This document shows, in pieces, positions 1 to 64,000 of a stretch of 64,000 bases of DNA. Below the pieces are notes generated by a model. The model did no database searches, was not told where the DNA came from, and saw only the letters and a list, made by a program, of their open reading frames with translations. The stretch covers positions 1-64,000 of the forward strand of contig MGUG01000020.1 in the NCBI GenBank assembly GCA_001799845.1, written 5' to 3'. The stretch is from Elusimicrobia bacterium GWC2_64_44. GTDB taxonomy: Bacteria; Elusimicrobiota; Elusimicrobia; Elusimicrobiales; UBA9959. How positions within the stretch are numbered: position 1 is the first letter of the stretch; every line of letters starts with the position of its first letter. The translations under genes were made by a program, and so were the position numbers.

Positions 1-468
1 CACCAGCGCCTCGGTGACTATGCCCACCGGGTTGGTGAAATTCACCAGCCAGGGGTCCTTGGCGCCATAGCGCAGCAGGGCGTCGGCGATCTTGCGGATC
101 TGCGGGATGGTGCGCAGGGCCTTGGAGAAGCCGCCCACGCCGGTGGTCTCCTGGCCAATGATGCCGTACCGGCGGCCGAGCTCTTCGTCCTTCCGGCGCG
201 CGGCCATCATGCCCACGCGTATCTGCGGCACCACTATCTTCGCGCCCTTCACCGCTTCGTTAAGGTTGAGGGTGGCCTTGATGGCCAGTTTAGATTTGGA
301 TTTTTCGGCCAAACGCTTTGTGAAGCCGTGCACGGCCTTCAGACGCCCGGCGTCTATGTCCATCAGGCAGACCTCGGACACCGCAGCGTCCAGTCCTGAA
401 TTCAATATGTGGTCGATAAGGAGCGGGGTGTAGCTAGATCCGGCCCCTACGATAGCAAGTTTAGTCAT
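1..468 (-). CDS. Glycoside hydrolase family 4 (6-phospho-glycosidase type), N-terminal part
   Basis: The frame stays open from the ATG at 468 to the window edge (156 codons), so only the N-terminal part is present. It begins with the Rossmann nucleotide-binding motif GAGSSYTP, has an acidic turn (MDID) near residue 40, and ends in FTNPVGIVTEA, the NPV motif of family 4 enzymes. GH4 enzymes (LicH, CelF, MelA types) are cytoplasmic and cleave phospho-glycosides or alpha-galactosides by an NAD+- and Mn2+-dependent redox mechanism. Substrate cannot be decided without the rest. An AGAGG ribosome site lies about 9 bases before the ATG, and a promoter is visible at 527-555. Confidence 0.85.
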   Translation of the reverse strand, partial: MTKLAIVGAGSSYTPLLIDHILNSGLDAAVSEVCLMDIDAGRLKAVHGFTKRLAEKSKSKLAIKATLNLNEAVKGAKIVVPQIRVGMMAARRKDEELGRRYGIIGQETTGVGGFSKALRTIPQIRKIADALLRYGAKDPWLVNFTNPVGIVTEALV

Positions 469-526
469 GGAAAAACCTCTTGACCCTTCACCCGGCGCAC
501 GGCGAAAAAACGCCTTTGCCTGCCTA

Positions 527-555
527 ACTTTATCAGTTTTAATTTGGGTTGTAAA
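527..555 (-). promoter_or_regulatory. Predicted sigma-70 promoter for the GH4 gene
   Basis: On the minus strand, TTTACA (550-555) is followed after exactly 17 bases by TAAAGT (527-532). This matches the -35/-10 consensus at 5 and 4 of 6 positions. Predicted transcription starts near 520, giving a leader of about 50 nt that contains the ribosome site. Prediction from sequence only. Confidence 0.5.
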
Positions 556-639
556 TCAGCTGCGCTGCCTAGTCTGAATTGAAACATTCTCTGGCCTGTT
601 ATGCTGACACTTTCAGCCTGACCCCGACAAGGGCATGCA

Positions 640-671
640 AAAAAACTCCCCGGCTTTTGGCCGGGGAGTTT
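640..671 (-). terminator. Rho-independent terminator after the aminopeptidase gene
   Basis: A perfect 12-bp stem (643-654 with 660-671) and 5-base loop is followed on the minus strand by a run of T. It lies 24 bp past the aminopeptidase stop codon, so that gene is probably transcribed alone. Confidence 0.85.
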
Positions 672-694
672 CGCTTTGTACCGGCCGCGGGCGC

Positions 695-1900
695 CTAGTA
701 TTTGAACTGGCCACCTTCGTAGAGCGTGATCTTCTTGCCGCTCTTCAGGGTGGCGGTCACTTTCTTGTCCTCGGTGTTTATCATGTCCCAGTGCACGGCC
801 GAGTCGTTGTAGCCCAGGCCGGCCTTGACCGGGCCGGTCAGCTTGGCCGGGTTCCCGGTGTAGGTGTCGGTGTAGGCGTTGCCTATGGCCACGTGGCAGT
901 TGCCGTGCTTGCCGCCGTGGTTCTCGTCGAAGAGGATGTCGGCCATGAAGCGGTCGATCTTGGAGAAGCGCTTGTCGGTGAGCGAGTACTCGCCGATCTG
1001 GGAGGCGCCCTTGTCGGTGGCCATGATCTTCTTCACGTAGTCCTCGCCCTTGGCGGCGGAGACCTTAACGGCGCGGCCGTCCTTGAACTCCAGCTTTATC
1101 TTCTCGATGTAATTGCCGCCGCGGAAGGTGGGCAGATTGGCGTAGTAGACGCCTTTGGTGCCGCGCCAGTCCGGCGAGGTGAAGATCTCGAAGCTCGGGA
1201 TATTGTGGCCGCTGACGCCCAGGAACTTGCGCTTCTCGCCCAGCTTAACCTCGAAGTCCATCGAGGCCGACTCGGTGCGGATGCTGTCAATGCCCAGGCC
1301 GTTGATCCACTTCTTTATGGCCACCGTGTCCTTATAGATCTGCCCCCATTTCTTGGCGGGGCTGGGTTCGTTGAGGTAGCAGGCCTTGGCTATCTGCGCG
1401 GCGTATTCCTTGATGGGTAGCTTGGCCTGCTTGGCCAGCTCCGCCGTGGGGTAGGTGCACAGGGTCCAGGAGAATTTCCCCTTCTCCTCGCGCTCGTCGC
1501 GGATGCGGAACAGCGGCTTGCGCGCTATAGCCACCTGGCTCTGGCGCCTGGTGTCTATGCCTTTGAGGTTGGTCAGCGAGGCCGGCGCGTTGATGTATAC
1601 GTAGCCGTTGAGGTTCTTATAGAGCTCCGTGTCCCAGGACCCGAGCAGCGCGCGCTGTTTATCGTCGGAGAACTCGTAGAAGCCGCGCTCTATGGCGGGG
1701 CTGGGCAGGAAGTTGAAGATCACGTTGAGCTTGCGCTGCACCAGCTTGCGGTAGACTATCTCGCCCAGCTCCCGGGCCTCCAGGTCGCAGCGCAGCAGCA
1801 CGTTGTCGTATTTCTTGAACGGCTGCTTGCGGGCGGTGGTCAGCCCCCAGACCAGCGCGTCGGCGTATTTCTCGAGCTGCGTTTTGGTGAATACTCCCAT
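695..1900 (-). CDS. M29 family aminopeptidase
   Basis: A 401-residue protein, the usual length of the M29 (thermophilic aminopeptidase, AmpS/AmpT) family. These cytoplasmic metallopeptidases remove N-terminal amino acids using two metal ions. Visible motifs are GNCHVAIGNAYTDTY near residue 335 and SAVHWDMI near residue 370, which carry His/Asp ligands, and a Glu-containing RTESASMDFEV segment near 207. A CCGGAGG ribosome site precedes the ATG by 6 bases. It is monocistronic, with a strong terminator downstream. Confidence 0.88.
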   Translation of the reverse strand: MGVFTKTQLEKYADALVWGLTTARKQPFKKYDNVLLRCDLEARELGEIVYRKLVQRKLNVIFNFLPSPAIERGFYEFSDDKQRALLGSWDTELYKNLNGYVYINAPASLTNLKGIDTRRQSQVAIARKPLFRIRDEREEKGKFSWTLCTYPTAELAKQAKLPIKEYAAQIAKACYLNEPSPAKKWGQIYKDTVAIKKWINGLGIDSIRTESASMDFEVKLGEKRKFLGVSGHNIPSFEIFTSPDWRGTKGVYYANLPTFRGGNYIEKIKLEFKDGRAVKVSAAKGEDYVKKIMATDKGASQIGEYSLTDKRFSKIDRFMADILFDENHGGKHGNCHVAIGNAYTDTYTGNPAKLTGPVKAGLGYNDSAVHWDMINTEDKKVTATLKSGKKITLYEGGQFKY

Positions 1901-1991
1901 TTAGGCCTCCGGAAAAGATAATTTTTTGCGTCTCCTAATTATATTATTTCGCGGCGCGTATTTTGTATCATGAAAAAAACGGGAGGCACTT

Positions 1992-3146
1992 ATGGGCGGA
2001 TATCCTGACAGGAAGAAAATTTTAAAGGGCATACTGGCCGAGCTGCACGCCGGCCTGCCGCTGGAGGCCGCGAAAAAGAAGTTCACTGACGAGATCGGCC
2101 CCGTCACCTCCAAAGAGATCTTCGAGCTGGAGCAGTCGCTGCTCGACGACGGCGTGCCGGCCGAGGAGATAAAGAAGTTCTGCAACGTGCATGCGCTGCT
2201 CTTCAACGGCTCGCTGGAGAAAAGCATGGAAGACCCGTCCGACCCGCGCCACCCGGTGTCGCTGTTCAAGGCCGAGAACGCCGAGATAAAGCGCCGCGTC
2301 GAGAACGCCAAAGCCCTGCTGCCCGCGCTGAAGGGCGGCCAGGGCGCCGACTGGGTGCGCAATATAATCGAGGAGCTGCGCGCCGTGGTCAAGCATTACG
2401 AGCGCAAGGAGCAGGTGCTGTTCCCCTACCTGGAAAAAGCCGGTTTCTACGGCCCGTCCAAGGTGATGTGGGGCAAGCACGACGAGGTGCGCGGCCTGCT
2501 GAAGGCCGCGCTCTCCGCAGGCGCCGACGCCTTCCCCGCCGCCGCGGCCGCGCTGCTCGACGAAGTGGAGGGCATGATCTTCAAGGAAGAAAGCATCCTG
2601 TTCCCGACGGCGCTCGAGAAGCTCAAGCCCGCAGACTGGGCGGAGATCTTCCGCGAAAGCGCCCAGGCCGGCTATATCTTCATCGACCCGCCGGAAGGCG
2701 CGGCCGAGGCGCTCGACATCGCGCAAAATACGGGGGCGCTCTCCGGCGCGGTGGTGAACCTGCCCAGCGGCAACTTCTCGCTTGAGGACCTGACGGCGCT
2801 CCTCAACGCCCTGCCGGTGGACCTGACCTTCGTGGACGCGGACGACACCGTGCGCTACTTCTCCGAGGGCCGTGACCGGATCTTCCTGCGCGCCCGCTCC
2901 ATCATCGGCCGCAAGGTCCTCAACTGCCACCCGCCGGCCAGCCTGGCCGCCGTTGAGAAGATCCTGAAGGGCTTCAAGGACGGGTCCAAGAACTCGGAAG
3001 AGTTCTGGATAAACATGAAGGGCCGCGTGATCCACATCCGCTACTTCGCGCTGCGCGGCCCCGGCGGCAAGTACCTCGGCTCGCTCGAGGTGACGCAGGA
3101 CATCACGGACATACAGAAGATCAAAGGCGAAAAAAGGCTGGCATGA
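1992..3146 (+). CDS. DUF438 / hemerythrin HHE / PAS domain protein
   Basis: 384 residues with three modules. Residues 1-75 resemble DUF438. Residues 90-220 form a hemerythrin-like four-helix domain with HPVSLF, HYERKEQVLFPYLEK, KHDEV and FKEESILFP segments carrying the His/Glu ligands of a non-heme di-iron site. Residues 275-375 are a PAS domain that begins FVDADDTVRYFS. No output domain (kinase, cyclase, GGDEF) follows. Related proteins are thought to sense oxygen, NO or redox state, or to serve iron-sulfur repair; the function here is inferred. GGGAGG precedes the ATG, and the DUF1858 gene follows after one base. Confidence 0.85.
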   Translation: MGGYPDRKKILKGILAELHAGLPLEAAKKKFTDEIGPVTSKEIFELEQSLLDDGVPAEEIKKFCNVHALLFNGSLEKSMEDPSDPRHPVSLFKAENAEIKRRVENAKALLPALKGGQGADWVRNIIEELRAVVKHYERKEQVLFPYLEKAGFYGPSKVMWGKHDEVRGLLKAALSAGADAFPAAAAALLDEVEGMIFKEESILFPTALEKLKPADWAEIFRESAQAGYIFIDPPEGAAEALDIAQNTGALSGAVVNLPSGNFSLEDLTALLNALPVDLTFVDADDTVRYFSEGRDRIFLRARSIIGRKVLNCHPPASLAAVEKILKGFKDGSKNSEEFWINMKGRVIHIRYFALRGPGGKYLGSLEVTQDITDIQKIKGEKRLA

Positions 3147-3147
3147 T

Positions 3148-3378
3148 ATGGCTGAAAAAATAGCGGACCTGAACAAGACCCTCTACGACCTGACCGCCGA
3201 GTACCCCGAGCTCATAGACGCGCTCTTCGAGCTGGGCTTCATGGGCGTTAAGAACCCGGTGATGCGCGAGACCCACGGCAAGCAGATGACCGTAAAGACC
3301 GGCTGCGGCCACCTCGGGCTGGACCTTAAACAGGTAGCCGCCGCGCTGCGGGCCAAGGGCTTCACCGTAAAGGAGTGA
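3148..3378 (+). CDS. DUF1858 domain protein
   Basis: A 76-residue protein made of one DUF1858-type domain: it reads as a short helical unit with a YPELIDALFELGF segment and a later GCGHLGLDLKQVA segment. It starts one base after the stop of the DUF438/hemerythrin gene, so the two are probably translationally coupled. DUF1858 is often found beside or fused to DUF438, hemerythrin or hybrid-cluster proteins, which implies a shared redox or NO-related role. Its biochemical activity is unknown to me. Confidence 0.8.
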   Translation: MAEKIADLNKTLYDLTAEYPELIDALFELGFMGVKNPVMRETHGKQMTVKTGCGHLGLDLKQVAAALRAKGFTVKE

Positions 3379-3382
3379 ACCC

Positions 3383-3931
3383 ATGAAACATCTGCTCACA
3401 GCGGCTCTGCTAGCGGCCCCGGGCCTGACGGCCGCCGCCGCGGACCCCAAGACCGCGCCTCCGGCCTTCCTGACGCAGGCCGAGGTACAGGCTATAGCCC
3501 GGGCCATCACCGAACCCGCCATTTACATAACCCGCTGGTCGCAGGCCGCCGTGCGGGCCAGGGTGGAACTGGCCATGCAGCTGCGCGAGCGCTTCCCGCG
3601 CAGGGAGTTGCCGGACCTGGCGGCTGTGCGGCTCTGCATGCGCACTACCCTGCGCCTCAACAATACCTGGCTGGACACCCTCTCCGGCTACCGCATCTAC
3701 CCCGGCCAGGAGGAGTTCGACCGCTTCGCCGCGGCCGGACTTGAAGCCCTGCGGAAATACACGGCCGGGCTGCCGGCGGACCACAAATGGGGCCCGGTGG
3801 ACGACAAAGCCGCGCAGGACCTGGTGGACCGCGAGCTGCGCCGCGGCCTCAACCGCCAGCCGGTCTACAGGGGCCCCGGGCGCCCGCCCGAACCGCAGCC
3901 CTCGGCCGAAGAGCGTACCCTGCTGCCCTAG
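3383..3931 (+). CDS. Predicted secreted protein of unknown function
   Basis: 182 residues. The first ~20 form a signal peptide (MKHLLTAALLAAPGLTAAAA). The mature part is helical and Arg-rich, with an internal WLDTLSGYRIYPGQEEFDRF segment and a Pro/Arg-rich tail. I recognise no family. It starts 4 bases after the DUF1858 stop with an AAAGGAG ribosome site, so it may be the third gene of that unit. A small GC hairpin (3943-3958) follows. Confidence 0.6.
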   Translation: MKHLLTAALLAAPGLTAAAADPKTAPPAFLTQAEVQAIARAITEPAIYITRWSQAAVRARVELAMQLRERFPRRELPDLAAVRLCMRTTLRLNNTWLDTLSGYRIYPGQEEFDRFAAAGLEALRKYTAGLPADHKWGPVDDKAAQDLVDRELRRGLNRQPVYRGPGRPPEPQPSAEERTLLP

Positions 3932-4011
3932 GCCCGGCCGAAAGGCCCAGAAGGGCCTGGGAAGTTTGCCTGAAGAAAGGGGGCCCTTAGCACCTGCTAT
4001 GGGAGCGCCGC

Positions 4012-5136
4012 GTGCGCTATCCTATATACATGCTAAAGACCCTTTTCCTGACCGCCGCCTTCGCCGTACCCGCCGCCGCCCAGACCCAGGATTTCTCAGC
4101 TTTACAGAACTTCGACGCCTCGCAGATACAGGAAGTACAGCTCCCCGACCTGCAGCTCCCCTCGGATAAAAGCTGGGGCGTGAACTACATTCTCAAGGGC
4201 GTGGTCTCCGTCACCGAGGCCGGCCCCCTGCTCAACACTATAGACGGCCGCCTGTTCAGGCTGGACCTGAGCGCCCGCAAAGCCGCCAAGTTCGACGGCA
4301 AAACCGTGCTGGTGGAAGCCCAGGCCAAACAGGCCGACGACCTGGCCCTGCTGAAAGTGGCCGAGATCTCCGAATACGAGCCCAAAGCCAGCGAAGTGGT
4401 GCCTGCCCCGTACCAGCCCCGCCGCCGCACCGCCACCCTGCTTGAGAACAAGGACGGCCGCCTGGTGATGGGCAATGTCCGCATGTCCTCCTCCAAGGTC
4501 CCCGCCGTGGATTCCTACGAGTGGACCACCATGACGATCAAGCCGGAGCTGATCAAGAACATCTACTTCATCAAGAAGCCCTTCAAGCCGGAGATCGTGG
4601 CCGCGCATTCCTTCTTCGTCTTCACCTTCGAGAAAGGCGGCCTTACAGACGCCAACGGGCACGAGCCCATGGCCCTGGCGCTCAGCATCGAGGGCAAGAC
4701 CCGCGTGGGCCAGAGTTTCTCCCCCCTCACCGGGCTCAAGCGCTCCTTCGGCATCAACTGGTCCCTTTCCACCTGGGAAGAATACGCCGCCCGCACCATC
4801 CACGAAGAGAAGGGCCACCTGGTGCCCTACCCGGTGAGACTGTCGCACGCCGAGAAGGCCGCCCTGCTGCGCGAGTCCATGCTCCAGGCCGCCGTGGACC
4901 GCGAGGGCGAGTTCTACCACACCATCAAGAACAACTGCACCAACAACCTGCTCATCCTGCTCAACCGCGTGCTGCCCGAGGGCCGCCGGATTAAGCTGTG
5001 GACCATCCCCTACATGGTCTACAACGTGAAGGCCACTATGCCGTTGATGGTCATCACCAACCTGCAGAAGAAGGGCATCCTGGGCTCCGAATTCACCGAC
5101 ATCAACGCCGCCACCCTGAACACGGTCCTGCCTTAA
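4012..5136 (+). CDS. Exported DUF4105-like protein
   Basis: 374 residues from a GTG start at 4012, which has GGGAG six bases upstream. An in-frame ATG at 4030 also gives a good signal peptide (MLKTLFLTAAFAVPAAAQ) but has no ribosome site. Residues 45-130 look like a small beta domain. The C-terminal half contains NNCTNNLLILLNRVLP near residue 305, which resembles the Asn-Cys core of DUF4105/Lnb-N periplasmic proteins, suggesting a papain-like fold. The family assignment is tentative. A bidirectional terminator lies 18 bp downstream. Confidence 0.55.
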   Translation: MRYPIYMLKTLFLTAAFAVPAAAQTQDFSALQNFDASQIQEVQLPDLQLPSDKSWGVNYILKGVVSVTEAGPLLNTIDGRLFRLDLSARKAAKFDGKTVLVEAQAKQADDLALLKVAEISEYEPKASEVVPAPYQPRRRTATLLENKDGRLVMGNVRMSSSKVPAVDSYEWTTMTIKPELIKNIYFIKKPFKPEIVAAHSFFVFTFEKGGLTDANGHEPMALALSIEGKTRVGQSFSPLTGLKRSFGINWSLSTWEEYAARTIHEEKGHLVPYPVRLSHAEKAALLRESMLQAAVDREGEFYHTIKNNCTNNLLILLNRVLPEGRRIKLWTIPYMVYNVKATMPLMVITNLQKKGILGSEFTDINAATLNTVLP

Positions 5137-5154
5137 GTCTTACCGCCAAAAAAG

Positions 5155-5180
5155 AAAAGGCCCGGTCTCCCGGGCCTTTT
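5155..5180. terminator. Bidirectional terminator between convergent genes
   Basis: A perfect 11-bp stem, AAAAGGCCCGG / CCGGGCCTTTT, with loop TCTC. It separates the plus-strand exported protein from the minus-strand response regulator. The same stem and loop recur at 13444-13469. Confidence 0.9.
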
Positions 5181-5209
5181 CCTGTCTCACGCGCTAATCA
5201 GCGGTCAGT

Positions 5210-5962
5210 TCAGAGCAGCCCCTGAATGAAAAGCCGGCCTTTGACCGACATCCCCACCGCCTCAAGGCTGGCCGGCTTTGCAAAATAATCGTACGCCCCG
5301 TGCCCCAGGCAGTCGCGCGCTATTTCCTCGTCCGCGTTGCCGCTTATCATCATTACCCCGGTACCCGGCAGTTCCCGCGAAAGGGTTTTCAGCACCTCAA
5401 CCCCGTTGCGGCGGGGCAGGAAGATGTCCAAGAGCACGATATCCGGCCTGTGCGCCTTGGCCAGCTCCTCGGCGGTTACTCCGTCCGCGGCCGTTATAAC
5501 GCCGTAGCCTTCACCCCTGAGGTACTTCCGCAGGACTCGCAGCACCAGGTCGTCGTCCTCGGCTATAAGTATCAGCGGCCGGCCCTGCGCGTCGTCCGTA
5601 GAGGCCAGCCCGAGCAGCCTGTCTATTTCGGAGAGCACGCGGGCCAGGCCTTCGCTCCGGCGCAGGAACACGGCCGTGGTCTCGGATACGGGCCTTTTGC
5701 GCCCTTCCGGCAAGTCAGGGCCGGTAAGGATCATCACGGGGACGTCGGAGGAAAGACGCTTTATCTCCTTGAAGATCTTCGAGCCGGAAACCAGAGGGAC
5801 AGTGAGGTCCAGGACCACCAGGTCAGGAGTCCCGGCCCTGAAGGCCTGCAGCCCGCTGCTGTAGTCGGCCGCCGTCTCCACCTGGTGCCCGTTGCGCAGC
5901 AGGAACACTTTCAGGGCGTCCCTTACTATGCAGTCATCGTCCACTATCAGGATCTTAGCCAT
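5210..5962 (-). CDS. Response regulator with two receiver domains and no output domain
   Basis: 250 residues holding two REC domains. The second (about 130-245) is canonical: acidic pocket E135/D136/D137, phosphoacceptor D179, S/T switch in MMISG, conserved Lys K229 in FAKP. The first (1-115) has acidic residues D8-D10 and D52, but the usual K-P after its last strand is replaced by FLRRSEG, so it may be degenerate. There is no DNA-binding or enzymatic output, so it may act as a phosphate relay or sink. It starts 35 bp after the hybrid kinase stop with a GGAGGG ribosome site and is probably the last gene of the 13313-5210 operon. Confidence 0.88.
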   Translation of the reverse strand: MAKILIVDDDCIVRDALKVFLLRNGHQVETAADYSSGLQAFRAGTPDLVVLDLTVPLVSGSKIFKEIKRLSSDVPVMILTGPDLPEGRKRPVSETTAVFLRRSEGLARVLSEIDRLLGLASTDDAQGRPLILIAEDDDLVLRVLRKYLRGEGYGVITAADGVTAEELAKAHRPDIVLLDIFLPRRNGVEVLKTLSRELPGTGVMMISGNADEEIARDCLGHGAYDYFAKPASLEAVGMSVKGRLFIQGLL

Positions 5963-5997
5963 ATTCCGCCCCGTACCCTCCGGCGCCGCCCAGGCCT

Positions 5998-8900
5998 TCA
6001 GTTCATCGCTTCGTTCATCGCGTCATATAGTTCGTCCACAGTGAACGGCTTACCGAGAAAAGGTACTCCCGTGCCCTTCAGCTGCGCCAGCAGCTGCGCG
6101 TTCAGCAGATTTCCCGTAGTGAAGATGAAACCGGCCTTCGTGCCGGCTTTGGCCATGGATTCCCTGACGGAAAACCCTTTCACCGCCCCCATCTCGACGT
6201 CGCATATGATGAGGTCGTAGCGCCCGGCCTGGACTTTCTCTATGCCTTCGGCCCCCGACACGGCGGTATCCACGAACTGCCCCGCGGTTTCCAGCATGCG
6301 CCGCAGCATGGCAAGTATGGCGGGTTCGTCGTCCACTACCAGCACCCTGCGGCCCGGCCGCGGAGGGCGCACGGGCTCGCCGCGCTCCCGCCCTTCCACG
6401 CCCGCCTTTACTATCGGTAGCTCCAGCGTGAAGACCGCGCCGCCCCCTGGAGCTGCGGCGCAGGTTAGAGTTCCGCCGTGGTCCTCAGCTATCCGGCGGC
6501 AGATGGGCAGCCCGAGCCCCGTGCCGCGGCCTTCTTCCTTAGTGGTAAAGAAAGGGTCGAAGATGCGCGGCAGGATGTCCTCGGGTACACCCGGACCGTT
6601 GTCCGCCACCGAGATAAATACCGATGTCGCCTTGTGGAATATCTCTATCACAAGGGTCTTTTCCCCGCTCTCCTGCGAAAGCGCGTCGCAGGCGTTCTGC
6701 ACCAGGTTCACCAGGATCTGCTCTATCTGGTGGTAATCGGCCAGTATCGGCGGGACATGGTCGTCCCCGCGCGTGGCCACGCGGATGTTCTCCGTCTTTT
6801 TTAGTTTGTAGTCCATGAGCGCCAGGGCGCTTTCCACCACCTGCGGGAGAGAGACGGTCTCCTTTTTCCTGCGGGTCTCCCTTACGAACAGCAGCAGGTT
6901 CTTGATGATCTTGCCGCAGCGCACGGACCCTTCATATATCCCCGCGATATCCTCCTCCGGCACCAGCACCGTGCCGTCTTTACGGCTCCGGTAGAGCAGC
7001 TCCGCAAAACCGATTATGGCCCCGAGAGGGTTGTTGAGCTCGTGCGCTACGCTGGAGATGAGTTTGCCGACCGCGGAGAGTTTTTCCGCCTGTATGAGCT
7101 GTGAGTACATCTTGCGGTGCTCGGAGGTGTCGCGGATGACCACCGTCCACTCCTTCGCACCCTTGCCCGAAGCCTTGCCGGAACCGGCCCACGTGACGTC
7201 CAGTTCCAGCTTTTTGCCGGCCGCGCTCAGGCCGGCGACGCAGCGGTCCGAAACGCCCCCGTCCGCCGCCACCTTGAGCAGCAGCATCTCGGCCGCCTTG
7301 GGTTCGAACAGCCTGGAGATATGCTGGCCGTTGATCTCCCCGGCCGCATAGCCGAAAATGGCCTCACCGCCCCTGTTCCAGACGTTTATCCTGAAACTCT
7401 CGTCGAGACCTATGATAGCGTCGGGGGAGTTGTCCAGCACGCTGCGGTAGCGGGCCTCGGAAAGTTTCACGTTGCGCACGAGCCCGGCGTTCTCCAGGGC
7501 AAGGGCAGTGAAATTCCCGAACAGCACCAGGTTGCGCACCTGGTCCTCGGTAATGGGCCCCCGCGACCGCAGGTTATCCGCGCCGATGACCGCGAGCACT
7601 TTTTTATCGGTCATCACCGGCGCCAGGCAGAACGCGGTGGTCCCCACCTCCTCTATGAATCGCCTGTTCACTCCTGGGTGATTGTGCGGGTCGGCCACGT
7701 TGACCGGCGTTCTTTTGCGCACCACTTCGGCCAGGATATCGTCACCGTCCAGCGGCACGGACCTGTCCCTCATTTTAGCCTCGTCGAACCCGACGCCTTC
7801 CGTGGCGTGTACGTACCGGCCCAGTATCCGCTTATTCTTCTCGTCCACCAGGTAGATCACGCCGCGGTCGAAACCAAGCCCCGATACCGCGGCCTCCAGG
7901 CAGACGCGGCAGATGTGCTCCTCTTCCAGGTTTTCAATGATCCCGGCGCTCATCCGCTGCAGGAACAGCAGCTCTTTAATGCGCGATCTCAGGTCCCGGG
8001 TGCGTTCGCTCAACTGCACGGCCATGGTGTTGAAAGACCCGGCCAGCACCCCTATCTCGTCGCGGCTGGAGACTTTCAGCCGTTCGAACTCGCGCCCGGC
8101 CGCCAGCGCCATCGTAGCCCGCACCAGGTCCTCTACCGGTCTCGTCATGCCCTTGATGGTGACATAGATGAACCCCCAGACCAGCAGACCGCAGAAGAGA
8201 ATGAGGGAGACCGTGACGCGGCTGATACTGGTGAGCGGGGCCCGGAAGTCGCTCATAGGCGCGGTCAGCAGGACGCGCAGTTCCGTACCGGGGATGCTCT
8301 CCCGGGCCGTAAAATCCTCCGGCGAAACAGGGTCGCCCTTGTACGCATCTTTCCAGGCCAGTACCCGGTTGCCTCCGGCATCGGTTATATACGCCTGGCC
8401 ATGCCCACCCACCCGCAGGCCGGCAAGCATGTACTGCAGCGGCCGCAGACTGGCCTCCAGCACCACCGCCCCGCGGAACTTCTGTTGATCGTCGTATACC
8501 GCCCGCACGTAGGTTATGGCCGGGCCGTAACGCGGGTCCAGGAAGACGGGCGAAACCAGCGCATCACTGTTTTTCAATGTGGCCGACCGCTTGACCAGCC
8601 CGGCCGCGCCGTCATAGCTACGCGCCGGCATGGGCCTCGAGCCTTCTATGCCGCGGATCAGCCTCCCGTCCGGCCCGGCGAAAAACACCCTGTTATAGAC
8701 CTTCGCCCGCACTGAAAACCTTTTAAAATACTTCTCAAGCTCTCCGAGGTACTGCCCGGCCTCTTCGGCCAGGCCGAAATCCACGTTATTGTAGTAGTCC
8801 GCGAGCAGGGACAGTTCGGAAAGCGTCTGCGCGTCGTTATTCCTCTGCTCGAAGAAAACCTCCACGCCCGAGGCCGCCCCTTTGCTGAAAGCGGCCAGCT

Positions 8901-9045
8901 CCTTCTCCACGCTTTTGGTTATATGCAGCCTTGTATAATAGAACGCCGACGCGCCAAGCAGAACCATCCCCCCCAGCGAGACCGGCACCACTCCCAGCAG
9001 GAACCTGCTGGCCAGCGTGGTTATCTTCGGCGCTGCGGACCTCAT
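5998..9045 (-). CDS. Membrane hybrid histidine kinase (Cache-like sensor, HAMP, GAF, PAS, HisKA, HATPase, REC)
   Basis: 1015 residues. TM1 is about 17-38 and TM2 about 275-297, enclosing a ~235-residue extracytoplasmic Cache-like sensor. Then come HAMP (298-350), GAF (365-520), PAS (530-640), HisKA with phospho-His H668 in SVAHELNNPLG, a HATPase domain with N-box NLVQNACDAL and G-boxes DNGPGVP and GTGLGLPIC, and a C-terminal receiver with phosphoacceptor D949 and a GKPF lysine. It is a complete phosphorelay sensor. Its ATG overlaps the cupin stop (ATGA), and it sits in an operon with a periplasmic-type binding protein, which may present a ligand to it. That partnership is inference. Confidence 0.93.
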   Translation of the reverse strand: MRSAAPKITTLASRFLLGVVPVSLGGMVLLGASAFYYTRLHITKSVEKELAAFSKGAASGVEVFFEQRNNDAQTLSELSLLADYYNNVDFGLAEEAGQYLGELEKYFKRFSVRAKVYNRVFFAGPDGRLIRGIEGSRPMPARSYDGAAGLVKRSATLKNSDALVSPVFLDPRYGPAITYVRAVYDDQQKFRGAVVLEASLRPLQYMLAGLRVGGHGQAYITDAGGNRVLAWKDAYKGDPVSPEDFTARESIPGTELRVLLTAPMSDFRAPLTSISRVTVSLILFCGLLVWGFIYVTIKGMTRPVEDLVRATMALAAGREFERLKVSSRDEIGVLAGSFNTMAVQLSERTRDLRSRIKELLFLQRMSAGIIENLEEEHICRVCLEAAVSGLGFDRGVIYLVDEKNKRILGRYVHATEGVGFDEAKMRDRSVPLDGDDILAEVVRKRTPVNVADPHNHPGVNRRFIEEVGTTAFCLAPVMTDKKVLAVIGADNLRSRGPITEDQVRNLVLFGNFTALALENAGLVRNVKLSEARYRSVLDNSPDAIIGLDESFRINVWNRGGEAIFGYAAGEINGQHISRLFEPKAAEMLLLKVAADGGVSDRCVAGLSAAGKKLELDVTWAGSGKASGKGAKEWTVVIRDTSEHRKMYSQLIQAEKLSAVGKLISSVAHELNNPLGAIIGFAELLYRSRKDGTVLVPEEDIAGIYEGSVRCGKIIKNLLLFVRETRRKKETVSLPQVVESALALMDYKLKKTENIRVATRGDDHVPPILADYHQIEQILVNLVQNACDALSQESGEKTLVIEIFHKATSVFISVADNGPGVPEDILPRIFDPFFTTKEEGRGTGLGLPICRRIAEDHGGTLTCAAAPGGGAVFTLELPIVKAGVEGRERGEPVRPPRPGRRVLVVDDEPAILAMLRRMLETAGQFVDTAVSGAEGIEKVQAGRYDLIICDVEMGAVKGFSVRESMAKAGTKAGFIFTTGNLLNAQLLAQLKGTGVPFLGKPFTVDELYDAMNEAMN

Positions 9046-9440
9046 GCGGCCTTCCTCACTTTCCGCGGCGGCGGGCAGGCCGCGGCGTCAAGGTTCCCGA
9101 AGCCCATGGGCGGGGAGAAAACCGACAGCGCTACCAGCGGCTCCTTGCCCGTCACGATCCGGTGCTTCACGCCCGGAGGGATGACCAGGTAGTCTCCGGG
9201 GCGTATCACCCGGGTCACGTTCCCGAGACAGGCCCTGGCCCTCCCGCTCAGGACGTAGATGAACTCCGCCGTCCTCTTATGCACTCCCCAGGGTATCGCG
9301 GCGCCGTTCTCGTGTATGATCTCGTGCGCGACGGCCACGGGGAAACTCCCCGGCAGGTCCAGGAATTTAATATGCAGCCTGGAGTTGAAGAACGCCCTAG
9401 GCCTGAGCTGCCTGATAGAACCCGCTCTGCACCGTTTCAT
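9042..9440 (-). CDS. Single-domain cupin protein
   Basis: 132 residues, forming one small beta-barrel (cupin 2). Motifs are HEIIHENGAAIPWGVHKRT followed by EFIYVLSGRARA and the second box PGDYLVIPPGVKHRI, which supply His/Glu metal ligands. I chose the ATG at 9440, not a longer in-frame start at 9476, because GGGAGGGAC sits just upstream and the ATG overlaps the preceding stop as ATGA. The stop overlaps the kinase start the same way. Such cupins may be metal enzymes or ligand binders. The context suggests handling or sensing the same metabolite as the operon's enzyme; this is inference. Confidence 0.85.
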   Translation of the reverse strand: MKRCRAGSIRQLRPRAFFNSRLHIKFLDLPGSFPVAVAHEIIHENGAAIPWGVHKRTAEFIYVLSGRARACLGNVTRVIRPGDYLVIPPGVKHRIVTGKEPLVALSVFSPPMGFGNLDAAACPPPRKVRKAA

Positions 9441-10960
9441 ATGTCCCTCCCTGAGAATTCGGCGGAGTAAAAGCACGGCATGCCCGAGAGATACGGGGAA
9501 AATGAAAGGGTCTTATCAAGCCCGTACAGTCTCGTTTTCTGATAGGTGAAAATACTCATCGCGTTCCGGTAAACATAGGCGTCCAGCGCTTCCGCCTTCT
9601 TCAGGGAGGCGCCGTCATCCGGCGCTGACACCATTTCCACCAACAGCTCGTCGAACTTGGCGTCCCCGTCCACGGCGAACGGCGACCCGGAAGCCAGCAC
9701 TATCGCCTGGATGAAATAGGCGTGGCACATCGGGTCCGGGCTGCTGCCCATTATCATGTCGTATTTGCCGCTTTTCACCGCGCTGATCAATTCCGCGTCG
9801 GGAACGACCGTGGTCTGCACCAGGACGCCTATCTTTTTCAGGTCCGACACTATGATCTTCGCCGCCCGCTCCGCGTTGCGTTTGATCACCGCCTGCAGGG
9901 TTAAGCCTTTCGGGAAACCGGCCTGGGCGAGCAGGCGCCTGGCCAGCGGCGGGTCGTATCGGTACGGCTTAAGGTCCCGGTTATGCCCGGCCTCCCCGGG
10001 CATGCTCAGCGTGGAGACGGGTATCCCGTTGCCCAGCAGGTCGTAACGGATCAGGTTCTCCTTGTTCAGCGCGTGGTTCAGCGCTTTCCGGACATTCATG
10101 TCGCTTAGCGGTCCGGATGACAATCTTAAGGCCACCGGCATGGTATAGAAGGACGGCTTCTTCAGGACCGCCAGACGCGGATCGCCTTTAACCTGCAGCG
10201 TCCTCGTGCCGGGCAGGTCTGTGAGCAGGTCGACGGCCCCGGATAACAGCGCGTCGACCTGTTTTTCGTACGGGATAAAATTGAAGGTCAGGCCCTCCAC
10301 CTTGGGAAAGCCTCTCATCCAATAGGCCTTGTTGGCCGCAAACGAGACGAGGCGGCCCTTTTCCCACTCCTTAAAAACAAATGCCCCGGTGCCTACAGGG
10401 TGCTCCGCGAAATATTCCGGGCCTTTCTCCGTCAGATACTTCGGGGGCAGCATCAGCACCAGGCCCGCCAGGCGGTTCAGCAGGAGCGCGTCCGGGTGCC
10501 TGGTCACAATGTCCACCACGCTCCGGCTTACCACTTCCGCATGGCTTATAGAGTCGATGAAATAGTAGCCTGGAAAGCCCGTCTCGGGGCTGACGTACCT
10601 GGCTATGGAGAACCTGACGGCTTCCGCGTCGAACGGTTCCCCGTTATGGAAGACCACGCCTTCCCTGAGGTGGAAGCGCAACCTGTCCGGTCCGGCCTTT
10701 TCCCAGGAAACCGCCAGGGCGGGTTCTATCTTTCCGTCTGGGCTGAACCGCACCAGCCCGTCGAAGATCTGCCAGCAGAGCGTGTAATTCTTGTCCGAGA
10801 ACTGCTTCAGCGGGTCCAGCGTAAGCGGGTCGGCCACGTCGTCGCAGATATTCAGCACGCGCGCGCCGGCGGGCAAACACACGGCCGCGGCCAGCAGGGC
10901 CTGCGCCAGGCAGAAGCCTAAGGTCCTTAATGAGATCTTGATCATAGTTGTCTTACACAT
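9437..10960 (-). CDS. ABC-type solute-binding protein, family 5 (peptide/nickel/oligosaccharide type)
   Basis: About 507 residues from the ATG at 10960; the frame is open further upstream, but this start gives a clear signal peptide (hydrophobic stretch to CLPAGA). The body matches SBP family 5 (DppA/OppA/NikA): LDPLKQFSDKNYTLCWQIFDGLVRF near the N-terminus, LREGVVFHNGEPFDAEAVRFS near 85, and NVRKALNHALNKENLI in the middle. No ABC permease or ATPase gene is present in the window. Between an enzyme gene and a cupin/kinase pair, it may act as a sensory binding protein rather than as part of a transporter. Confidence 0.88.
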   Translation of the reverse strand: MCKTTMIKISLRTLGFCLAQALLAAAVCLPAGARVLNICDDVADPLTLDPLKQFSDKNYTLCWQIFDGLVRFSPDGKIEPALAVSWEKAGPDRLRFHLREGVVFHNGEPFDAEAVRFSIARYVSPETGFPGYYFIDSISHAEVVSRSVVDIVTRHPDALLLNRLAGLVLMLPPKYLTEKGPEYFAEHPVGTGAFVFKEWEKGRLVSFAANKAYWMRGFPKVEGLTFNFIPYEKQVDALLSGAVDLLTDLPGTRTLQVKGDPRLAVLKKPSFYTMPVALRLSSGPLSDMNVRKALNHALNKENLIRYDLLGNGIPVSTLSMPGEAGHNRDLKPYRYDPPLARRLLAQAGFPKGLTLQAVIKRNAERAAKIIVSDLKKIGVLVQTTVVPDAELISAVKSGKYDMIMGSSPDPMCHAYFIQAIVLASGSPFAVDGDAKFDELLVEMVSAPDDGASLKKAEALDAYVYRNAMSIFTYQKTRLYGLDKTLSFSPYLSGMPCFYSAEFSGRDI

Positions 10961-10986
10961 GGTTCCAGGTTGGCGTCCGGAGACGC

Positions 10987-12735
10987 TTATGCGGCCTTGA
11001 GGAGTTCCTGCGCGGCTATCTTGTCGAACGTCTTCATCCTGTTGCCCATCGGGGGCGCCTCGTAGAGGTCCGTCTCCGCCTCTATGACGCATGGACCGCC
11101 AGCCTTCAGCGCCTCGCGCAGGCAATCCCCTACGTCGCCCGGATTTTTAGCGCGGAAAGCGCGCGCGCCCAGGCCTTCCGCTATCCCGGCTATATCCAGT
11201 CTCTTGCCGTACAGGCTGCAGGTGAACTTGTCGCCGTAAAGCATCCTCTCGCCGTGATAGATCATACCGCAGCCGCCGTTATTGAGCACCAGCCAGATCA
11301 CCGGCAGGCCCAGGTCCACGGCGGTATGCACCTCCATCCCGTTCATCGCGAAGGCGGAATCCCCGACGAGCGCCACCACGCTCTTGCCCGGCCGGGCAAG
11401 GGCCCCGCCTATGCAGGCGGCCGTGCCGTGTCCCATGGAGAACAGCCCCGTGTTCACGAAGAAATTGCCAGGCTCACGCGAGCAGAAATAGTGGAAGGCC
11501 CAGAACACCGAGGTCCCGGCGTCCACGAAAAGCATGGTATCGGGGGAAATGGCCTCCTGCAGCTCCCGGATGACCCGCTGCGGCTTAAGCGGGACCTGCT
11601 CGGAATCCATCTTTTCCGGGTTCAGCGTACGCGGATTGGCGTCCTTGAATTCCCTGATCCACTGCGGCGACCGGCCCTCCGGCGCGGCCAGCCACTTCAG
11701 GTCCCGGTCCACCTGGTAGCAGAGTTCCCTGAGAGCCGCCCTGGCGTCGCCCAGTATGCCGTGCGCGGCGTGGTAATTTTTGCCTATTTCCTGGGGATCG
11801 ATGTCTATCTGTATCAGGGCTTTCTGCGGCTGCAGCCTGGCGTCCCAGCCGCAGGTGGAAGCCTCGCCGAGGCTGGCCCCGACGGCCAGCAGCACGTCCA
11901 CCTCCCCGGACAGCAGGTATTTCTCCGCCTGGAGCGAGGACCCGAAACCAAGGACACCCAGCGAGAGCAGGTGGTTCTCCGGGAACGCGCCTTTGGCTTT
12001 AGGGGAGGTTACCACAGGTATGCACAGTCTCTCGGCCAGCCTTTTCAGTTCCTCGCAGGCTCCGGACAGATTAACGCCGCTGCCGGCCAGTATCGCCGGC
12101 CGCCTGGCGTTCACCAGCTCCAGCGAGGCGGCCTTTATGGCTTCGCGGTCGAACTGGCTGGACGTGATCCTGTACTGTGCGGTGGGGACCAGGGAGAATT
12201 TCACCGGTTTCTTCATGAAGTCCATCGGGAAGTTGATGTGCACCGGGCCTTTCCTGCCGCTCATGGCCGTCCGCAGAGCGGCCTTCACCACGTCCCCTAT
12301 CTTTTCCGGGGACGGCACCATGACGCTGCTCTTCGTGACCGGCTTCAGGAGGTCCACCACGTCCACGCCGTGGCAGGAGCTCTCCTGGAAAGCGCCCTTG
12401 CCGAAAGCGGACGTAGACACCTGCCCCGTGATCACCAGCAGGGGGATGGAATCGGCATAGGCGCAGGCTATGCCGGTTATCAGGTTCGTCACGCCAGGCC
12501 CCGTAGTAGAACAGCAGACCCCTATCTTGCCGCTGGCCCGCGCGTAACCATCGGCCATGAAAGCGGCGCCCCCCTCGTGCTTGGCGAGGACGGCCTTAAT
12601 TCCGCCCAAGTCGTACATGGCCTCATAGAAATTTATCAGCGCACCGCCGGGAATGCCGAAGACGTACTCTACCCCCTCCCCCTTGAGATATTCCACCAGC
12701 AGCCTTACCGCGGTAGTTTCGCCCGGAGTCGTCAT
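10987..12735 (-). CDS. Thiamine-diphosphate-dependent enzyme, acetolactate synthase large-subunit-like
   Basis: 582 residues with the three-domain layout of the IlvB/POX family. The catalytic Glu is E54 in LAKHEGGAAFMADGYAR. The central domain runs about 195-330. The ThDP/Mg motif starts at G458-D459-S460 and ends at N485-N486, the usual spacing. GDS replaces the commoner GDG. No small regulatory subunit (ilvN/ilvH) is nearby, and the gene lies between regulators rather than branched-chain amino acid genes. It could therefore be catabolic acetolactate synthase, a sulfoacetaldehyde acetyltransferase or another 2-oxoacid enzyme. ATGA overlap with the HTH-REC gene; the binding-protein gene starts 26 bp after its stop. 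Confidence 0.85.
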   Translation of the reverse strand: MTTPGETTAVRLLVEYLKGEGVEYVFGIPGGALINFYEAMYDLGGIKAVLAKHEGGAAFMADGYARASGKIGVCCSTTGPGVTNLITGIACAYADSIPLLVITGQVSTSAFGKGAFQESSCHGVDVVDLLKPVTKSSVMVPSPEKIGDVVKAALRTAMSGRKGPVHINFPMDFMKKPVKFSLVPTAQYRITSSQFDREAIKAASLELVNARRPAILAGSGVNLSGACEELKRLAERLCIPVVTSPKAKGAFPENHLLSLGVLGFGSSLQAEKYLLSGEVDVLLAVGASLGEASTCGWDARLQPQKALIQIDIDPQEIGKNYHAAHGILGDARAALRELCYQVDRDLKWLAAPEGRSPQWIREFKDANPRTLNPEKMDSEQVPLKPQRVIRELQEAISPDTMLFVDAGTSVFWAFHYFCSREPGNFFVNTGLFSMGHGTAACIGGALARPGKSVVALVGDSAFAMNGMEVHTAVDLGLPVIWLVLNNGGCGMIYHGERMLYGDKFTCSLYGKRLDIAGIAEGLGARAFRAKNPGDVGDCLREALKAGGPCVIEAETDLYEAPPMGNRMKTFDKIAAQELLKAA

Positions 12736-13313
12736 AAGGTGTGTTCCTTCCTGCCGCGTATTTCGTTCACCAACGCCATGATCGCGGCGGGCGTGAACGG
12801 TTTTTTCAGCAGACCCTCGGTATTTTTCTGCAGGTATTCTTCCTGCTCTTCCGAAAGCTGCTTGCCGGTAATGGCCACTATCCTGACGCCCGCCGTGTCA
12901 GGATTCCTCTTGAGCGCCTTGCAGACCTCTATCCCGTCCATATCCGGCATCACTACGTCAAGTATGACCAGATCGAACTGGCTCTTCCCTATCATCAGCA
13001 GCGCAGCCATGCCGCGTTCCGCCAGGCAAAGATCTATCTCGTCCGCGTACTCTTCAAAAGTCTTGCGAATCATCGCGAGCATCAGCGTCTCGTCATCCAC
13101 CACTAGCACCCTGTAGCGGCTGTCGGCGAACGAAGCCGGCACGGGCAGATTGAAGCGCTTCAGGAAATCCAGCAGGTCCTGCTTCTCTATGCGCCTGTGA
13201 CCGCCCGGGGTTTCATGCGCTTTTATCTTCCCCTCACCTATCCATCTGATGACCGTGGTGTGCGCAACGCTGCAGATTTCCGCAGTTTCCGAGGTGGTAT
13301 AGAATCTTTTCAT
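12732..13313 (-). CDS. BldC/excisionase-type HTH protein with C-terminal receiver domain
   Basis: 193 residues. Residues 1-55 are a MerR-like winged HTH of the BldC/excisionase group (SVAHTTVIRWIGEGKI, then TPGGHRRI). Residues 67-190 are a receiver domain with acidic pair D73/D74, phosphoacceptor D119, switch T149 and K171 in KKPF. The order DNA-binding then receiver is the reverse of OmpR/NarL regulators. First gene of the operon, with ribosome site GAGAGG. Five direct 9-bp repeats lie at 13349-13393 just upstream. BldC is known to bind direct repeats as head-to-tail oligomers, so autoregulation by this protein is likely. Confidence 0.9.
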   Translation of the reverse strand: MKRFYTTSETAEICSVAHTTVIRWIGEGKIKAHETPGGHRRIEKQDLLDFLKRFNLPVPASFADSRYRVLVVDDETLMLAMIRKTFEEYADEIDLCLAERGMAALLMIGKSQFDLVILDVVMPDMDGIEVCKALKRNPDTAGVRIVAITGKQLSEEQEEYLQKNTEGLLKKPFTPAAIMALVNEIRGRKEHTL

Positions 13314-13348
13314 TTCAGGCCTCTCCCGATAGCCGGATACGCTACTTG

Positions 13349-13393
13349 TGTTAACATTGTTAGCTATGTTAGTTGTGTTCGATATGTTAGTTT
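13349..13393. promoter_or_regulatory. Five head-to-tail 9-bp repeats (putative operator)
   Basis: On the plus strand, TGTT begins at 13349, 13358, 13367, 13376 and 13385, giving units TGTTAACAT, TGTTAGCTA, TGTTAGTTG, TGTTCGATA and TGTTAGTTT. The exact 9-bp phase and conserved TGTTAG core are seen directly. The array overlaps the -10 element and covers the predicted start and early leader of the HTH-REC operon, a position typical of repression. Confidence 0.75.
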
Positions 13394-13417
13394 AACAGAC
13401 AATAGCTCAACTGTCAA
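13389..13417 (-). promoter_or_regulatory. Sigma-70-type promoter of the six-gene sensory operon
   Basis: Minus strand: a perfect TTGACA (13412-13417), a 17-base spacer and TAAACT (13389-13394). Transcription is expected to start near 13382, inside the repeat array, about 70 nt before the ATG at 13313. Confidence 0.75.
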
Positions 13418-13443
13418 GGCCCGCGCATCATGTCGCATAAAAG

Positions 13444-13472
13444 AAAAGGCCCGGTCTCCCGGGCCTTTTTTT
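13444..13472 (-). terminator. Terminator of the acyl-reductase operon
   Basis: A perfect 11-bp stem (13444-13454 with 13459-13469), loop TCTC, flanked by A/T runs on both sides. It lies just past the stop of the LuxC-PaaK fusion gene and insulates it from the promoter at 13412. Its stem and loop are identical to the terminator at 5155-5180. Confidence 0.88.
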
Positions 13473-13483
13473 GCGCGCGGCGC

Positions 13484-16126
13484 TTAGACATTGACGCGCT
13501 TGTCTATCACCTTGCGGATCTTGCCGGTGCGCTGGATGCGCTCCAGGGAGCCGGGCTTCAGCACTTCCATCTCCGGGCGGTCCAGCCACTTCATGCGCAC
13601 GCTATCGTGCAGGTCCTCGCAATGCCGCTCCAGCTCGCGCCACAGCAGGTCGCCCAGCTCGCCCGCGCGGGCGATCGCCGCCGGGTCCTTGAGCTCGACG
13701 CGGATGGCCAGCGTGTCCTTGTGGCCCTTCTTGGCTATCACCACCTGGAAGTTGAAGCTGAGGTCCGGCACCTTGCCGATGGCCTCCTGGATGTCGTTGA
13801 CGAAGAGGTGCGCCCCGCCGACGTGGATGCGGTCGTCGCAGCGGCCGAGGATCTCGAAGAGGCGCTCGCGGCGGCCGCAGGCGCAGGGCTTCATGAGCCA
13901 GCGGCCCAGGTCGCCCACGCGGTAGCGGATGATGGGCATGTGCTTCTTGGAGAGCCCGGTCACCACCAGCTCGCCTATCTCGCCGTCCTTGACGGGGGCC
14001 AGCGTGTCCTGGTCCACGAACTCTATGAACTGGCTGGAAGTGAACAGGTGGTGGTGGCCCTTCACGCAGTGCGGGCACTGGAAGCCCACCACGCCGGCGT
14101 CGGCGGTGGCGTAGCCGGCCGAGCGCACTTTCACTCCGGGGAAGACACCCTCGAAGAACTTTACCATCTCTTCGCCCACGTATTCGCCGCCGTAGAAGAT
14201 ATGCTTCAGCGGCACTTTGTATTTAGTCTTGTTGGCCCGCACGAACTCCGCCATCTTCACCAGGAAGGAGGGCAGCCCCACCACGGCCGTCACCTGGAAG
14301 TCCTGCAGGTACCCCGCTATGTTCTCCAGCGGCAGATTGCTGCCTACCGGCACCGAGATGGCCTTGGTATAGGAGATGGCTTTCTCCACCGACAGCCAGC
14401 TAGACCAGAGGTTCCCCGCCACGAACAAATTGGCTATCACGTCGCCGTCGCCCAGCCCCGCCGCCTCCATGGAGTAGGCGAGCGTCCGGCAGGTGTGGTC
14501 GTACTCATGCTGGTCGTAGAAAACGTATTTGGGCTGGCCGGTGGAGCCGCCGCTGGCGAAGAAGATGCCGCGCTGCACCTTGCTGGTCAGCAGGTCGGAG
14601 CTGTCGGGGGGCGTGTTCTCCAGCACGTGGTGCTTCTCGAGGAAGGGCACCTGCCGGAAATCCTCCAGCGAAACTATGCGCGGCACGCCCTTGAAATGGC
14701 GCCCGTAGAACGGGCTGCGCGCGCGGGCGTGGTCCACCAGCTCGCTCAGGCGGTCCAGCTGCGAGGGCCGCTCCTCTATGGGCAGCCAGTTCACCAGCGA
14801 CATCATGGGGAAGATCCCGTCGTGCGGGGAGCCGTTGGACTCCTCGAGCATCTTGCCCAGGCGCACCACGCGGGCTATGCCGGCCGGGCCCAGCACTTCC
14901 ATCACGCGCTTGCGCTCTATGGAGCCGCCCACGCCCACGGTCTGGATGTAGCCGCGCAGCGGCAGCAGGCGGTCGCGAACTTCTTCCAGGGTCTCCACGG
15001 TCTTTACGTACAGCACGCGATTTAGCGGCGAGACGCGGTAGACCGGGTCGCTCTCGTGAATGACCGTCCAGTCCGTCTTCGGGGCGGAACTTACGAAAGA
15101 AGCATTGCCCAGCGCCGCGTCCACCCGGGCCAGCTGGCGGGCCTTGTTTATCTCCACCATCTCGTCTGGCGAGAGCTTGCCGGGAGGCAGGTCGGCAGCG
15201 AGCTGAGCGAAATGGGTCTTCGCGCACTTAAGGAATTCGGCCGCGTACTCTTTGTGTTTCTTCGCGGGCGCTATCAGGTAAAGGGTGTGCAGCGACGAGC
15301 AGGCCGCCTGGTCCCACAACGAGGCGTCGAGCGCCGCGCGGCGGGCCACGTTGTCCATGCCCTCGTGCTTCACGCAGCTCTCGAACACCACGCCCACGCT
15401 GGTCTTGGGGCCGAAGCCCTCCACGCGCACGTCTATCGGCGCTATCCTGCGGTAGGCCTGCACGGCGTCGTAGCCGCCCCAGACGAACACGGCGTTGACG
15501 TGCTTGAGCGCGGCCTCTTCCAGCGCCTGAGTGCCGCCCTTCCAGCTCAGCACGGCGGCGGAGCCGGCGAGGACGCCTTTCTGGTCCGCTTCTTTGAGCG
15601 CGGTCATGAAGAGGCTGATGAAGTTGGAGCCGGCCGAGGACACCTTCACCAGGTTGACGTTCTTGGTCAGGAAACCGAGCACCAGCGAATCGAGGATGCC
15701 GAGGAAGACGTTGCCGGCGCCGACATGCAGCACCACGCCCTTTGGCATGGCGCGGATGAGGCCCTCATAGCCGCGGCGCTCCACCGACGCCTCGAGCGCG
15801 TAGGGGATGAAGAGCTCCATGTTGAGGCGCTTGTTCAGGCCCTGTTTATTGAGCAGCTCAGGTATCACGTCGAGGGTTTTCTCTATGACCGGCACCGAGA
15901 AGGTGATATGCCGCTTCAGGTGGGCCAGCGCCGCCTTGCGGTAGGCGCTGCCCTTTTCGAACATCTTGCCGGCCCGGGCCAGCGTCTCTATGATGTACTC
16001 ACGCGGCACGCCGCGCAGCCGCTCCCTCGCCGCTTGCGCCTGCAGGCCCAACTTTTCCAGTTCGGCCGGGGTCCAGGCGGCCTTGTCGCAGGCCTTGCCG
16101 AATAAATAGGTGTTGTATATTTTCAT
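13484..16126 (-). CDS. Fusion of LuxC-type acyl reductase and PaaK/LuxE-like adenylate-forming domain
   Basis: 880 residues. Residues 1-450 match LuxC, the NADPH-dependent fatty acyl reductase: VVLHVGAGNVF near 131 and nucleophile C276 in WDQAACSSLHTLY. Residues 455-880 resemble phenylacetate-CoA ligase/LuxE-type adenylating enzymes: P-loop-like ASGGSTGQPKY (524-534), YRVGDLGRW, and a Cys pair CACG near 800. LuxC accepts an acyl group activated by LuxE and reduces it to aldehyde, so activation and reduction may be joined in one chain. A separate LuxE-like gene is upstream. No luxAB is present, so the aldehyde probably serves another pathway; the product is unknown. Confidence 0.85.
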   Translation of the reverse strand: MKIYNTYLFGKACDKAAWTPAELEKLGLQAQAARERLRGVPREYIIETLARAGKMFEKGSAYRKAALAHLKRHITFSVPVIEKTLDVIPELLNKQGLNKRLNMELFIPYALEASVERRGYEGLIRAMPKGVVLHVGAGNVFLGILDSLVLGFLTKNVNLVKVSSAGSNFISLFMTALKEADQKGVLAGSAAVLSWKGGTQALEEAALKHVNAVFVWGGYDAVQAYRRIAPIDVRVEGFGPKTSVGVVFESCVKHEGMDNVARRAALDASLWDQAACSSLHTLYLIAPAKKHKEYAAEFLKCAKTHFAQLAADLPPGKLSPDEMVEINKARQLARVDAALGNASFVSSAPKTDWTVIHESDPVYRVSPLNRVLYVKTVETLEEVRDRLLPLRGYIQTVGVGGSIERKRVMEVLGPAGIARVVRLGKMLEESNGSPHDGIFPMMSLVNWLPIEERPSQLDRLSELVDHARARSPFYGRHFKGVPRIVSLEDFRQVPFLEKHHVLENTPPDSSDLLTSKVQRGIFFASGGSTGQPKYVFYDQHEYDHTCRTLAYSMEAAGLGDGDVIANLFVAGNLWSSWLSVEKAISYTKAISVPVGSNLPLENIAGYLQDFQVTAVVGLPSFLVKMAEFVRANKTKYKVPLKHIFYGGEYVGEEMVKFFEGVFPGVKVRSAGYATADAGVVGFQCPHCVKGHHHLFTSSQFIEFVDQDTLAPVKDGEIGELVVTGLSKKHMPIIRYRVGDLGRWLMKPCACGRRERLFEILGRCDDRIHVGGAHLFVNDIQEAIGKVPDLSFNFQVVIAKKGHKDTLAIRVELKDPAAIARAGELGDLLWRELERHCEDLHDSVRMKWLDRPEMEVLKPGSLERIQRTGKIRKVIDKRVNV

Positions 16127-16139
16127 GAGAGTCCCACTC

Positions 16140-16164
16140 CCTATCGAGGCTTCGCCTCGATAGG
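16140..16164 (-). other. Intercistronic stem-loop inside the acyl-reductase operon
   Basis: A perfect 11-bp stem (16140-16150 with 16154-16164) with a 3-base loop between the LuxE-like stop and the fusion-gene start. On the transcribed minus strand no T run follows, so it is probably an mRNA stability or processing hairpin rather than a terminator. Confidence 0.55.
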
Positions 16165-16169
16165 CTTTT

Positions 16170-17339
16170 TTACAGCATCGTCGCCGCGCTGATGGCGCAG
16201 CCCTTCAGCTTGGTCACGCCCGCGCGGCCCTTTATCTCCAGCACCGGGCCGGGCAGGCCGCAGGCGCACTTGGGGCGCACCAGGCCGAAATCGGACGAGA
16301 GCACCGACAGCGACGGGTAGCTGGCCAGATACGGGGTGATGAACTGCAGCAGCCCGGTCTCGTTGAAGCCCAGCGGCTCGAGCGTGCCTGGATGGCGCGC
16401 TATCACGCGGCCGTAATTGGGGATATGGAAATTGCCCAGCCGGCAGTCCACGTACGGCACGCCGTGCTCCACCATGCCGAACAGGTCGCGCACGCGGGCG
16501 ACGGGCACGCCCAGGTTGTCGGCGAGTATGCGGCGGTAGACTTTCTTGTCCAGCGCCTCGTCGGCCAGGGTTTTCCAGCCGCCGCCGGTGACCACGGAGG
16601 AGTCCCGGTTCAGCCGCGGGTAACGGCCGTAGCGCTTCTTGAACTCCTCGGTCAGCTTCAGCGCGAAGGCCGGAAAGCCCACCAGCCGCACCAGCGAGCC
16701 CGCGTCCTCGAAGCGCTTCATGGCCTCTACCGCGCCGTCTATGTCGAAGTAAAAGTCTTTTTTCTCTTTGCTCCAGCGGAAGGTGTAGAAGATCTCCCCC
16801 TTCCTGGTGAAGCCGGTGAGCAGCTTGTCGGTCCAGGCGGTGCCCAGGTCCTTGGCAACCTCCGGGTCATAGGTGAAGCAGATATAGTCATGCGCCCGCT
16901 CGAGGTCCGTAAGCCCCAGGCCCTCGAACACGCGCCAGGCCATGCGGCGCACCCGCATCAGCGAACCCTTATCCAGCTGCATGCGGCTGCGCTGGCCCGA
17001 CGTGCCGCTGGATTTGAGCTCCAGCGCTATTTGGGAATAGGGCAGCGTGGTCAGGTCGCGCTCTTTCAGCGCGGCGACGAAAATATAAGGGATGGCGGCT
17101 ATGTCGCCCTCGGTCTTTACCGAGGCGGGGCTGAACCCTTCCGCCTTGTAGAGCGCCTTCAGCACCGGGGCGCGCGCGCCCTGGAAGGCCAGCGCGGCGC
17201 GCATGGCGGCCAGGAAGGCCGCCGAGGTTTTGCGGGAATACTCGAAGGCCGGCGTCTCGAACAACGCGTCCATGGCGGCGCGGCTCTTCAGCGGTTTGTA
17301 AAAAGGCGGCAGCTTGTCTTCGACTGAAAGGTCGGCCAC
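16170..17339 (-). CDS. LuxE-like acyl-protein synthetase
   Basis: 389 residues, close to the length of LuxE acyl-protein synthetases (about 370). It has the adenylate-forming signature LKSSGTSGQRSRMQLD near residues 107-122, a GFPAFALKLTEEF segment near 210, a catalytic-core VVTGGGWK near 240, and a C-terminal CACG motif. LuxE activates fatty acids with ATP and passes the acyl group to a Cys before transfer to LuxC. The gene starts 8 bp after the GNAT stop and precedes the LuxC-PaaK fusion, so the three form one operon. Confidence 0.85.
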   Translation of the reverse strand: MADLSVEDKLPPFYKPLKSRAAMDALFETPAFEYSRKTSAAFLAAMRAALAFQGARAPVLKALYKAEGFSPASVKTEGDIAAIPYIFVAALKERDLTTLPYSQIALELKSSGTSGQRSRMQLDKGSLMRVRRMAWRVFEGLGLTDLERAHDYICFTYDPEVAKDLGTAWTDKLLTGFTRKGEIFYTFRWSKEKKDFYFDIDGAVEAMKRFEDAGSLVRLVGFPAFALKLTEEFKKRYGRYPRLNRDSSVVTGGGWKTLADEALDKKVYRRILADNLGVPVARVRDLFGMVEHGVPYVDCRLGNFHIPNYGRVIARHPGTLEPLGFNETGLLQFITPYLASYPSLSVLSSDFGLVRPKCACGLPGPVLEIKGRAGVTKLKGCAISAATML

Positions 17340-17347
17340 GGGTCCCC

Positions 17348-18547
17348 CTATTTCTGCTCGGTCTCGAACACCAGCTCAATGTAGTTCTCGCGCCAGAGCT
17401 TCAGGTATTCCTTGAGGAAGTTGCGGTAGAGCGAGATGATCTTGACGTTGCGGAAGTCCAAGATGTCGAAAGTGCGGGAGAACACCACGCAGTCGTAGCG
17501 CGTCTCTTCCATGCGCTTGGCGCAGGGGAAGTAGGCGCTGGGGATGAAGCGGGCGTCCAGCGCGTCGCGCTGCAGGTCGGGGGAGTAGGCCTCTATGATG
17601 ACCTCGACGTAAGCCATGTCCAGCTGGCTGACCTTCTGCGCCACGCTCTCGAGCACCACGGCGAAGCTTTTTTCGTTGGTGACGCCGCCCACTATCACGC
17701 TGTACTTGTCCTTCTGGCTGTAGGTCAGGTACACCTCGGTGCCCTGGTCCGGGGTGATCAGGATGAGGTTCGGCTCGTGGAACGGCATGAAGATGCGCTC
17801 GAAGAAGCTGTTGCTCTTGGTCTTCTTCCAGCGGTTCTTGATGAACTCCGTAGCGGTGATGGTCTCGAAGTTGAGCAGCGGGATCTTGGTCTTATGGTCG
17901 CTGTACATCCCTTTCGCGTCGCTCAACTGCGCGGGCTCCAGGGTCTTCACCTGGCCGCGCACTATCTCGTAGAACGGCGCTATCTCGGGGATGATGACGG
18001 GCGTGGTCCGGCGGCGCTGCATGGCCCGCTCGGTGAAATAGCCGGTCAGGCAATGGGTCTCGTTGTCGTGCACCTTGTGGGTGTTCGGAAAGATGCCCAG
18101 CTTGATGAAGCCCAGGCTCTCGGTCAGCTTCTGCGGGGCGTGGTTGGCGGTGCGGGTGGTGGCGTAGACCAGGTCAACCAGGTCCTTGGTCTCGGTAATG
18201 TCGTCGAGCACCAGCTTCATCATGGTGAAGGCCAGGTCGTGCTTGCGGAACTCCTGGCTGACCACGGCGCCGAAGGCCTTGGAATTGCGGTAGAACAGGT
18301 CCAGCGCGTAGACCAGGCTGCCTATCACGCGGCCCTGGCATTCGGCCACCAGCCAGTAATACTCGTCGTCCTCTATGGCGCGCTTCATCTTGTCTTTGTC
18401 CGCGATGATCGGGATCGGGTAGGAAGCGCCGTAGACCTCCGCATACAGCATCTGTATGCGGCGCATGTCGGTCACGCGGGCCAGGCGGATGTTGATGTCC
18501 TGCTTGCCCTCGGCTTTTATGATCTTTTCTATTTTTTTGAGCGCCAT
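17348..18547 (-). CDS. GNAT-family N-acyltransferase with C-terminal extension
   Basis: About 399 residues from ATG 18547. Residues 15-160 form a GNAT fold (RLARVTDMRRIQMLYAEVYG; acyl-CoA loop region QEFRKHDLAFTMMKL). About 200 further residues of unknown fold end in FETEQK. Together with the LuxE/LuxC genes it may transfer a long acyl chain to an amine, as N-acyl amino acid synthases do, but I cannot see its substrate. The ATG is preceded by an AT block (TATATT seven bases before ATG) with no Shine-Dalgarno, which suggests a leaderless message. First gene of the operon; divergent from the lipoprotein gene. Confidence 0.72.
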   Translation of the reverse strand: MALKKIEKIIKAEGKQDINIRLARVTDMRRIQMLYAEVYGASYPIPIIADKDKMKRAIEDDEYYWLVAECQGRVIGSLVYALDLFYRNSKAFGAVVSQEFRKHDLAFTMMKLVLDDITETKDLVDLVYATTRTANHAPQKLTESLGFIKLGIFPNTHKVHDNETHCLTGYFTERAMQRRRTTPVIIPEIAPFYEIVRGQVKTLEPAQLSDAKGMYSDHKTKIPLLNFETITATEFIKNRWKKTKSNSFFERIFMPFHEPNLILITPDQGTEVYLTYSQKDKYSVIVGGVTNEKSFAVVLESVAQKVSQLDMAYVEVIIEAYSPDLQRDALDARFIPSAYFPCAKRMEETRYDCVVFSRTFDILDFRNVKIISLYRNFLKEYLKLWRENYIELVFETEQK

Positions 18548-18562
18548 ATAATATAATATAGT
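18545..18562. promoter_or_regulatory. Shared AT-rich divergent promoter region
   Basis: An alternating A/T block (ATATAATATAATATAG) sits in GC-rich surroundings between two divergent genes. It offers -10-like hexamers in both directions: TATATT toward the GNAT operon and TATAAT toward the lipoprotein gene. No good -35 element was found on either side. Confidence 0.45.
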
Positions 18563-18619
18563 AAAAATCAGGGGCTTTCCGTAATGACCGCGGTCAGCAG
18601 GGCCCCTTCGGCACATTTA

Positions 18620-19522
18620 ATGAAAAAAACCACACTTTTACTGACACTGGCGGCCGGCCTGTCCGGCTGCGCCTCTTTTAACTCTGGCGACGTGCTGGTG
18701 GAGCGGGAAACCGCCCGCGCCATGCTCGACGACAAGGCGCTGACCCCGTTCTCCGCCATCGAGGTGTCCTGGCAGAATTTCCCCTACCGGGCGGCCACCG
18801 ATTCCATAGGCGAGGGCTCCATCACCAACCCCAAGAAGCTCAAGCCGGTGCAGGTGAACGCCGGGGATGCCGACGCTTTCGCCCGCCGGGCGCGCGACAT
18901 CTTCGCCGAGGCGGGCCTCTACGACCGGGCGCGCGGCCGCGGCACGCTGCGCCTGGAGCTGACCAGCTTCGGCCGCTGGACCTATTCCGACCTGTGGCGC
19001 TCCTTCCTGGTGGATACCGGCTTCATCTTCATCCTGCCGGCCTCGCTGCACGTAAATTACTACCTGACAGCGGATTTCGCCGCCGCGCCGGGCCCGGTGC
19101 GCGTGGAGACGGAAGCCCGCAACAAGACCACCTTCCACCTGTTCATGGCGCCGCTCTACCCCTTCCTCTCGCCCGGCTCCCGCGAAAAAGGCCTGCTCAA
19201 GCAGATGCTGTGGCGCTCCGCCACCGACGTCTACGCCAAGTTGAAGGCGGCCGGGCCCGCGGCGGACCTGCCGCCCAAGCAGGCGCCCAGGGACGAGAAG
19301 CCCCCTCTGGGCGGTCCCCCGGTGCAGCCGGACCGCACCTGGCTGCCCGGCGAGCTCCCCGCCCCCGCCGCCGGCGACGCGCCCATAGCCGTCCCTGAAA
19401 AGCCGGCCCAGACCTGGGCCGTAGGCCAGCCTCAGCCCGCGGCCGCCCCCGCGCCTCAGCCCCAGGCCGCGCCGGCCCCTGCCGCCGAGCCGCCCGCTGC
19501 CGACGAAGAAGCTGACGACTGA
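18620..19522 (+). CDS. Predicted outer-surface lipoprotein with Pro/Ala-rich tail
   Basis: About 300 residues from ATG 18620, chosen because it starts a clean lipoprotein signal (MKKTTLLLTLAAGLSGC, lipobox LSGC); an upstream in-frame start would bury it. Residues 30-205 contain FGRWTYSDLWRSFLVDTGFIFILP, possibly a membrane-touching hairpin. The last ~80 residues are almost all Pro, Ala, Gln and acidic residues, as in a flexible spacer. I recognise no family. It is followed at once by the 28-bp inverted repeat at 19525. Confidence 0.65.
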   Translation: MKKTTLLLTLAAGLSGCASFNSGDVLVERETARAMLDDKALTPFSAIEVSWQNFPYRAATDSIGEGSITNPKKLKPVQVNAGDADAFARRARDIFAEAGLYDRARGRGTLRLELTSFGRWTYSDLWRSFLVDTGFIFILPASLHVNYYLTADFAAAPGPVRVETEARNKTTFHLFMAPLYPFLSPGSREKGLLKQMLWRSATDVYAKLKAAGPAADLPPKQAPRDEKPPLGGPPVQPDRTWLPGELPAPAAGDAPIAVPEKPAQTWAVGQPQPAAAPAPQPQAAPAPAAEPPAADEEADD

Positions 19523-19524
19523 AG

Positions 19525-19611
19525 GGGGACGTTGTTGAGTTGTTGACTTTTTATGGCTTGGTGACGATAAAGGGTTGTGGACGAAAAAGTCAACAACTCA
19601 ACAACGTCCCC
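19525..19611. repeat. Perfect 28-bp inverted repeat (MITE/REP-like)
   Basis: Arms 19525-19552 (starting GGGGACGTTGTTGAGTTG) and 19584-19611 are exact reverse complements and enclose 31 bases. The element begins 3 bases after the lipoprotein stop and is separate from the terminator that follows. Its GGGGAC ends and AT-richer sequence differ from its surroundings, so a mobile miniature element or a REP-type unit is plausible. Confidence 0.75.
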
Positions 19612-19616
19612 GCCCG

Positions 19617-19654
19617 CCAATAAAAAACCCCGCCGGAGCGGGGTTTTTTATTGG
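19617..19654. terminator. Bidirectional rho-independent terminator
   Basis: A 17-bp perfect stem (CCAATAAAAAACCCCGC and its complement) with loop CGGA and A/T runs on both sides. It serves the convergent lipoprotein gene and the small secreted protein gene. Confidence 0.9.
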
Positions 19655-19665
19655 TGCTGCGTTCT

Positions 19666-20169
19666 TCAGTTGGAGTCTTTGGCCGCGGGCTTGGCTTCCG
19701 CCTTGCCTTCGGCGGGCTTGGCCTCTTCCTTGGTTTCCGGCTTCGCCGCGTCCGCGGGCTTCACCTCGGGCTCCGGCAGGTTGGCCAGCGCGTCCTTGGC
19801 GTCCTGGGCGAAGAAGCTCTCGGGGTTGTCCTTGAGAAACTTCTTCAGCGCGGCGCGGCCGCCCTCGGTGTCGCCGCCGACCACCAGTTCCACGGCCGCG
19901 GTCAGCTGCTTCTGTTCCTCGGCCAGCTTCTTCTCGGCCTTCTCGGACACGCCGCCCTTCCAGTACAGCGCGTTGGCGTCCGACCCCTTCTTGGCGCCGC
20001 GCACGGCGGCCACGGCGCTCACGCGGGTCTTGGACTCCAATTTCTTGGAGATCTTGGTCTTGAGGCCCTTCAGCATGTCGTTATACCAGCCCTTCCAGTT
20101 CTTGCCCTCTTCGGCGCGCAGCGTGCCCGCCGCGAAAACCAGCGCCAGGGCGATCAATAATTTTTTCAT
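19666..20169 (-). CDS. Small secreted helical protein with charged Ala/Pro/Lys tail
   Basis: 167 residues. Signal peptide MKKLLIALALVFAAGTLRA. The mature part contains WKGWYNDMLKGLKTKISKKLES, then a region resembling a single TPR-like helical hairpin (ALKKFLKDNPESFFAQDAKDAL), and a low-complexity Lys/Ala/Pro/Glu tail. No family recognised. GGAGG precedes the ATG. The gene lies 18 bp downstream of the giant NHL protein and is probably cotranscribed with it, suggesting a common role in the cell envelope. Confidence 0.7.
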   Translation of the reverse strand: MKKLLIALALVFAAGTLRAEEGKNWKGWYNDMLKGLKTKISKKLESKTRVSAVAAVRGAKKGSDANALYWKGGVSEKAEKKLAEEQKQLTAAVELVVGGDTEGGRAALKKFLKDNPESFFAQDAKDALANLPEPEVKPADAAKPETKEEAKPAEGKAEAKPAAKDSN

Positions 20170-20187
20170 ACCAGTATCCTCCGTACC

Positions 20188-23100
20188 CTACTTGGACAGC
20201 ATCTTGGCCATGTCGCCAAGGCCCTCTTCCAGCTTCACGGCCTTGTCGGCGAACATCTTAACGTCTTCCTTCTTGCCGAGCTTCCCGGACACCCGGGCCA
20301 GGTTCAGCCAGACCTGCCCGTCGAACGGGTCGGCCTTGGTCGCCTTGAAGTAGAACTCCTTCGCCTCGTCGTATTTGCCCTCGGTGAAGCGCAGGTTGCC
20401 CAGGTTGTTCAGCGCGGCGGCGTTGAAGGGTTCCTTGGCCAGGACCTTCCCGAAGCAGCCGGCAGCTTCGTCGTAAGCCTTGTAGTCGGCGTGGTAGATG
20501 CCCAGCGTCAGGTTGGCCTCTATGTCGTCGGGGGTCTCACGCAGGATGTTGCCGTAGTATTTCTTCAGGTGCTCGTAGCGGGCGGCCGTCAGCGCGGCGA
20601 TGGCCTCTTTCACGCGGGCCGTCAGACCGGCCGACTCGAACTTGTCGGCCTCGGTGTCGGGCAGCGTGACCGGCTCGAACTCGTCGCGCGCCGTGCGCAC
20701 GTCGATGATCTTCACGTCCGCGGCCGATTTGCGGTACAGGTCGGCCTCGTAGACTATGGCGTCGTAGAAGTTCTTGCCCACCATGGTGACCTCTACGCCC
20801 ACCCAGAAGGTGTTGTTGTACTTGATCAGGGATTCCTCGGGGAGGCCGACCGCGTTGGCGTCGGTCTCGCCGGTGTCGAACATCACGGCGATATGGCCGG
20901 GGTAATCCAGGAGCGCCGCGTGCAGGCCGGCCGACTCGAACAGCGTGGCGAACAGCGCCGTCAGGTCGTCGCAGTCGCCGCTTTTGAGGCGCAGCGTCTT
21001 GCGCGGGAACTGCACGGTGTCGAGCACCAGGTTCTGTGTGGACTTGACCGAAGCGTAGGCGCTGACCGGGTCGGCCTGGTAGCTGACGCCGTGGTCGCCC
21101 AGGGCCTCCCAGAACAGCAGGCCCGTCAGCAGCTTGGCGTTGACGTTGTCGCCGGCGTCGCCTATCTTCTTCTCTTCGCCCTGCGCGAAAGCCTTGAACT
21201 CCCCGATGGGGGTGTCCTTCACCGTTATGAAGTTGGCCAGGCGCGCCGTGTTGTCCCAGACGATAGCGTCGCGGGAGAGCACCTTCATCGGCTTGTTCAT
21301 CGTGAAGGTCTTTTCCTCGCCGTCCTTGTAGTAGGTCAGCGTCATCTTGCACTGGATCGGGGTGTCCTCGGTGATGTTGAGCACGCGGTTGCTGAACGTG
21401 GCGTAGACCGGCACCTCCACCTGGGCCCCGGCCTTCACGTCGCCCACCTCGTTGCTGCTGGCGGACTCCATGATCTCGCTCGAGAAGAAGGAGAGGATCA
21501 CGCCGTTGAAGTCGGTGTCGGTGTTGTTCTGCACGGTCACGACGCCGATGGGCTTCTTCTTCTCTGACAGCGGGCTGTGCTGCTTGTAGTTGGCCGAGAA
21601 GATATAGTCCAGCTTGGGCGCTATGATCTCCAGCGGGGCGGCGTTCTTGCGCGGGCCGGAGGCCTCGGCGGCGGCGGCAACCGGCGCGGCGGGGCCCTTA
21701 TAATCGGCCTCTACGGGCGCGGAGAGCCCGCCCTGTATGCCGGTGACGGACATGCCGGCCGCGGCGTAGTAATACTTGGTATTGGGCGCCGGCGGGGCGT
21801 CCTCGAAGGCCGCTTCCTTGGCGGTGGCGATCTCCACGAGGTCGCCGGGGCTGGTGCCGCGGAAAACCTTGAAGCCGCCGGTCCAGGCGCTGGCCTTGGC
21901 CTGCCAGGTGAGCTTCACGCTCTTTTCGGCCACCGCGGCCGCCACGGCGGCCGGCGCCTCTGGCATGTAGCTGATATCGAAGGCCGCCAGGCGGCCGGTC
22001 TCCAGGTCGGAGATGTAGACCTTGTCGTTGCGGAAGTCCAGGGCCTGCGGGGCCCACAGCTCGCGCTCGCCGCGGCCCTTGGCGAAAAAGCTGGCGGTGA
22101 AGACGCCGTTCTCGTCGAAGATCTTGACGCTGTAGGCGCCCTTGTCGAGGATGTAGAAGAAACCTTTGCCGTCGGTGGACAGCGAGGCGGGGTCCTGCAG
22201 CGCGCCGGAGTCGTCCCAGAGGCGCAGGAACTTGCCCATCGCGTCGGTGACTATCACTTTCTTGAGCACCGAGTCGAGGATATAGACGTTCTTGTTCTCG
22301 TCGCAGCGCACGGCCACGGGGTTCTGCAGCGTGATATTACCGATCTGGGGCCCCTTGGCGAACAGGAACATGCCGTCGGCCGTGAAGGCCTTGAGCATCT
22401 TGTTCTTGGAGTCGGCTACGTAGATATTGCCCTTGGAATTTACCGCCACGCCGGAGGGCGCGCGGAACTGGCCTTCGCCGGAGCCGCTCTCGCCGAACAT
22501 GTTGTCGTAGGTGCCGTCGGCGTTGAAGATCTGGATCCGGTCATTGCCGGTGTCCGCCACGTAGACCTTGCCGGTCTTGTCCACGAAGAGGCCGCGGGGG
22601 CCGCGCACCTGGCCCTGCAGCTTGCCTTCCTTGACCAGGGTTTTCTTTGTGGTACCTTCGATCAGCGCCAGCTCTTTGGCCTCGGGCAGCCAGGCCACCA
22701 CCTTGCCGTCGGGTGTGACCGTGAACACGTCGGCCTTGAAATTAAGCTTGGCCACGGGGCCCTTCACCGCGAAGCGGTCCAGCAGCGGGGCCTGGGGCAG
22801 CTCGGCCGCGCCTTCGCCCGCGCCTTCCACTTTGAGGATCACCACTTTCTTGTTCTCCTCGTCGCACAGGTAAAACAGCCCGTCGCCGCCGATCGCGAGG
22901 TCGCGCAGCGCCTTGTATTCCATCCGGCCTTTGCCCCTGGTGCCGAACTTGGCCACCTCGGCGCCGGCCTCGCTGAGCTCGTAAACCTTGCCTTCCTTGG
23001 AGTTGATCACGTAGAGGAAGCCGAACTTGTCCACGGCCGCGCCGTTATTGGGCATCAGGTACTCTTTGAGCAGCTTGCCGGTGCGGTCGTAGCGCTGCAC

Positions 23101-23670
23101 TATCGCTTTGGCCGGGTCGGAGACCAGGACGTCTCCGGAGCGGGAGAGCACGATCTTGCCCGGGTTCAGCTTGGTGACGCCGTCGCTCTTGGCGACCGGG
23201 AAGCCGTAGAGGTAGATGCCGTCGGAGTTGAAGACGTCGATGCGGCTGGCGCCGGTGTTGGAGACGTAAAGGCGGTTGTCGGGGCCGAAGGCTATACCCC
23301 TGGGGCCCTCGAACTGGCCCGGGGCGTCGCCGGGGCTGCCGAAGGAGAAGAGCATCTTGCCGTCGGCGTCGAAGACGGCGATGCGGGAGTTGCCGGTGTC
23401 GGCCACGTAGAGGTTGCCGCCGCCGTAGACCGCGGCCTCGGGGGCCTTCAGGGCGCCGTCGATCTTCTTGATCTGCTTGCCCTCCGCGTCGAAGACGAAG
23501 ACGGAGTTGACCTTGCTGTCGGTGACGTAGATCCGGCTGCCGTTAAGGGCGACGGATGTCGGCTTCTGGAAAGCCGGGCTCTGCAGCATGGCCTTGAATT
23601 CTATTTTTTCGTAGGCTGACGCCGCTGACGCCAGCGAGAAAAGAATAGCGGAAAATATGACGCGTTTCAT
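20188..23670 (-). CDS. Giant secreted NHL-propeller / FN3 / transglutaminase-like / TPR protein
   Basis: 1160 residues. Signal peptide 1-19. Residues 25-570 carry repeated NHL units (for example VADTGNSRIAVFDADGKMLFSFG and VADTGNDRIQIFNADG), enough for about two six-bladed propellers. A fibronectin III-like segment spans about 575-660. A transglutaminase-like core follows, with nucleophile C900 in SGDCDDLTALFATLF and a downstream PGHIAVMFD histidine. At least two TPR units are near 1065-1150. The domains suggest an extracytoplasmic scaffold with peptidase or crosslinking activity. Ribosome site GGGGAGG; CTGAAA-18-TATAGT promoter-like elements lie about 25-50 bp upstream. Confidence 0.85.
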   Translation of the reverse strand: MKRVIFSAILFSLASAASAYEKIEFKAMLQSPAFQKPTSVALNGSRIYVTDSKVNSVFVFDAEGKQIKKIDGALKAPEAAVYGGGNLYVADTGNSRIAVFDADGKMLFSFGSPGDAPGQFEGPRGIAFGPDNRLYVSNTGASRIDVFNSDGIYLYGFPVAKSDGVTKLNPGKIVLSRSGDVLVSDPAKAIVQRYDRTGKLLKEYLMPNNGAAVDKFGFLYVINSKEGKVYELSEAGAEVAKFGTRGKGRMEYKALRDLAIGGDGLFYLCDEENKKVVILKVEGAGEGAAELPQAPLLDRFAVKGPVAKLNFKADVFTVTPDGKVVAWLPEAKELALIEGTTKKTLVKEGKLQGQVRGPRGLFVDKTGKVYVADTGNDRIQIFNADGTYDNMFGESGSGEGQFRAPSGVAVNSKGNIYVADSKNKMLKAFTADGMFLFAKGPQIGNITLQNPVAVRCDENKNVYILDSVLKKVIVTDAMGKFLRLWDDSGALQDPASLSTDGKGFFYILDKGAYSVKIFDENGVFTASFFAKGRGERELWAPQALDFRNDKVYISDLETGRLAAFDISYMPEAPAAVAAAVAEKSVKLTWQAKASAWTGGFKVFRGTSPGDLVEIATAKEAAFEDAPPAPNTKYYYAAAGMSVTGIQGGLSAPVEADYKGPAAPVAAAAEASGPRKNAAPLEIIAPKLDYIFSANYKQHSPLSEKKKPIGVVTVQNNTDTDFNGVILSFFSSEIMESASSNEVGDVKAGAQVEVPVYATFSNRVLNITEDTPIQCKMTLTYYKDGEEKTFTMNKPMKVLSRDAIVWDNTARLANFITVKDTPIGEFKAFAQGEEKKIGDAGDNVNAKLLTGLLFWEALGDHGVSYQADPVSAYASVKSTQNLVLDTVQFPRKTLRLKSGDCDDLTALFATLFESAGLHAALLDYPGHIAVMFDTGETDANAVGLPEESLIKYNNTFWVGVEVTMVGKNFYDAIVYEADLYRKSAADVKIIDVRTARDEFEPVTLPDTEADKFESAGLTARVKEAIAALTAARYEHLKKYYGNILRETPDDIEANLTLGIYHADYKAYDEAAGCFGKVLAKEPFNAAALNNLGNLRFTEGKYDEAKEFYFKATKADPFDGQVWLNLARVSGKLGKKEDVKMFADKAVKLEEGLGDMAKMLSK

Positions 23671-23850
23671 TTTTACTGCCTCCCCTTGCAGGTTACTATA
23701 CGCTAATTCTATTAAATTTTTCAGCCGCGTGCGAACCTTCTTTTATTATTAAATTACCTTATATCGCTTTTAGAAGTTCTGCCTTGCCTGAGGGGCCGTT
23801 AATTATTTACGATACACTAATCCCGCGAAAAAACCGGAGTTTTTATTATT

Positions 23851-24534
23851 ATGGATATAACGTTCCTCAAGCGCTTTATCACGACCTCTATAGGCAGAAA
23901 GGCGGTCATGGCCGTTTCGGGCCTGCTGCTGGGCGGCTTCATGGTGGTGCACCTGGCCGAGAACCTGCTGCTGTTCCGCGGCGAGGCCGCCTACAACGGC
24001 TGGGTGGACCTGCTGCTGTCCAACCCGGTCACGCCCTTCCTCGAGGTCGGCCTGCTGTTCATCTTCATCGCCCACATCATAACCGGCGTCTGGGTGCGCA
24101 TAGAGGACTTCCTCAACGCCCCGCGCGGCTACGAGGCCCGAAAGTGGCAGGGCGGCCGCACCATCGGCTCCGCCACCATGCTCTACACCGCGGCGGCCAT
24201 CCTCGCCTACCTGGCCTACCACCTGCTGACCTTCCGTTTCGTGGACCATTCCATGGGCTTCTACCAGATGGTCACCGCCGCCTTCCGCAACCCGGCCTTC
24301 GTCACGATCTACATAGCCGGCTCCGCGGCGCTGGCGCTGCACCTCAGCCACGGCATGCAGAGCGCCTTCCAGACGCTGGGGCTGACCCATCCGAAGTACA
24401 CGCCCTTCATCAAGCTGGGCGGCCTGCTGACGGCCGTCTCCATGCTCGGCTTCGCGCTGATCTCGGTGTATTTCCTGCTGAACATAGACCTCAAGACCGC
24501 CGAGGCGGGCTACCAGGTGACGGTCATAAGGTAA
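23851..24534 (+). CDS. sdhC: Succinate dehydrogenase/fumarate reductase cytochrome b subunit (b558 family)
   Basis: 227 residues with five hydrophobic helices, the layout of the single-subunit b558-type membrane anchor. Probable heme ligands are His residues in MVVHLAENL, IAHIITGVW, LAYHLLTF, FVDHSMGFY and LHLSHGMQSAF. It anchors the SdhAB catalytic dimer and passes electrons between menaquinone and the enzyme. A weak CCGGAG ribosome site lies about 12 bases upstream. First gene of sdhCAB, with sdhA 12 bp downstream. Confidence 0.9.
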   Translation: MDITFLKRFITTSIGRKAVMAVSGLLLGGFMVVHLAENLLLFRGEAAYNGWVDLLLSNPVTPFLEVGLLFIFIAHIITGVWVRIEDFLNAPRGYEARKWQGGRTIGSATMLYTAAAILAYLAYHLLTFRFVDHSMGFYQMVTAAFRNPAFVTIYIAGSAALALHLSHGMQSAFQTLGLTHPKYTPFIKLGGLLTAVSMLGFALISVYFLLNIDLKTAEAGYQVTVIR

Positions 24535-24546
24535 CGGGGAGGAACG

Positions 24547-26459
<1,913 letters not shown>

Positions 26460-26460
<1 letters not shown>

Positions 26461-27227
26461 TGACCAGCTCTAAGAACTTCTCTATCACCGTGCGCGCCTG
26501 GCGGCAGGCCGGGCCGCGCGAGCCGGGCAAGATGGTCTCCTACGGCGTGAAAGACGTCTCTCCGAACATGTCCTTCCTGGAGATGCTCGACGTGCTCAAC
26601 GACGAGCTGCTCAAGAAGGGCGAGCCTCCGATAGCTTTCGAGAGCGACTGCCGCGAGGGCATCTGCGGCTGCTGCGGCCTGGTGGTCAACGGCGACGTGC
26701 ACGGCCCGGACGAGCACTCGACGGTATGCCAGCTGCACATGCGCCGCTTCCGCGACGGGGACGTGGTGACGGTGGAACCGTGGCGGGTGAAGTCTTTCCC
26801 GGTCCTGAAGGACCTGGTGGTGGACCGAGGGGCGCTGGACCGCATCATCCAGGCGGGCGGCTTCGTGTCCATCAACACGGGCGCGGCGCCGGACGCCAAC
26901 TCTATCCCGGTGGAGAAGGACCGCGCCGAGGAGGCGATGGACGCGGCGGCCTGCATAGGCTGCGGGGCCTGCGTGGCGTCCTGCCCCAACGGGGCGGCGA
27001 TGCTTTTTACGGGGGCCAAGATCTCGCAGCTGGCGCTGCTGCCGCAGGGCGGGCCGGAGCGGGCCAGGCGGGCGCTGGAGATGGTGGCGGCGATGGACAA
27101 GGAAGGGTTCGGCAACTGCACCAACGAGTACGAGTGCGAGGCGGTGTGCCCGAAGGACGTGAAGGTGGCCAACATCGCCCGCATGAACCGCGAGTTCCTG
27201 CTCGCCAACCTGGTCTCCAAGCGCTGA
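26460..27227 (+). CDS. sdhB: Succinate dehydrogenase/fumarate reductase iron-sulfur subunit
   Basis: 255 residues. The N-terminal plant-type ferredoxin domain has the [2Fe-2S] motif CREGICGCCGLVVNG with a later Cys in TVCQLH. The C-terminal domain has CIGCGACVASCP and CTNEYECEAVCP for the [4Fe-4S] and [3Fe-4S] clusters. The start codon overlaps the sdhA stop (TAATG), so translation is coupled. A GC hairpin without a T run (27229-27253) follows the stop. Confidence 0.95.
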
Positions 27228-27260
27228 CGGCAGCCCGCAGCGGCCGGGCTGCCACTAGGT

Positions 27261-27365
27261 GAGGCACGCAAAAAACGCGGTCTCGCACACAGTGCTCGCC
27301 GCTCCCGCTCTCGGCCTCCGCGCTTACGCAAGCGTCGGCCTCCGAGAGGGTTTTTGCTTAGCCTC
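27261..27365. repeat. Palindromic intergenic repeat, copy A
   Basis: About 105 bp between sdhB and the fumarase gene. On the minus strand it carries a CGACGCTTGCGTAAGCGCGG block (27315-27337), a CACTGTGTG core and AGCAAAAAC...GTTTTTTGC ends. The same order of blocks occurs on the plus strand in copy C (43873-44012). It encodes no credible protein. Confidence 0.6.
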
Positions 27366-27423
27366 CCCCAGCGTCAGCCCGGAACCCATCGTCGCCCCCA
27401 AAGAAAATAAAAGGAAATAAGGT

Positions 27424-29040
27424 ATGGCCGAATTTAAGTATTCCGAGATGTTCCAGCTAGACAAGCCCAAGACGAAGTTCCGCCTTGTTTCCAAGGAAGG
27501 GGTGACGGTGTCGCGGGACGGCGGGAGGGAGATCCTCGAGGTGGAGCCTGAGGCGCTGGCGCGGCTGGCGCGGGAGGCCGTCCGGGACGTCTCTTTCCTG
27601 CTGCGGCGGTCGCACAACGAGGCTGTGGCGGCTATCTTCAGCGACGCGGAAGCGTCGGAGAACGACAAGTTCGTGGCTTACTGCATGCTGGAGAACGCGG
27701 CGATCTCGGCCAATTTCGAACTGCCTTTCTGCCAGGACACGGGCACGGCGACGGTGGTGGCGAAGAAGGGCGAGCAGGTGTGGACCCGCTGCGACGACGA
27801 GGAATTCCTGTCGAAGGGGATATGGGAGGCCTACACCGGGGAGAACCTGCGCTACTCGCAGACGCTCGCGCTGGACATGTACCGGGAGAAGAATTCCGGG
27901 AACAACCTGCCGGCACAGATAGATATTTACGCGAAGCCCGGCATGGCCTACGAGTTCCTGTTCGTCACCAAGGGCGGCGGCTCGGCCAACAAGACGGCGC
28001 TGTTCCAGGAGACCAAGGCCACGCTGACGCCGGAGAAGCTCAAGCCATTCCTCGTGGAGAAGATGAAGGCCCTCGGCACGGCGGCCTGCCCCCCCTACCA
28101 TATCGCTTTCGTGATCGGCGGCACTTCCGCCGAGATGTGCCTGAAGACGGTAAAGCTGGCTTCGGCCGGCTACCTGGACGGGCTGCCGGGCGATCCCGGC
28201 GAGACCGGCCGCGCTTTCCGCGACAAGGGGCTGGAAGCGGAACTGCTGGCGGCCGCCCGCGGGCTGGGCTTCGGGGCGCAGTTCGGCGGCAAGTGCTTCG
28301 CGCACGACGTGCGCGTGGTGCGCCTGCCGCGCCACGGCGCCTCCGCGCCCATAGGCCTTGGCGTCTCCTGCTCGGCCGACCGCAACATGCTCGCCCGCAT
28401 AGACCGCGAGGGCCTGTGGCTGGAGGAGCTGGACCGCGAGCCCGGCACCCTCATCCCCAAAGAGATGCGCGCGAAATTCACCTCCTGCTCGGGCTGCGTG
28501 AGCGTGGACCTGAACAAGCCCATGCCGGAGATCCTGGCACAGCTTTCGAAGCAGCCCGTCGGCACGCGCTTGTCGCTGACCGGCCGCATTGTGGTGGCGC
28601 GCGACCTGGCCCACGCCAAGTTCAAGGAACTGCTGGACGCGGGCAAGCCCCTGCCAGGCTACCTGCTCAAGCACCCGGTCTACTACGCCGGCCCGGCCAA
28701 GACCCCGGCCGGCAAGCCGTCGGGCTCTTTCGGCCCCACCACCGCGGGGCGCATGGATTCCTACGTGGACCTGCTGCAGTCCCGCGGCGCCTCGCTGATC
28801 ATGATAGCCAAGGGCAACCGCTCCTGGGCCGTCACCGACGCCTGCAAAAAGTACGGCGGCTTCTACCTGGGCTCGCCCGGCGGCCCGGCAGCCTTGCTGG
28901 CCGAGCGCAACATAAAGAAAGTTGAAACGCTGGACTACCCGGAGCTCGGCATGGAGGCCGTCTGGGCCATAGAGGTGGAAGACTTCCCCGCTTTCGTGCT
29001 GGTGGACGACAAAGGCGGGGATTTCTTTAGTAAAGCTTAA
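27424..29040 (+). CDS. fumA: Class I (iron-sulfur) fumarate hydratase, fused alpha-beta form
   Basis: 538 residues, the length of single-chain class I fumarases (FumA/FumB type). The N-terminal part has [10 protein letters not shown], with a cluster Cys, and [17 protein letters not shown]. Cys residues in [11 protein letters not shown] are likely further cluster ligands. The C-terminal beta domain contains [21 protein letters not shown] and [10 protein letters not shown]. It interconverts fumarate and malate with an oxygen-sensitive [4Fe-4S] cluster. It stands next to sdhCAB, forming a fumarate/malate/succinate module typical of reductive or anaerobic metabolism. Ribosome site AAAGGA. Confidence 0.93.
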
Positions 29041-29087
29041 GCGCCGGCGTCTTGCTTAGACGCGCTATTATTTATATATTAACTCGC

Positions 29088-29777
29088 ATGACGCGCGTCA
29101 AATACGCCGTAGTCTTTCTTTTTGCCGCGGCGGCCTTTTTCCAGGCCGGCTGCGATATCCCCTTGGGTACGCCAGAGGAGCGGATGTTCAAGGCCGCCAA
29201 GAACGATTACGAGCACCATACACGCCGTTTGCTCGACCAGGGGATAAGCCCCAACATCACCGACTCGGCCGGCTGGACCCCCGTAATGTGGGCCGCCGCC
29301 AAGGACAACGTCGACACGCTGAAGCTGCTGCTGGACCGCGGCGGCCTGCTGGAGCTGCGCAACAAAAAAGGCGAGACCGCGCTGCACATCGCCGCGCGCT
29401 GGAGCCGCCTGGACACGGTGCGCTTCCTGATCTCCCGCGGCGCCAGGACCGAGGCGCTGGACCGCCTGGCCTGGCCCCCCATGATGTGGGCCTCCATGCA
29501 GGGCCGCACCGACGTAGTGACTGCCCTCGCCGAGGGCGGCGCGAACATAGAATTCAAGGACTCCAACGGCAACACCCCGCTGATGATGGCGGCCAACCGC
29601 GGCCGCGAAGCCACCGTGAAGGAACTGCTCCGCCTGGGGGTAAACCCGGCCAAGGCTAACAAGTCCGGCCAGACGGCCGCGGAGATAGCCCGGCAGGCCA
29701 ACTACCCGCAGTTGGCGGATATAATAGAAGGCCGCGAGCCGTCGAAGACCCAACCGAGAAGAAAAGGAAAAAGATGA
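29088..29777 (+). CDS. Ankyrin-repeat lipoprotein
   Basis: About 229 residues from ATG 29088, giving the lipoprotein signal ...AAAAFFQAGC (lipobox FQAGC). At least four ankyrin repeats follow, for example SAGWTPVMWAAAKDNVDTLK, KGETALHIAARWSRLDTVRF and NGNTPLMMAANRGREATVKE. These are protein-binding modules. A TTGCTT-17-TATATT promoter ends seven bases before the ATG and there is no Shine-Dalgarno, so the message may be leaderless. Its stop overlaps the pilin-like gene (ATGA), so the two are coupled. Confidence 0.85.
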   Translation: MTRVKYAVVFLFAAAAFFQAGCDIPLGTPEERMFKAAKNDYEHHTRRLLDQGISPNITDSAGWTPVMWAAAKDNVDTLKLLLDRGGLLELRNKKGETALHIAARWSRLDTVRFLISRGARTEALDRLAWPPMMWASMQGRTDVVTALAEGGANIEFKDSNGNTPLMMAANRGREATVKELLRLGVNPAKANKSGQTAAEIARQANYPQLADIIEGREPSKTQPRRKGKR

Positions 29778-30208
29778 AAATCCACAAAGGCTTCACCCTC
29801 ATAGAACTGATGGTGGTAGTCGCTATTATAGGCATCCTGTCCGTGCTCGCCATCCCCCGCTTCGCCGGCCTGATGACAAAAAGCAAGGAAAGCACCACCC
29901 TCGGCATGCTGACCTCGCTGCGCTCCACGCTGAACATCTATTACGGCGCTAACCACACCTTCCCGTCCGACAACCTGGCCACCCTGACCGATAACGGCAC
30001 CTATATCTCCGTTATCCCCCCGGCCAAGCTGCCCAACACGCCGCACATGGACAGCATCGCCGTCAGCGTGGGCGCCAGCACCATGGCCGCCCTGACCGAC
30101 GCCGGCGGCTGGGCTTACGTCAACGACCCGGAATCCCCGGCCTTCGGCACCCTCTTCGTCAACTGCAGTCACGCCGACCGCAACAGCGCGGCCTGGAACT
30201 CTCACTAA
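29774..30208 (+). CDS. Orphan type IV pilin / type II pseudopilin-like protein
   Basis: 144 residues. Short Lys-rich leader MKIHKG, prepilin peptidase site G6/F7, then FTLIELMVVVAIIGILSVLA with the conserved Glu5, a canonical N-terminal pilin helix. The globular part is small, with no obvious Cys pair except one near the C-terminus. No pilin assembly genes (pilB, pilC, pilD) are in the window. Coupled by ATGA to the ankyrin lipoprotein. It may be a minor pilin, a pseudopilin or a surface adhesin. Confidence 0.9.
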   Translation: MKIHKGFTLIELMVVVAIIGILSVLAIPRFAGLMTKSKESTTLGMLTSLRSTLNIYYGANHTFPSDNLATLTDNGTYISVIPPAKLPNTPHMDSIAVSVGASTMAALTDAGGWAYVNDPESPAFGTLFVNCSHADRNSAAWNSH

Positions 30209-30242
30209 GACTTCGGCAGCGCGCTGCAGGAGCTACTTCCGC

Positions 30243-31685
30243 ATGAACCGACACCTGCGCCGCCTGGACGAGTACAGGCTGGAACTGCCGTCTTCATACA
30301 AGCCGGGCATGAACGGCCCTGCGGTGATCTACGCCGACGCCGAACTGGAAAAATTAATAGAACCGGGCGCGCTGGAGCAGGCCGCAAACACCGCCACGCT
30401 GCCCGGTCTGGCCGGCTGCGCCCTGGCCATGCCGGACATCCATACCGGCTACGGCTTCCCCATAGGCGGCGTGGCCGCTTACGACGCGCGCGACGGCGTC
30501 ATCTCGCCCGGCGGCGTCGGCTACGACATCAACTGCGGCGTGCGCCTGCTCGCCTCTTCGCTCGAAGTGAAAACGCTGGGCGGACGGCTGGAAGACCTGG
30601 CGCACAAGCTCTGGTCGGGCATACCCGCAGGAGTAGGCGCAGGGGGCGGCCTGCGGGTGAACCGGCGGGAGCAGGACGGCCCGCTCATAGACGGCGCGGC
30701 CTGGGCGGTGAAGAACGGGCTGGGCCGCCAGGAGGACCTGGAGCGCGCGGAATCTAACGGCGCCCTCCCCGGCGCGGACCCGCGCGCGGTGAGCGCACGC
30801 GCGCAGGAGCGCGGCCGGGACCAGCTGGGCACGCTCGGCTCCGGCAACCATTTCCTCGAGGTGCAGGAAGTCACCGATATTTACGACGAGGCCGCCGCCG
30901 GGGCCTTCGGGATCTTCAAAGGACAGCTCACTGTGATGCTGCACACCGGCTCGCGCGGCCTGGGCCACCAGGTCTGCTCGGATTACATCGGGGTCATGCG
31001 CGACGCCGCGCGGCGCTACGGCATAGCGCTGGCGGACCCGCAGCTGGCGGCGGCGCCTTTCCGCAGCGCCGAGGGGCAGCGGTATTTCGGCGCCATGCAG
31101 GCCGCCGCCAACTACGCCTGGGCCAATCGCCAGGCCCTCACCGGCCTCATCAGGGAGATCTTTGAAAAAACCTTCGGCCTCGGCGAGAACGCCCTCGGCC
31201 TGCGGCTGGTATACGACGTGGCGCACAATATCGCCAAGTTGGAGGAGCACGAGGTCGCCGGCAGGAAAACGAAGCTGGTGGTGCACCGCAAGGGCGCCAC
31301 GCGCGCCTTCGGCCCGGGCCACCCTGAGCTGCCGCCCGCCTACGCCGCCGCCGGACAGCCGGTCATCATCCCGGGCGACATGGGCCGGGGCTCCTACCTG
31401 CTGGCCGGCGCAGCCGGGGCGATGGCCGCCACCTTCGGCTCGGCCTGCCACGGCGCCGGGCGCCTGCTCAGCCGGGGCGAGGCCCTGCGCCGCGGCCGCG
31501 GCCGCAGCATAACTGACGAGCTGTCCGCCAAAGGCGTCTGGGTGCGCTCGTCGGGGCCTGAGACGCTGGCGGAGGAAATGCCGGAGGCTTACAAGGACGT
31601 TGACGCCGTGGTGAGAGTGGTGACGGGCGCCGGCCTGGCCAAAAAGGTGGCCCGGTTCCGCCCGCTGCTGGTGATAAAAGGCTAG
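30243..31685 (+). CDS. rtcB: RtcB family RNA ligase
   Basis: 480 residues. The GTP/Mn-dependent RNA ligase joins 2',3'-cyclic phosphate or 3'-phosphate ends to 5'-OH ends. Key residues are visible: H67 in MPDIHTGYGFPIG, D95 and C98 in GVGYDINCGVRL, GSGNHFLEV, HTGSRGLGHQ, and the guanylylation His H403 in ACHGAGR. No archease cofactor gene or rtcA is next to it. It probably serves RNA repair or tRNA rescue. Start chosen at the first ATG, with GCAGGAG about 12 bases upstream. Confidence 0.93.
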   Translation: MNRHLRRLDEYRLELPSSYKPGMNGPAVIYADAELEKLIEPGALEQAANTATLPGLAGCALAMPDIHTGYGFPIGGVAAYDARDGVISPGGVGYDINCGVRLLASSLEVKTLGGRLEDLAHKLWSGIPAGVGAGGGLRVNRREQDGPLIDGAAWAVKNGLGRQEDLERAESNGALPGADPRAVSARAQERGRDQLGTLGSGNHFLEVQEVTDIYDEAAAGAFGIFKGQLTVMLHTGSRGLGHQVCSDYIGVMRDAARRYGIALADPQLAAAPFRSAEGQRYFGAMQAAANYAWANRQALTGLIREIFEKTFGLGENALGLRLVYDVAHNIAKLEEHEVAGRKTKLVVHRKGATRAFGPGHPELPPAYAAAGQPVIIPGDMGRGSYLLAGAAGAMAATFGSACHGAGRLLSRGEALRRGRGRSITDELSAKGVWVRSSGPETLAEEMPEAYKDVDAVVRVVTGAGLAKKVARFRPLLVIKG

Positions 31686-31699
31686 CGCAGGCAGCGGCC

Positions 31700-32581
31700 C
31701 TACTCGAACGCTGCCAGCCGGTACTGCCTGCCGGCCTCTTTCAGCTCAGCGGCCGCCTCGGCGTTCCGGCCGAGCGCGCGCAGCGTATAGCCGCGGTATT
31801 CCAGCCGGCGCGCCTTCAGCGCCGGGCGCGCCTCCAGGTTGACCCAGAGGTCGAACGCGGCCAGCGCCTTGGCCAGGTACCGCGCGCCGGCGGCGGCGTT
31901 GCCGCCGCGCTGATACAGGTCGCCCAGGCGGTAGAGTATGATCGGGTAGGAATCCATCTGCTCGGCGCCCAGCCCGGCGTGGACAGGCGGCTCGCCCTGC
32001 GGGCCCGACAGCATCTTGGCCGCGGTCAGGTAATAGATCTCCGCCTTCTTCCGCTCGCCCAGCATTTCGCTGAGGCGCCCCAGGTCCGATACGGCGGCGG
32101 CCAGCCGGGTCAAATCCCCCCTTTTCCCCGACTCCTTGTATTCCAGGTCCCGGGCCTCCCTTATCAGCGGCTCGGCTTTCTTCGGCAGCCCCCGGTCCAG
32201 ATACAGCCGTCCAAGGCCGCTGAGGCCCACGGCGCCCAGGTCGCGGTGCATGTTTTTGTAGTCGGCCAGCCCCTCCAGATAGTATTTCTCGGCCAGCTTG
32301 AAATCCCTGCGGGCGTGGTAGGCGGCGCCAAGAGCCACCAGGGCTTTATATTCCTGCCACCAGCCATGCTGCATTTTTTTCGCTCCCGCCGCCGCCTGCG
32401 CGAACAACACGCAGGCCTCGTCCAGGCGGCCGTGCAGCTGCGCGTAGACCGCGCGGTTATACGGCCCGTAGAAAGGCTCCATGCGGGCCTTCTCGTCGAG
32501 ATAATCGGAATCCGCGCGCGCCGCGGTTCCGCAGCAGAGCAGCAGCAGGGCCAGGAATGTTCGGGTCACAGGGTTTTTCAT
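31700..32581 (-). CDS. Secreted TPR-repeat protein
   Basis: 293 residues. Start set at ATG 32581, which yields a signal peptide (NPVTRTFLALLLLCCGTAARA) and overlaps the transporter stop as ATGA; a longer open frame upstream lies inside the transporter gene. The mature protein is a run of TPR-like helical pairs (for example ACVLFAQAAAGAKKMQHGWW, YHARRDFKLAEKYYLEGL, LYLDRGLPKKAEPLIREA). A periplasmic scaffold function is likely but unspecified. Confidence 0.8.
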   Translation of the reverse strand: MKNPVTRTFLALLLLCCGTAARADSDYLDEKARMEPFYGPYNRAVYAQLHGRLDEACVLFAQAAAGAKKMQHGWWQEYKALVALGAAYHARRDFKLAEKYYLEGLADYKNMHRDLGAVGLSGLGRLYLDRGLPKKAEPLIREARDLEYKESGKRGDLTRLAAAVSDLGRLSEMLGERKKAEIYYLTAAKMLSGPQGEPPVHAGLGAEQMDSYPIILYRLGDLYQRGGNAAAGARYLAKALAAFDLWVNLEARPALKARRLEYRGYTLRALGRNAEAAAELKEAGRQYRLAAFE

Positions 32582-33474
32582 GCTCCTCCAGCCGCGGCGT
32601 GCTGCCGCCTCACCAGCGCCGTCACCCACCAGGCGCCGGCCAGCGCGAGCGCCAGGCCGATGAGCTGGTAGGGTTGTATCTTTTCTATGCCGGATAGGTG
32701 GGAGAACAGCGCGGTCAGCACCGGGTAGCACAGCACTATCGCCGTGGCTTTGGAGAGGTCCATGTTCAGGATGGCCTTGTACCAGAGCACGTTATTGAGC
32801 GCGGTGAGCACCAGGCCCCAGGCCAGCACTATGCCCGCCAGTTCCCAGCTCGGCTCGAAGGCCGCCACCGGAGTGAAGAAGCCCAGCAGGAACACCGGCA
32901 GGATGCCCAGCGTGGCGAACAGCGTGCGCGACGAGGCCACGAAAACGTGCCCCAGGTCCTTGGGCAATTTCTTGCTGAACAGATGCGAGACCTGGTACAT
33001 CAGCGGCACGGCCAGCATCAGCAGGTCCCCGGTCCAGCGCACCGTGAAGCGCTCTTTGTAGGCTATCAGCAGCGTGCCGGACAAGACCAGCGCCGTGCCG
33101 AACAGCTGGCTCGCGGAAATCTTTTCCTTCAGGAACAGCCGCGACAGGATGATGGTGTAGACGGCCTCGATCTGCCCGAGTATGGCCGCGTTGGCCGGAG
33201 TGGTGTAGCGCAGGGCCAGCACCAGCACGGCTATCGGCAGCGCGCTGCCGAAGAAGCCCACGGCGAACAGCCGGAGCCGCAGGTCCCGGCGGAAATAGAC
33301 CGGGAACATCTTATTTTTCAGAGCCCAGGGCAGGAAGCAGGCGAAGCCGAGCGCCGAGCCGGCAAGGGCGAACAGCGGCGGCGAGACACGCCCGGCCGCG
33401 AGATACCCCATGATAGGCATGAAAGAGTTTATGCAGACGGTCAGCCAGATGGCGCCCAGCGGGGTAATGGTCAT
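32578..33474 (-). CDS. EamA/DMT-family transporter
   Basis: 298 residues from ATG 33474, where AAGGCGG precedes the start and the first transmembrane helix begins at once; an in-frame ATG at 33558 would add a non-homologous hydrophilic stretch. About ten transmembrane helices form two EamA halves; LGQIEAVYTIILSRLFLKEK is typical of the end of half one. Such exporters move small metabolites or amino acids; substrate unknown. Coupled to the TPR gene by ATGA. Confidence 0.88.
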   Translation of the reverse strand: MTITPLGAIWLTVCINSFMPIMGYLAAGRVSPPLFALAGSALGFACFLPWALKNKMFPVYFRRDLRLRLFAVGFFGSALPIAVLVLALRYTTPANAAILGQIEAVYTIILSRLFLKEKISASQLFGTALVLSGTLLIAYKERFTVRWTGDLLMLAVPLMYQVSHLFSKKLPKDLGHVFVASSRTLFATLGILPVFLLGFFTPVAAFEPSWELAGIVLAWGLVLTALNNVLWYKAILNMDLSKATAIVLCYPVLTALFSHLSGIEKIQPYQLIGLALALAGAWWVTALVRRQHAAAGGA

Positions 33475-33542
33475 ACCGCCGCCTTGCCCTGCCGCCGGCT
33501 GAAAGCCGCCGGAGCCAACTGCCGCGGCCAGAGATTCCTGCT

Positions 33543-33576
33543 GAATTGTGGGAGACATAGAATTGCGGGGGACATA
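33543..33576. repeat. Tandem 17-bp direct repeat
   Basis: GAATTGTGGGAGACATA (33543-33559) is followed directly by GAATTGCGGGGGACATA (33560-33576), 15 of 17 identical. It lies in the 343-bp gap between the divergent EamA gene and the Cys-rich secreted protein. Confidence 0.7.
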
Positions 33577-33768
33577 AGCGCAGCTATCGTCAGTTTTTCC
33601 GCCTTGCCCCCCTTACCCGCGTGCTTTTTTTAAATTTTGAATCCGCCGCGTGCGGTTTGTTTATAATATCAAAAACCGGGCGTGCTTTCGCGTTTTTGCG
33701 CGCGGTTCTTCCGCCGAGCTCGCCCGGGAGGCTTCCGCCACCGGACAGGCTGAGGGTCCGCGGGCTAC

Positions 33769-33797
33769 TTGACAGGTCAAGGTGCGGCTGGTAAACT
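33769..33797 (+). promoter_or_regulatory. Sigma-70-type promoter for the Cys-rich secreted protein
   Basis: TTGACA (33769-33774), a 17-base spacer and TAAACT (33792-33797). Both hexamers and the spacer length are the same as in the promoter at 13389-13417. The rest of the 33475-33817 gap holds a TATAAT at 33662 and the tandem repeat at 33543, with nothing else recognised. Confidence 0.65.
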
Positions 33798-33817
33798 TTA
33801 AAGGTAAGTACCGCTTT

Positions 33818-34744
33818 ATGAAGATCTGCCTGACGCTGCTTGCGCTCGCCGCCGCCCCGCTGTACGCGGGCGAGGGCGCCGTTTCCCAGCTGGGCCCCGG
33901 CGGCGGGGTCACGCAGCTGCAGCAGCCGGTACCGGTAAAGAACGCCGTCAGCCAATGCTGGGAGCCGTCCGAGATGGCCGCCGGTTACGAGAGCTCCTCT
34001 TACCTGGCCGCCTGCGCGGCCGAGTGGGAGTTCGCGTACGGGATAAGCGTGCCGCGCACTTACCGCAGCGTCAAGGCCGTTTGCTCCTCGGCGGGCTTTA
34101 AGGACAGCGCTCTTTGCGGCCAGTACCTGGAGCTGCTGCGCAAAAATCCGGGAACGGTTTCGCTGCCGCCGCCCCCTTTTAAGCTTCCCAAGGGCCTGGT
34201 CAAGAACTCCAAGCACGCCGGTTTCTGGCGAGACTGCACCGTGGCGCTGCGGCAAGGGACGGGCGGCTCCCCGTACGCCGACAATACCCGCGCGCGCTAC
34301 AGCGATCAGGAGGTAAAAGACATCTGCTCCGGGTGGGTGGCTGAAAAAATGGCCGCGGAGTCCAATTTCCCGCCCTTTCCTTTCCTGCGCTCGGCCACTT
34401 TCTTCACCAAGCCCGGGCCCAGACCGTGCGCCTGCACCTACGAGGACAACGGGCATGTGCGCACGTATACCGGGGGGCACGGCTATGTGGTGAAGTTCAG
34501 GCCGGAGGAGCCCCGGTGCCAGATCGCTTTTTTCAGGGTCGGCCTGGGCGCGCTCGACTGCGTGCGCTGCTCGGAAGGCGACGCCAAGGCCTGCCTGGGC
34601 TGCCTGAAGACGGCCGCCGGGGCCATAGACACCGTGAGCGACGGCTGCATCCAGCACCTCTGCGTGCCGATCAACGAGTTCTTTGGGACCTATGGCGCCA
34701 ACGAGGACCCCAAGTGCGATTTCGAACGTTTCGAGCGGGGCTGA
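33818..34744 (+). CDS. Cysteine-rich secreted protein of unknown function
   Basis: 308 residues from ATG 33818 (AAAGGTAAG upstream); an earlier in-frame start would spoil the signal peptide MKICLTLLALAAAPLYA. The mature part contains 16 Cys, an even number, including PCAC and clustered pairs such as DCVRC and ACLGCL, consistent with many disulfides. It also has a PPPPF segment and FRPEEPRCQIAFFRVGLG. No family recognised. It is expected to fold in the periplasm or outside the cell. Confidence 0.7.
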   Translation: MKICLTLLALAAAPLYAGEGAVSQLGPGGGVTQLQQPVPVKNAVSQCWEPSEMAAGYESSSYLAACAAEWEFAYGISVPRTYRSVKAVCSSAGFKDSALCGQYLELLRKNPGTVSLPPPPFKLPKGLVKNSKHAGFWRDCTVALRQGTGGSPYADNTRARYSDQEVKDICSGWVAEKMAAESNFPPFPFLRSATFFTKPGPRPCACTYEDNGHVRTYTGGHGYVVKFRPEEPRCQIAFFRVGLGALDCVRCSEGDAKACLGCLKTAAGAIDTVSDGCIQHLCVPINEFFGTYGANEDPKCDFERFERG

Positions 34745-34798
34745 GCGCCCGCGCCGCGATCGGTAATACCAACCCCTGTCTATTTCATTATACGGCAC

Positions 34799-34825
34799 AA
34801 CCGCCTGGACGGACAGGCGGTTCTT
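34799..34825 (+). terminator. Weak hairpin after the Cys-rich protein
   Basis: An 8-bp stem AACCGCCT / AGGCGGTT with an 8-base loop, followed by only a short T stretch. Terminator function is possible but weak. Confidence 0.4.
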
Positions 34826-34878
34826 GGGGCGTGCGTGCGCGCCTCCTGAGTGCGCCGCAAATAAGTTAAAATTCACGG

Positions 34879-36201
34879 ATGGAAAAGATCAATACGCTGC
34901 TCGAGCAGGCCGGGGCGCTCGTCTGGGGGCCGCCGCTCATTATCCTGCTGTTCGGCACTCATCTCTACCTCACCTTCCGCCTGGGCTTCGTGCAGCGGCA
35001 CCTGCTCAAGGGCATAAAACTCTCCTTCAGCCGCAAGAGCGAGGGCGCGGGCGACATCTCGCACTTCGGGGCGCTGACCACGGCGCTGGCGGCCACCATA
35101 GGCACCGGCAATATCGTGGGCGTGGCCACCGCGGTGGCGGCCGGCGGCCCGGGCGCGGTGCTGTGGATGTGGCTCACCGGCGTGTTCGGTATAGCCACCA
35201 AGTACGCCGAGGCGCTGCTGTCGGTGAAGTACCGGGTGATCTCCGGGACCGGCGAAATTTCGGGAGGGCCGATGTACGTGCTGGAGCGCGGCCTCAACGC
35301 CCGCTGGCTGGGCCTGGTCTTCGCCTTCTTCACCGCCGTGGCCGCCTTCGGCATCGGCAACATGGTGCAGGCCAATTCCATCTCCCAGATGCTGCACGAG
35401 TCCTTCGGCCTGTCGGTCTGGCTCACCGGAGTGGCGATGGCTGCCCTTACCGCCTTCGTCATCCTCGGCGGTATAAAGTCCATAGCGCGGTTTTGCGAGC
35501 GGCTGGTGCCTTTGATGGCGGCGGTCTACGTGCTGGGCTGCGCCGTGATCCTGCTGCTGAACTTCGATAAACTGCCGGGCGCCATCAGCCTTATCCTGAC
35601 CTCGGCTTTCTCCGGTCAGGCGGCCGTGGGCGGCTTCCTGGGCGCCGGCGCCAAGGAAGCCATGCGCTACGGCATAGCGCGCGGCCTGTTCTCCAACGAG
35701 TCCGGCCTGGGCTCCGCGCCCATAGTGGCCGCGGCCGCGCAGACCAGCAACCCGGTGCGCCAGGCACTGGTCTCCTCGACGGGTACTTTCTGGGACACGG
35801 TGGTGGTGTGCCTGCTGACCGGCCTGGTGGTGGTGAGCGCCGGCGACTGGCAGAGCGGCCTGAAAGGCGCGGCCCTGACCAAGAGCGCCTTCTCTCACGT
35901 TCCCTATATAGGCCCCGCGGTGCTGAGCCTGGGCCTGCTCACCTTCGTGTTCTCCACCATCATCGGCTGGGAGTACTACGGCGAGAAAGCCGCCGAGTAC
36001 CTGCTCGGCCGCCGGGCGGTGAAGCCGTACCGCTGGCTCTGGATAGGCGCCGTGCTGCTGGGGTCGGTGGCGGCGCTGCCGGCGGTCTGGAACTTCGCCG
36101 ACATCTTCAACGGGCTGATGGCCGTGCCCAACCTGGTGTCCCTGCTGCTGCTGGCGCCCGTGGCGGCGGCCGAAACGGCCAGGCATATCGACGAGCCCTG
36201 A
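34879..36201 (+). CDS. Sodium:alanine (AgcS/DAACS-type) amino acid symporter
   Basis: 440 residues with about ten or eleven transmembrane helices. The family signature GALTTALAATIGTGNIVGVATA is near residue 60, and NESGLGSAPIVAAAAQTSNPVRQ near 275. Family members import alanine or glycine with Na+. TAAAAT ends exactly six bases before the ATG and there is no Shine-Dalgarno, so the transcript may begin at the start codon. It is transcribed toward the metallophosphoesterase, 57 bp downstream. Confidence 0.93.
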   Translation: MEKINTLLEQAGALVWGPPLIILLFGTHLYLTFRLGFVQRHLLKGIKLSFSRKSEGAGDISHFGALTTALAATIGTGNIVGVATAVAAGGPGAVLWMWLTGVFGIATKYAEALLSVKYRVISGTGEISGGPMYVLERGLNARWLGLVFAFFTAVAAFGIGNMVQANSISQMLHESFGLSVWLTGVAMAALTAFVILGGIKSIARFCERLVPLMAAVYVLGCAVILLLNFDKLPGAISLILTSAFSGQAAVGGFLGAGAKEAMRYGIARGLFSNESGLGSAPIVAAAAQTSNPVRQALVSSTGTFWDTVVVCLLTGLVVVSAGDWQSGLKGAALTKSAFSHVPYIGPAVLSLGLLTFVFSTIIGWEYYGEKAAEYLLGRRAVKPYRWLWIGAVLLGSVAALPAVWNFADIFNGLMAVPNLVSLLLLAPVAAAETARHIDEP

Positions 36202-36257
36202 GCCGCCACGGTGATTTTAAGATTTAGTATCATTAGTTCCGGAGCGGCGTCCAAGCC

Positions 36258-37373
36258 ATGAAAACCTATCACTTCCTGCCCGTCTTCATCCTGCTCGTAC
36301 TTTCCTACGTCGGGCTGCATTATTACGCCGGACGCTGGGCGGCGCGGGGCCTCGGGCTGGCCCCCGGGCCCGCCGCCTGGCTGCGCTGGGCTCTGCTGGC
36401 GGCGGCCTTCCTCTCGCCCTTCACGATGTTCCTCAAGCGCCAGTTCCACGCCGCCTGGCTGGAGCCCCTGTACGCGGCCGGCTACGCCTGGATGGGCGTC
36501 ATCCTGATAGCGGCCTTCCTCTTCGCGGTCTCCGACCTGGCCGCGCTGCTGCTGCGCCGGGCCGCCTGGTTCAACCCGGGCCTCTACGCTAAAGCCACCC
36601 TGCTGCTGCTCGCGGCGGTGACCGGCTGGGGCGTATACGGCGGCCAGAAAGTCCCCGAGCTCCGGGAAGTGGCCGTGCCGGTGAAGGACCTGCCGCCGGC
36701 CCTCGAAGGCTTCCGCATAGCGCAGATCTCGGACATGCACGTGGACTCGCGCTGGAAGCTGCGCCAGTTCGCGGCGCTGGTGGACAGGGTGAATTCCGCC
36801 TCCCCCGACCTGGTGCTGGTCACGGGCGACCTGATAGACCCCGGCATCACCTGCGACTCGGACCTGGCCGAGCTGGCCGGGAAGATAAAAAGCCGCTACG
36901 GGCTTTACGGCTCTCTGGGCAACCACGAGTATTACTACGGCATCGAAGCCGCCATGGGCTGCTACCAGGCCTTCGGCATAAAGCTGCTGCACAACGCCTC
37001 GGCCGACCTGGGCCCGCTGCGCCTTATCGGCCTGGGCGATATACACACCGAACACCTGACCAAGGAAGACGTGACCGGCATACTGGCCAGGCACAAGGAT
37101 GTCAAATTCACGGTGCTGATGTCCCATCAGCCCGTCTTCCTGCCGGAGATAGCCGCGGCCGGCGACTACCTGGGCTTCTCGGGGCATACCCATAAAGGCC
37201 AGATTTTTCCCTTTCATTTCTTTACTTGGCTCTTTTACAGGCATTTTTATGGTCTGTATAAGATAAATAACAGCAATTTCTACGTCACTTCCGGTTCCGG
37301 CACCTGGGGCCCGCCCCTGCGCTGGCTGGCCCCGGCCGAGATCCCGGTCATCACCCTTAAAAACGCGCTTTAA
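36258..37373 (+). CDS. Membrane-anchored metallophosphoesterase
   Basis: 371 residues. Four N-terminal hydrophobic helices occupy residues 1-130, followed by a calcineurin-like phosphoesterase domain with the full metal motif set: ISDMHVD, GDLIDPG, GNHEYY, LMSHQP and GHTHKGQ. This layout is common in YkuE/YaeI-like enzymes, some of which act on lipid pyrophosphates such as UDP-diacylglucosamine. The substrate here is unknown. The start has no strong ribosome site. Confidence 0.9.
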   Translation: MKTYHFLPVFILLVLSYVGLHYYAGRWAARGLGLAPGPAAWLRWALLAAAFLSPFTMFLKRQFHAAWLEPLYAAGYAWMGVILIAAFLFAVSDLAALLLRRAAWFNPGLYAKATLLLLAAVTGWGVYGGQKVPELREVAVPVKDLPPALEGFRIAQISDMHVDSRWKLRQFAALVDRVNSASPDLVLVTGDLIDPGITCDSDLAELAGKIKSRYGLYGSLGNHEYYYGIEAAMGCYQAFGIKLLHNASADLGPLRLIGLGDIHTEHLTKEDVTGILARHKDVKFTVLMSHQPVFLPEIAAAGDYLGFSGHTHKGQIFPFHFFTWLFYRHFYGLYKINNSNFYVTSGSGTWGPPLRWLAPAEIPVITLKNAL

Positions 37374-37506
37374 CAGTTAAATTCTGGCGCGCGGGCCCAA
37401 AGGGCCCAGACCGGCAGGGCCTATTTAACTTCTGGGCCCTGGGCCCACTGAACCTTGCCGTTTTTCCTCCCTGTGATAAACTATACTCGTAGCCAACAGG
37501 AGGAAC

Positions 37507-38691
37507 TTGATGAACGGCACGCTCAAAAACCTTACTCTGATATCTGCGATCTTCTGCTTCCCGGCGCAGGCCTTTGCGACGGACGCAACCCTCCACCAGT
37601 CTGAAACCACGGCCTACATACAGCAGGCCTCCCAGGGCGACGAAGCCTCCCGTGCCGCCGCCGTAGACGCGCTGCTGGCCAACATAGAGACCTACCAGGC
37701 CGCCGCCGCCAGCCCCAACAAGGGTCCCTACGAGGACAATTTGAAGGCCCGCCTGAAGGCCATCGATTCCATCTGGTCCCTGGGCGAGATCGGAGATCCC
37801 CGCCTGATGGGCAAGCTCTCCAAGTTCTATACCGAAGCCGATGACGTCATCAAGATGAACCTGCTCATCAGCATGGGCAAGCTCAAGAGCAACACCAAGG
37901 CCGGCCCGTACCTCTTCGACATAGCCGCCAATGTGCAGGAAAGCGAAGTGGTCCGCTCCGTGGCTTTCGAGATGCTCGAGCATATCGGCTACCCCTCCAC
38001 CGTCATCAACGTGCAGCGCTCCGCCAAGGTCGGCATAGAGAAAGCCGACCTGATCTTCACCGGCGGCATCACCGGCACCATCAGCGGCTGGGTGAGCCCC
38101 GACCTCCCCATCGGCCACGCCGGCCTGTTCGTCGGCACCGAAGTGAAGAACGGCAAGATAAAGGTGGTCATAGCGGACTGCGTGCCGGACAATTTCAAGC
38201 CGGGCGGCGTGCGCAACATAGATTCCTGGAACAACTTCACCCACCACTTCATGTACCCGTACTACGGCCACCGCACCACCCCGGTGAAGCCCACCGCGGC
38301 GCAGCGCGAGCGCATAGCCAAGCTGGCCATAGCGATGGGCAAGAAGGGCCTGACCTACAGCGACACGCACGCTTCCCAGAAGGGCCCGCTGAAGTTCGAC
38401 TGCGTGGGCTATACCGAATTCCTCTACGAGGCCGTGGGCCTGAACCCCACAGAGAACAGCTACGAGACCGGCTGGGGCTGGCCGCTGACCCCGTGGGAGC
38501 AGTTCATAGCCGTGAAGCCGGCCGCCGCCTCCAAGCCCGCCGGGGCCCTCATAGTTACTAACCAGAGCGTCGCAGGCCCCTCACAGGCCATCATCACCAA
38601 CGGCTTCAGCGCCCTCGGCGGCGCCTTCGGGATGACGGGCCTGCGGGCCCCCGAAGTGAACACCGACATACGACCCGAGATCGCAGACTAA
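37507..38691 (+). CDS. Secreted protein with helical repeats and a permuted NlpC/P60-like domain
   Basis: 394 residues. Signal peptide ends near QAFA. Residues 35-170 form HEAT-like helical repeats (IWSLGEIGDPRLMGKLSKF, NLLISMGKLKSN). Residues 175-345 contain LPIGHAGLFVGTE and later KFDCVGYTEFLYEAVG, so the His precedes the Cys as in permuted NlpC/P60 (YiiX/LRAT-like) hydrolases. These often cleave amide bonds in cell-wall or lipid substrates. AGGAGG is ideally placed before the ATG; a TATACT -10 lies at 37482. A strong terminator follows. Confidence 0.75.
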   Translation: MMNGTLKNLTLISAIFCFPAQAFATDATLHQSETTAYIQQASQGDEASRAAAVDALLANIETYQAAAASPNKGPYEDNLKARLKAIDSIWSLGEIGDPRLMGKLSKFYTEADDVIKMNLLISMGKLKSNTKAGPYLFDIAANVQESEVVRSVAFEMLEHIGYPSTVINVQRSAKVGIEKADLIFTGGITGTISGWVSPDLPIGHAGLFVGTEVKNGKIKVVIADCVPDNFKPGGVRNIDSWNNFTHHFMYPYYGHRTTPVKPTAAQRERIAKLAIAMGKKGLTYSDTHASQKGPLKFDCVGYTEFLYEAVGLNPTENSYETGWGWPLTPWEQFIAVKPAAASKPAGALIVTNQSVAGPSQAIITNGFSALGGAFGMTGLRAPEVNTDIRPEIAD

Positions 38692-38710
38692 ACTCTCCCT
38701 CGGCAATAAA

Positions 38711-38737
38711 GCGCCCCGGCCACCCCGGGGCGTTTTT
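38711..38737 (+). terminator. Rho-independent terminator
   Basis: CGCCCCGG / CCGGGGCG stem with loop CCAC followed by TTTTTATTT, 20 bp past the stop of the NlpC-like gene. Confidence 0.88.
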
Positions 38738-38753
38738 ATTTGCGTAGCGTCGA

Positions 38754-38944
38754 GCGCGGGCGGGCTCGCCGTGAGCGATTTTAGGGCGCAGGGCCAAGGT
38801 CCGGAGCGGACCGCCTATCATTAGGGCGGCGGCGAAGAATGTCTGAGCGAGGCACTGTGTGCCGAGCGAGTTCTTCGCCGGCGGAGGACCGCAGGCCCTC
38901 TTCTGCCGCGCCCGCTTATGAGCGAACGGCGAGCCCGCCCGCGC
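38754..38944. repeat. Palindromic intergenic repeat, copy B
   Basis: Outer arms 38754-38772 and 38926-38944 are a perfect 19-bp inverted repeat. Inside lies a second hairpin (GGCGAAGAA / TTCTTCGCC) around GAGCGAGGCACTGTGTGCC (38845-38870). It fills most of the gap before the thiC promoter. It shares the CACTGTGTG core with copies A and C but is otherwise different. Confidence 0.6.
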
Positions 38945-38953
38945 GTTGGATTT

Positions 38954-38962
38954 TGTTAGAAT
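38954..38962 (+). promoter_or_regulatory. Extended -10 promoter of the thiamine operon
   Basis: TGTTAGAAT gives an extended -10 (TGn-TAGAAT) about 20 bases before the riboswitch. No -35 is visible, because the upstream sequence is the GC-rich arm of repeat copy B. Confidence 0.5.
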
Positions 38963-38980
38963 ATATCCGTCCCCAAAAGG

Positions 38981-39075
38981 GACGCGGGGAGCTTGGCAGT
39001 GACCAGGCTGAGAGTTCCGGTGTTGCCGGAAGACCCTTATAACTTGAACCGGGTAATACCGGCGGAGGGAAAATG
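38981..39075 (+). ncRNA. TPP (THI-box) riboswitch
   Basis: The conserved THI elements are readable in order: CGGGGAGC (from 38985), GGCTGAGAG (39006-39014), GACCCTTATAACTTGAACC and GGGTAATACCGGCGGAGGGAA. The aptamer binds thiamine diphosphate. It lies upstream of thiC and is followed by a terminator, so a transcription-attenuation switch is expected. Confidence 0.95.
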
Positions 39076-39094
39076 AAAGGGTCAACACGACTAT

Positions 39095-39128
39095 TGCCGA
39101 CCGCAGCCATGCGGCCGGTATTTTTTTG
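39095..39128 (+). terminator. Expression-platform terminator of the TPP riboswitch
   Basis: CCGACCGCA / TGCGGCCGG stem with one mismatch and a short loop, followed by seven T. It lies 20 bp after the aptamer and 25 bp before thiC. Ligand binding would favour this terminator. Confidence 0.85.
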
Positions 39129-39154
39129 TCATTTTTCCTCTCATAAAGGACAAA

Positions 39155-40426
39155 ATGACGCAACTCGGATCGGCCCGCAAGGGCGCCTTAACACCTGAGA
39201 TAGTAAAAGCCGCGGCGCGGGAAAAAGCGGAGGCAGGCCTGCTGCTCAAAGCAGTGGCCGCCGGCCGCGCCGTGGTGCCCGCCAACATCAACCACAAGGG
39301 CCTCTTCCCCGCCGCCATCGGCCGGGAATTCAACTGCAAGATAAACGTGAACCTGGGCACCTCCGGCCTGGGCTCGGGCCTCAAGCAGGAACTTAAGAAA
39401 CTGGAATTGGCCGCGGAGCTGGGCGCGGACGCAGTAATGGACCTCTCCACCGGCGGCGACCTGCCTAAGATAAGGAAAGAGATAATAAAGCGCAGCCCCA
39501 TGCCGGTGGGAACCGTGCCGCTATATGAAGCCCTTAAAAGGTCAGGCGGCGTTAAAAAACTCACGCCCGAACTGCTGCTGGAGGTCATAGAAGAACAGGC
39601 CGAGGCGGGCGTGGACTTCATGACGGTGCACTCCGGGCTGCTGCGCGCGCACCTGCCGCTGACGACCGGCCGCACCACCGGCATAGTGTCGCGCGGCGGC
39701 GCGGCGCTAGCGCGCTGGATGGAACTCAATAACGCCGAGAACCCGCTCTACGAGCGGTTCGAAGAGATCTGCGCCGTCTTCCGCAAGTATGACGTGACCT
39801 TCAGCCTCGGCGACGGCCTGCGGCCCGGGTCCCTCGCCGACGCCTGCGACGCCGCGCAGTTCGCCGAGCTGGACGCCCTGGGGGGCCTCGTCAAGCGGGC
39901 CCGGGCGGCCGGCGTGCAGGTGATGGTAGAGGGCCCGGGCCACGTGCCGCTGGACAAGGTATTCATGAACGTGGAACGGGCGCAGAAGGTCTGCCGCGGC
40001 GCGCCGTTCTACGTACTGGGGCCCCTGGTGACCGACATAGCCGCCGGCTACGACCACATAAACTCCGCCATAGGCGGGGCGCTGGCCGCCTGGGCCGGGG
40101 CCTCGTTTCTCTGCTACGTCACGCCCAAAGAGCATCTGGGCCTGCCCGGGCTGGAGGACGTGCGGCAGGGCATCATGGCTTCAAAGATAGCCGCCCACGC
40201 GGCCGACATAGCCCGCGGCCGCCCCGGGGCCATAGAGCGGGACCACCGCATGTCCCGCGCGCGCTACGCCTTCGACTGGGAACGGCAGTTCGCCCTGTCG
40301 CTCGACCCGCGCCGCGCCCGCTGCTACCGCGGCGACGGCCGGAAGAAGAAGTTCTGCGCCATGTGCGGCCCCGAGTTCTGCTCCATGCGCCAGTCGCGCA
40401 AGCTGGGCCGGGAAGTCGCGGCATGA
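39155..40426 (+). CDS. thiC: Phosphomethylpyrimidine synthase ThiC (short form)
   Basis: 423 residues, the short form without the N-terminal extension of enterobacterial ThiC. The radical-SAM-like enzyme converts AIR to HMP-P. Motifs: [40 protein letters not shown], and the C-terminal cluster motif CxxCx4C at C401, C404 and C409 (CAMCGPEFC). AAAGGA precedes the ATG. First gene of the riboswitch-controlled operon; its stop overlaps thiD. Confidence 0.96.
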
Positions 40427-41211
40427 CGGCCCGCGCCCTAACCATAGCCGGCTCCGACCCCGGCGGCGGGGCCGGAGTGCAGGCCGACCTCAAGACCTTC
40501 TCCGCCTTCAGGGTCTACGGCATGTCGGCCATAACGGCCGTGACCGTGCAGAACACCCTGGGCGTGCGGGGCGTGCTGGCCATGCCCCCGCCGGTGGTAG
40601 AGGAGCAGATAGACGCGGTGCTCTCGGACATAGGCGCCGGGTCAGTGAAGACCGGCATGCTGGGTTCGGCCGGGGTGATAAAAGCTGTGGCCGCGCGGCT
40701 GACAGCCCACAAAGTCCGCAACCTGGTGGTAGACCCGGTGATGTACGCCAAGAGCGGCCATGCCCTGCTGGAGCCCCGCGCCGCCGGCGCGCTGATCAAA
40801 GAGCTGCTGCCGCTGGCCGCGCTGGTGACGCCCAACGCCCCGGAGGCCGAGCGCCTCTCCGGCGTGAAAGTGCGCGATCTCGACGGGGCAAAGAAAGCCG
40901 CCCGCCTTATACGCGCCCTGGGCCCCGCCTTAGTGCTGGTCAAGGGCGGCCACCTGGCCGGCCCGGTCTGCGAGGACCTGCTTTACGACGGAAAAGTCTT
41001 CACGGTCTTCCGCTCCCCGCGCGTAGCGACAAAGAACACCCACGGCACCGGCTGCACGCTGTCGGCGGCCATAGCGGCCGGCCTGGCGCTGGGCCTGCCC
41101 CCGCGCGAGGCCGTGGAAGAAGCGGTGCATTACGTGGCAGGGGCCATACGCCACGCTTTTGGCCTGGGAGCAGGCCACGGCCCGCTCAACCACCACTGGA
41201 GGCAGGGATGA
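40423..41211 (+). CDS. thiD: Hydroxymethylpyrimidine/phosphomethylpyrimidine kinase ThiD
   Basis: 262 residues from ATG 40423, which overlaps the thiC stop (ATGA). Ribokinase-fold motifs: [20 protein letters not shown] at the N-terminus, [14 protein letters not shown] in the middle, and [18 protein letters not shown] with the catalytic region at the C-terminus. It phosphorylates HMP and HMP-P to HMP-PP for coupling by ThiE. Standard length and no anomalies. Confidence 0.95.
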
Positions 41212-41831
41212 AAAGATTGCCGACCGGCCTCTACGTCATCACCGACGAACGGCTCATGCGCCGCCGGGATTTCATAAAGAAGGTAACGGAGGCCGCGGCG
41301 GCTGGCGCGGGCATAATACAGCTGCGGGAGAAGGCCAGCGCCCTGCGCGACCGCCTGGAGCTGGCCAGGGAGGCGGTGCGCGCGGCGCATGCCGGCGGCG
41401 CGAAACTGGTGATCAACGACGACCCCGCGCTGGCCGCCGCCATAGGCGCGGACGGCGTGCACGTAGGCCGCGACGACGCCTGCGTGGAGCAGGCGCGCGC
41501 GCTGCTGGGACGGCGGGCCATCATAGGCGTGAGCTGCTACGGCGACATAGGCCTGGCTTTGCGCGCTCAGAAAGCCGGCGCGGACTATGTCTCTTTCGGG
41601 GCCTGCTTCAAGTCCCCCACCAAGCCTAAGGAAGCCCTGGTGCCGCTCTCGGTCTTCGCCGAGGCGCGGCGGCGGCTGAAGCTGCCGCTGGTGGCCATAG
41701 GCGGCATCACGCCGGAGAACGCCCCGCTGGTGTACGCGGCCGGGGCGGACCTGGTGTCGGTGGTCTCTTCGGTATTCGCCGGCGTAAAGACCGGCCGTTC
41801 GGTAAGAATGTTCGCAAGGAGAAAAAAATGA
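41208..41831 (+). CDS. thiE: Thiamine-phosphate synthase ThiE
   Basis: 207 residues, a TIM-barrel enzyme that joins HMP-PP and the thiazole phosphate to thiamine phosphate. Motifs: YVITDERL, GAGIIQLREKASALRDRLE, VINDDPALAAAIGADGVHVG and VAIGGITPENA near the end. It overlaps thiD upstream and the AIR-synthase-like gene downstream by ATGA. No thiG/thiH/thiF or thiM is in the window, so the thiazole comes from elsewhere or from salvage. Confidence 0.95.
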   Translation: MKRLPTGLYVITDERLMRRRDFIKKVTEAAAAGAGIIQLREKASALRDRLELAREAVRAAHAGGAKLVINDDPALAAAIGADGVHVGRDDACVEQARALLGRRAIIGVSCYGDIGLALRAQKAGADYVSFGACFKSPTKPKEALVPLSVFAEARRRLKLPLVAIGGITPENAPLVYAAGADLVSVVSSVFAGVKTGRSVRMFARRKK

Positions 41832-42901
41832 CGATGACAGCAGAACTGCCGGCGGAAGGCAAGATAAACCCAGCCGTCTTCGACGGCCTGATCTACCCGC
41901 GCCTGGGCGCGCCGTCGCCGGACATACTGGCCGGGCCCATGCACGGCGTGGACTGCGGCGTGGTGCGCGTCGCCCCGGGGCGCGTTATGGCCATGACGGC
42001 CGACCCGTTCTTCATAGTGCCGGAATACGGCTGGGAGCGCGCGGCCTGGTTCGCTTTCCACATACTGGCCTCGGACATCACCACCACGGGGCTCAAGCCC
42101 TCGCATCTCGCCGTGGACCTGAACCTCCCGCTCTCTATAAAGAAAGAGGAATTGGAACTTATGTGGGAGACCGTGCACCGCGAATGCCTTAAGTACGGCG
42201 TGAGCGTGATCACCGGCCACACTGCGCGCTACGCCGGCTGCAATTATCCCATGGTGGGCGGCGCGGTGATGACGGCGCTGGGCGACGAGGATAAATATGT
42301 CACCACCCGCATGGCCCGGCCCGGCGACCAGGTGATAGTCACCAAGGGCGCGGCCGTGGAGACCTGCGGGCTCTTCGCCGCGGCCTGCCCAAAACTGGTT
42401 GGGGCGGAACTGGGCGCGGCGGACCTGCGTGAGCTGGAAGGTATGTTCTACATGATGTCCACCGTGGAGGACGCGCTGGCCGCCGCCGACGGCAACGCCC
42501 GCGCCTCCGGCGTGACCAGCATGCACGACGCCACCGAGTGCGGCATCTGGGGCGGCCTCTACGAGATAGCCCGCGCCTCCGGCACCGGCATGGCCGTAGA
42601 CCGCGGCGCTATCCTGCTGGAGCCCGCGGCCGCCAGGCTCTGCGCGCGCTTCGGCATAGATCCCTACGCCGCCATCAGCGAGGGCACCCTGATCATTACC
42701 GCCGGGCCCGGCGCCGCGGCGGGCGTGCTGGGGAGGCTCGCCGCCAGGGGCATAACGGCTTCCATTATAGGAGAGGTAACGGAGCAGGCGGGCGGCATAA
42801 TGGTAACAGAGGACGGCCGGCAGCGCGCCCTGGCGCACCCGGTGAACGACCCGTTCTGGCCGGCTTTCGCCGCCGCGATGGAGCGCGAGAAAGCGTTGTA
42901 G
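41828..42901 (+). CDS. AIR synthase/HypE/ThiL-superfamily protein in the thiamine operon
   Basis: 357 residues with the two-domain PurM/ThiL/SelD/HypE fold: N-terminal TADPFFIVPEYGWERAAWFA and ASDITTTGLKPSHLAVDLNL, central GDQVIVTKGAAVETCGLF, C-terminal MHDATECGIWGGLYEIARA and SEGTLIITAG. It resembles the AIR-synthase-related (HypE-like) group more than classical ThiL, because the ThiL N-terminal GDDAA motif is not evident. Overlap with thiE suggests it supplies the last step, thiamine phosphate to thiamine diphosphate, or a related phosphorylation. This is inferred from context. Confidence 0.72.
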   Translation: MTMTAELPAEGKINPAVFDGLIYPRLGAPSPDILAGPMHGVDCGVVRVAPGRVMAMTADPFFIVPEYGWERAAWFAFHILASDITTTGLKPSHLAVDLNLPLSIKKEELELMWETVHRECLKYGVSVITGHTARYAGCNYPMVGGAVMTALGDEDKYVTTRMARPGDQVIVTKGAAVETCGLFAAACPKLVGAELGAADLRELEGMFYMMSTVEDALAAADGNARASGVTSMHDATECGIWGGLYEIARASGTGMAVDRGAILLEPAAARLCARFGIDPYAAISEGTLIITAGPGAAAGVLGRLAARGITASIIGEVTEQAGGIMVTEDGRQRALAHPVNDPFWPAFAAAMEREKAL

Positions 42902-42910
42902 GGCAAAAAA

Positions 42911-42940
42911 AGAAAGCCCCGCTCCTGCGGGGCTTTTCTT
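42911..42940. terminator. Bidirectional terminator after the thiamine operon
   Basis: AAAGCCCCGC / GCGGGGCTTT stem with loop TCCT, flanked by A and T runs. It separates the thiamine operon from the convergent cyclase-like gene. Confidence 0.9.
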
Positions 42941-42952
42941 TCTCTGTGGCGG

Positions 42953-43552
42953 TCAGCGGTACTTGACCTTGTAAACGTCGAAGGTGGTGCCGCCGATGGT
43001 GACATGCTTGGAGTAGTCGGTGCGGTACTGACCCTTGAGGAGGTCGTTGACCTGCCCGCTGACGATGAGCTCGTCCTTGCCGGCCACGTCCTCGCCCAGT
43101 TTGAACGCCACGTTGACGGCGGCGCCGTAGGCGTCGTCCGCGAAGCGCAGGAGATGCCCGTGATGTATGCCCACGCAGATATTGTATTTTTTGAAGTCGG
43201 GCAGCGGCTTGTTGCGGCGCTTGAGCCAGCGGTGCATCTCGATGGCGCAGGCCACGGCCGGGGCCGGCTCTTCGAAGGTCAGCATCAGGTTGTCGGCCTT
43301 GTTGGAGAGCGTCACGCCGCCCATGCGGTGAACTATCTTTTCCAGCCCGTCGTGGCACTTCACCATGTTGTCCATGAACTCTATGATTCCGTGCTCGTGC
43401 GTCTTCCGGGAGAAGCCGGCCGAGTCACAGCAGACCACTGTAAGCTCGGCGGCGCAGGCCTTGTGTATGGCGGCGTCTATCTTGGCGGCAGTGCGCGGAC
43501 TGCGCTTCCTGGCCAGGGCGAAGAATTGCTCGGTGGTCATCGGTTTAGGCAT
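42953..43552 (-). CDS. Class III nucleotidyl-cyclase-like single-domain protein
   Basis: 199 residues covering one adenylate/guanylate cyclase-like domain. Candidate metal Asp residues are D43 in CCDSAGFS and D87 in KADNLMLTF. The later DDAYGAAVNVAFKLGEDVAG matches the conserved cyclase segment around the transition-state Asn/Arg (N followed by K-L rather than R). No sensor or membrane region is fused. TATACT ends exactly six bases before the ATG with no Shine-Dalgarno. It may make a cyclic nucleotide or be a degenerate binding domain. Confidence 0.75.
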   Translation of the reverse strand: MPKPMTTEQFFALARKRSPRTAAKIDAAIHKACAAELTVVCCDSAGFSRKTHEHGIIEFMDNMVKCHDGLEKIVHRMGGVTLSNKADNLMLTFEEPAPAVACAIEMHRWLKRRNKPLPDFKKYNICVGIHHGHLLRFADDAYGAAVNVAFKLGEDVAGKDELIVSGQVNDLLKGQYRTDYSKHVTIGGTTFDVYKVKYR

Positions 43553-43620
43553 AAAAAAAGTATAACAAATTCCAAAATCCCTTTTTACAGCAGAACCGCG
43601 AGATGCAAAGTCGGGGGCCT

Positions 43621-43821
43621 GGCAGGGGTACTACCCCCCGAACCCTGGAAGATGGAAACCCTTGCGTCGGTTTCCCCCCGCACTGTGGATTTAGTATTCA
43701 GAGATTATTCGTTTCTGAAACTCTCCGGAAAATACTCACAGATTAACCAGCGCTTACAGATACAAATCCGCAGTGCGGGGCCCCCCCTTCCGCAAAGGGT
43801 TCGGGGGGCAGCACCCCTGCC
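43621..43821. repeat. Large imperfect inverted-repeat element in a 480-bp gene-free stretch
   Basis: Outer arms 43621-43646 and 43796-43821 pair at 24 of 26 positions (GGCAGGGGTACTACCCCCCG against its partner). Inner arms 43676-43692 and 43764-43780 pair at 16 of 17. The AT-richer centre (43690-43765) can form a further small hairpin (AGTATT...AATACT). No credible protein. The 43553-44041 gap holds this element, copy C (43873-44012) and the promoter of the cyclase gene. Confidence 0.7.
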
Positions 43822-43872
43822 ACCCCTCCGTTTGTTTCTCTACGTGCTGTAACAGCTAGAAGTCGGCGGAGA

Positions 43873-44012
43873 CCGCAGGGGTAGGACAAGCAAAACCGTC
43901 GCGAGCCCGACGCTTGCGTAGCGCGGAGGAGCGGGTGGCCGCAGCGGCCACCGCAGTGTGTCGAGTGAGCGCACGGTGTGCGCGAACGCGTTTTGCGGTC
44001 CTGCCCCTGCGG
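43873..44012. repeat. Palindromic intergenic repeat, copy C
   Basis: Outer arms 43873-43896 and 43990-44012 pair imperfectly (CCGCAGGGG... with CCCCTGCGG). The internal block CGACGCTTGCGTAGCGCGG (43908-43929) matches copy A (27315-27337, opposite strand) with one gap. It also contains its own GGTGGCCGC / GCGGCCACC hairpin and a CAGTGTGT core. Confidence 0.65.
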
Positions 44013-44041
44013 TAGGCCGCCCAATATTGGGGACTATTTGA

Positions 44042-45130
44042 TTAATCGGCGAAGTGGAAGATGTAGCGGTTGACGGGACCGGCGGCGAAGCCGGCCATCA
44101 GGGCCAGAGCCCAGGCCTCGCCGGCGGCGGCGGCCCTGGCGACCTTGAGCACCGGGATAGGCGCGAGGGCGAGGATGAAAACTCCCGAGTGAAAAGCGAG
44201 CTTGGCCGCGTCGGCCGCTATCACCGCGCGGCTCTCCCCCCGGCCTACGTCCCAGCCCAGGCGGGCGGCGGCTATCTCCACGTTGGGGAGGTTGCTGTAA
44301 TAGAGCAGCCCGCCGAAGCCCGCGCCTGCGGCGGCCTTCAGCAGGGCCTTGGCCTTCTCTGAACCCTCCAGGCCCCCGTCCTTATAGGCGGCCCAGTTCT
44401 TCTTGCGCAGATCGTTCCAGTAGGCCAGGGCGGTATTTACCCGGCCGTCTTTGCCCAGGTCCGCCGGCCTTTCTATTTTGGCGGCAGCGCGGAAAGGGTT
44501 CTCGGCCCGCAGCGCGGGCACACCGGCGGCGAGCGGCTTGGAGGAGACTTTAGCGGGAGCGTACTGAACGGCGGCGCCGGCGGGCCTGGGAGCGCCCTGG
44601 GCGGCGTGCACGGCCGGCAGGGCGGCCGATCCGCCCGAGGAGGAGCCGTCGAAGAAGCGGGCCGAGCCGGCCTGCGTGGCCAGCGCGCCGGAAGCGGAGA
44701 GCGCCTCCAGGCGGTTCACGGAAGCGGGACGGGAAAGCCCGGGGCGGGCCTGCGCCTGGGCCTGCGCGGCGGAGCGGAAGGCCTCGCAGCCGCCGGCGGC
44801 GAAGTAGCGCACCTCGGCGCCGAACTCGGGCGTGAAATATTTTTCGGCGGTCGCCGCGTCGGAAGCCCGCAGGTCGCACTTCTTATAGCGCCCAAGCAGC
44901 GCGGCGACTTTCTCTTTCTTCTCGGCAAGCCGGGCGGCGGCCTCGGGGCCGCGCTGGTCGGCCACACCCTGCAGGAACTCGGCCGTCATCGCCGGCGGCA
45001 GCTTGAGAGCCTGCTCCTGGGTCCAGCGAGCGGCGGCCTCTTTAAAGACCGGCAACGGAGCGGCGAAAATAGACGAAGAGCAGCCCAGGGCCAGCGCTGC
45101 GATAAGGAAAATGTTTTTCAGGAATAGCAT
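44042..45130 (-). CDS. Secreted or lipid-linked protein of unknown function with hydrophobic C-terminus
   Basis: 362 residues. The signal region MLFLKNIFLIAALALGCSSS contains a possible lipobox (LALGC), with an alternative cleavage after IFAA. The N-terminal third is helical and charged, a Ser/Gly/Ala-rich linker covers about 130-190, and the C-terminal ~80 residues hold two hydrophobic helices (AFHSGVFILALAPIPVLKV and AWALALMAGFAAG). No family recognised. TATAAT lies ten bases upstream of the ATG with no Shine-Dalgarno. A terminator for the neighbouring gene is at 45197. Confidence 0.6.
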   Translation of the reverse strand: MLFLKNIFLIAALALGCSSSIFAAPLPVFKEAAARWTQEQALKLPPAMTAEFLQGVADQRGPEAAARLAEKKEKVAALLGRYKKCDLRASDAATAEKYFTPEFGAEVRYFAAGGCEAFRSAAQAQAQARPGLSRPASVNRLEALSASGALATQAGSARFFDGSSSGGSAALPAVHAAQGAPRPAGAAVQYAPAKVSSKPLAAGVPALRAENPFRAAAKIERPADLGKDGRVNTALAYWNDLRKKNWAAYKDGGLEGSEKAKALLKAAAGAGFGGLLYYSNLPNVEIAAARLGWDVGRGESRAVIAADAAKLAFHSGVFILALAPIPVLKVARAAAAGEAWALALMAGFAAGPVNRYIFHFAD

Positions 45131-45196
45131 CTACAACTATATTATAGCGGCCGCGCCGGGCCGGCGGGGGCGGCCAAGTGCCTACGGGGGCAAAAT

Positions 45197-45227
45197 AAAA
45201 GGGCCTACTCCCGGGTAGGCCCTTTTT
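45197..45227. terminator. Rho-independent terminator
   Basis: GGGCCTAC / GTAGGCCC stem flanked by AAAA and TTTTT. It lies 17 bp past the stop of the phospholipase D-like gene. Confidence 0.85.
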
Positions 45228-45243
45228 CGCCGCAAGGCGGAGC

Positions 45244-46941
45244 TTACAGCTGGTTGAACATCAGTTTGTGCACCAGGCCCTTGATGGGCATGAAGGGGAT
45301 GCCGAGGTCTTTCACTTTCTTGGCGTGCTTGGCGGCGGCGATGTCCTTGCGGAAAGAGGCGTCCAGGTCTGCCACGGCCTGCCGGTCGGCGAAGTTCACT
45401 ACTATCTCCATCACGTAGCGCTGCGAGCGCGGCTGCAGGTTGTAGGAGCCGATGGTGCCGTAGGCGCCGTCGACCGTCATGAACTTGGAGTGCAGGCGGT
45501 GATGCAGGCCGCCCTCTTTCAGGTAGACGTTGGCGCCGGCCTGCACCAGCTCGGGGAAGCTGCCCAGGATCATGGCGCTCATCATCTTGTCGCCGATGGT
45601 CTCGAGCGAGTTGGAAAGGATGTTCACTTCTACGCCGCGGGCGCGGGCGTCCAGCAGGGCGATCTTCATGGCCGGCGGCATGACGATGATGGCGTTCTCG
45701 ATATTGATGCGAGTGCGGGCGGCGTAGACCGCGCGCAGCATGGAAAGGAGGATATAGGGTTCCTTGCCGGGGGCGTTAACCACTATCGCGGCGTCTGCCC
45801 CGCCGGCGGCCGCGCCGTCGTAGGCGTTGGCGTCGGCGCGCAGCGGCAGGCCTTCTTCGGCCGCCTGCTCGTTCCAGGCGCCGGCGAAGAACGCCATCGC
45901 GTCCTTGAGCGCCGGGCCCTGCACCAGCACGTCGGTATCGCGCCACTTCTCCACGCCGGCCATGTGCGAGTACTCGTTGCCGATGTTCATGCCGCCAAGC
46001 ACCGCGTACTTGCCGTCGACTATCAGGATCTTGGAGTGGAACTCGTAATAGTTGCGGGCCTTGGGCTGGTAGCGCAGCACCGGGATGCCGGCGGAGGCGA
46101 TCTTGGCCAGGACGCCCTTGTCGTAGAGGCCGGCGGTGTCCTTGTCTATCATCAGCCGCACGTCGAGCCCCTCGCGCTTCTTAGCGATCAGCAGGTCCGC
46201 GGTGTGGTGGCCGGTCTCGTCGTCGTAGAAAGCCCAGGTGGTCAGGTACACGCTCTTCTTGGCGCCGCGGATGAGCTCCGCGCGCTTGCCGAAGGAGGCC
46301 GCGCCGTTGATGAGCGGGATGATCTTGTTGCCGGAGGAGAAAGGGGCCTGCTGCACAGCGCCGAGGCCGGCCAGGAAGGCCCGCCCGTCGGTAGTCGGCG
46401 CGCCGGGGCGGGTGAGGCCCAGGTGGCGGGCCGTCAGTTCGTCCCAGCCCTCTACGGCCTGCACGCCGGGCACGTGACCGTTGGACTCGAGCTCCGCGCC
46501 GATGTACATGGAAAGCACGCGGGCCGCTTCTTCGGGCTTCATCTTGGCGCCGGCGGGAAAGAAGCGCGCCAGGCGGGGGTCGCTCAGGACGCCCACGACC
46601 ACGGGCTCAAGGATGCCTTCTTTATGGGCGAGGGCCAGCTGGGCGACGATGGCGTCGTCGATCTTGGAGGGATGGTTCCAGTTGGCGATGATCTGCTTTA
46701 CCATGCGCTCCCTGAAAGCGGCCACCATTTCGTCCCGGTCCTGGCTGGAAACGGGCACCGCGGCGGGGGACGAGACTTCAGGCATCGGGACGGGGGCGGC
46801 AAAATCCGCGGAGGCTCCGAGCTGGCCCAGGGCTGACTGGCCGTAGCTGAGGTCCGCGAAGCAGGCTAGGAAGATGGCGAAGAAGGCTATGAAGATGGCG
46901 TTGAAAATTTTCAGGTCGTAGACGAGGGTTTTGTTTACCAT
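45244..46941 (-). CDS. Phospholipase D-like / cardiolipin-synthase-type protein
   Basis: 565 residues. An N-terminal hydrophobic helix (FNAIFIAFFAIFLACFADL) is followed by a Pro-rich linker and a helical region. Two HKD motifs are present: H302 in HSKILIVD, followed by GGMNIGNEY, and H484 in HSKFMTVD, followed by GSYNLQPRS. Family members form phosphatidyl-transfer intermediates on these His residues and include cardiolipin synthases and nucleases. The extra ~200-residue N-terminal part is not typical of Cls. TAAACT ends six bases before the ATG with no Shine-Dalgarno. Confidence 0.87.
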   Translation of the reverse strand: MVNKTLVYDLKIFNAIFIAFFAIFLACFADLSYGQSALGQLGASADFAAPVPMPEVSSPAAVPVSSQDRDEMVAAFRERMVKQIIANWNHPSKIDDAIVAQLALAHKEGILEPVVVGVLSDPRLARFFPAGAKMKPEEAARVLSMYIGAELESNGHVPGVQAVEGWDELTARHLGLTRPGAPTTDGRAFLAGLGAVQQAPFSSGNKIIPLINGAASFGKRAELIRGAKKSVYLTTWAFYDDETGHHTADLLIAKKREGLDVRLMIDKDTAGLYDKGVLAKIASAGIPVLRYQPKARNYYEFHSKILIVDGKYAVLGGMNIGNEYSHMAGVEKWRDTDVLVQGPALKDAMAFFAGAWNEQAAEEGLPLRADANAYDGAAAGGADAAIVVNAPGKEPYILLSMLRAVYAARTRINIENAIIVMPPAMKIALLDARARGVEVNILSNSLETIGDKMMSAMILGSFPELVQAGANVYLKEGGLHHRLHSKFMTVDGAYGTIGSYNLQPRSQRYVMEIVVNFADRQAVADLDASFRKDIAAAKHAKKVKDLGIPFMPIKGLVHKLMFNQL

Positions 46942-47050
46942 GCTTATAGTTTAGCGCGCGGGCGGCCGCGCTAAAAGGGCCGTTAGGGCCCGGGAGCGTG
47001 ATAAAAGGACCTAGTTGAAAGGACAAAGGACCTAGCGGCCCGGGAACGGT

Positions 47051-47770
47051 TCAGCGGTTTTCGGGATTGACGGAGAGCAGCCGGGCGTAATCGCGCAGGG
47101 CCCGGCCGGCCGCGCCCAGGGCGCCCTTGAAGGGATACCTCGGCGGGTCATCCTCCAGCTTCTCTATCACCAACAGGCCGTTGCCTATGCCCTCGAGATG
47201 GATGAAGTCAGCGGCCTCGCCCAGGGCGGCGCGCCAGGCGTCCCAATGGGCCTCCCGGCCGGGGAGGTTGGCGTCGTCCACCACCGCGTAGCCGCCGACG
47301 GCCATGGCGGGGAAGATATCGTAAAGCGCGGCTTCCGGGTCCCAGCCCTCGTGCGGCGCGTCTATCAGCGCCAGGTCGAAGGGGCCGAGCGCGCCCAGCA
47401 GGCCTTTGGGCAGCGCGGGGGTCAGCAGCAGCCGCGGCCCGTAAAAGCGCGGCCGCAGCGGGGCCACACGGAACTCCACTTTGGCCGGGCAGCCTGAGGT
47501 CTCCACCGCCTCGCGGGCCATGGTCGAATAGCGCGGAGAGCTGTCTATGGACAGCAGGTAGTTATCTTCCTGCGCCGCGGTTTCCCGGGCCAATACCAGC
47601 GTGGAAAAACCGGAACCGAACTCCAGCGCGCGGCGCACTTTAAGGGCCCGGGCGAAGGCCGCCACGAAGCGGCACGAAGCAGGGTCCAGCGCCCAGGGGC
47701 CCGGGTGCTCCATACGGGACACGTTTATCTTGTCCATCTCGGCTACCGCCGCGGCTATGTAAGGGTTCAT
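47051..47770 (-). CDS. Class I SAM-dependent methyltransferase
   Basis: 239 residues. Rossmann-fold methyltransferase of the Methyltransf_24/O-methyltransferase kind: ALEFGSGFSTLVLARET (SAM-binding loop), LLSIDSSPRYS (acidic ribose-binding residue), DLALIDAPHEGWDPEAA and GGYAVVDDANLPG. It ends the polysaccharide cluster and lies one base downstream of the WbqC-like gene, so it probably methylates a glycan or a nucleotide sugar. Confidence 0.82.
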   Translation of the reverse strand: MNPYIAAAVAEMDKINVSRMEHPGPWALDPASCRFVAAFARALKVRRALEFGSGFSTLVLARETAAQEDNYLLSIDSSPRYSTMAREAVETSGCPAKVEFRVAPLRPRFYGPRLLLTPALPKGLLGALGPFDLALIDAPHEGWDPEAALYDIFPAMAVGGYAVVDDANLPGREAHWDAWRAALGEAADFIHLEGIGNGLLVIEKLEDDPPRYPFKGALGAAGRALRDYARLLSVNPENR

Positions 47771-47771
47771 A

Positions 47772-48446
47772 TTATAACCAGTCCGTTGAGCGCGGCCCGC
47801 AGTTCAGCAGCAGGTCCAGCGCCGACATGTCCGGCTCGAAGCCGGGAAAAGCCTGCGGGTACTCCCGCGGCTTGAAATCCTGCCAGGCCAGCTTTATACC
47901 GGCATAGCTGAAGACGTTCGGGTCCAAATAGGCCTTCGCCCCAGCGCCCGAGAGGTACTCCCCCGCCCCGGCCGCCGCGCAGAGCCGCGCCAGCCTCGCG
48001 CTGGCTGACTCCTCCACCTTGAATTCCGAAGAGAACCGCACCGGCGTCTTGATGCCGAAGGCGTCCTTGAGAAAGTCCATCGTGGCCATGGCCAGGTCGG
48101 AGAGCAGGCGGTAATCGCGCGAGTAAAGCTCTTCCAGACCGGGCAGGTGCTGCTTGAAAAAAGGCGCCCGCGCGTAATTCATCTTTATCGCCTGCAGGTG
48201 GTCGCCCAGCCAGGTGCCGCCGCGGTCCAGCTCCACCTCGTTGATCTTCTGCGAGAAGCGGCCTTTGGACACCACCGGCGCCGTCAGGTACTGCCAGCCG
48301 CGCGGCGTGCGGATGCGGTTGCGGTTCTGGAACTCGCGCTTCTCGTACTGCACGTCGTCGAGGTAGATGAACAGGTCCGCCGCGCGCAGCTTGGCGAAGA
48401 AGCGCAGCCCGGGCCAGTACTGCAGTTGGTGTATAGCGGCTTTCAT
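47772..48446 (-). CDS. WbqC-like family protein
   Basis: 224 residues. The N-terminus AAIHQLQYWPGLRFFAKL, then FIYLDDVQYEKREFQNRNRI and WQYLTAPVVSKGRFSQKINE, are hallmarks of WbqC-like proteins found in O-antigen loci. The C-terminal half includes GAGEYLSGAGAKAYLDPN. The reaction is not established, though amide or acyl modification of amino sugars has been suggested. It lies between two methyltransferase genes in the surface glycan cluster. Confidence 0.85.
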   Translation of the reverse strand: MKAAIHQLQYWPGLRFFAKLRAADLFIYLDDVQYEKREFQNRNRIRTPRGWQYLTAPVVSKGRFSQKINEVELDRGGTWLGDHLQAIKMNYARAPFFKQHLPGLEELYSRDYRLLSDLAMATMDFLKDAFGIKTPVRFSSEFKVEESASARLARLCAAAGAGEYLSGAGAKAYLDPNVFSYAGIKLAWQDFKPREYPQAFPGFEPDMSALDLLLNCGPRSTDWL

Positions 48447-48458
48447 CCTTGGTTCAGT

Positions 48459-49295
48459 TCAGTCCGGCTTCCTCGCGGTGACTATCAGCGCCGAACCGGC
48501 GTACACCCGGCCCAGCGTGGCCAGCCAGAGCGCCTGCGCCAGCACATAGTATAGAACTTTAAGGGCGGCGGTAAAAAACGTTCCAAGGCCGCCGCCGGAG
48601 CCGTAAGGGTCGCCGGAGGTAGGCCGGGAGTTGCGTATGGAGACTTCTCCGAAGCCCGCCCGGAGCAGCAGGGCGCGCAGCGCTGACGGCGTGAAATTAA
48701 AATTGTGGATAACGGAAGGCCGCGCGCCCAGCGGCTTAAAAAAGCCCCGCAGCTCCAGCCGGTAGAGCGGCAGATGGAAAGAGGCGTTGAACTCGCGCAG
48801 GTAAAGTAGTCCGCCTGGCTTAAGCAGCCGCGCGCATTCGGCGGCAGCGGCCGCCGGCGCGTCCATCTGGCTGAACACCTCGAAGACGGTCACCGCATCG
48901 AAGGCTCCGGGCGGCAGGCCGGCATTCTCCACCGGGGCGGCGTGAACCTTGAACCCGGCGCCGGCAGCGCGCGCGGCCAGGCCCGGCTCTATCTCCACGC
49001 CTTCGGCGCTCCAGCCGCGGGCGGCCGCCGCGGCCAGGAGCTCGCCTCCGGCGCAGCCTATATCCAGCAGTCGTCCGGGCCGCCCGGCGCCTGCGCCCAG
49101 CGAATCCAGGGCGGCAGCGAATAACTTTTTTTTCGAACTGCCGTAAACCAGTTCCTCCCTGCCCGGCACGTAGGCTGGCGCGGCAAAGAACTTTTCCGCC
49201 CGCCACGCCAGGCCGCAGGCCGGGCAGCGCAGCAGGCCGGGCAGGGCTTCACGGGAGACGCAGCCGCAGGCCTGGCAGGAAGCGGCAGCGCTCAT
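48459..49295 (-). CDS. Methyltransferase with N-terminal zinc-ribbon-like motif
   Basis: 278 residues from ATG 49295, which overlaps the AsnB-GT9 stop (ATGA); an upstream in-frame start lies inside that gene. Residues 1-30 hold two Cys pairs (CQACG and CPACG) as in a small zinc ribbon. A SAM-binding domain follows: LLDIGCAGGELLAAAAARGW, VEIEPGLAA, AFDAVTVFEVFSQMD and LKPGGLLYLREFN. The C-terminal ~40 residues are hydrophobic. Similar zinc-ribbon methyltransferases occur in cell-surface sugar loci. Confidence 0.8.
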   Translation of the reverse strand: MSAAASCQACGCVSREALPGLLRCPACGLAWRAEKFFAAPAYVPGREELVYGSSKKKLFAAALDSLGAGAGRPGRLLDIGCAGGELLAAAAARGWSAEGVEIEPGLAARAAGAGFKVHAAPVENAGLPPGAFDAVTVFEVFSQMDAPAAAAAECARLLKPGGLLYLREFNASFHLPLYRLELRGFFKPLGARPSVIHNFNFTPSALRALLLRAGFGEVSIRNSRPTSGDPYGSGGGLGTFFTAALKVLYYVLAQALWLATLGRVYAGSALIVTARKPD

Positions 49296-52216
49296 CCGAT
49301 CAGCTCCGCGGCCGCGGCCAGCACTTCCGCTGGCGCCACGGCCTCCAGGCAGGCCGGGTTGGCGCAGTCGAACTTGTAGCAGGGCACTTCGCAACCGGGC
49401 ACGTCCTTCCTGAGCACGCGCCGCCTGTCCTCCGGCACCGACGGCGCGAAGCGCCAGTGGTCGCCCGGGCCGAAGATGCAGACCGTTCTGGCGCCCGCGG
49501 CCGCGGCCAGGTGCATGGGCCCGGTGTCGTTGGTTATGAAAACGTCCAGCAGCCCATAAAGCGCGGCGTTCTGCCCTAGCGTGTAAAGCCCGGCCGAGTT
49601 GAAAACCCTGTCGGAGAGTTTCAGCGCCTCACACAGTTCCTTTTCTCCGGCAGAGCCGGTCGCCACCAGCAGCGCCGACGGATATTTCTCCAGCAGCAGG
49701 CCGGCCAGCGCCTTCCACCGCTCCACCGGCCAGCGGCGCGAAGGCCGGAAAGCCCCCGGGTTCAGGCCGATGAGCGGCCTGCCGGAAAGCCCCCGGTCGG
49801 CCAGGTCTTTCTGGAGGGATTTTTTGTCCTCGAAAGAAGGCGTGTAACTGATGACTGTATCGTGCAGCTGCAGCCCAAGCGGGGACAGCAGGCGGCCGGT
49901 CAGTTCCACCTCGCTCTTATGCTCCACCGCCCCCTCGTAAAAAGTGAAATCCCCCGCCGCGCCCAGCCCGTCCAGAACGCGGCAAACGGCAAGGCCGGGT
50001 CTAACCAGCAGGTTTACCAGGCGGGACTTCAGCAGCCCGCCGAAGGAGGAGACCAGGCTGAAATTGACCAGCGCGTCGAACTTCTCACGCCGGAGCGCGA
50101 GCAGCGTCCGGAAGAAAGCCAGCAGCGCGGCGGGGCCGGCGTAGCGGTATGCTATCGGCACGGAATGCACACGGTCCAGCCCCTCAATACCAGCGGCCAG
50201 TTCCCTGGAGCGGTCTATCGTCAGGAGTTCCAGCGAGGCGTCCGGGTAGGCTGCCTTCAGCGCCCGCACCGCCGGCGTCATCATCACTATATCGCCCAGC
50301 CCGGCCAGGTTCACCAGCAGTATCTTCCGTTTACCCCGCACGCTCCAGGCGCCGGAGATGGCGGCGGGCGGCTCGTGCCTGGCCTGCTCCAGCCAGAGGT
50401 GGAACACCGAGGCCGCGTGGATGCGGTCGTAGAGGTTGCGGCGGCCGGAGGCGTGTTCCTCCAGCATGCCGGCCACCCCGGCGGGCGAGAGCGCGCCGGC
50501 CGCCTTAACGTTCCGCGGGCTCAACACCTCGGCGGTAAAAGCTTTCAGCTCCCGCTCCTGCCATTGCGCCAGCGGCACCTGGAAGCCGCGCTTGGGCGCG
50601 GCCAGCAGCTCCGGCGGCAGCTTGCCGGCCATGGCCTTCTTGAGCAGGTACTTCAGTTTAAAGCCGCGCGTCTTGGCGGAGAGCGGAATGCCGGCCATGA
50701 ACTCTACCAGGCGCGTGTCGAGGAAGGGCACGCGCAGCTCCAGCGAGTTGGCCATCGAGGCGCGGTCGGCCAGGCAGAGCAGGTCGTCGGGCAGGTAGTT
50801 GGCGAGCTCGAACCCCATGATGCCGTCCGGCCCCTGCGGCAGACCGGGCAGCGCCGCGCCGCCGCCAGAGACAGCAGCCGCCAGCTCAGGGGAATAAAAG
50901 GCGTTCTTCTCGCCGGGCGCGAGGTAGGAGAGCCAGGAATCATAGGCCCCGGCAAAATCAGCGGCGCCGCTGCCGAGAAAGCGCTTTGCGCGGCCGGGCA
51001 GGTTGAAAGAAGAGCGGCTCTCGGGCAGCAGCCCCGCGGCGCGCCCGGCCAGCCGCCGCAGGCCCGCGGGCAGCTTCAGGTAGCCGGGCAGCAGCCGCGC
51101 GCCGAGGTGCCGCGGATAGCCGCCGAACAGCTCGTCGCCGCCGATGCCCGCCAGCGCCACGGTGACATGCGCGCGCGCCTCTTTGGTCACCAGGTAATTG
51201 GCCAGGGCGGAAGAATCCGCGAAAGGCTCGTCGAAATGGCCCGCCAGTTTGCGGATGACCGCCCCGATATCCGGCTTTACCGGGATCTCGAAATGCTGCG
51301 CGCCGAAGCGCCCGGCTATGGCCCTGGCCGCGGCCGTCTCGTCGAAATCCCCGCCGCCAAAGCCCGCGGTAAAAGTCTTCACCCCGGCGCCCGCGTGTTC
51401 AGCCATGAAGGCCAGCAGCGAGGCGGAATCTACGCCCCCCGACAGCAGCAGCCCCAGCGGCACGTCGGAGACCAGCTGCTCCTTTACGCTTTCGGAAAGC
51501 AGGCTGCGTATCCCTTCCAGCCAGTACTCTTCCGGCTTGCCGCCATTGTCGGCCGGCTCCAGCCGCCAGTATTTCTCGAGCTGCACCGCGTTGTTGCGGA
51601 AGATCAGCGTCGAGGCCGGCTCCAGCTTTTTGACGCCTTTGTATATCGTATGCGGCGCGGGGATGTAGAGGTAGGTGAAGTAGTAGTCGAGGGCCACCGG
51701 GTCCAGGTCGCCGCAAATACCCGCGGCCCGGCGCAGCGCCTTCAGCTCCGAAGCGAAGTACAGCTTGCCGCCGGCCTGCGCGTAATACAGCGGCTTGATG
51801 CCGAACTGGTCGCGCGCGAGCAACAGCTTGCGCTCTTTCGAATCCCATAGCGCGAAGGCGAACATGCCGCGCAGCAGCCTGGGGAAATCGTCGCCGTGGT
51901 CCTCGTAAAGATGGACCAGCACCTCGGTGTCGGAACCGGTGGAGAACTTGTGCCCCTTGGCCTCCAGCTCACGGCGCAGCTCGCGGTAATTGTAGATCTC
52001 GCCGTTGAAGACCACGGAAACAGTTTTATCCTCGTTGTACACCGGCTGCGAGCCGGTGGAGAGGTCTATGACCTTGAGGCGGCGCATGCCGAGGGAGACG
52101 GCCTCCCCGTCGGAGAAGAAGCCCTCCTCGTCCGGCCCGCGGTGCTGCAGCGAGGCCGCCATGGCCCGCAGCAGCCCCTCGTTCTTAAGCCCGGCGAAGC
52201 CGCAGATCCCGCACAT
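49292..52216 (-). CDS. Fusion of glutamine-hydrolysing asparagine synthetase and family 9 glycosyltransferase
   Basis: 974 residues. Residues 1-620 match AsnB: nucleophile C2 (MCGICGFAG), LQHRGPDEEG, VFNGEIYNYRELR, the synthetase P-loop LLSGGVDSASLL, and GIGGDELFGGYPRHL. Residues 628-974 match GT9 heptosyltransferases: KILLVNLAGLGDIVMMTPAV, LIGLNPGAFRPSRRWPVERW, ITNDTGPMHLAAAAGA and a Cys-rich C-terminus. AsnB paralogues in polysaccharide loci often amidate uronic acids. The continuous frame with no internal stop suggests a true fusion; the start is fixed by C2. Confidence 0.88.
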   Translation of the reverse strand: MCGICGFAGLKNEGLLRAMAASLQHRGPDEEGFFSDGEAVSLGMRRLKVIDLSTGSQPVYNEDKTVSVVFNGEIYNYRELRRELEAKGHKFSTGSDTEVLVHLYEDHGDDFPRLLRGMFAFALWDSKERKLLLARDQFGIKPLYYAQAGGKLYFASELKALRRAAGICGDLDPVALDYYFTYLYIPAPHTIYKGVKKLEPASTLIFRNNAVQLEKYWRLEPADNGGKPEEYWLEGIRSLLSESVKEQLVSDVPLGLLLSGGVDSASLLAFMAEHAGAGVKTFTAGFGGGDFDETAAARAIAGRFGAQHFEIPVKPDIGAVIRKLAGHFDEPFADSSALANYLVTKEARAHVTVALAGIGGDELFGGYPRHLGARLLPGYLKLPAGLRRLAGRAAGLLPESRSSFNLPGRAKRFLGSGAADFAGAYDSWLSYLAPGEKNAFYSPELAAAVSGGGAALPGLPQGPDGIMGFELANYLPDDLLCLADRASMANSLELRVPFLDTRLVEFMAGIPLSAKTRGFKLKYLLKKAMAGKLPPELLAAPKRGFQVPLAQWQERELKAFTAEVLSPRNVKAAGALSPAGVAGMLEEHASGRRNLYDRIHAASVFHLWLEQARHEPPAAISGAWSVRGKRKILLVNLAGLGDIVMMTPAVRALKAAYPDASLELLTIDRSRELAAGIEGLDRVHSVPIAYRYAGPAALLAFFRTLLALRREKFDALVNFSLVSSFGGLLKSRLVNLLVRPGLAVCRVLDGLGAAGDFTFYEGAVEHKSEVELTGRLLSPLGLQLHDTVISYTPSFEDKKSLQKDLADRGLSGRPLIGLNPGAFRPSRRWPVERWKALAGLLLEKYPSALLVATGSAGEKELCEALKLSDRVFNSAGLYTLGQNAALYGLLDVFITNDTGPMHLAAAAGARTVCIFGPGDHWRFAPSVPEDRRRVLRKDVPGCEVPCYKFDCANPACLEAVAPAEVLAAAAELIG

Positions 52217-52293
52217 CAGCGGCCCCCGCGGTCGGATCCGTTCTGGGACTTCGGCATATCGATATTAAACAAAATATACAGGCCTGGCGGTCT

Positions 52294-53394
52294 TCAACCG
52301 CGCCGCGGCGAGAATTTATGTCTGATGAAATTCTGGGCCGGCGCCTCGAAATACCTGTACGCCAGGTACGCCGCCGCCAAAGTCGTCGCCAAATACACCG
52401 CCAGGAAGAACGGGCTGAACACCGGTATCGCGGTTTTCGCGGCCGAGCAGGCCAGGACGAGGCAGAGCTGTATCGGGAAATGGAGCAGGTAACTTGAGTA
52501 GGTCATGTTCCCCGCGGCTTCTATGAATTTTGCCGCGGACGGGCTCACCCGGACCGGACCGGAAACGCAGAATACCAGTATGGGCGCGTACACAAGGATA
52601 TACAAGTCAGGATCGAGGTGACAAGCCTTGAACACCGGCACCGCGAAGGGAGCCGAACACAGGACGCCCCAGGCGGCCAGGACCAGCTTATGCGGCCGCT
52701 TGTGGACCTGCAAAGTCCTGCGCGCCATGGCCGCGAGTCCGCCCAGGTAGAATAGGGCGGCGGCGTCTATAACCGGGCTAGAGACTCCCGACATACGCGC
52801 GGCGGCGCAGGCGGCGATGATCACCATATTGACCCAGGCGGCCCTGCTCAGGTAGCGGAGCACGAGGAAGAAACAGACATAGACCAGCACCTCTACGGAT
52901 ATCGACCAGATCGGGCCATTATAACTCATGCCCTTTTGGAACCCCCAGTCGCTCCCCATGAACAATTGGAGCAGAAAATGGAAGAGGTCGTTGTTCTGGT
53001 ATACGAAAAAGTAACCGTGGAGCTTGAAATAGGCGAACTGCAGCGACGCCGCAAACAAGAGGGTGACGGCATGCAGTGGGTACAGCCTCGAAAAACGGAG
53101 TACAAAAAAATTCTTTCCGTCCACCAGCCTGTCAGCGACAGCCTCCCGGTATTTCCAGAAGAAGATGAAACCGCTGACGCACCAGAATACCTTCACCCCG
53201 TCGGCCCCGTAATCGTAGAAGGCCCGCAGCAGCGGGTAAAACGGCTGCCGCAGCCGGAAAATATCGGCCGGGATATCAGCCGCGAAGGCGAAATGCTGGT
53301 AATGCCAGAACAATATACCGAAAGCCGCCGCGAAGCGGACGAGTTCAAGCCCAAGGAGCTTGTTCCCCGTGGTCTCAGAATTCCTGTCAGGCAT
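52294..53394 (-). CDS. Acyltransferase 3 family membrane protein
   Basis: 366 residues with about ten transmembrane helices. The N-terminal LLGLELVRFAAAFGILFWHYQHF carries the conserved R and H of the acyltransferase 3 (OafA/YrhL) family. FWCVSGFIFFWKY and SYLLHFPIQLCL are further typical segments. It probably O-acetylates a surface sugar. It sits between the AsnB-GT9 fusion gene and a methyltransferase, about 80 bp from each neighbour, with no overlap. Confidence 0.88.
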   Translation of the reverse strand: MPDRNSETTGNKLLGLELVRFAAAFGILFWHYQHFAFAADIPADIFRLRQPFYPLLRAFYDYGADGVKVFWCVSGFIFFWKYREAVADRLVDGKNFFVLRFSRLYPLHAVTLLFAASLQFAYFKLHGYFFVYQNNDLFHFLLQLFMGSDWGFQKGMSYNGPIWSISVEVLVYVCFFLVLRYLSRAAWVNMVIIAACAAARMSGVSSPVIDAAALFYLGGLAAMARRTLQVHKRPHKLVLAAWGVLCSAPFAVPVFKACHLDPDLYILVYAPILVFCVSGPVRVSPSAAKFIEAAGNMTYSSYLLHFPIQLCLVLACSAAKTAIPVFSPFFLAVYLATTLAAAYLAYRYFEAPAQNFIRHKFSPRRG

Positions 53395-53475
53395 AGGCGG
53401 CTAAAGAGGGGCGCTTAGAGCGCTGCGCGCGCGAGCGGCGGACCGGACAACTTCCTTCGGATCCCGCCCGCTCCG

Positions 53476-53982
53476 TCATTTTATCAACTCCGCGTCCACG
53501 GTCAGGGCCGGGAATATCCTGAGCGGGCTCTGCTCGTAAACGTCCGGAGCCAGGTTAAAGAGCGGCTCCAGAATTATGTTCCATACGGAAAGTCGCTTGC
53601 CAAAAACTATTTTTACCCGGCAGGAAGAGAACGTGAAGTCGAAGTAGCCGCAGTCCCGCGCATAGTAGAAGAACGTGTTGTAGCCGTAAAAATGCCTGTG
53701 CGTCGGGTCCTGAAAGGCGTACTGCCATGTAAAATGCGGGACGGAGATCCTGGCCAGCCCGCCTTTTTTAAGTATCCGGTGCACCTCTTTCATCGCCCGG
53801 TTATGGTCGACAAGATGCTCCAGGCACTGGTCCATAAAAACCTCGTCCACGGTACCGTCCTGGAACGGCCACGGGTATTCGTCGAGGTTCCAGACCACTT
53901 CCACTTTGGGGGCGCCCGGGTTGACGTCTACGTTCACGTAGCCCTCGAGAGGTTTACCGCCCGAACCTAGATTTACCTTCAT
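53476..53982 (-). CDS. Small SAM-dependent methyltransferase-like protein
   Basis: 168 residues from ATG 53982, which overlaps the GT9 stop (ATGA); the open frame continues upstream but only inside that gene. MKVNLGSGGKPLEGYVNVDV carries the SAM-binding loop and acidic residue. DEVFMDQCLEHLVDHNRAMKE and HRILKKGGLARISVPHF complete a short Methyltransf_11-like domain. The C-terminal half is diverged (CGYFDFTFSSCRVKIVFG). It probably methylates a glycan residue or has a structural role. Confidence 0.78.
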   Translation of the reverse strand: MKVNLGSGGKPLEGYVNVDVNPGAPKVEVVWNLDEYPWPFQDGTVDEVFMDQCLEHLVDHNRAMKEVHRILKKGGLARISVPHFTWQYAFQDPTHRHFYGYNTFFYYARDCGYFDFTFSSCRVKIVFGKRLSVWNIILEPLFNLAPDVYEQSPLRIFPALTVDAELIK

Positions 53983-55094
53983 ACAGTTCCCCCGCTTCCG
54001 CCGCCGCGCACGGCCAGAGCTTCTTTTACGGCCGCCTTCATCCTCTCCACCGTCAGGTCCGCCATGCACTCCCCGCCGCCGCGCTGTCCGCATGGCCGGG
54101 CCGACCGGAGCACCACCTGTCCTGGCCCCAGCGGCGTCCATTTCACCGGGTCGGTCGGACCCATCGTGGAAACTCCCGGGATACCCAGCGCGCTGGCCAT
54201 ATGCAGCGGGCCGGAATTATTGCCCACGAAAAGGCCGCACCTGCGCATCAGCGCGCAAAGCACGTCCGTACCGAGGCCGATCGCCCTTACCGCTGTTTTC
54301 CCTGCGGGCAGCCCGCTGGAAATTTCGTCCGCCAGGGCGCTCTCTTCCGCGCTGCCGATAAGCAGCAGGCTGGCGGAGTATTCCACGGCCAGCCAGGCGG
54401 CCAACTCCCTGAACCTGGCGGCAGGCCACCTCTGCGACGGATAAAAACCGCCGGGGTGCATGGCCACCAGCAGGCGGCTCCCTGAAACGCCGGAATCGCT
54501 CAGGACCTTCTCCGCGGCGCCTTCCGCCGCCTCCGATGTAAAGAGCTCCGGTTTTTGTGAGGGTTCCGTGATGCCAAGAGCCCCCAGGAGATAGAGAGCT
54601 TCTTCGACAAAATGCCTCCGGTCGGCCGGCGGGGCGACCCGCATATTGAAGAACAGGCCCCGGCCATGCGATTCATATCCCAACCGGAGGCGCGCCCCGG
54701 AGAAAAAAGCCAGCAGCGCGGTTTTCAGTTCGGGCCCCTTGTAGGGGTCTATCGCGAGATCGAAAGCGCGCGCGCGCAGCTCCCGCAGGGTCCGCAGCCC
54801 CTCCAGCGCCCCCCCCCGCCACGGCACCGCTCGTCCGACCCGCGGGTCCGCGGCGATAAGCGCGCAGCAGGCAGGAGCGGCCAGAACGGTAATTTCAGCC
54901 TCTGGATATTTCTCTTTCAGGGCCCCGAACGCAGGCGTGCTGAGCACCATGTCCCCTATCCTGTCAACGCGGATGAACAGAATGGCGCGGGGCCGGTCAA
55001 GGGCCGGCGCCGCCGCGGCCGGGAAGAAGGCGCGAAGAGGCAGAAGGACCGCCGAGCGCAGCGTAAAATAAATATTTTTCAGAAAGTTTTTCAT
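53979..55094 (-). CDS. Glycosyltransferase family 9 (heptosyltransferase-like)
   Basis: 371 residues. The motifs ILFIRVDRIGDMVLSTPAFGAL, MHPGGFYPSQRWPAARF and GNNSGPLHMASALG are those of ADP-heptose:LPS heptosyltransferases (GT9). It overlaps the downstream methyltransferase start and the upstream GT4 stop. Together with the GT9 half of the fusion protein, it indicates a heptose-containing LPS-type core or surface glycan. Confidence 0.9.
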   Translation of the reverse strand: MKNFLKNIYFTLRSAVLLPLRAFFPAAAAPALDRPRAILFIRVDRIGDMVLSTPAFGALKEKYPEAEITVLAAPACCALIAADPRVGRAVPWRGGALEGLRTLRELRARAFDLAIDPYKGPELKTALLAFFSGARLRLGYESHGRGLFFNMRVAPPADRRHFVEEALYLLGALGITEPSQKPELFTSEAAEGAAEKVLSDSGVSGSRLLVAMHPGGFYPSQRWPAARFRELAAWLAVEYSASLLLIGSAEESALADEISSGLPAGKTAVRAIGLGTDVLCALMRRCGLFVGNNSGPLHMASALGIPGVSTMGPTDPVKWTPLGPGQVVLRSARPCGQRGGGECMADLTVERMKAAVKEALAVRGGGSGGTV

Positions 55095-56242
55095 CGGGCC
55101 GGTGCGCCGCGCCGCGCAGGCTGAGCGGGAAGCATTTCCTCGTAGACGGCGTGGATCCCTTCCGCCGTTCTACGCACGCTGAATTTCTCCACTGCCAGCA
55201 GCCGCGCTTTTTCCCCCATCCCGCGGCGCAAGGCTTCGTCCTTAAGCAGTATGGCCCCCCGCCCGGAGAGGGCGCCGGCGTCCCCTGGCGGGAACAGGAA
55301 GCCGGTCTCGCCGTCCGCCACCGCCTCGGTATTGCCACCTACCGCGGTCGCCAGCACAGGTTTGCCGCAGGCCATGGCCTCGATAATAGAGCGCGCCAAT
55401 CCCTCGGGCCATAAAGAAGGCAGAACAAGGATGTCCAAAGCGGCCAGGAACGGCGCGGTGTTATCCATGAATCCGGCAAAAATAATGGCGCCGGTCAGGC
55501 CTAAAGCCCGGGCCCTATCGCGCAGGGTTCCCTCAAAGGCGCCGCGCCCGGCTATAGCCAGACGCGCTTCCGGGAAGTCCTTCCTTAGCGCCGCAAAGGC
55601 TTCCAGCAGGGTCTCTATACCTTTTGCTTCCACCAACTGGCCGCAGTACCCCAGCAGCGGCGCCTCCGTTGGGACGCCCAGCTTTTCCCGCAACCCGGAG
55701 CCGGCTGACGGTCTATACTCCGTGGTGTCCACGCCGTTATAAACCACGCGCACCCTGCCGCTGCCGGAAAAACGCGCCGCCACGCTCCGCGAGACGCAGA
55801 TTATCCGGTCGCAGAGCAGCCGGACCAGCCTGTCCTTGAGACCGCCGCTCTCGGAAACCCTGGCGTGGAAAACCACGGGCGCACCGCCGGCGGCGTGAGC
55901 CAGGCCCGCCAGGAGGGCCGAGCCGAGGGTATCGCAATGAACCAGGGAAGCCCTGGTTTCCTCAGTTATCCTGCGCAGCGACGCGGCGTAGGAAAAGATT
56001 TCCCACACCCGCCAGGTTTTGAGCGCCGGCTGGGGCAAAAAAACGGTCGCTATCCCCATGTCGGAAACCGCCCGGGATACCTCGCCTTCGGCGGGGCACA
56101 GGACCACGGGCCAAAACCGGGCGCGATCGAGGTTCTTTAATATAAGGAAGAAGCTGCGCTGCCCCCCGCCGACGACGTCGGTGAAGCCGGAAACATACAG
56201 TATCCGGGATACGCGCGTTTTTTCTTCGTTTCCGGTCCACAT
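55091..56242 (-). CDS. Glycosyltransferase family 4
   Basis: 383 residues from ATG 56242; a long open frame upstream is not supported by homology. GT-B motifs: ILYVSGFTDVVGGGQRSFF at the N-terminus, IICVSRSVAARF with VVYNGVDTTEY in the middle, and PSLWPEGLARSIIEAMACG with the catalytic E-x7-E type pair at the C-terminal side. It transfers a sugar from a nucleotide donor while retaining the anomeric form. The gene overlaps the GT9 gene downstream by four bases. Confidence 0.9.
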   Translation of the reverse strand: MWTGNEEKTRVSRILYVSGFTDVVGGGQRSFFLILKNLDRARFWPVVLCPAEGEVSRAVSDMGIATVFLPQPALKTWRVWEIFSYAASLRRITEETRASLVHCDTLGSALLAGLAHAAGGAPVVFHARVSESGGLKDRLVRLLCDRIICVSRSVAARFSGSGRVRVVYNGVDTTEYRPSAGSGLREKLGVPTEAPLLGYCGQLVEAKGIETLLEAFAALRKDFPEARLAIAGRGAFEGTLRDRARALGLTGAIIFAGFMDNTAPFLAALDILVLPSLWPEGLARSIIEAMACGKPVLATAVGGNTEAVADGETGFLFPPGDAGALSGRGAILLKDEALRRGMGEKARLLAVEKFSVRRTAEGIHAVYEEMLPAQPARRGAPAR

Positions 56243-56261
56243 ATAGTCCTGGCGCCGCGGC

Positions 56262-57032
56262 TCAGGCGACCGCACCCCTCCGTTGCTGGTCCCAAAGCGT
56301 GGCGTAGGCGGAGAAATAAGTGCAGGCGGACAGCAGGCAGACCAGGAGCCCCTGCACGCCGTCCAGAAATCCCATCTTATATATGTACTTGTATCCAAAG
56401 ATCAGCATAGGCTTCATTATGAAGTAGTACGCGCAGTTGGCCCCGTTAATGCGCACGCCTTTATCCCCGTACTCCAACGCGGTGAGATATGAATACCGCC
56501 TGATCTTGCCGAAGTATTCGCTGAAGTCGTCGCCGCCGTAATGAATGAAGTGGTTTTCAAGCTTGCCGACACTGCCTGACGGCGCGAAGGAGTCCAGGAA
56601 CCTCTCCTTTAGATTATACCCGCCCTTCTCCTTGTTGAACAGGCGCAGGTACGTGGGATCGAACCAGCCGCAATGCCGGATCTCCCCGCCGATAAAGACG
56701 GTCAGGCCGCGCATCAGGAAGGCGTCGTGCCGCCCGGACTCTACGGCGGCCCGGATCTCCGCGCAGAGTTCCGGCGGGAAATACATGTCGGCGTCCACGG
56801 AGAGCACCCAGCTATTGGAGGTTTTGCGCAGCACGTGATCCCGCTCCACGGGGAAGGATTCGAATTTTTTCTGGTATATTTTCTCGGTATATTTGCGGCA
56901 TACTTCCGCGGTGCCGTCGGTGCTGAAGCCGTCCAGCACCACGATCTCGTCGGCCCACTTGAGGGAGTCAAGGCATCTGCCTATATTGGCGGCCTCATTC
57001 CTGGTTATTATAGCGACCGACAGTTTTGTCAT
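56262..57032 (-). CDS. Glycosyltransferase family 2 (WaaE/KdtX-like)
   Basis: 256 residues. SVAIITRNEAANIGRCLDSL, WADEIVVLDGFSTDGTAE and the metal-binding VLSVDADMYFPPEL fit GT-A transferases of the WaaE/KdtX type (beta-1,4-glucosyl transfer to LPS inner core). The C-terminal ~60 residues include a hydrophobic MLIFGYKYIYKMGFLDGVQG segment that may associate with the membrane. It overlaps the GT4 gene upstream by ATGA. Confidence 0.88.
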   Translation of the reverse strand: MTKLSVAIITRNEAANIGRCLDSLKWADEIVVLDGFSTDGTAEVCRKYTEKIYQKKFESFPVERDHVLRKTSNSWVLSVDADMYFPPELCAEIRAAVESGRHDAFLMRGLTVFIGGEIRHCGWFDPTYLRLFNKEKGGYNLKERFLDSFAPSGSVGKLENHFIHYGGDDFSEYFGKIRRYSYLTALEYGDKGVRINGANCAYYFIMKPMLIFGYKYIYKMGFLDGVQGLLVCLLSACTYFSAYATLWDQQRRGAVA

Positions 57033-58132
57033 TTAGAGTTCTCCCGCCCGTGTCCGGGAACAAGGGCTTCATAAAGGGCCGTAACTTCCGCCGCCATCCG
57101 CTTTAGCGTGAACTTTTCCTCCACGCGGATCCGGCCGCGGGCGCCCATGGCCGAGAGCGCGGCCGGGGCTTTCAGGAGCCTGACGATCGCCCTGCCCAGG
57201 GCCGCGGAGTCCCCGGCGGGACAAAGCAAGCCGGTCTCGCCGTCCAGTACGACCTCCCCGACGCCGCCGGAATTAAAAGCGGCCACGGGCAGGCCGGCGG
57301 CCATGGCCTCCACGCAGGCAAGGGAAAACCCTTCCCTTACCGACGGCAGGACAAAAAGCGAGGCCGCGGAAAGCAGCGCGGGGATATCATTGCGCTCGCC
57401 CAGGAACTCCACGGAACCGCCAAGCCCCAGGTCCCGGCTGCGGGCGGTCAGTTCTTCCAGCAGGGGGCCGCCGCCTGCGATGCGCAGCCTGAGCCCGGGC
57501 ACGCTTTGCGCCGCGGCTTTAAAGGCTTCAAGCAGGAATTTGTGGCCCTTGTGCGGATACAGCGAGCCGGCGCTGAACAACACCGGGTCTTTCTTAGGCG
57601 CCGGAGGGAAGGAGTAAGCGGCTTCGTCCACGCCGTTATAGATGACCAAGAATTTCTCTCTGCCGCCGTAACCTGCCCGGAAGAAAGACTCCCGGACCGC
57701 CTCCGAAACACACACTACCCGCCCGGTAAACCGATTCAGGGACCTGTCGACCAGGCGGGACCTGAAGCCGAGGGAATGGAACGTGGTATGCAGGTGGGTG
57801 ACCATGGATGGGACGCGAGCCCGCAATCCCGCCAGCCGGCCGAACACAGAACAGAAATAGCCGTGCGCGTGCAAGATATCCGCCCCGGCGCCGCTTAACT
57901 CGCCCGCAAGTGCCAGCACATTCAGCGGGTTGCGATAAGTTTTAAGTCCCAGGACCCGCGTCTTTACGCCGAGACCGGCGGCCCTGGCTTCTAGCACCCC
58001 GCCTTCGGCCAGCGCCCAGATCTCAACGTCAAACTTTTCCTTATCGAGACTGGCGCACAGTTGGCAGACGAGATTCTCCATGCCCCCCAGCCTGAAGGTT
58101 TCCAGCAGATGTATTACTTTTATCCGTTTCAT
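57029..58132 (-). CDS. Glycosyltransferase family 4
   Basis: 367 residues. GT-B signature: KVIHLLETFRLGGMENLVCQL, DILHAHGYFCSVFGRLAG, VVCVSEAVRESFF, VIYNGVDEAAYSF and LPSVREGFSLACVEAMAAGLP. It is the upstream partner of the GT2 gene at 56262, which it overlaps by four bases. Sugar and linkage cannot be predicted. Confidence 0.9.
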   Translation of the reverse strand: MKRIKVIHLLETFRLGGMENLVCQLCASLDKEKFDVEIWALAEGGVLEARAAGLGVKTRVLGLKTYRNPLNVLALAGELSGAGADILHAHGYFCSVFGRLAGLRARVPSMVTHLHTTFHSLGFRSRLVDRSLNRFTGRVVCVSEAVRESFFRAGYGGREKFLVIYNGVDEAAYSFPPAPKKDPVLFSAGSLYPHKGHKFLLEAFKAAAQSVPGLRLRIAGGGPLLEELTARSRDLGLGGSVEFLGERNDIPALLSAASLFVLPSVREGFSLACVEAMAAGLPVAAFNSGGVGEVVLDGETGLLCPAGDSAALGRAIVRLLKAPAALSAMGARGRIRVEEKFTLKRMAAEVTALYEALVPGHGRENSK

Positions 58133-58160
58133 CTGTAAATTTAATTTTCAGCGCCGCTGG

Positions 58161-59123
58161 CTACCAGAGCCTCTTCCCACGGCTGAACCGTTTAGTCAGG
58201 ATATCGCGGAGAGCGCGAAGATTCTGGATATACGCCTGATAATACCACGCCGCGTTCTCCCGCCAGGCTTCCCTGACGCCTATATTCCCCGGCGAGAAAG
58301 ACCGCGTCTTGTCTTTTCTTTCAAAGATGTGCGCGGCAAACTGATAGACCTCGAAGACCGCGAACTTAAGCAGCTGCGAAACTGGAAGGTTAAGCATCCT
58401 GAAACGGATCTCGCCCTTCTTGGCGGCAACGCGGGCATAAAAGGACGGCAGGCGCTTTATGGTCCGGCTGCTGTAATGTATCGCCTCCGCCCCGGGAACC
58501 ACCTTTACCGAATAACCCGCCATGCCCGCCCGCGCGCAATAGTCGATATCCTCCGCAGCGAACGGGGAGAACCCCTCGTCCAGAAGCCCGATCCTGTCCA
58601 GCAGGGCGCGCCTGATAAGAAAGACCGCGCCTATCACCGCATCGACCTTCCAGGGTTTCGCCCGTTCATCCGGAGCGGCAGGCGGCTCCGCAGGCGGGAA
58701 CCCGTAAGGGGTTATCGCCCTGCCCAGGCTCTGCAGCGTGCCGTCGGGGTACAGCAGGCGGCAGCCCAGCACTCCGGCCAAGGGGTCGCTTTCAGCCGCG
58801 GCCACCATCTCCGCAAGCCATTTGACACCCTTTAACTCAATATCGTTGTTGAGCAGAAGCACATAGTCAGCTTGATATTTTTCAAGGGCGTACCTGATCC
58901 CGGCGTTATTGCCCTTGGAATATCCCAGGTTCTCCGGCAGCCGCACCAGGTCCGTCCTGGGGAAGCATTCTTTCGCCCGGTCCGCCGATCCGTCCGTAGA
59001 CGCGTTATCGGCCAATACCACTTCAAAATTCCCGTATTCCTGGGCAAATACCGAACCAAGGCAGGTCTCCAGGAAGTCCTTCCCGTTCCAGTTGAGGATG
59101 ATGAATACTACGTTAGGTTGCAT
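58161..59123 (-). CDS. Glycosyltransferase family 2 (rhamnosyltransferase-like)
   Basis: 320 residues. VVFIILNWNGKDFLETCLGS, EVVLADNASTDGSADRA, NLGYSKGNNAGIRYAL and LLLNNDIELKGVKWL are the motifs of WbbL-type GT2 enzymes; the NND replaces DxD. Later AVFLIRRALLDRIGLLDEGF is also typical. It ends 28 bp before the GT4 gene. The start has no ribosome site and the upstream gap to the next gene is 41 bp. Confidence 0.9.
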   Translation of the reverse strand: MQPNVVFIILNWNGKDFLETCLGSVFAQEYGNFEVVLADNASTDGSADRAKECFPRTDLVRLPENLGYSKGNNAGIRYALEKYQADYVLLLNNDIELKGVKWLAEMVAAAESDPLAGVLGCRLLYPDGTLQSLGRAITPYGFPPAEPPAAPDERAKPWKVDAVIGAVFLIRRALLDRIGLLDEGFSPFAAEDIDYCARAGMAGYSVKVVPGAEAIHYSSRTIKRLPSFYARVAAKKGEIRFRMLNLPVSQLLKFAVFEVYQFAAHIFERKDKTRSFSPGNIGVREAWRENAAWYYQAYIQNLRALRDILTKRFSRGKRLW

Positions 59124-59164
59124 ATGATCGGCCTAGGCCAGGAAGTTTCCCGGACTAGGCTATT

Positions 59165-60082
59165 CTACGCTTTCCCGCTCCTGTTTTTCCAAAAGGTCTC
59201 CGCCCCGCGACGGCGGTAATACCACATAACGTACTTGAACACGTGTCCGCTTACAGCGGTATGCTCCAGGACTCTCGCCAGCGGGAAATAAACCGAGAAC
59301 CTGAGAGCCCGGAGGACCTTCAGGTAAAAAGGAGCTGGCCGCCCAGCCTCAGCGCCGCCCGTCTTCACCCGGAATAGTTCCGCCGACTCCCCGACTTTCA
59401 GCATGCGCGCGCAGGCCGCAGAAAGCGTGGTCCTGTGATCGTGCCAGGCTGCGGCCTTTTTATCGTAGTAAAGTTTAAGGCCGCGGGCTTTGAGCCGCAG
59501 GCCCAGTTCCAGGTCTTCGTAGGCCGCCCATTTAAAATCCTCATCGAACAGTCCGTTACCGGTCACGAACTCTTTCTTCAAAGAGATGTTGCAGGTGTAG
59601 AAGAACCTGGCCGGGTCCGCTTCTGCCCCATCCGTGAGTTCCCCATAGCCGAACTGAGGGCCGCCGTTTTCCAGCCATTTCATGAACGGCGTGACCTTCA
59701 GAGTTTCGGCCCATGTCACATATCCAAGCAGGGCCGCGTCCGCCCCCGCGTTAGCCGCATGCCAGGCCGAATGCCTCTCCAGCAGGCCGGGAGAGGCCAT
59801 GATGTCGTCCCCGAGGAACAGGAGGATCCTGCCGCGGGCGTTTGCGACGCCGGCGTTCCGCGCGGCGGCCGGACCTTTCTGCGGTTGTCTGAAATAGCGG
59901 AGTTGTCCGGGTTTCATAAGGCCCCGGGCCGACGCAAAAGATTCGGTCCCGTCCGAAGATCCGTCGTCCACGATCAGGACCTCGTACTCCGAGGCGGGAT
60001 AGCTCTGCGCTGAAAGGGCCTGCAGACAGGCCTTCAGTTTTTCTTTCCTGTTGTAGGTGGGGATTATAACGCTGAGTTGCAT
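59165..60082 (-). CDS. Glycosyltransferase family 2
   Basis: 305 residues. QLSVIIPTYNRKEKLKACLQ, YEVLIVDDGSSDGTESFA, AARNAGVANARGRILLFLGDD (acidic metal site) and LFDEDFKWAAYEDLELGLRL place it in GT2 with the usual late ED motif. It starts 4 bp after the stop of the double methyltransferase gene. Confidence 0.9.
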   Translation of the reverse strand: MQLSVIIPTYNRKEKLKACLQALSAQSYPASEYEVLIVDDGSSDGTESFASARGLMKPGQLRYFRQPQKGPAAARNAGVANARGRILLFLGDDIMASPGLLERHSAWHAANAGADAALLGYVTWAETLKVTPFMKWLENGGPQFGYGELTDGAEADPARFFYTCNISLKKEFVTGNGLFDEDFKWAAYEDLELGLRLKARGLKLYYDKKAAAWHDHRTTLSAACARMLKVGESAELFRVKTGGAEAGRPAPFYLKVLRALRFSVYFPLARVLEHTAVSGHVFKYVMWYYRRRGAETFWKNRSGKA

Positions 60083-60086
60083 AATC

Positions 60087-61583
60087 TCACTTCCCGATCA
60101 GCCAGAAGTTGTGAAGGCTCAGCCAGTAAAACCGCTCCAGCGGCTTCTGGAAGCGCGCCAGAAAAGTCCTGGTCGCGGCCGAATAGGGCATGAACCGGTG
60201 ATTTATCCAGGGGAAGAGCCCGTCCACAAAATCCCGCTTACCGCCGATCACGGAGAAACTGGTGAAACCGTTGCTCGAAAACACGTCCCGGACGCGCCCT
60301 GGCGTCATAAACTGCTCCAGAGCCTGACTCCCCCAATAGTTGAACGGCGCCCAGGAATCTTTTTCATAAAAGCCGAGAGTTTCTTCCAGCTTCTTCACTA
60401 TCCCGGCCACATTGCTGTAATTCGGCACGGACAGGAAGACTTTTCCGCCGCTGTTGAGCACCCGGAAAAACTCCCTGGCCGCCAGGTCCTGGTCCGGGAT
60501 ATGTTCAAAGCTGTCTATACAGAAAAGACAGTCGAAAGAGCCGGAAGCGAACGGCAGCGCCTGGGCGTCGGCCTGAACGACGTTAGGGGTTATCTTCTTT
60601 GACAACGCCACGGACCTGGCCGAGATATCTATCCCCTTATAGGCCCCGGCCTTCTCTTTCGCGTACCGCGCGAACCAGCCAGAGCCGCAGCCAACGTCCA
60701 GGACGCTCTTGCCGCGAAGGTCAAATTTCAGCGCGGCCAGGGTCTCGGTCAGGTAGGCGTCTCCTGGGCCCGGCTCCGCGCCGACCCCGCCGAAAGGGGA
60801 ACTTATCATCCCGGGGTGGCTGTCGTAGTATCCCGAAATTTTCCCCGCGGTCTTCCTGATGATGAATATTTTGCGGACCGGGCTCCCGAAGTTCAGCAAG
60901 AGGGGCAGCAGCCTGAACGGGAGAAAGACCATGCGCGCCAGGTTTGCGGCCGAGCCATGGGCTTTATAGTCCCAGGTTTCCGGGGAGATGGCCGCGGCGA
61001 TAAAGCTGAGATATTTCCCGGCGGCGGAGGCCTCCGCCCTCATTATCAGGAAATGGACCAGGTTGTTCTCGTTCGAGACGGTCTCGAAACTTACGCCGCG
61101 CCTCTTCAGGAAGGTCGTTACTCCGGCCTCGCCGGGCAGCCCCTTGGCTGCGTGGTCAGCCAACCAGTCTGGCAGCTTAATGCCGCGGTGTTCATACCAG
61201 GCCAGCAGTTTCTGCTCCCAGCGCCCGTAGGTTTCCCGCACCGGGAAAGAGAGAAAAAGGGTTTTGCCCGTGACACGGAGGAGCTCGCTGATCGCGCGCT
61301 CCCTGTCGCCTTCGGCGATATGCTCCAGCATATCGCTGCAAACCACCACGGGGAACGAGGCATCCTTGAACGGCAGCGCCAGCACGGACCCTTTCAACTG
61401 GCGGAAGCGGCCGCCGTCTTTCAGAGAATCTCCGCCGAACCCGGGATCAAGCCCGACCACGTCCTTTCCAGACAGGTAAACGTTTATCCCGCTTTCCCCC
61501 CCGCCGACCTCCAATATGCCGCCGCTGCCCTCCTTCTTTACGAGGCGGCTGAGCGGGATGTAGCGCATCATCTGGTTCAGCAT
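60087..61583 (-). CDS. Protein with two tandem SAM methyltransferase domains
   Basis: 498 residues from ATG 61583, which has GGGGGA four bases upstream; a GTG at 61595 is an alternative. The N-terminal domain (15-130) has GGILEVGGGESGINVYLSG and VVVCSDMLEHIAEGD. The C-terminal domain (about 290-420) has KSVLDVGCGSGWFARYAKEK, IDISARSVALSK and LFCIDSFEHIPDQD, followed by VLNSGGKVFLSVPNY. Each half looks complete. The overlap with the flippase stop is 7 bases. Confidence 0.88.
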   Translation of the reverse strand: MLNQMMRYIPLSRLVKKEGSGGILEVGGGESGINVYLSGKDVVGLDPGFGGDSLKDGGRFRQLKGSVLALPFKDASFPVVVCSDMLEHIAEGDRERAISELLRVTGKTLFLSFPVRETYGRWEQKLLAWYEHRGIKLPDWLADHAAKGLPGEAGVTTFLKRRGVSFETVSNENNLVHFLIMRAEASAAGKYLSFIAAAISPETWDYKAHGSAANLARMVFLPFRLLPLLLNFGSPVRKIFIIRKTAGKISGYYDSHPGMISSPFGGVGAEPGPGDAYLTETLAALKFDLRGKSVLDVGCGSGWFARYAKEKAGAYKGIDISARSVALSKKITPNVVQADAQALPFASGSFDCLFCIDSFEHIPDQDLAAREFFRVLNSGGKVFLSVPNYSNVAGIVKKLEETLGFYEKDSWAPFNYWGSQALEQFMTPGRVRDVFSSNGFTSFSVIGGKRDFVDGLFPWINHRFMPYSAATRTFLARFQKPLERFYWLSLHNFWLIGK

Positions 61584-63136
61584 CGCTTCCCCCACCAGCC
61601 GCCCGGCGGCAGCAGCGAAGCCAGCCCGGCGCGCGCTAAATTCAGGTCGTACGAGTCCAGGCAGTTCCGGCGCAGGACTATGGCGGCATAGACCAGCAGG
61701 AAGGCCAGCCCCTCCGCCAGCAGCAACGCCCCTCCGCCCGCGCGGCCCTGCGAAGGTTCGATCCAGCGGTTTACGGAATACAGCAGCGCGGCCGGCAGGG
61801 CGGAAGCGTATAGAGGGACGAGCAGCGCCTCCCGCGCGATCTTTCCCGAATCCAGGCGCAGCTTGGCGTGCAGTTTAACAAAGAAGTACAGCGGCCCCAG
61901 GATCAGCGAAACAGCGGAAGCCGCGGCCACTCCAAAAAAACCGGCCGGCTTTACCAGCGCAAGCGTCAGCGCAATGTTGGAAACCGCGCTGATGATAGCC
62001 GCTCCCATCTGGAATTCCGGCCGCCCTATCGCCGCAGCGACAGAAGTCCCCACCCCGGCCAGCAGGTTTGCCAGATAGCCGACGGCCAATATCTGGAGCA
62101 CCCAGGCAGAGCGCTCGTACCCGGGGCCGACCCACACCGCCATAAGCCGGCCGGCGGCCGCGATCACAAAGAAGAACACCGGGAAACTGGCCAAGGCCAG
62201 GTATTTAGAACCCCTCAGATACAGCTCCCTGAGCCTGTCCTGATCGTTCTTCGCGTCCAGGTCGGAGGCCGCCGGCAGCACCGCCGAAACCAGCAGCAGC
62301 GGAAGCTGCCTCACCTGCTGCGCTATCGAAGAACCCAGTTGGTAAAGGCCTACCGAGATCACGTCGATGAAGTAGGCGATCAGCAGCCGGTCGGTCTGAA
62401 AAACCAGGACCTCGGCTATTTTCGAGAACTGCATTTTGAAGCCGAAACTGAACAACCGCGCGAACATTTCCCCGCTGAAGCGGGACAGCCCGACCCGCAG
62501 GCCTGGCAAAACCCTGAACGCGGCGAAGATATTGGCCGCGCCGGCCAGCGCCAGAACGACGGCGTTATTCAGCATCAGTCCGCGCAAGCCATAGCCCTTT
62601 TCAAGAAAGAACACCGTTCCGAGCACCATTGGCAGGGAAACGCCCACCGCTATCTTGTTGGAAACATCCATCCGCTGCAGGCCCTGCGGAATGGCCCCGA
62701 ACACGCTGAGCGCGTTGGAAACGACCAGCAGCGCGACCCCCAGCCTGAGAACGAAAACAGCTTCCGAAAAGAACGCTGGGGGGATCCGGAACAGGCCGAG
62801 CAGTCCCGGTGCCAGTAAATAAGCCGCAGGGATCACCAGCACGGCAAAAGCCGAATAAACGATTACCCCGGTGCTGACCAGACGGTCGATGCCTTCCTGG
62901 TCCCGCTTGGCGCGGTATTCGGAAATATACTTCACATATGACGTCCCCATGCCGAAATCCAGCAGGTTGAAGTAGCCTGTTATCACTCCCACGATAGCCC
63001 AGATTCCGTAGCGCTCGACTCCGACGTGCGCCAAGATATAGGGCGTAAGCAAAATGGAGATCAATATGCCCCAGAACCGCCCCGCAGCGTTGAACAGCGT
63101 GTTTTTGATTATAGTTTCAGAGGCGCCAGAAGACAT
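61577..63136 (-). CDS. Wzx-type polysaccharide flippase (MATE/PST family)
   Basis: 519 residues with about 14 hydrophobic helices. NTLFNAAGRFWGILISILLTPYI near the N-terminus and GVERYGIWAIVGVITGYFNLLDFG are typical of Wzx-type flippases, which move lipid-linked glycan units across the inner membrane. It stops 7 bases into the double methyltransferase gene and lies 2 bp from the O-antigen-ligase-like gene, an order common in Wzx/Wzy loci. Confidence 0.9.
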   Translation of the reverse strand: MSSGASETIIKNTLFNAAGRFWGILISILLTPYILAHVGVERYGIWAIVGVITGYFNLLDFGMGTSYVKYISEYRAKRDQEGIDRLVSTGVIVYSAFAVLVIPAAYLLAPGLLGLFRIPPAFFSEAVFVLRLGVALLVVSNALSVFGAIPQGLQRMDVSNKIAVGVSLPMVLGTVFFLEKGYGLRGLMLNNAVVLALAGAANIFAAFRVLPGLRVGLSRFSGEMFARLFSFGFKMQFSKIAEVLVFQTDRLLIAYFIDVISVGLYQLGSSIAQQVRQLPLLLVSAVLPAASDLDAKNDQDRLRELYLRGSKYLALASFPVFFFVIAAAGRLMAVWVGPGYERSAWVLQILAVGYLANLLAGVGTSVAAAIGRPEFQMGAAIISAVSNIALTLALVKPAGFFGVAAASAVSLILGPLYFFVKLHAKLRLDSGKIAREALLVPLYASALPAALLYSVNRWIEPSQGRAGGGALLLAEGLAFLLVYAAIVLRRNCLDSYDLNLARAGLASLLPPGGWWGKRC

Positions 63137-63138
63137 GA

Positions 63139-64000
63139 TCAGGCTTTGTCTCCGGAAGGCTGAGTTACGGCTGAGCCCGATGTTTTGCCGGTATTGTAAA
63201 GTACGCTCAAAAGCGCCGCTACGAACCAGAACGGCTCCATGATGCGCACGACTATGAAATTGTTAACGCCCACGGCCTGGAAGAGCAGGCCGACCAGCGC
63301 GATCGTGAAGCCCAGGGAAAGCGCCCGCACCAGCGGCGACGCGTACATCCGGTAAACCGCCCTGGCCGTAAAGAACAGCCTGTAGATCATCCAGATGAAC
63401 AGCACGGCCCCCAGCAGGCCGAGCTCCCCCAGTACCAGTGAATACTGCGTATCTCCCAGCCCCACTCCGGTAACGCCCCACCCGAAAAAGGGATGCTTGG
63501 GAAGCTTTTCTAAAATGGTGCTTTTAAGCGAGTACACACGGGCGGCGGCCGAATCTTCCAGCCTCACCTGGCCGCCCAGGGCGGTTTCGAAAGATTGCGT
63601 TGCGTAAACGCCGCTGTAAGTCATCTGTATGCGGTCCATTACCCTGGTTTTCACGTTAGGCACCAGCAGGAAAGCCAGGCCGCCTAAGGCCAGGAACCCT
63701 ATCAGGAAAAGTCTGCGTTTGCGCGAGAAGAAAAAGAGGGCCGGGATCATGGCGGCGAACCCCATATACGAGGACCGGGAAAAAGTGAACAAGAAGGCCG
63801 GGAAGGCGAAGATAAGGGTCGAAAGCGCCAGCAACGGGAGGCGCCCTCCCGTTTCGCTCACCAGCCCCAACAGGATCCCGAATACTATCAGGTAGTAGCC
63901 GCCGAGCGACGCCGGTTCCGAATCGCGCGGGTCGCCTATCGGCGCCTCGAAAGGCGCGGTCGCGCGCGCGGCGACGCCAGAACTGTAGTAATAGTAGTAG
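63139..64000 (-). CDS. O-antigen ligase/polymerase-like membrane protein, C-terminal part
   Basis: The frame is open to the window edge, giving at least 287 residues of the C-terminal part; the start is outside. It holds the Wzy_C-like region: a run of Tyr, the periplasmic loop APFEAPIGDPRDSEPAS, TFSRSSYMGFAAMIPALFFF, FGWGVTGVGLGDTQYSLVLG and several transmembrane helices. GWGVTGVGLGDTQY resembles the conserved G-x-G loop of O-antigen ligases (WaaL) and polymerases (Wzy). These cannot be separated from this part. Confidence 0.85.
   Translation of the reverse strand, partial: YYYYYSSGVAARATAPFEAPIGDPRDSEPASLGGYYLIVFGILLGLVSETGGRLPLLALSTLIFAFPAFLFTFSRSSYMGFAAMIPALFFFSRKRRLFLIGFLALGGLAFLLVPNVKTRVMDRIQMTYSGVYATQSFETALGGQVRLEDSAAARVYSLKSTILEKLPKHPFFGWGVTGVGLGDTQYSLVLGELGLLGAVLFIWMIYRLFFTARAVYRMYASPLVRALSLGFTIALVGLLFQAVGVNNFIVVRIMEPFWFVAALLSVLYNTGKTSGSAVTQPSGDKA

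Follow-up and report, generated by a model that had tools for sequence, protein, structure and literature searches.

A BldC-like HTH-receiver protein and a putative 9-bp direct-repeat operator at the promoter of its own operon in an Elusimicrobia bacterium

Five direct repeats with an exact 9-bp period lie at the promoter of a six-gene operon, the first gene of which encodes REG, a protein with a BldC-like winged helix-turn-helix (wHTH) and a C-terminal receiver. From our analysis of the window (the whole stretch of DNA studied, 64,000 nucleotides) and of related genomes, the array is a predicted binding site for REG. We propose, with a probability of roughly three in four, that it is the REG operator, on which a BldC-type filament would autorepress the operon while phosphorylation of the receiver would tune its output.

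Results

The array, its promoter and the regulator gene are as follows.

13346-13390, minus strand: putative operator array of five 9-bp direct repeats (from the sequence, conservation in orthologues and uniqueness in the genome)
13389-13417, minus strand: sigma-70-type promoter TTGACA-17-TAAACT with TG before the -10 (same layout in orthologues)
13444-13469, minus strand: intrinsic terminator of the upstream LuxC/AMP-binding gene
12732-13313, minus strand: REG, 193 aa, HTH_17 plus C-terminal receiver, predicted array binder (Pfam, alignment and structure model)

The initial annotation had described five TGTT repeats in 9-bp steps, overlapping the -10 of this promoter, and a direct reading of the sequence bears out both points: TGTT begins at 13349, 13358, 13367, 13376 and 13385 of the plus strand, and array and -10 share 2 bp. 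On the minus (coding) strand the unit consensus is (C/T)(T/G)AACANNN, and the units read 5' to 3', from 13390 down to 13346, CTAACATAT CGAACACAA CTAACATAG CTAACAATG TTAACACAA. The promoter, with its -35 at 13417-13412, a 17-nt spacer and its -10 at 13394-13389, is the only promoter-like site found in the region, and it is isolated by the terminator at 13444-13469 that separates it from the upstream gene. That gene, directly upstream of the operon at 13484-16126, is a single reading frame in which a LuxC acyl-CoA reductase domain is fused to an AMP-binding (acyl-activating) domain. The array begins inside the -10 box and extends about 40 bp downstream of it, and transcription is expected to start near 13382, within the array.

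With a TGTT frequency of 0.0018 in the 64-kb window, five copies in phase are expected 6e-8 times per 3.09 Mb. No lag-9 self-match within the window is stronger than that of the array, and none of 1000 dinucleotide shuffles of the upstream region equalled its score (p 0.001). As a four-unit pattern it is the sole match in the 3.09-Mb assembly, in which a search with three TAACA units, one mismatch being allowed, gave no second match either. Promoters are AT-rich, and some matches in other genomes look incidental (those in the dnaA-dnaN spacers of L198 and L202); nevertheless, given this expected number, the conservation in orthologues and the enrichment of period 9 alone in 106 upstream regions (both below), chance or plain AT-rich promoter sequence is scarcely credible as an explanation.

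REG is followed by five further genes, tightly packed on the same strand.

10987-12735, minus strand: ThDP-dependent enzyme of the acetolactate-synthase superfamily, overlapping REG by 4 bp; a conserved neighbour
9437-10960, minus strand: family-5 extracellular solute-binding protein (SBP), start approximate
9042-9476, minus strand: small cupin protein, for which an internal ATG at about 9440 is a possible start
5998-9045, minus strand: hybrid histidine kinase dCache-HAMP-GAF-PAS-HisKA-HATPase-REC (domain calls; a conserved operon member)
5210-5962, minus strand: tandem double-receiver protein, the last operon gene, with a terminator-like site at 5233-5249 (minus strand)

The ThDP enzyme scores below the NCBIfam cut-offs for AHAS, and its nearest solved structure, far closer than any other, is BbmA (8x3x, E 1e-170). 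Its sequence is thus consistent with a reaction that may differ from acetolactate synthesis. The hybrid kinase is the likely cognate kinase of REG.

Pfam places HTH_17 at residues 4-53 of REG and the receiver at residues 69-182 (Response_reg, E 9e-24). The receiver carries the full set of key residues, namely the acidic pair D73/D74, the phosphoacceptor D119, T149 and K171. D74, D119 and K171 are invariant and D73 and T149 nearly so, and by sequence the receiver appears intact and phosphorylatable.

The label BldC-like, given to REG in the initial annotation, is upheld by the best Foldseek matches, 6ama and 6amk, and by a sequence match at about 1e-3 (phmmer E 0.0013). A full-length model of REG returned only receivers among the Foldseek matches listed, and the HTH was therefore modelled alone (pLDDT 91.7). 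BldC chains (6ama, 6amk) made up seven of the eight best matches of this HTH model, at ranks 1-5, 7 and 8, and the model superposes on 6amk with an rmsd of 1.0-1.1 A over 50 columns; judged by the model, no structure in the PDB resembles the REG HTH more closely than BldC. In the alignment, BldC T27, R30, W31, G44, H46, R47, R48 and E16 correspond to REG T20, R23, W24, G37, H39, R40, R41 and E9, so that the BldC DNA-contact residues R30, W31, H46, R47 and R48 are all kept. In A3, W24, H39 and R41 are invariant and R40 is nearly invariant. For the base read by R23, a comparison with AATTNNNNC of BldC leaves the register ambiguous (CTAACANNN or CANNNCTAA).

The residues that join BldC protomers are conserved in part. 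The head-to-tail contact positions kept in REG are V16, W24, G37 and E9 (the BldC set being F21, V23, W31, L43 and R22-E16), and the changes among the oligomer contacts are F21 to C14, R22 to S15, I40 to H33 and L43 to P36. P36 is non-polar, as the head-to-tail contact requires, at a position where classical MerR proteins have a charged or polar residue (PMC5859096). Given the changes at F21, R22 and I40, a head-to-tail interface in REG is putative. REG has no coiled-coil dimerisation helix of the classical MerR family; its receiver follows the wHTH. Its promoter has direct repeats at and past the -10 instead of the classical MerR palindrome between -35 and -10. Nor is REG, with 193 aa and a receiver, the small stand-alone wHTH protein that is a trait of the BldC family.

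Seven other genomes of the family encode an orthologue of REG with 53-74% identity, and another set of regulators lies near 40%. Those relatives of the loci that carry a name belong to the Elusimicrobiota. The order REG, ThDP enzyme, SBP, cupin and kinase is kept wherever the contig is long enough, apart from a single genome in which about 1.7 kb is inserted behind REG. The initial annotation had named orthologous operons without phased repeats as a result that would refute it; instead, phased repeats are present in seven of the eight type-A orthologues and in the three testable type-B operons, L042 being marginal by the shuffle test. In the seven, three to six exact-phase YTAAYANNN units stand at the matching place, and both the N bases and the copy number vary; each upstream region gave a lag-9 self-similarity of p=0.001 (1000 dinucleotide shuffles), and the other lags from 5 to 15 gave no signal. 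The eighth genome, G038, has a type-A protein and no array at its own operon. A four-unit YTAAYANNN array occurs elsewhere in that genome, in the intergenic DNA before a lycopene-cyclase-like gene (L189, ~1501-1535; G038:C16:117218-117250), and is a possible moved or additional target.

In type B the regulator gene lies inside the operon, after the cupin or SBP gene and before the kinase gene. In all three type-B operons that have the promoter of the ThDP-enzyme gene on the contig, the array sits at that promoter, with lag-9 shuffle p values of 0.004, 0.002 and 0.07 (the last for the marginal L042) and with its CTAAY motif on the opposite strand (TTAGT). The array therefore tracks the operon promoter and not the start codon of the regulator. 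In L042 (3571-4056) a type-E regulator and a type-B operon are transcribed away from a shared spacer, in which each of the two promoters has a 9-bp array of its own, different from the other.

The repeats could instead act as RNA in the 5' UTR, as a leader peptide, as sites for an RNA-binding protein or as an mRNA stability element; the transcript probably includes most of the array, and a 9-bp unit has the length of three codons. However, the array starts in the untranscribed -10 box, the reversed strand of the type-B motif is not tolerable for an RNA, and on inspection the reading frames of the unit either lack a start codon or have a stop in each unit. We consider a role as RNA very improbable.

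All 8 genomes with a type-A protein contained an exact three-unit array, as did 1 of the 51 that lack the protein (Fisher p=4e-9), and when the count is restricted to arrays at the promoter of the regulator itself the figures are 7/8 and 0/51 (p = 2e-8); these counts cover 59 genomes, the kinship of which means that the p values overstate independence. The sole array-bearing genome without the protein has its array in the dnaA-dnaN spacer. A search of 15 genomes for further targets gave, as extra matches, coding sequence (L181), dnaA-dnaN spacers (L198, L202) and the intergenic site in L189. In L198 (G053:C42) and L202 (G049:C21) the dnaA-dnaN spacer contains TAACA units that are A-like and in 9-bp phase, perhaps an origin feature or chance.

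The genome of REG itself contains at least two further HTH-receiver genes (C27, C34), each with a different 9-bp array after the -10. The first, at about 46.2 kb of G000:C27 (L040), reads ATAACAAAG CTAAAGAAG GTAATAAAA..., and the second, at about 8.2 kb of G000:C34 (L041), reads TATCAAAAA GGCCAAAAC TCGCAAAAA... Such genes raise the alternative that a different protein, either an HTH-receiver paralogue or a global regulator, binds the array at 13346-13390 and that the adjacency of REG is incidental; BldC itself acts at many promoters. That the paralogues own different arrays, that the array tracks the type-A protein across the 59 genomes and that this genome has a single such array all argue against it, and we regard another binder as quite unlikely.

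The 9-bp period extends to other HTH-receiver genes. For 106 distinct genes with upstream DNA, from Elusimicrobiota, Acidobacteriota, Myxococcota, Omnitrophota and others, we scored the best self-match over 27 comparisons at lags 5-15. Scores of at least 19 were reached by 17 upstream regions at lag 9 and by none at any other lag, and scores of at least 17 by 45 at lag 9 against at most 6 at the other lags. With the HTHs clustered at 70% identity, the median was at least 16 in 8 of 23 clusters at lag 9 and in 0-2 at the others. Nine is thus the only enriched period upstream of these 106 genes. A period-3 coding signal was considered as the cause of the lag-9 signal and rejected, since lags 6, 12 and 15 are not raised.

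The unit is particular to the subfamily: YTAAYANNN in type A, approximately YAAAARTCR in D1 and approximately AAAGTAANA in E. The Omnitrophota (approximately AAGTAGTAT) and Myxococcota (approximately AAAYCGTGA) sets are small and their units weaker. In types A, D1, D2 and E the first base of the array is usually no more than about 10 nt from where the -10 box starts. The self-match scan found no 9-bp array at the own genes of the Acidobacteria VQNW or the Myxococcota VLSW and VSKW subfamilies. Subtypes B and D have Asn or Ser at the position of BldC R30; the repeat unit differs in type D, and type B retains an A-like motif with a near-identical VAHTTVI helix. The sequences are thus suggestive of a relation between the residue at this position and the unit.

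Two other conserved elements were observed near these genes. A stem-loop, GGCAGGGCTGCCTTTTGGGGGGTAGGGTGAGGGAGGCAGCCCTGACA or a variant of it with a loop resembling GGGGGGTAG, occurs beside type-D genes (L023-L031) and before the ThDP gene (L043/L042), with a copy beside the D1 gene of the present genome (G000:C34:8955-8978); it had no Rfam match at the gathering cut-off in the four loci searched. An AT-rich element, ATAATTATATATTAAAT / ATTATAAAACATAATATATATAAACGCAAC, lies about 70-100 bp upstream of D-type promoters (e.g. L022, L024-L026, L030-L032) and is possibly a divergent promoter.

Discussion

The initial annotation had proposed that REG binds the array and either represses the operon or switches it on phosphorylation, and our analysis largely supports that reading. 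In the mechanism that we propose, each 9-bp repeat would take up one REG protomer through the winged HTH, and neighbouring protomers would stack head-to-tail into a short filament. Reaching from the -10 box over the start site and the first transcribed bases, this filament would block RNA polymerase, and REG would repress its own operon, that is the regulator, ThDP enzyme, solute-binding protein, cupin, hybrid kinase and double receiver. It is because the array covers these elements that polymerase exclusion and autorepression are proposed; given binding, autorepression is the simplest reading and a probable one, its sign being argued only from position. Since the receiver and a kinase are encoded in the same operon, phosphorylation is the likely input to REG, and it would alter filament assembly and so set operon output, with the operon's own kinase as the probable donor.

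REG could also bind the array as an activator, with a filament seeded by phosphorylated REG bending the DNA at the -10 and start site and aiding open-complex formation. Proteins of the MerR class activate poor promoters by distorting promoter DNA, and the -10 boxes of type A are imperfect (TAAACT, TATACT, TAAAAT). Additionally, BldC bends DNA by ~50 degrees (PMC5859096). However, the array occupies the -10 and the DNA past it instead of the interval from -35 to -10. Furthermore, the -35 and the 17-nt spacing are near consensus and the -10 of type D1 is a perfect TATAAT, so no activator looks needed. Activation therefore appears unlikely, though less so than a different binder or an RNA element, and autorepression by REG is the reading that we prefer.

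A full-text search of open-licence papers turned up no account of BldC-, HTH_17- or MerR-type response regulators, and none of 9-bp arrays in the promoters of such genes. The paper on BldC mentions only small BldC-like proteins and possible integrases (PMC5859096), and its head-to-tail 9-bp mode has so far been described for a small stand-alone protein. What appears to be new here is the BldC-type DNA-binding mode as a putative two-component output. More tentatively, and with rather less than an even chance of being right, we suggest a widespread, hitherto undescribed class of response regulators in which phosphorylation would gate the growth of BldC-type filaments on 9-bp arrays; every subtype would have a particular 9-bp word at the promoter that it controls, its own, and array length would set the response, which would amount to a readable protein-to-operator code. 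If this is true, the BldC binding mode serves two-component signalling output in several phyla, a phosphorylation switch is coupled to cooperative filament formation, and the operators of regulators in uncultured bacteria are predictable from sequence alone. With their large number, and with a distinct repeat word next to the gene of each, the subtypes form a natural data set on DNA recognition by MerR/BldC-type HTHs.

Several known systems share features with REG. PhoB/OmpR, PmrA and PhoP likewise combine a phosphorylatable receiver with direct-repeat operators (putative for REG) and a kinase encoded alongside. In these classical response regulators the repeat period is about 11 bp, against 9 bp at the REG array; in REG, moreover, the receiver is C-terminal and the DNA-binding domain is of the MerR/BldC type, not the OmpR, NarL or Fis type. 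CarH and LitR have a B12-dependent architecture with a MerR-like wHTH N-terminal to the sensory domain, and use direct repeats near the promoter; they are tetrameric cobalamin light sensors with a longer repeat spacing. CarH is among the structural matches of the REG HTH model, and unlike REG neither protein has a receiver.

RdfS and Xis, which share the HTH_17 class wHTH with REG, form head-to-tail filaments on DNA (PMC11963761). In contrast to REG, these recombination directionality factors control excision, have no clear consensus repeats and carry no receiver.

The closest likeness is to BldC of Streptomyces, the founding member of its family. BldC takes up exactly one 9-bp direct repeat per protomer and stacks head-to-tail on sites of differing length (PMC5859096), in agreement with the initial annotation, which had described BldC-type MerR relatives as head-to-tail oligomers of variable length on direct repeats. 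BldC and REG share a GGHRR-type MerR-like wHTH with the same recognition-helix Arg and wing His/Arg, and the BldC sites and the putative REG site share 9-bp direct repeats in variable number, an AT-rich unit with a conserved pyrimidine and promoter targets. BldC is a 68-aa stand-alone global regulator that controls many promoters, whereas in REG the wHTH is fused to a receiver, the operon also encodes a hybrid kinase, and in this genome the array is confined to that operon.
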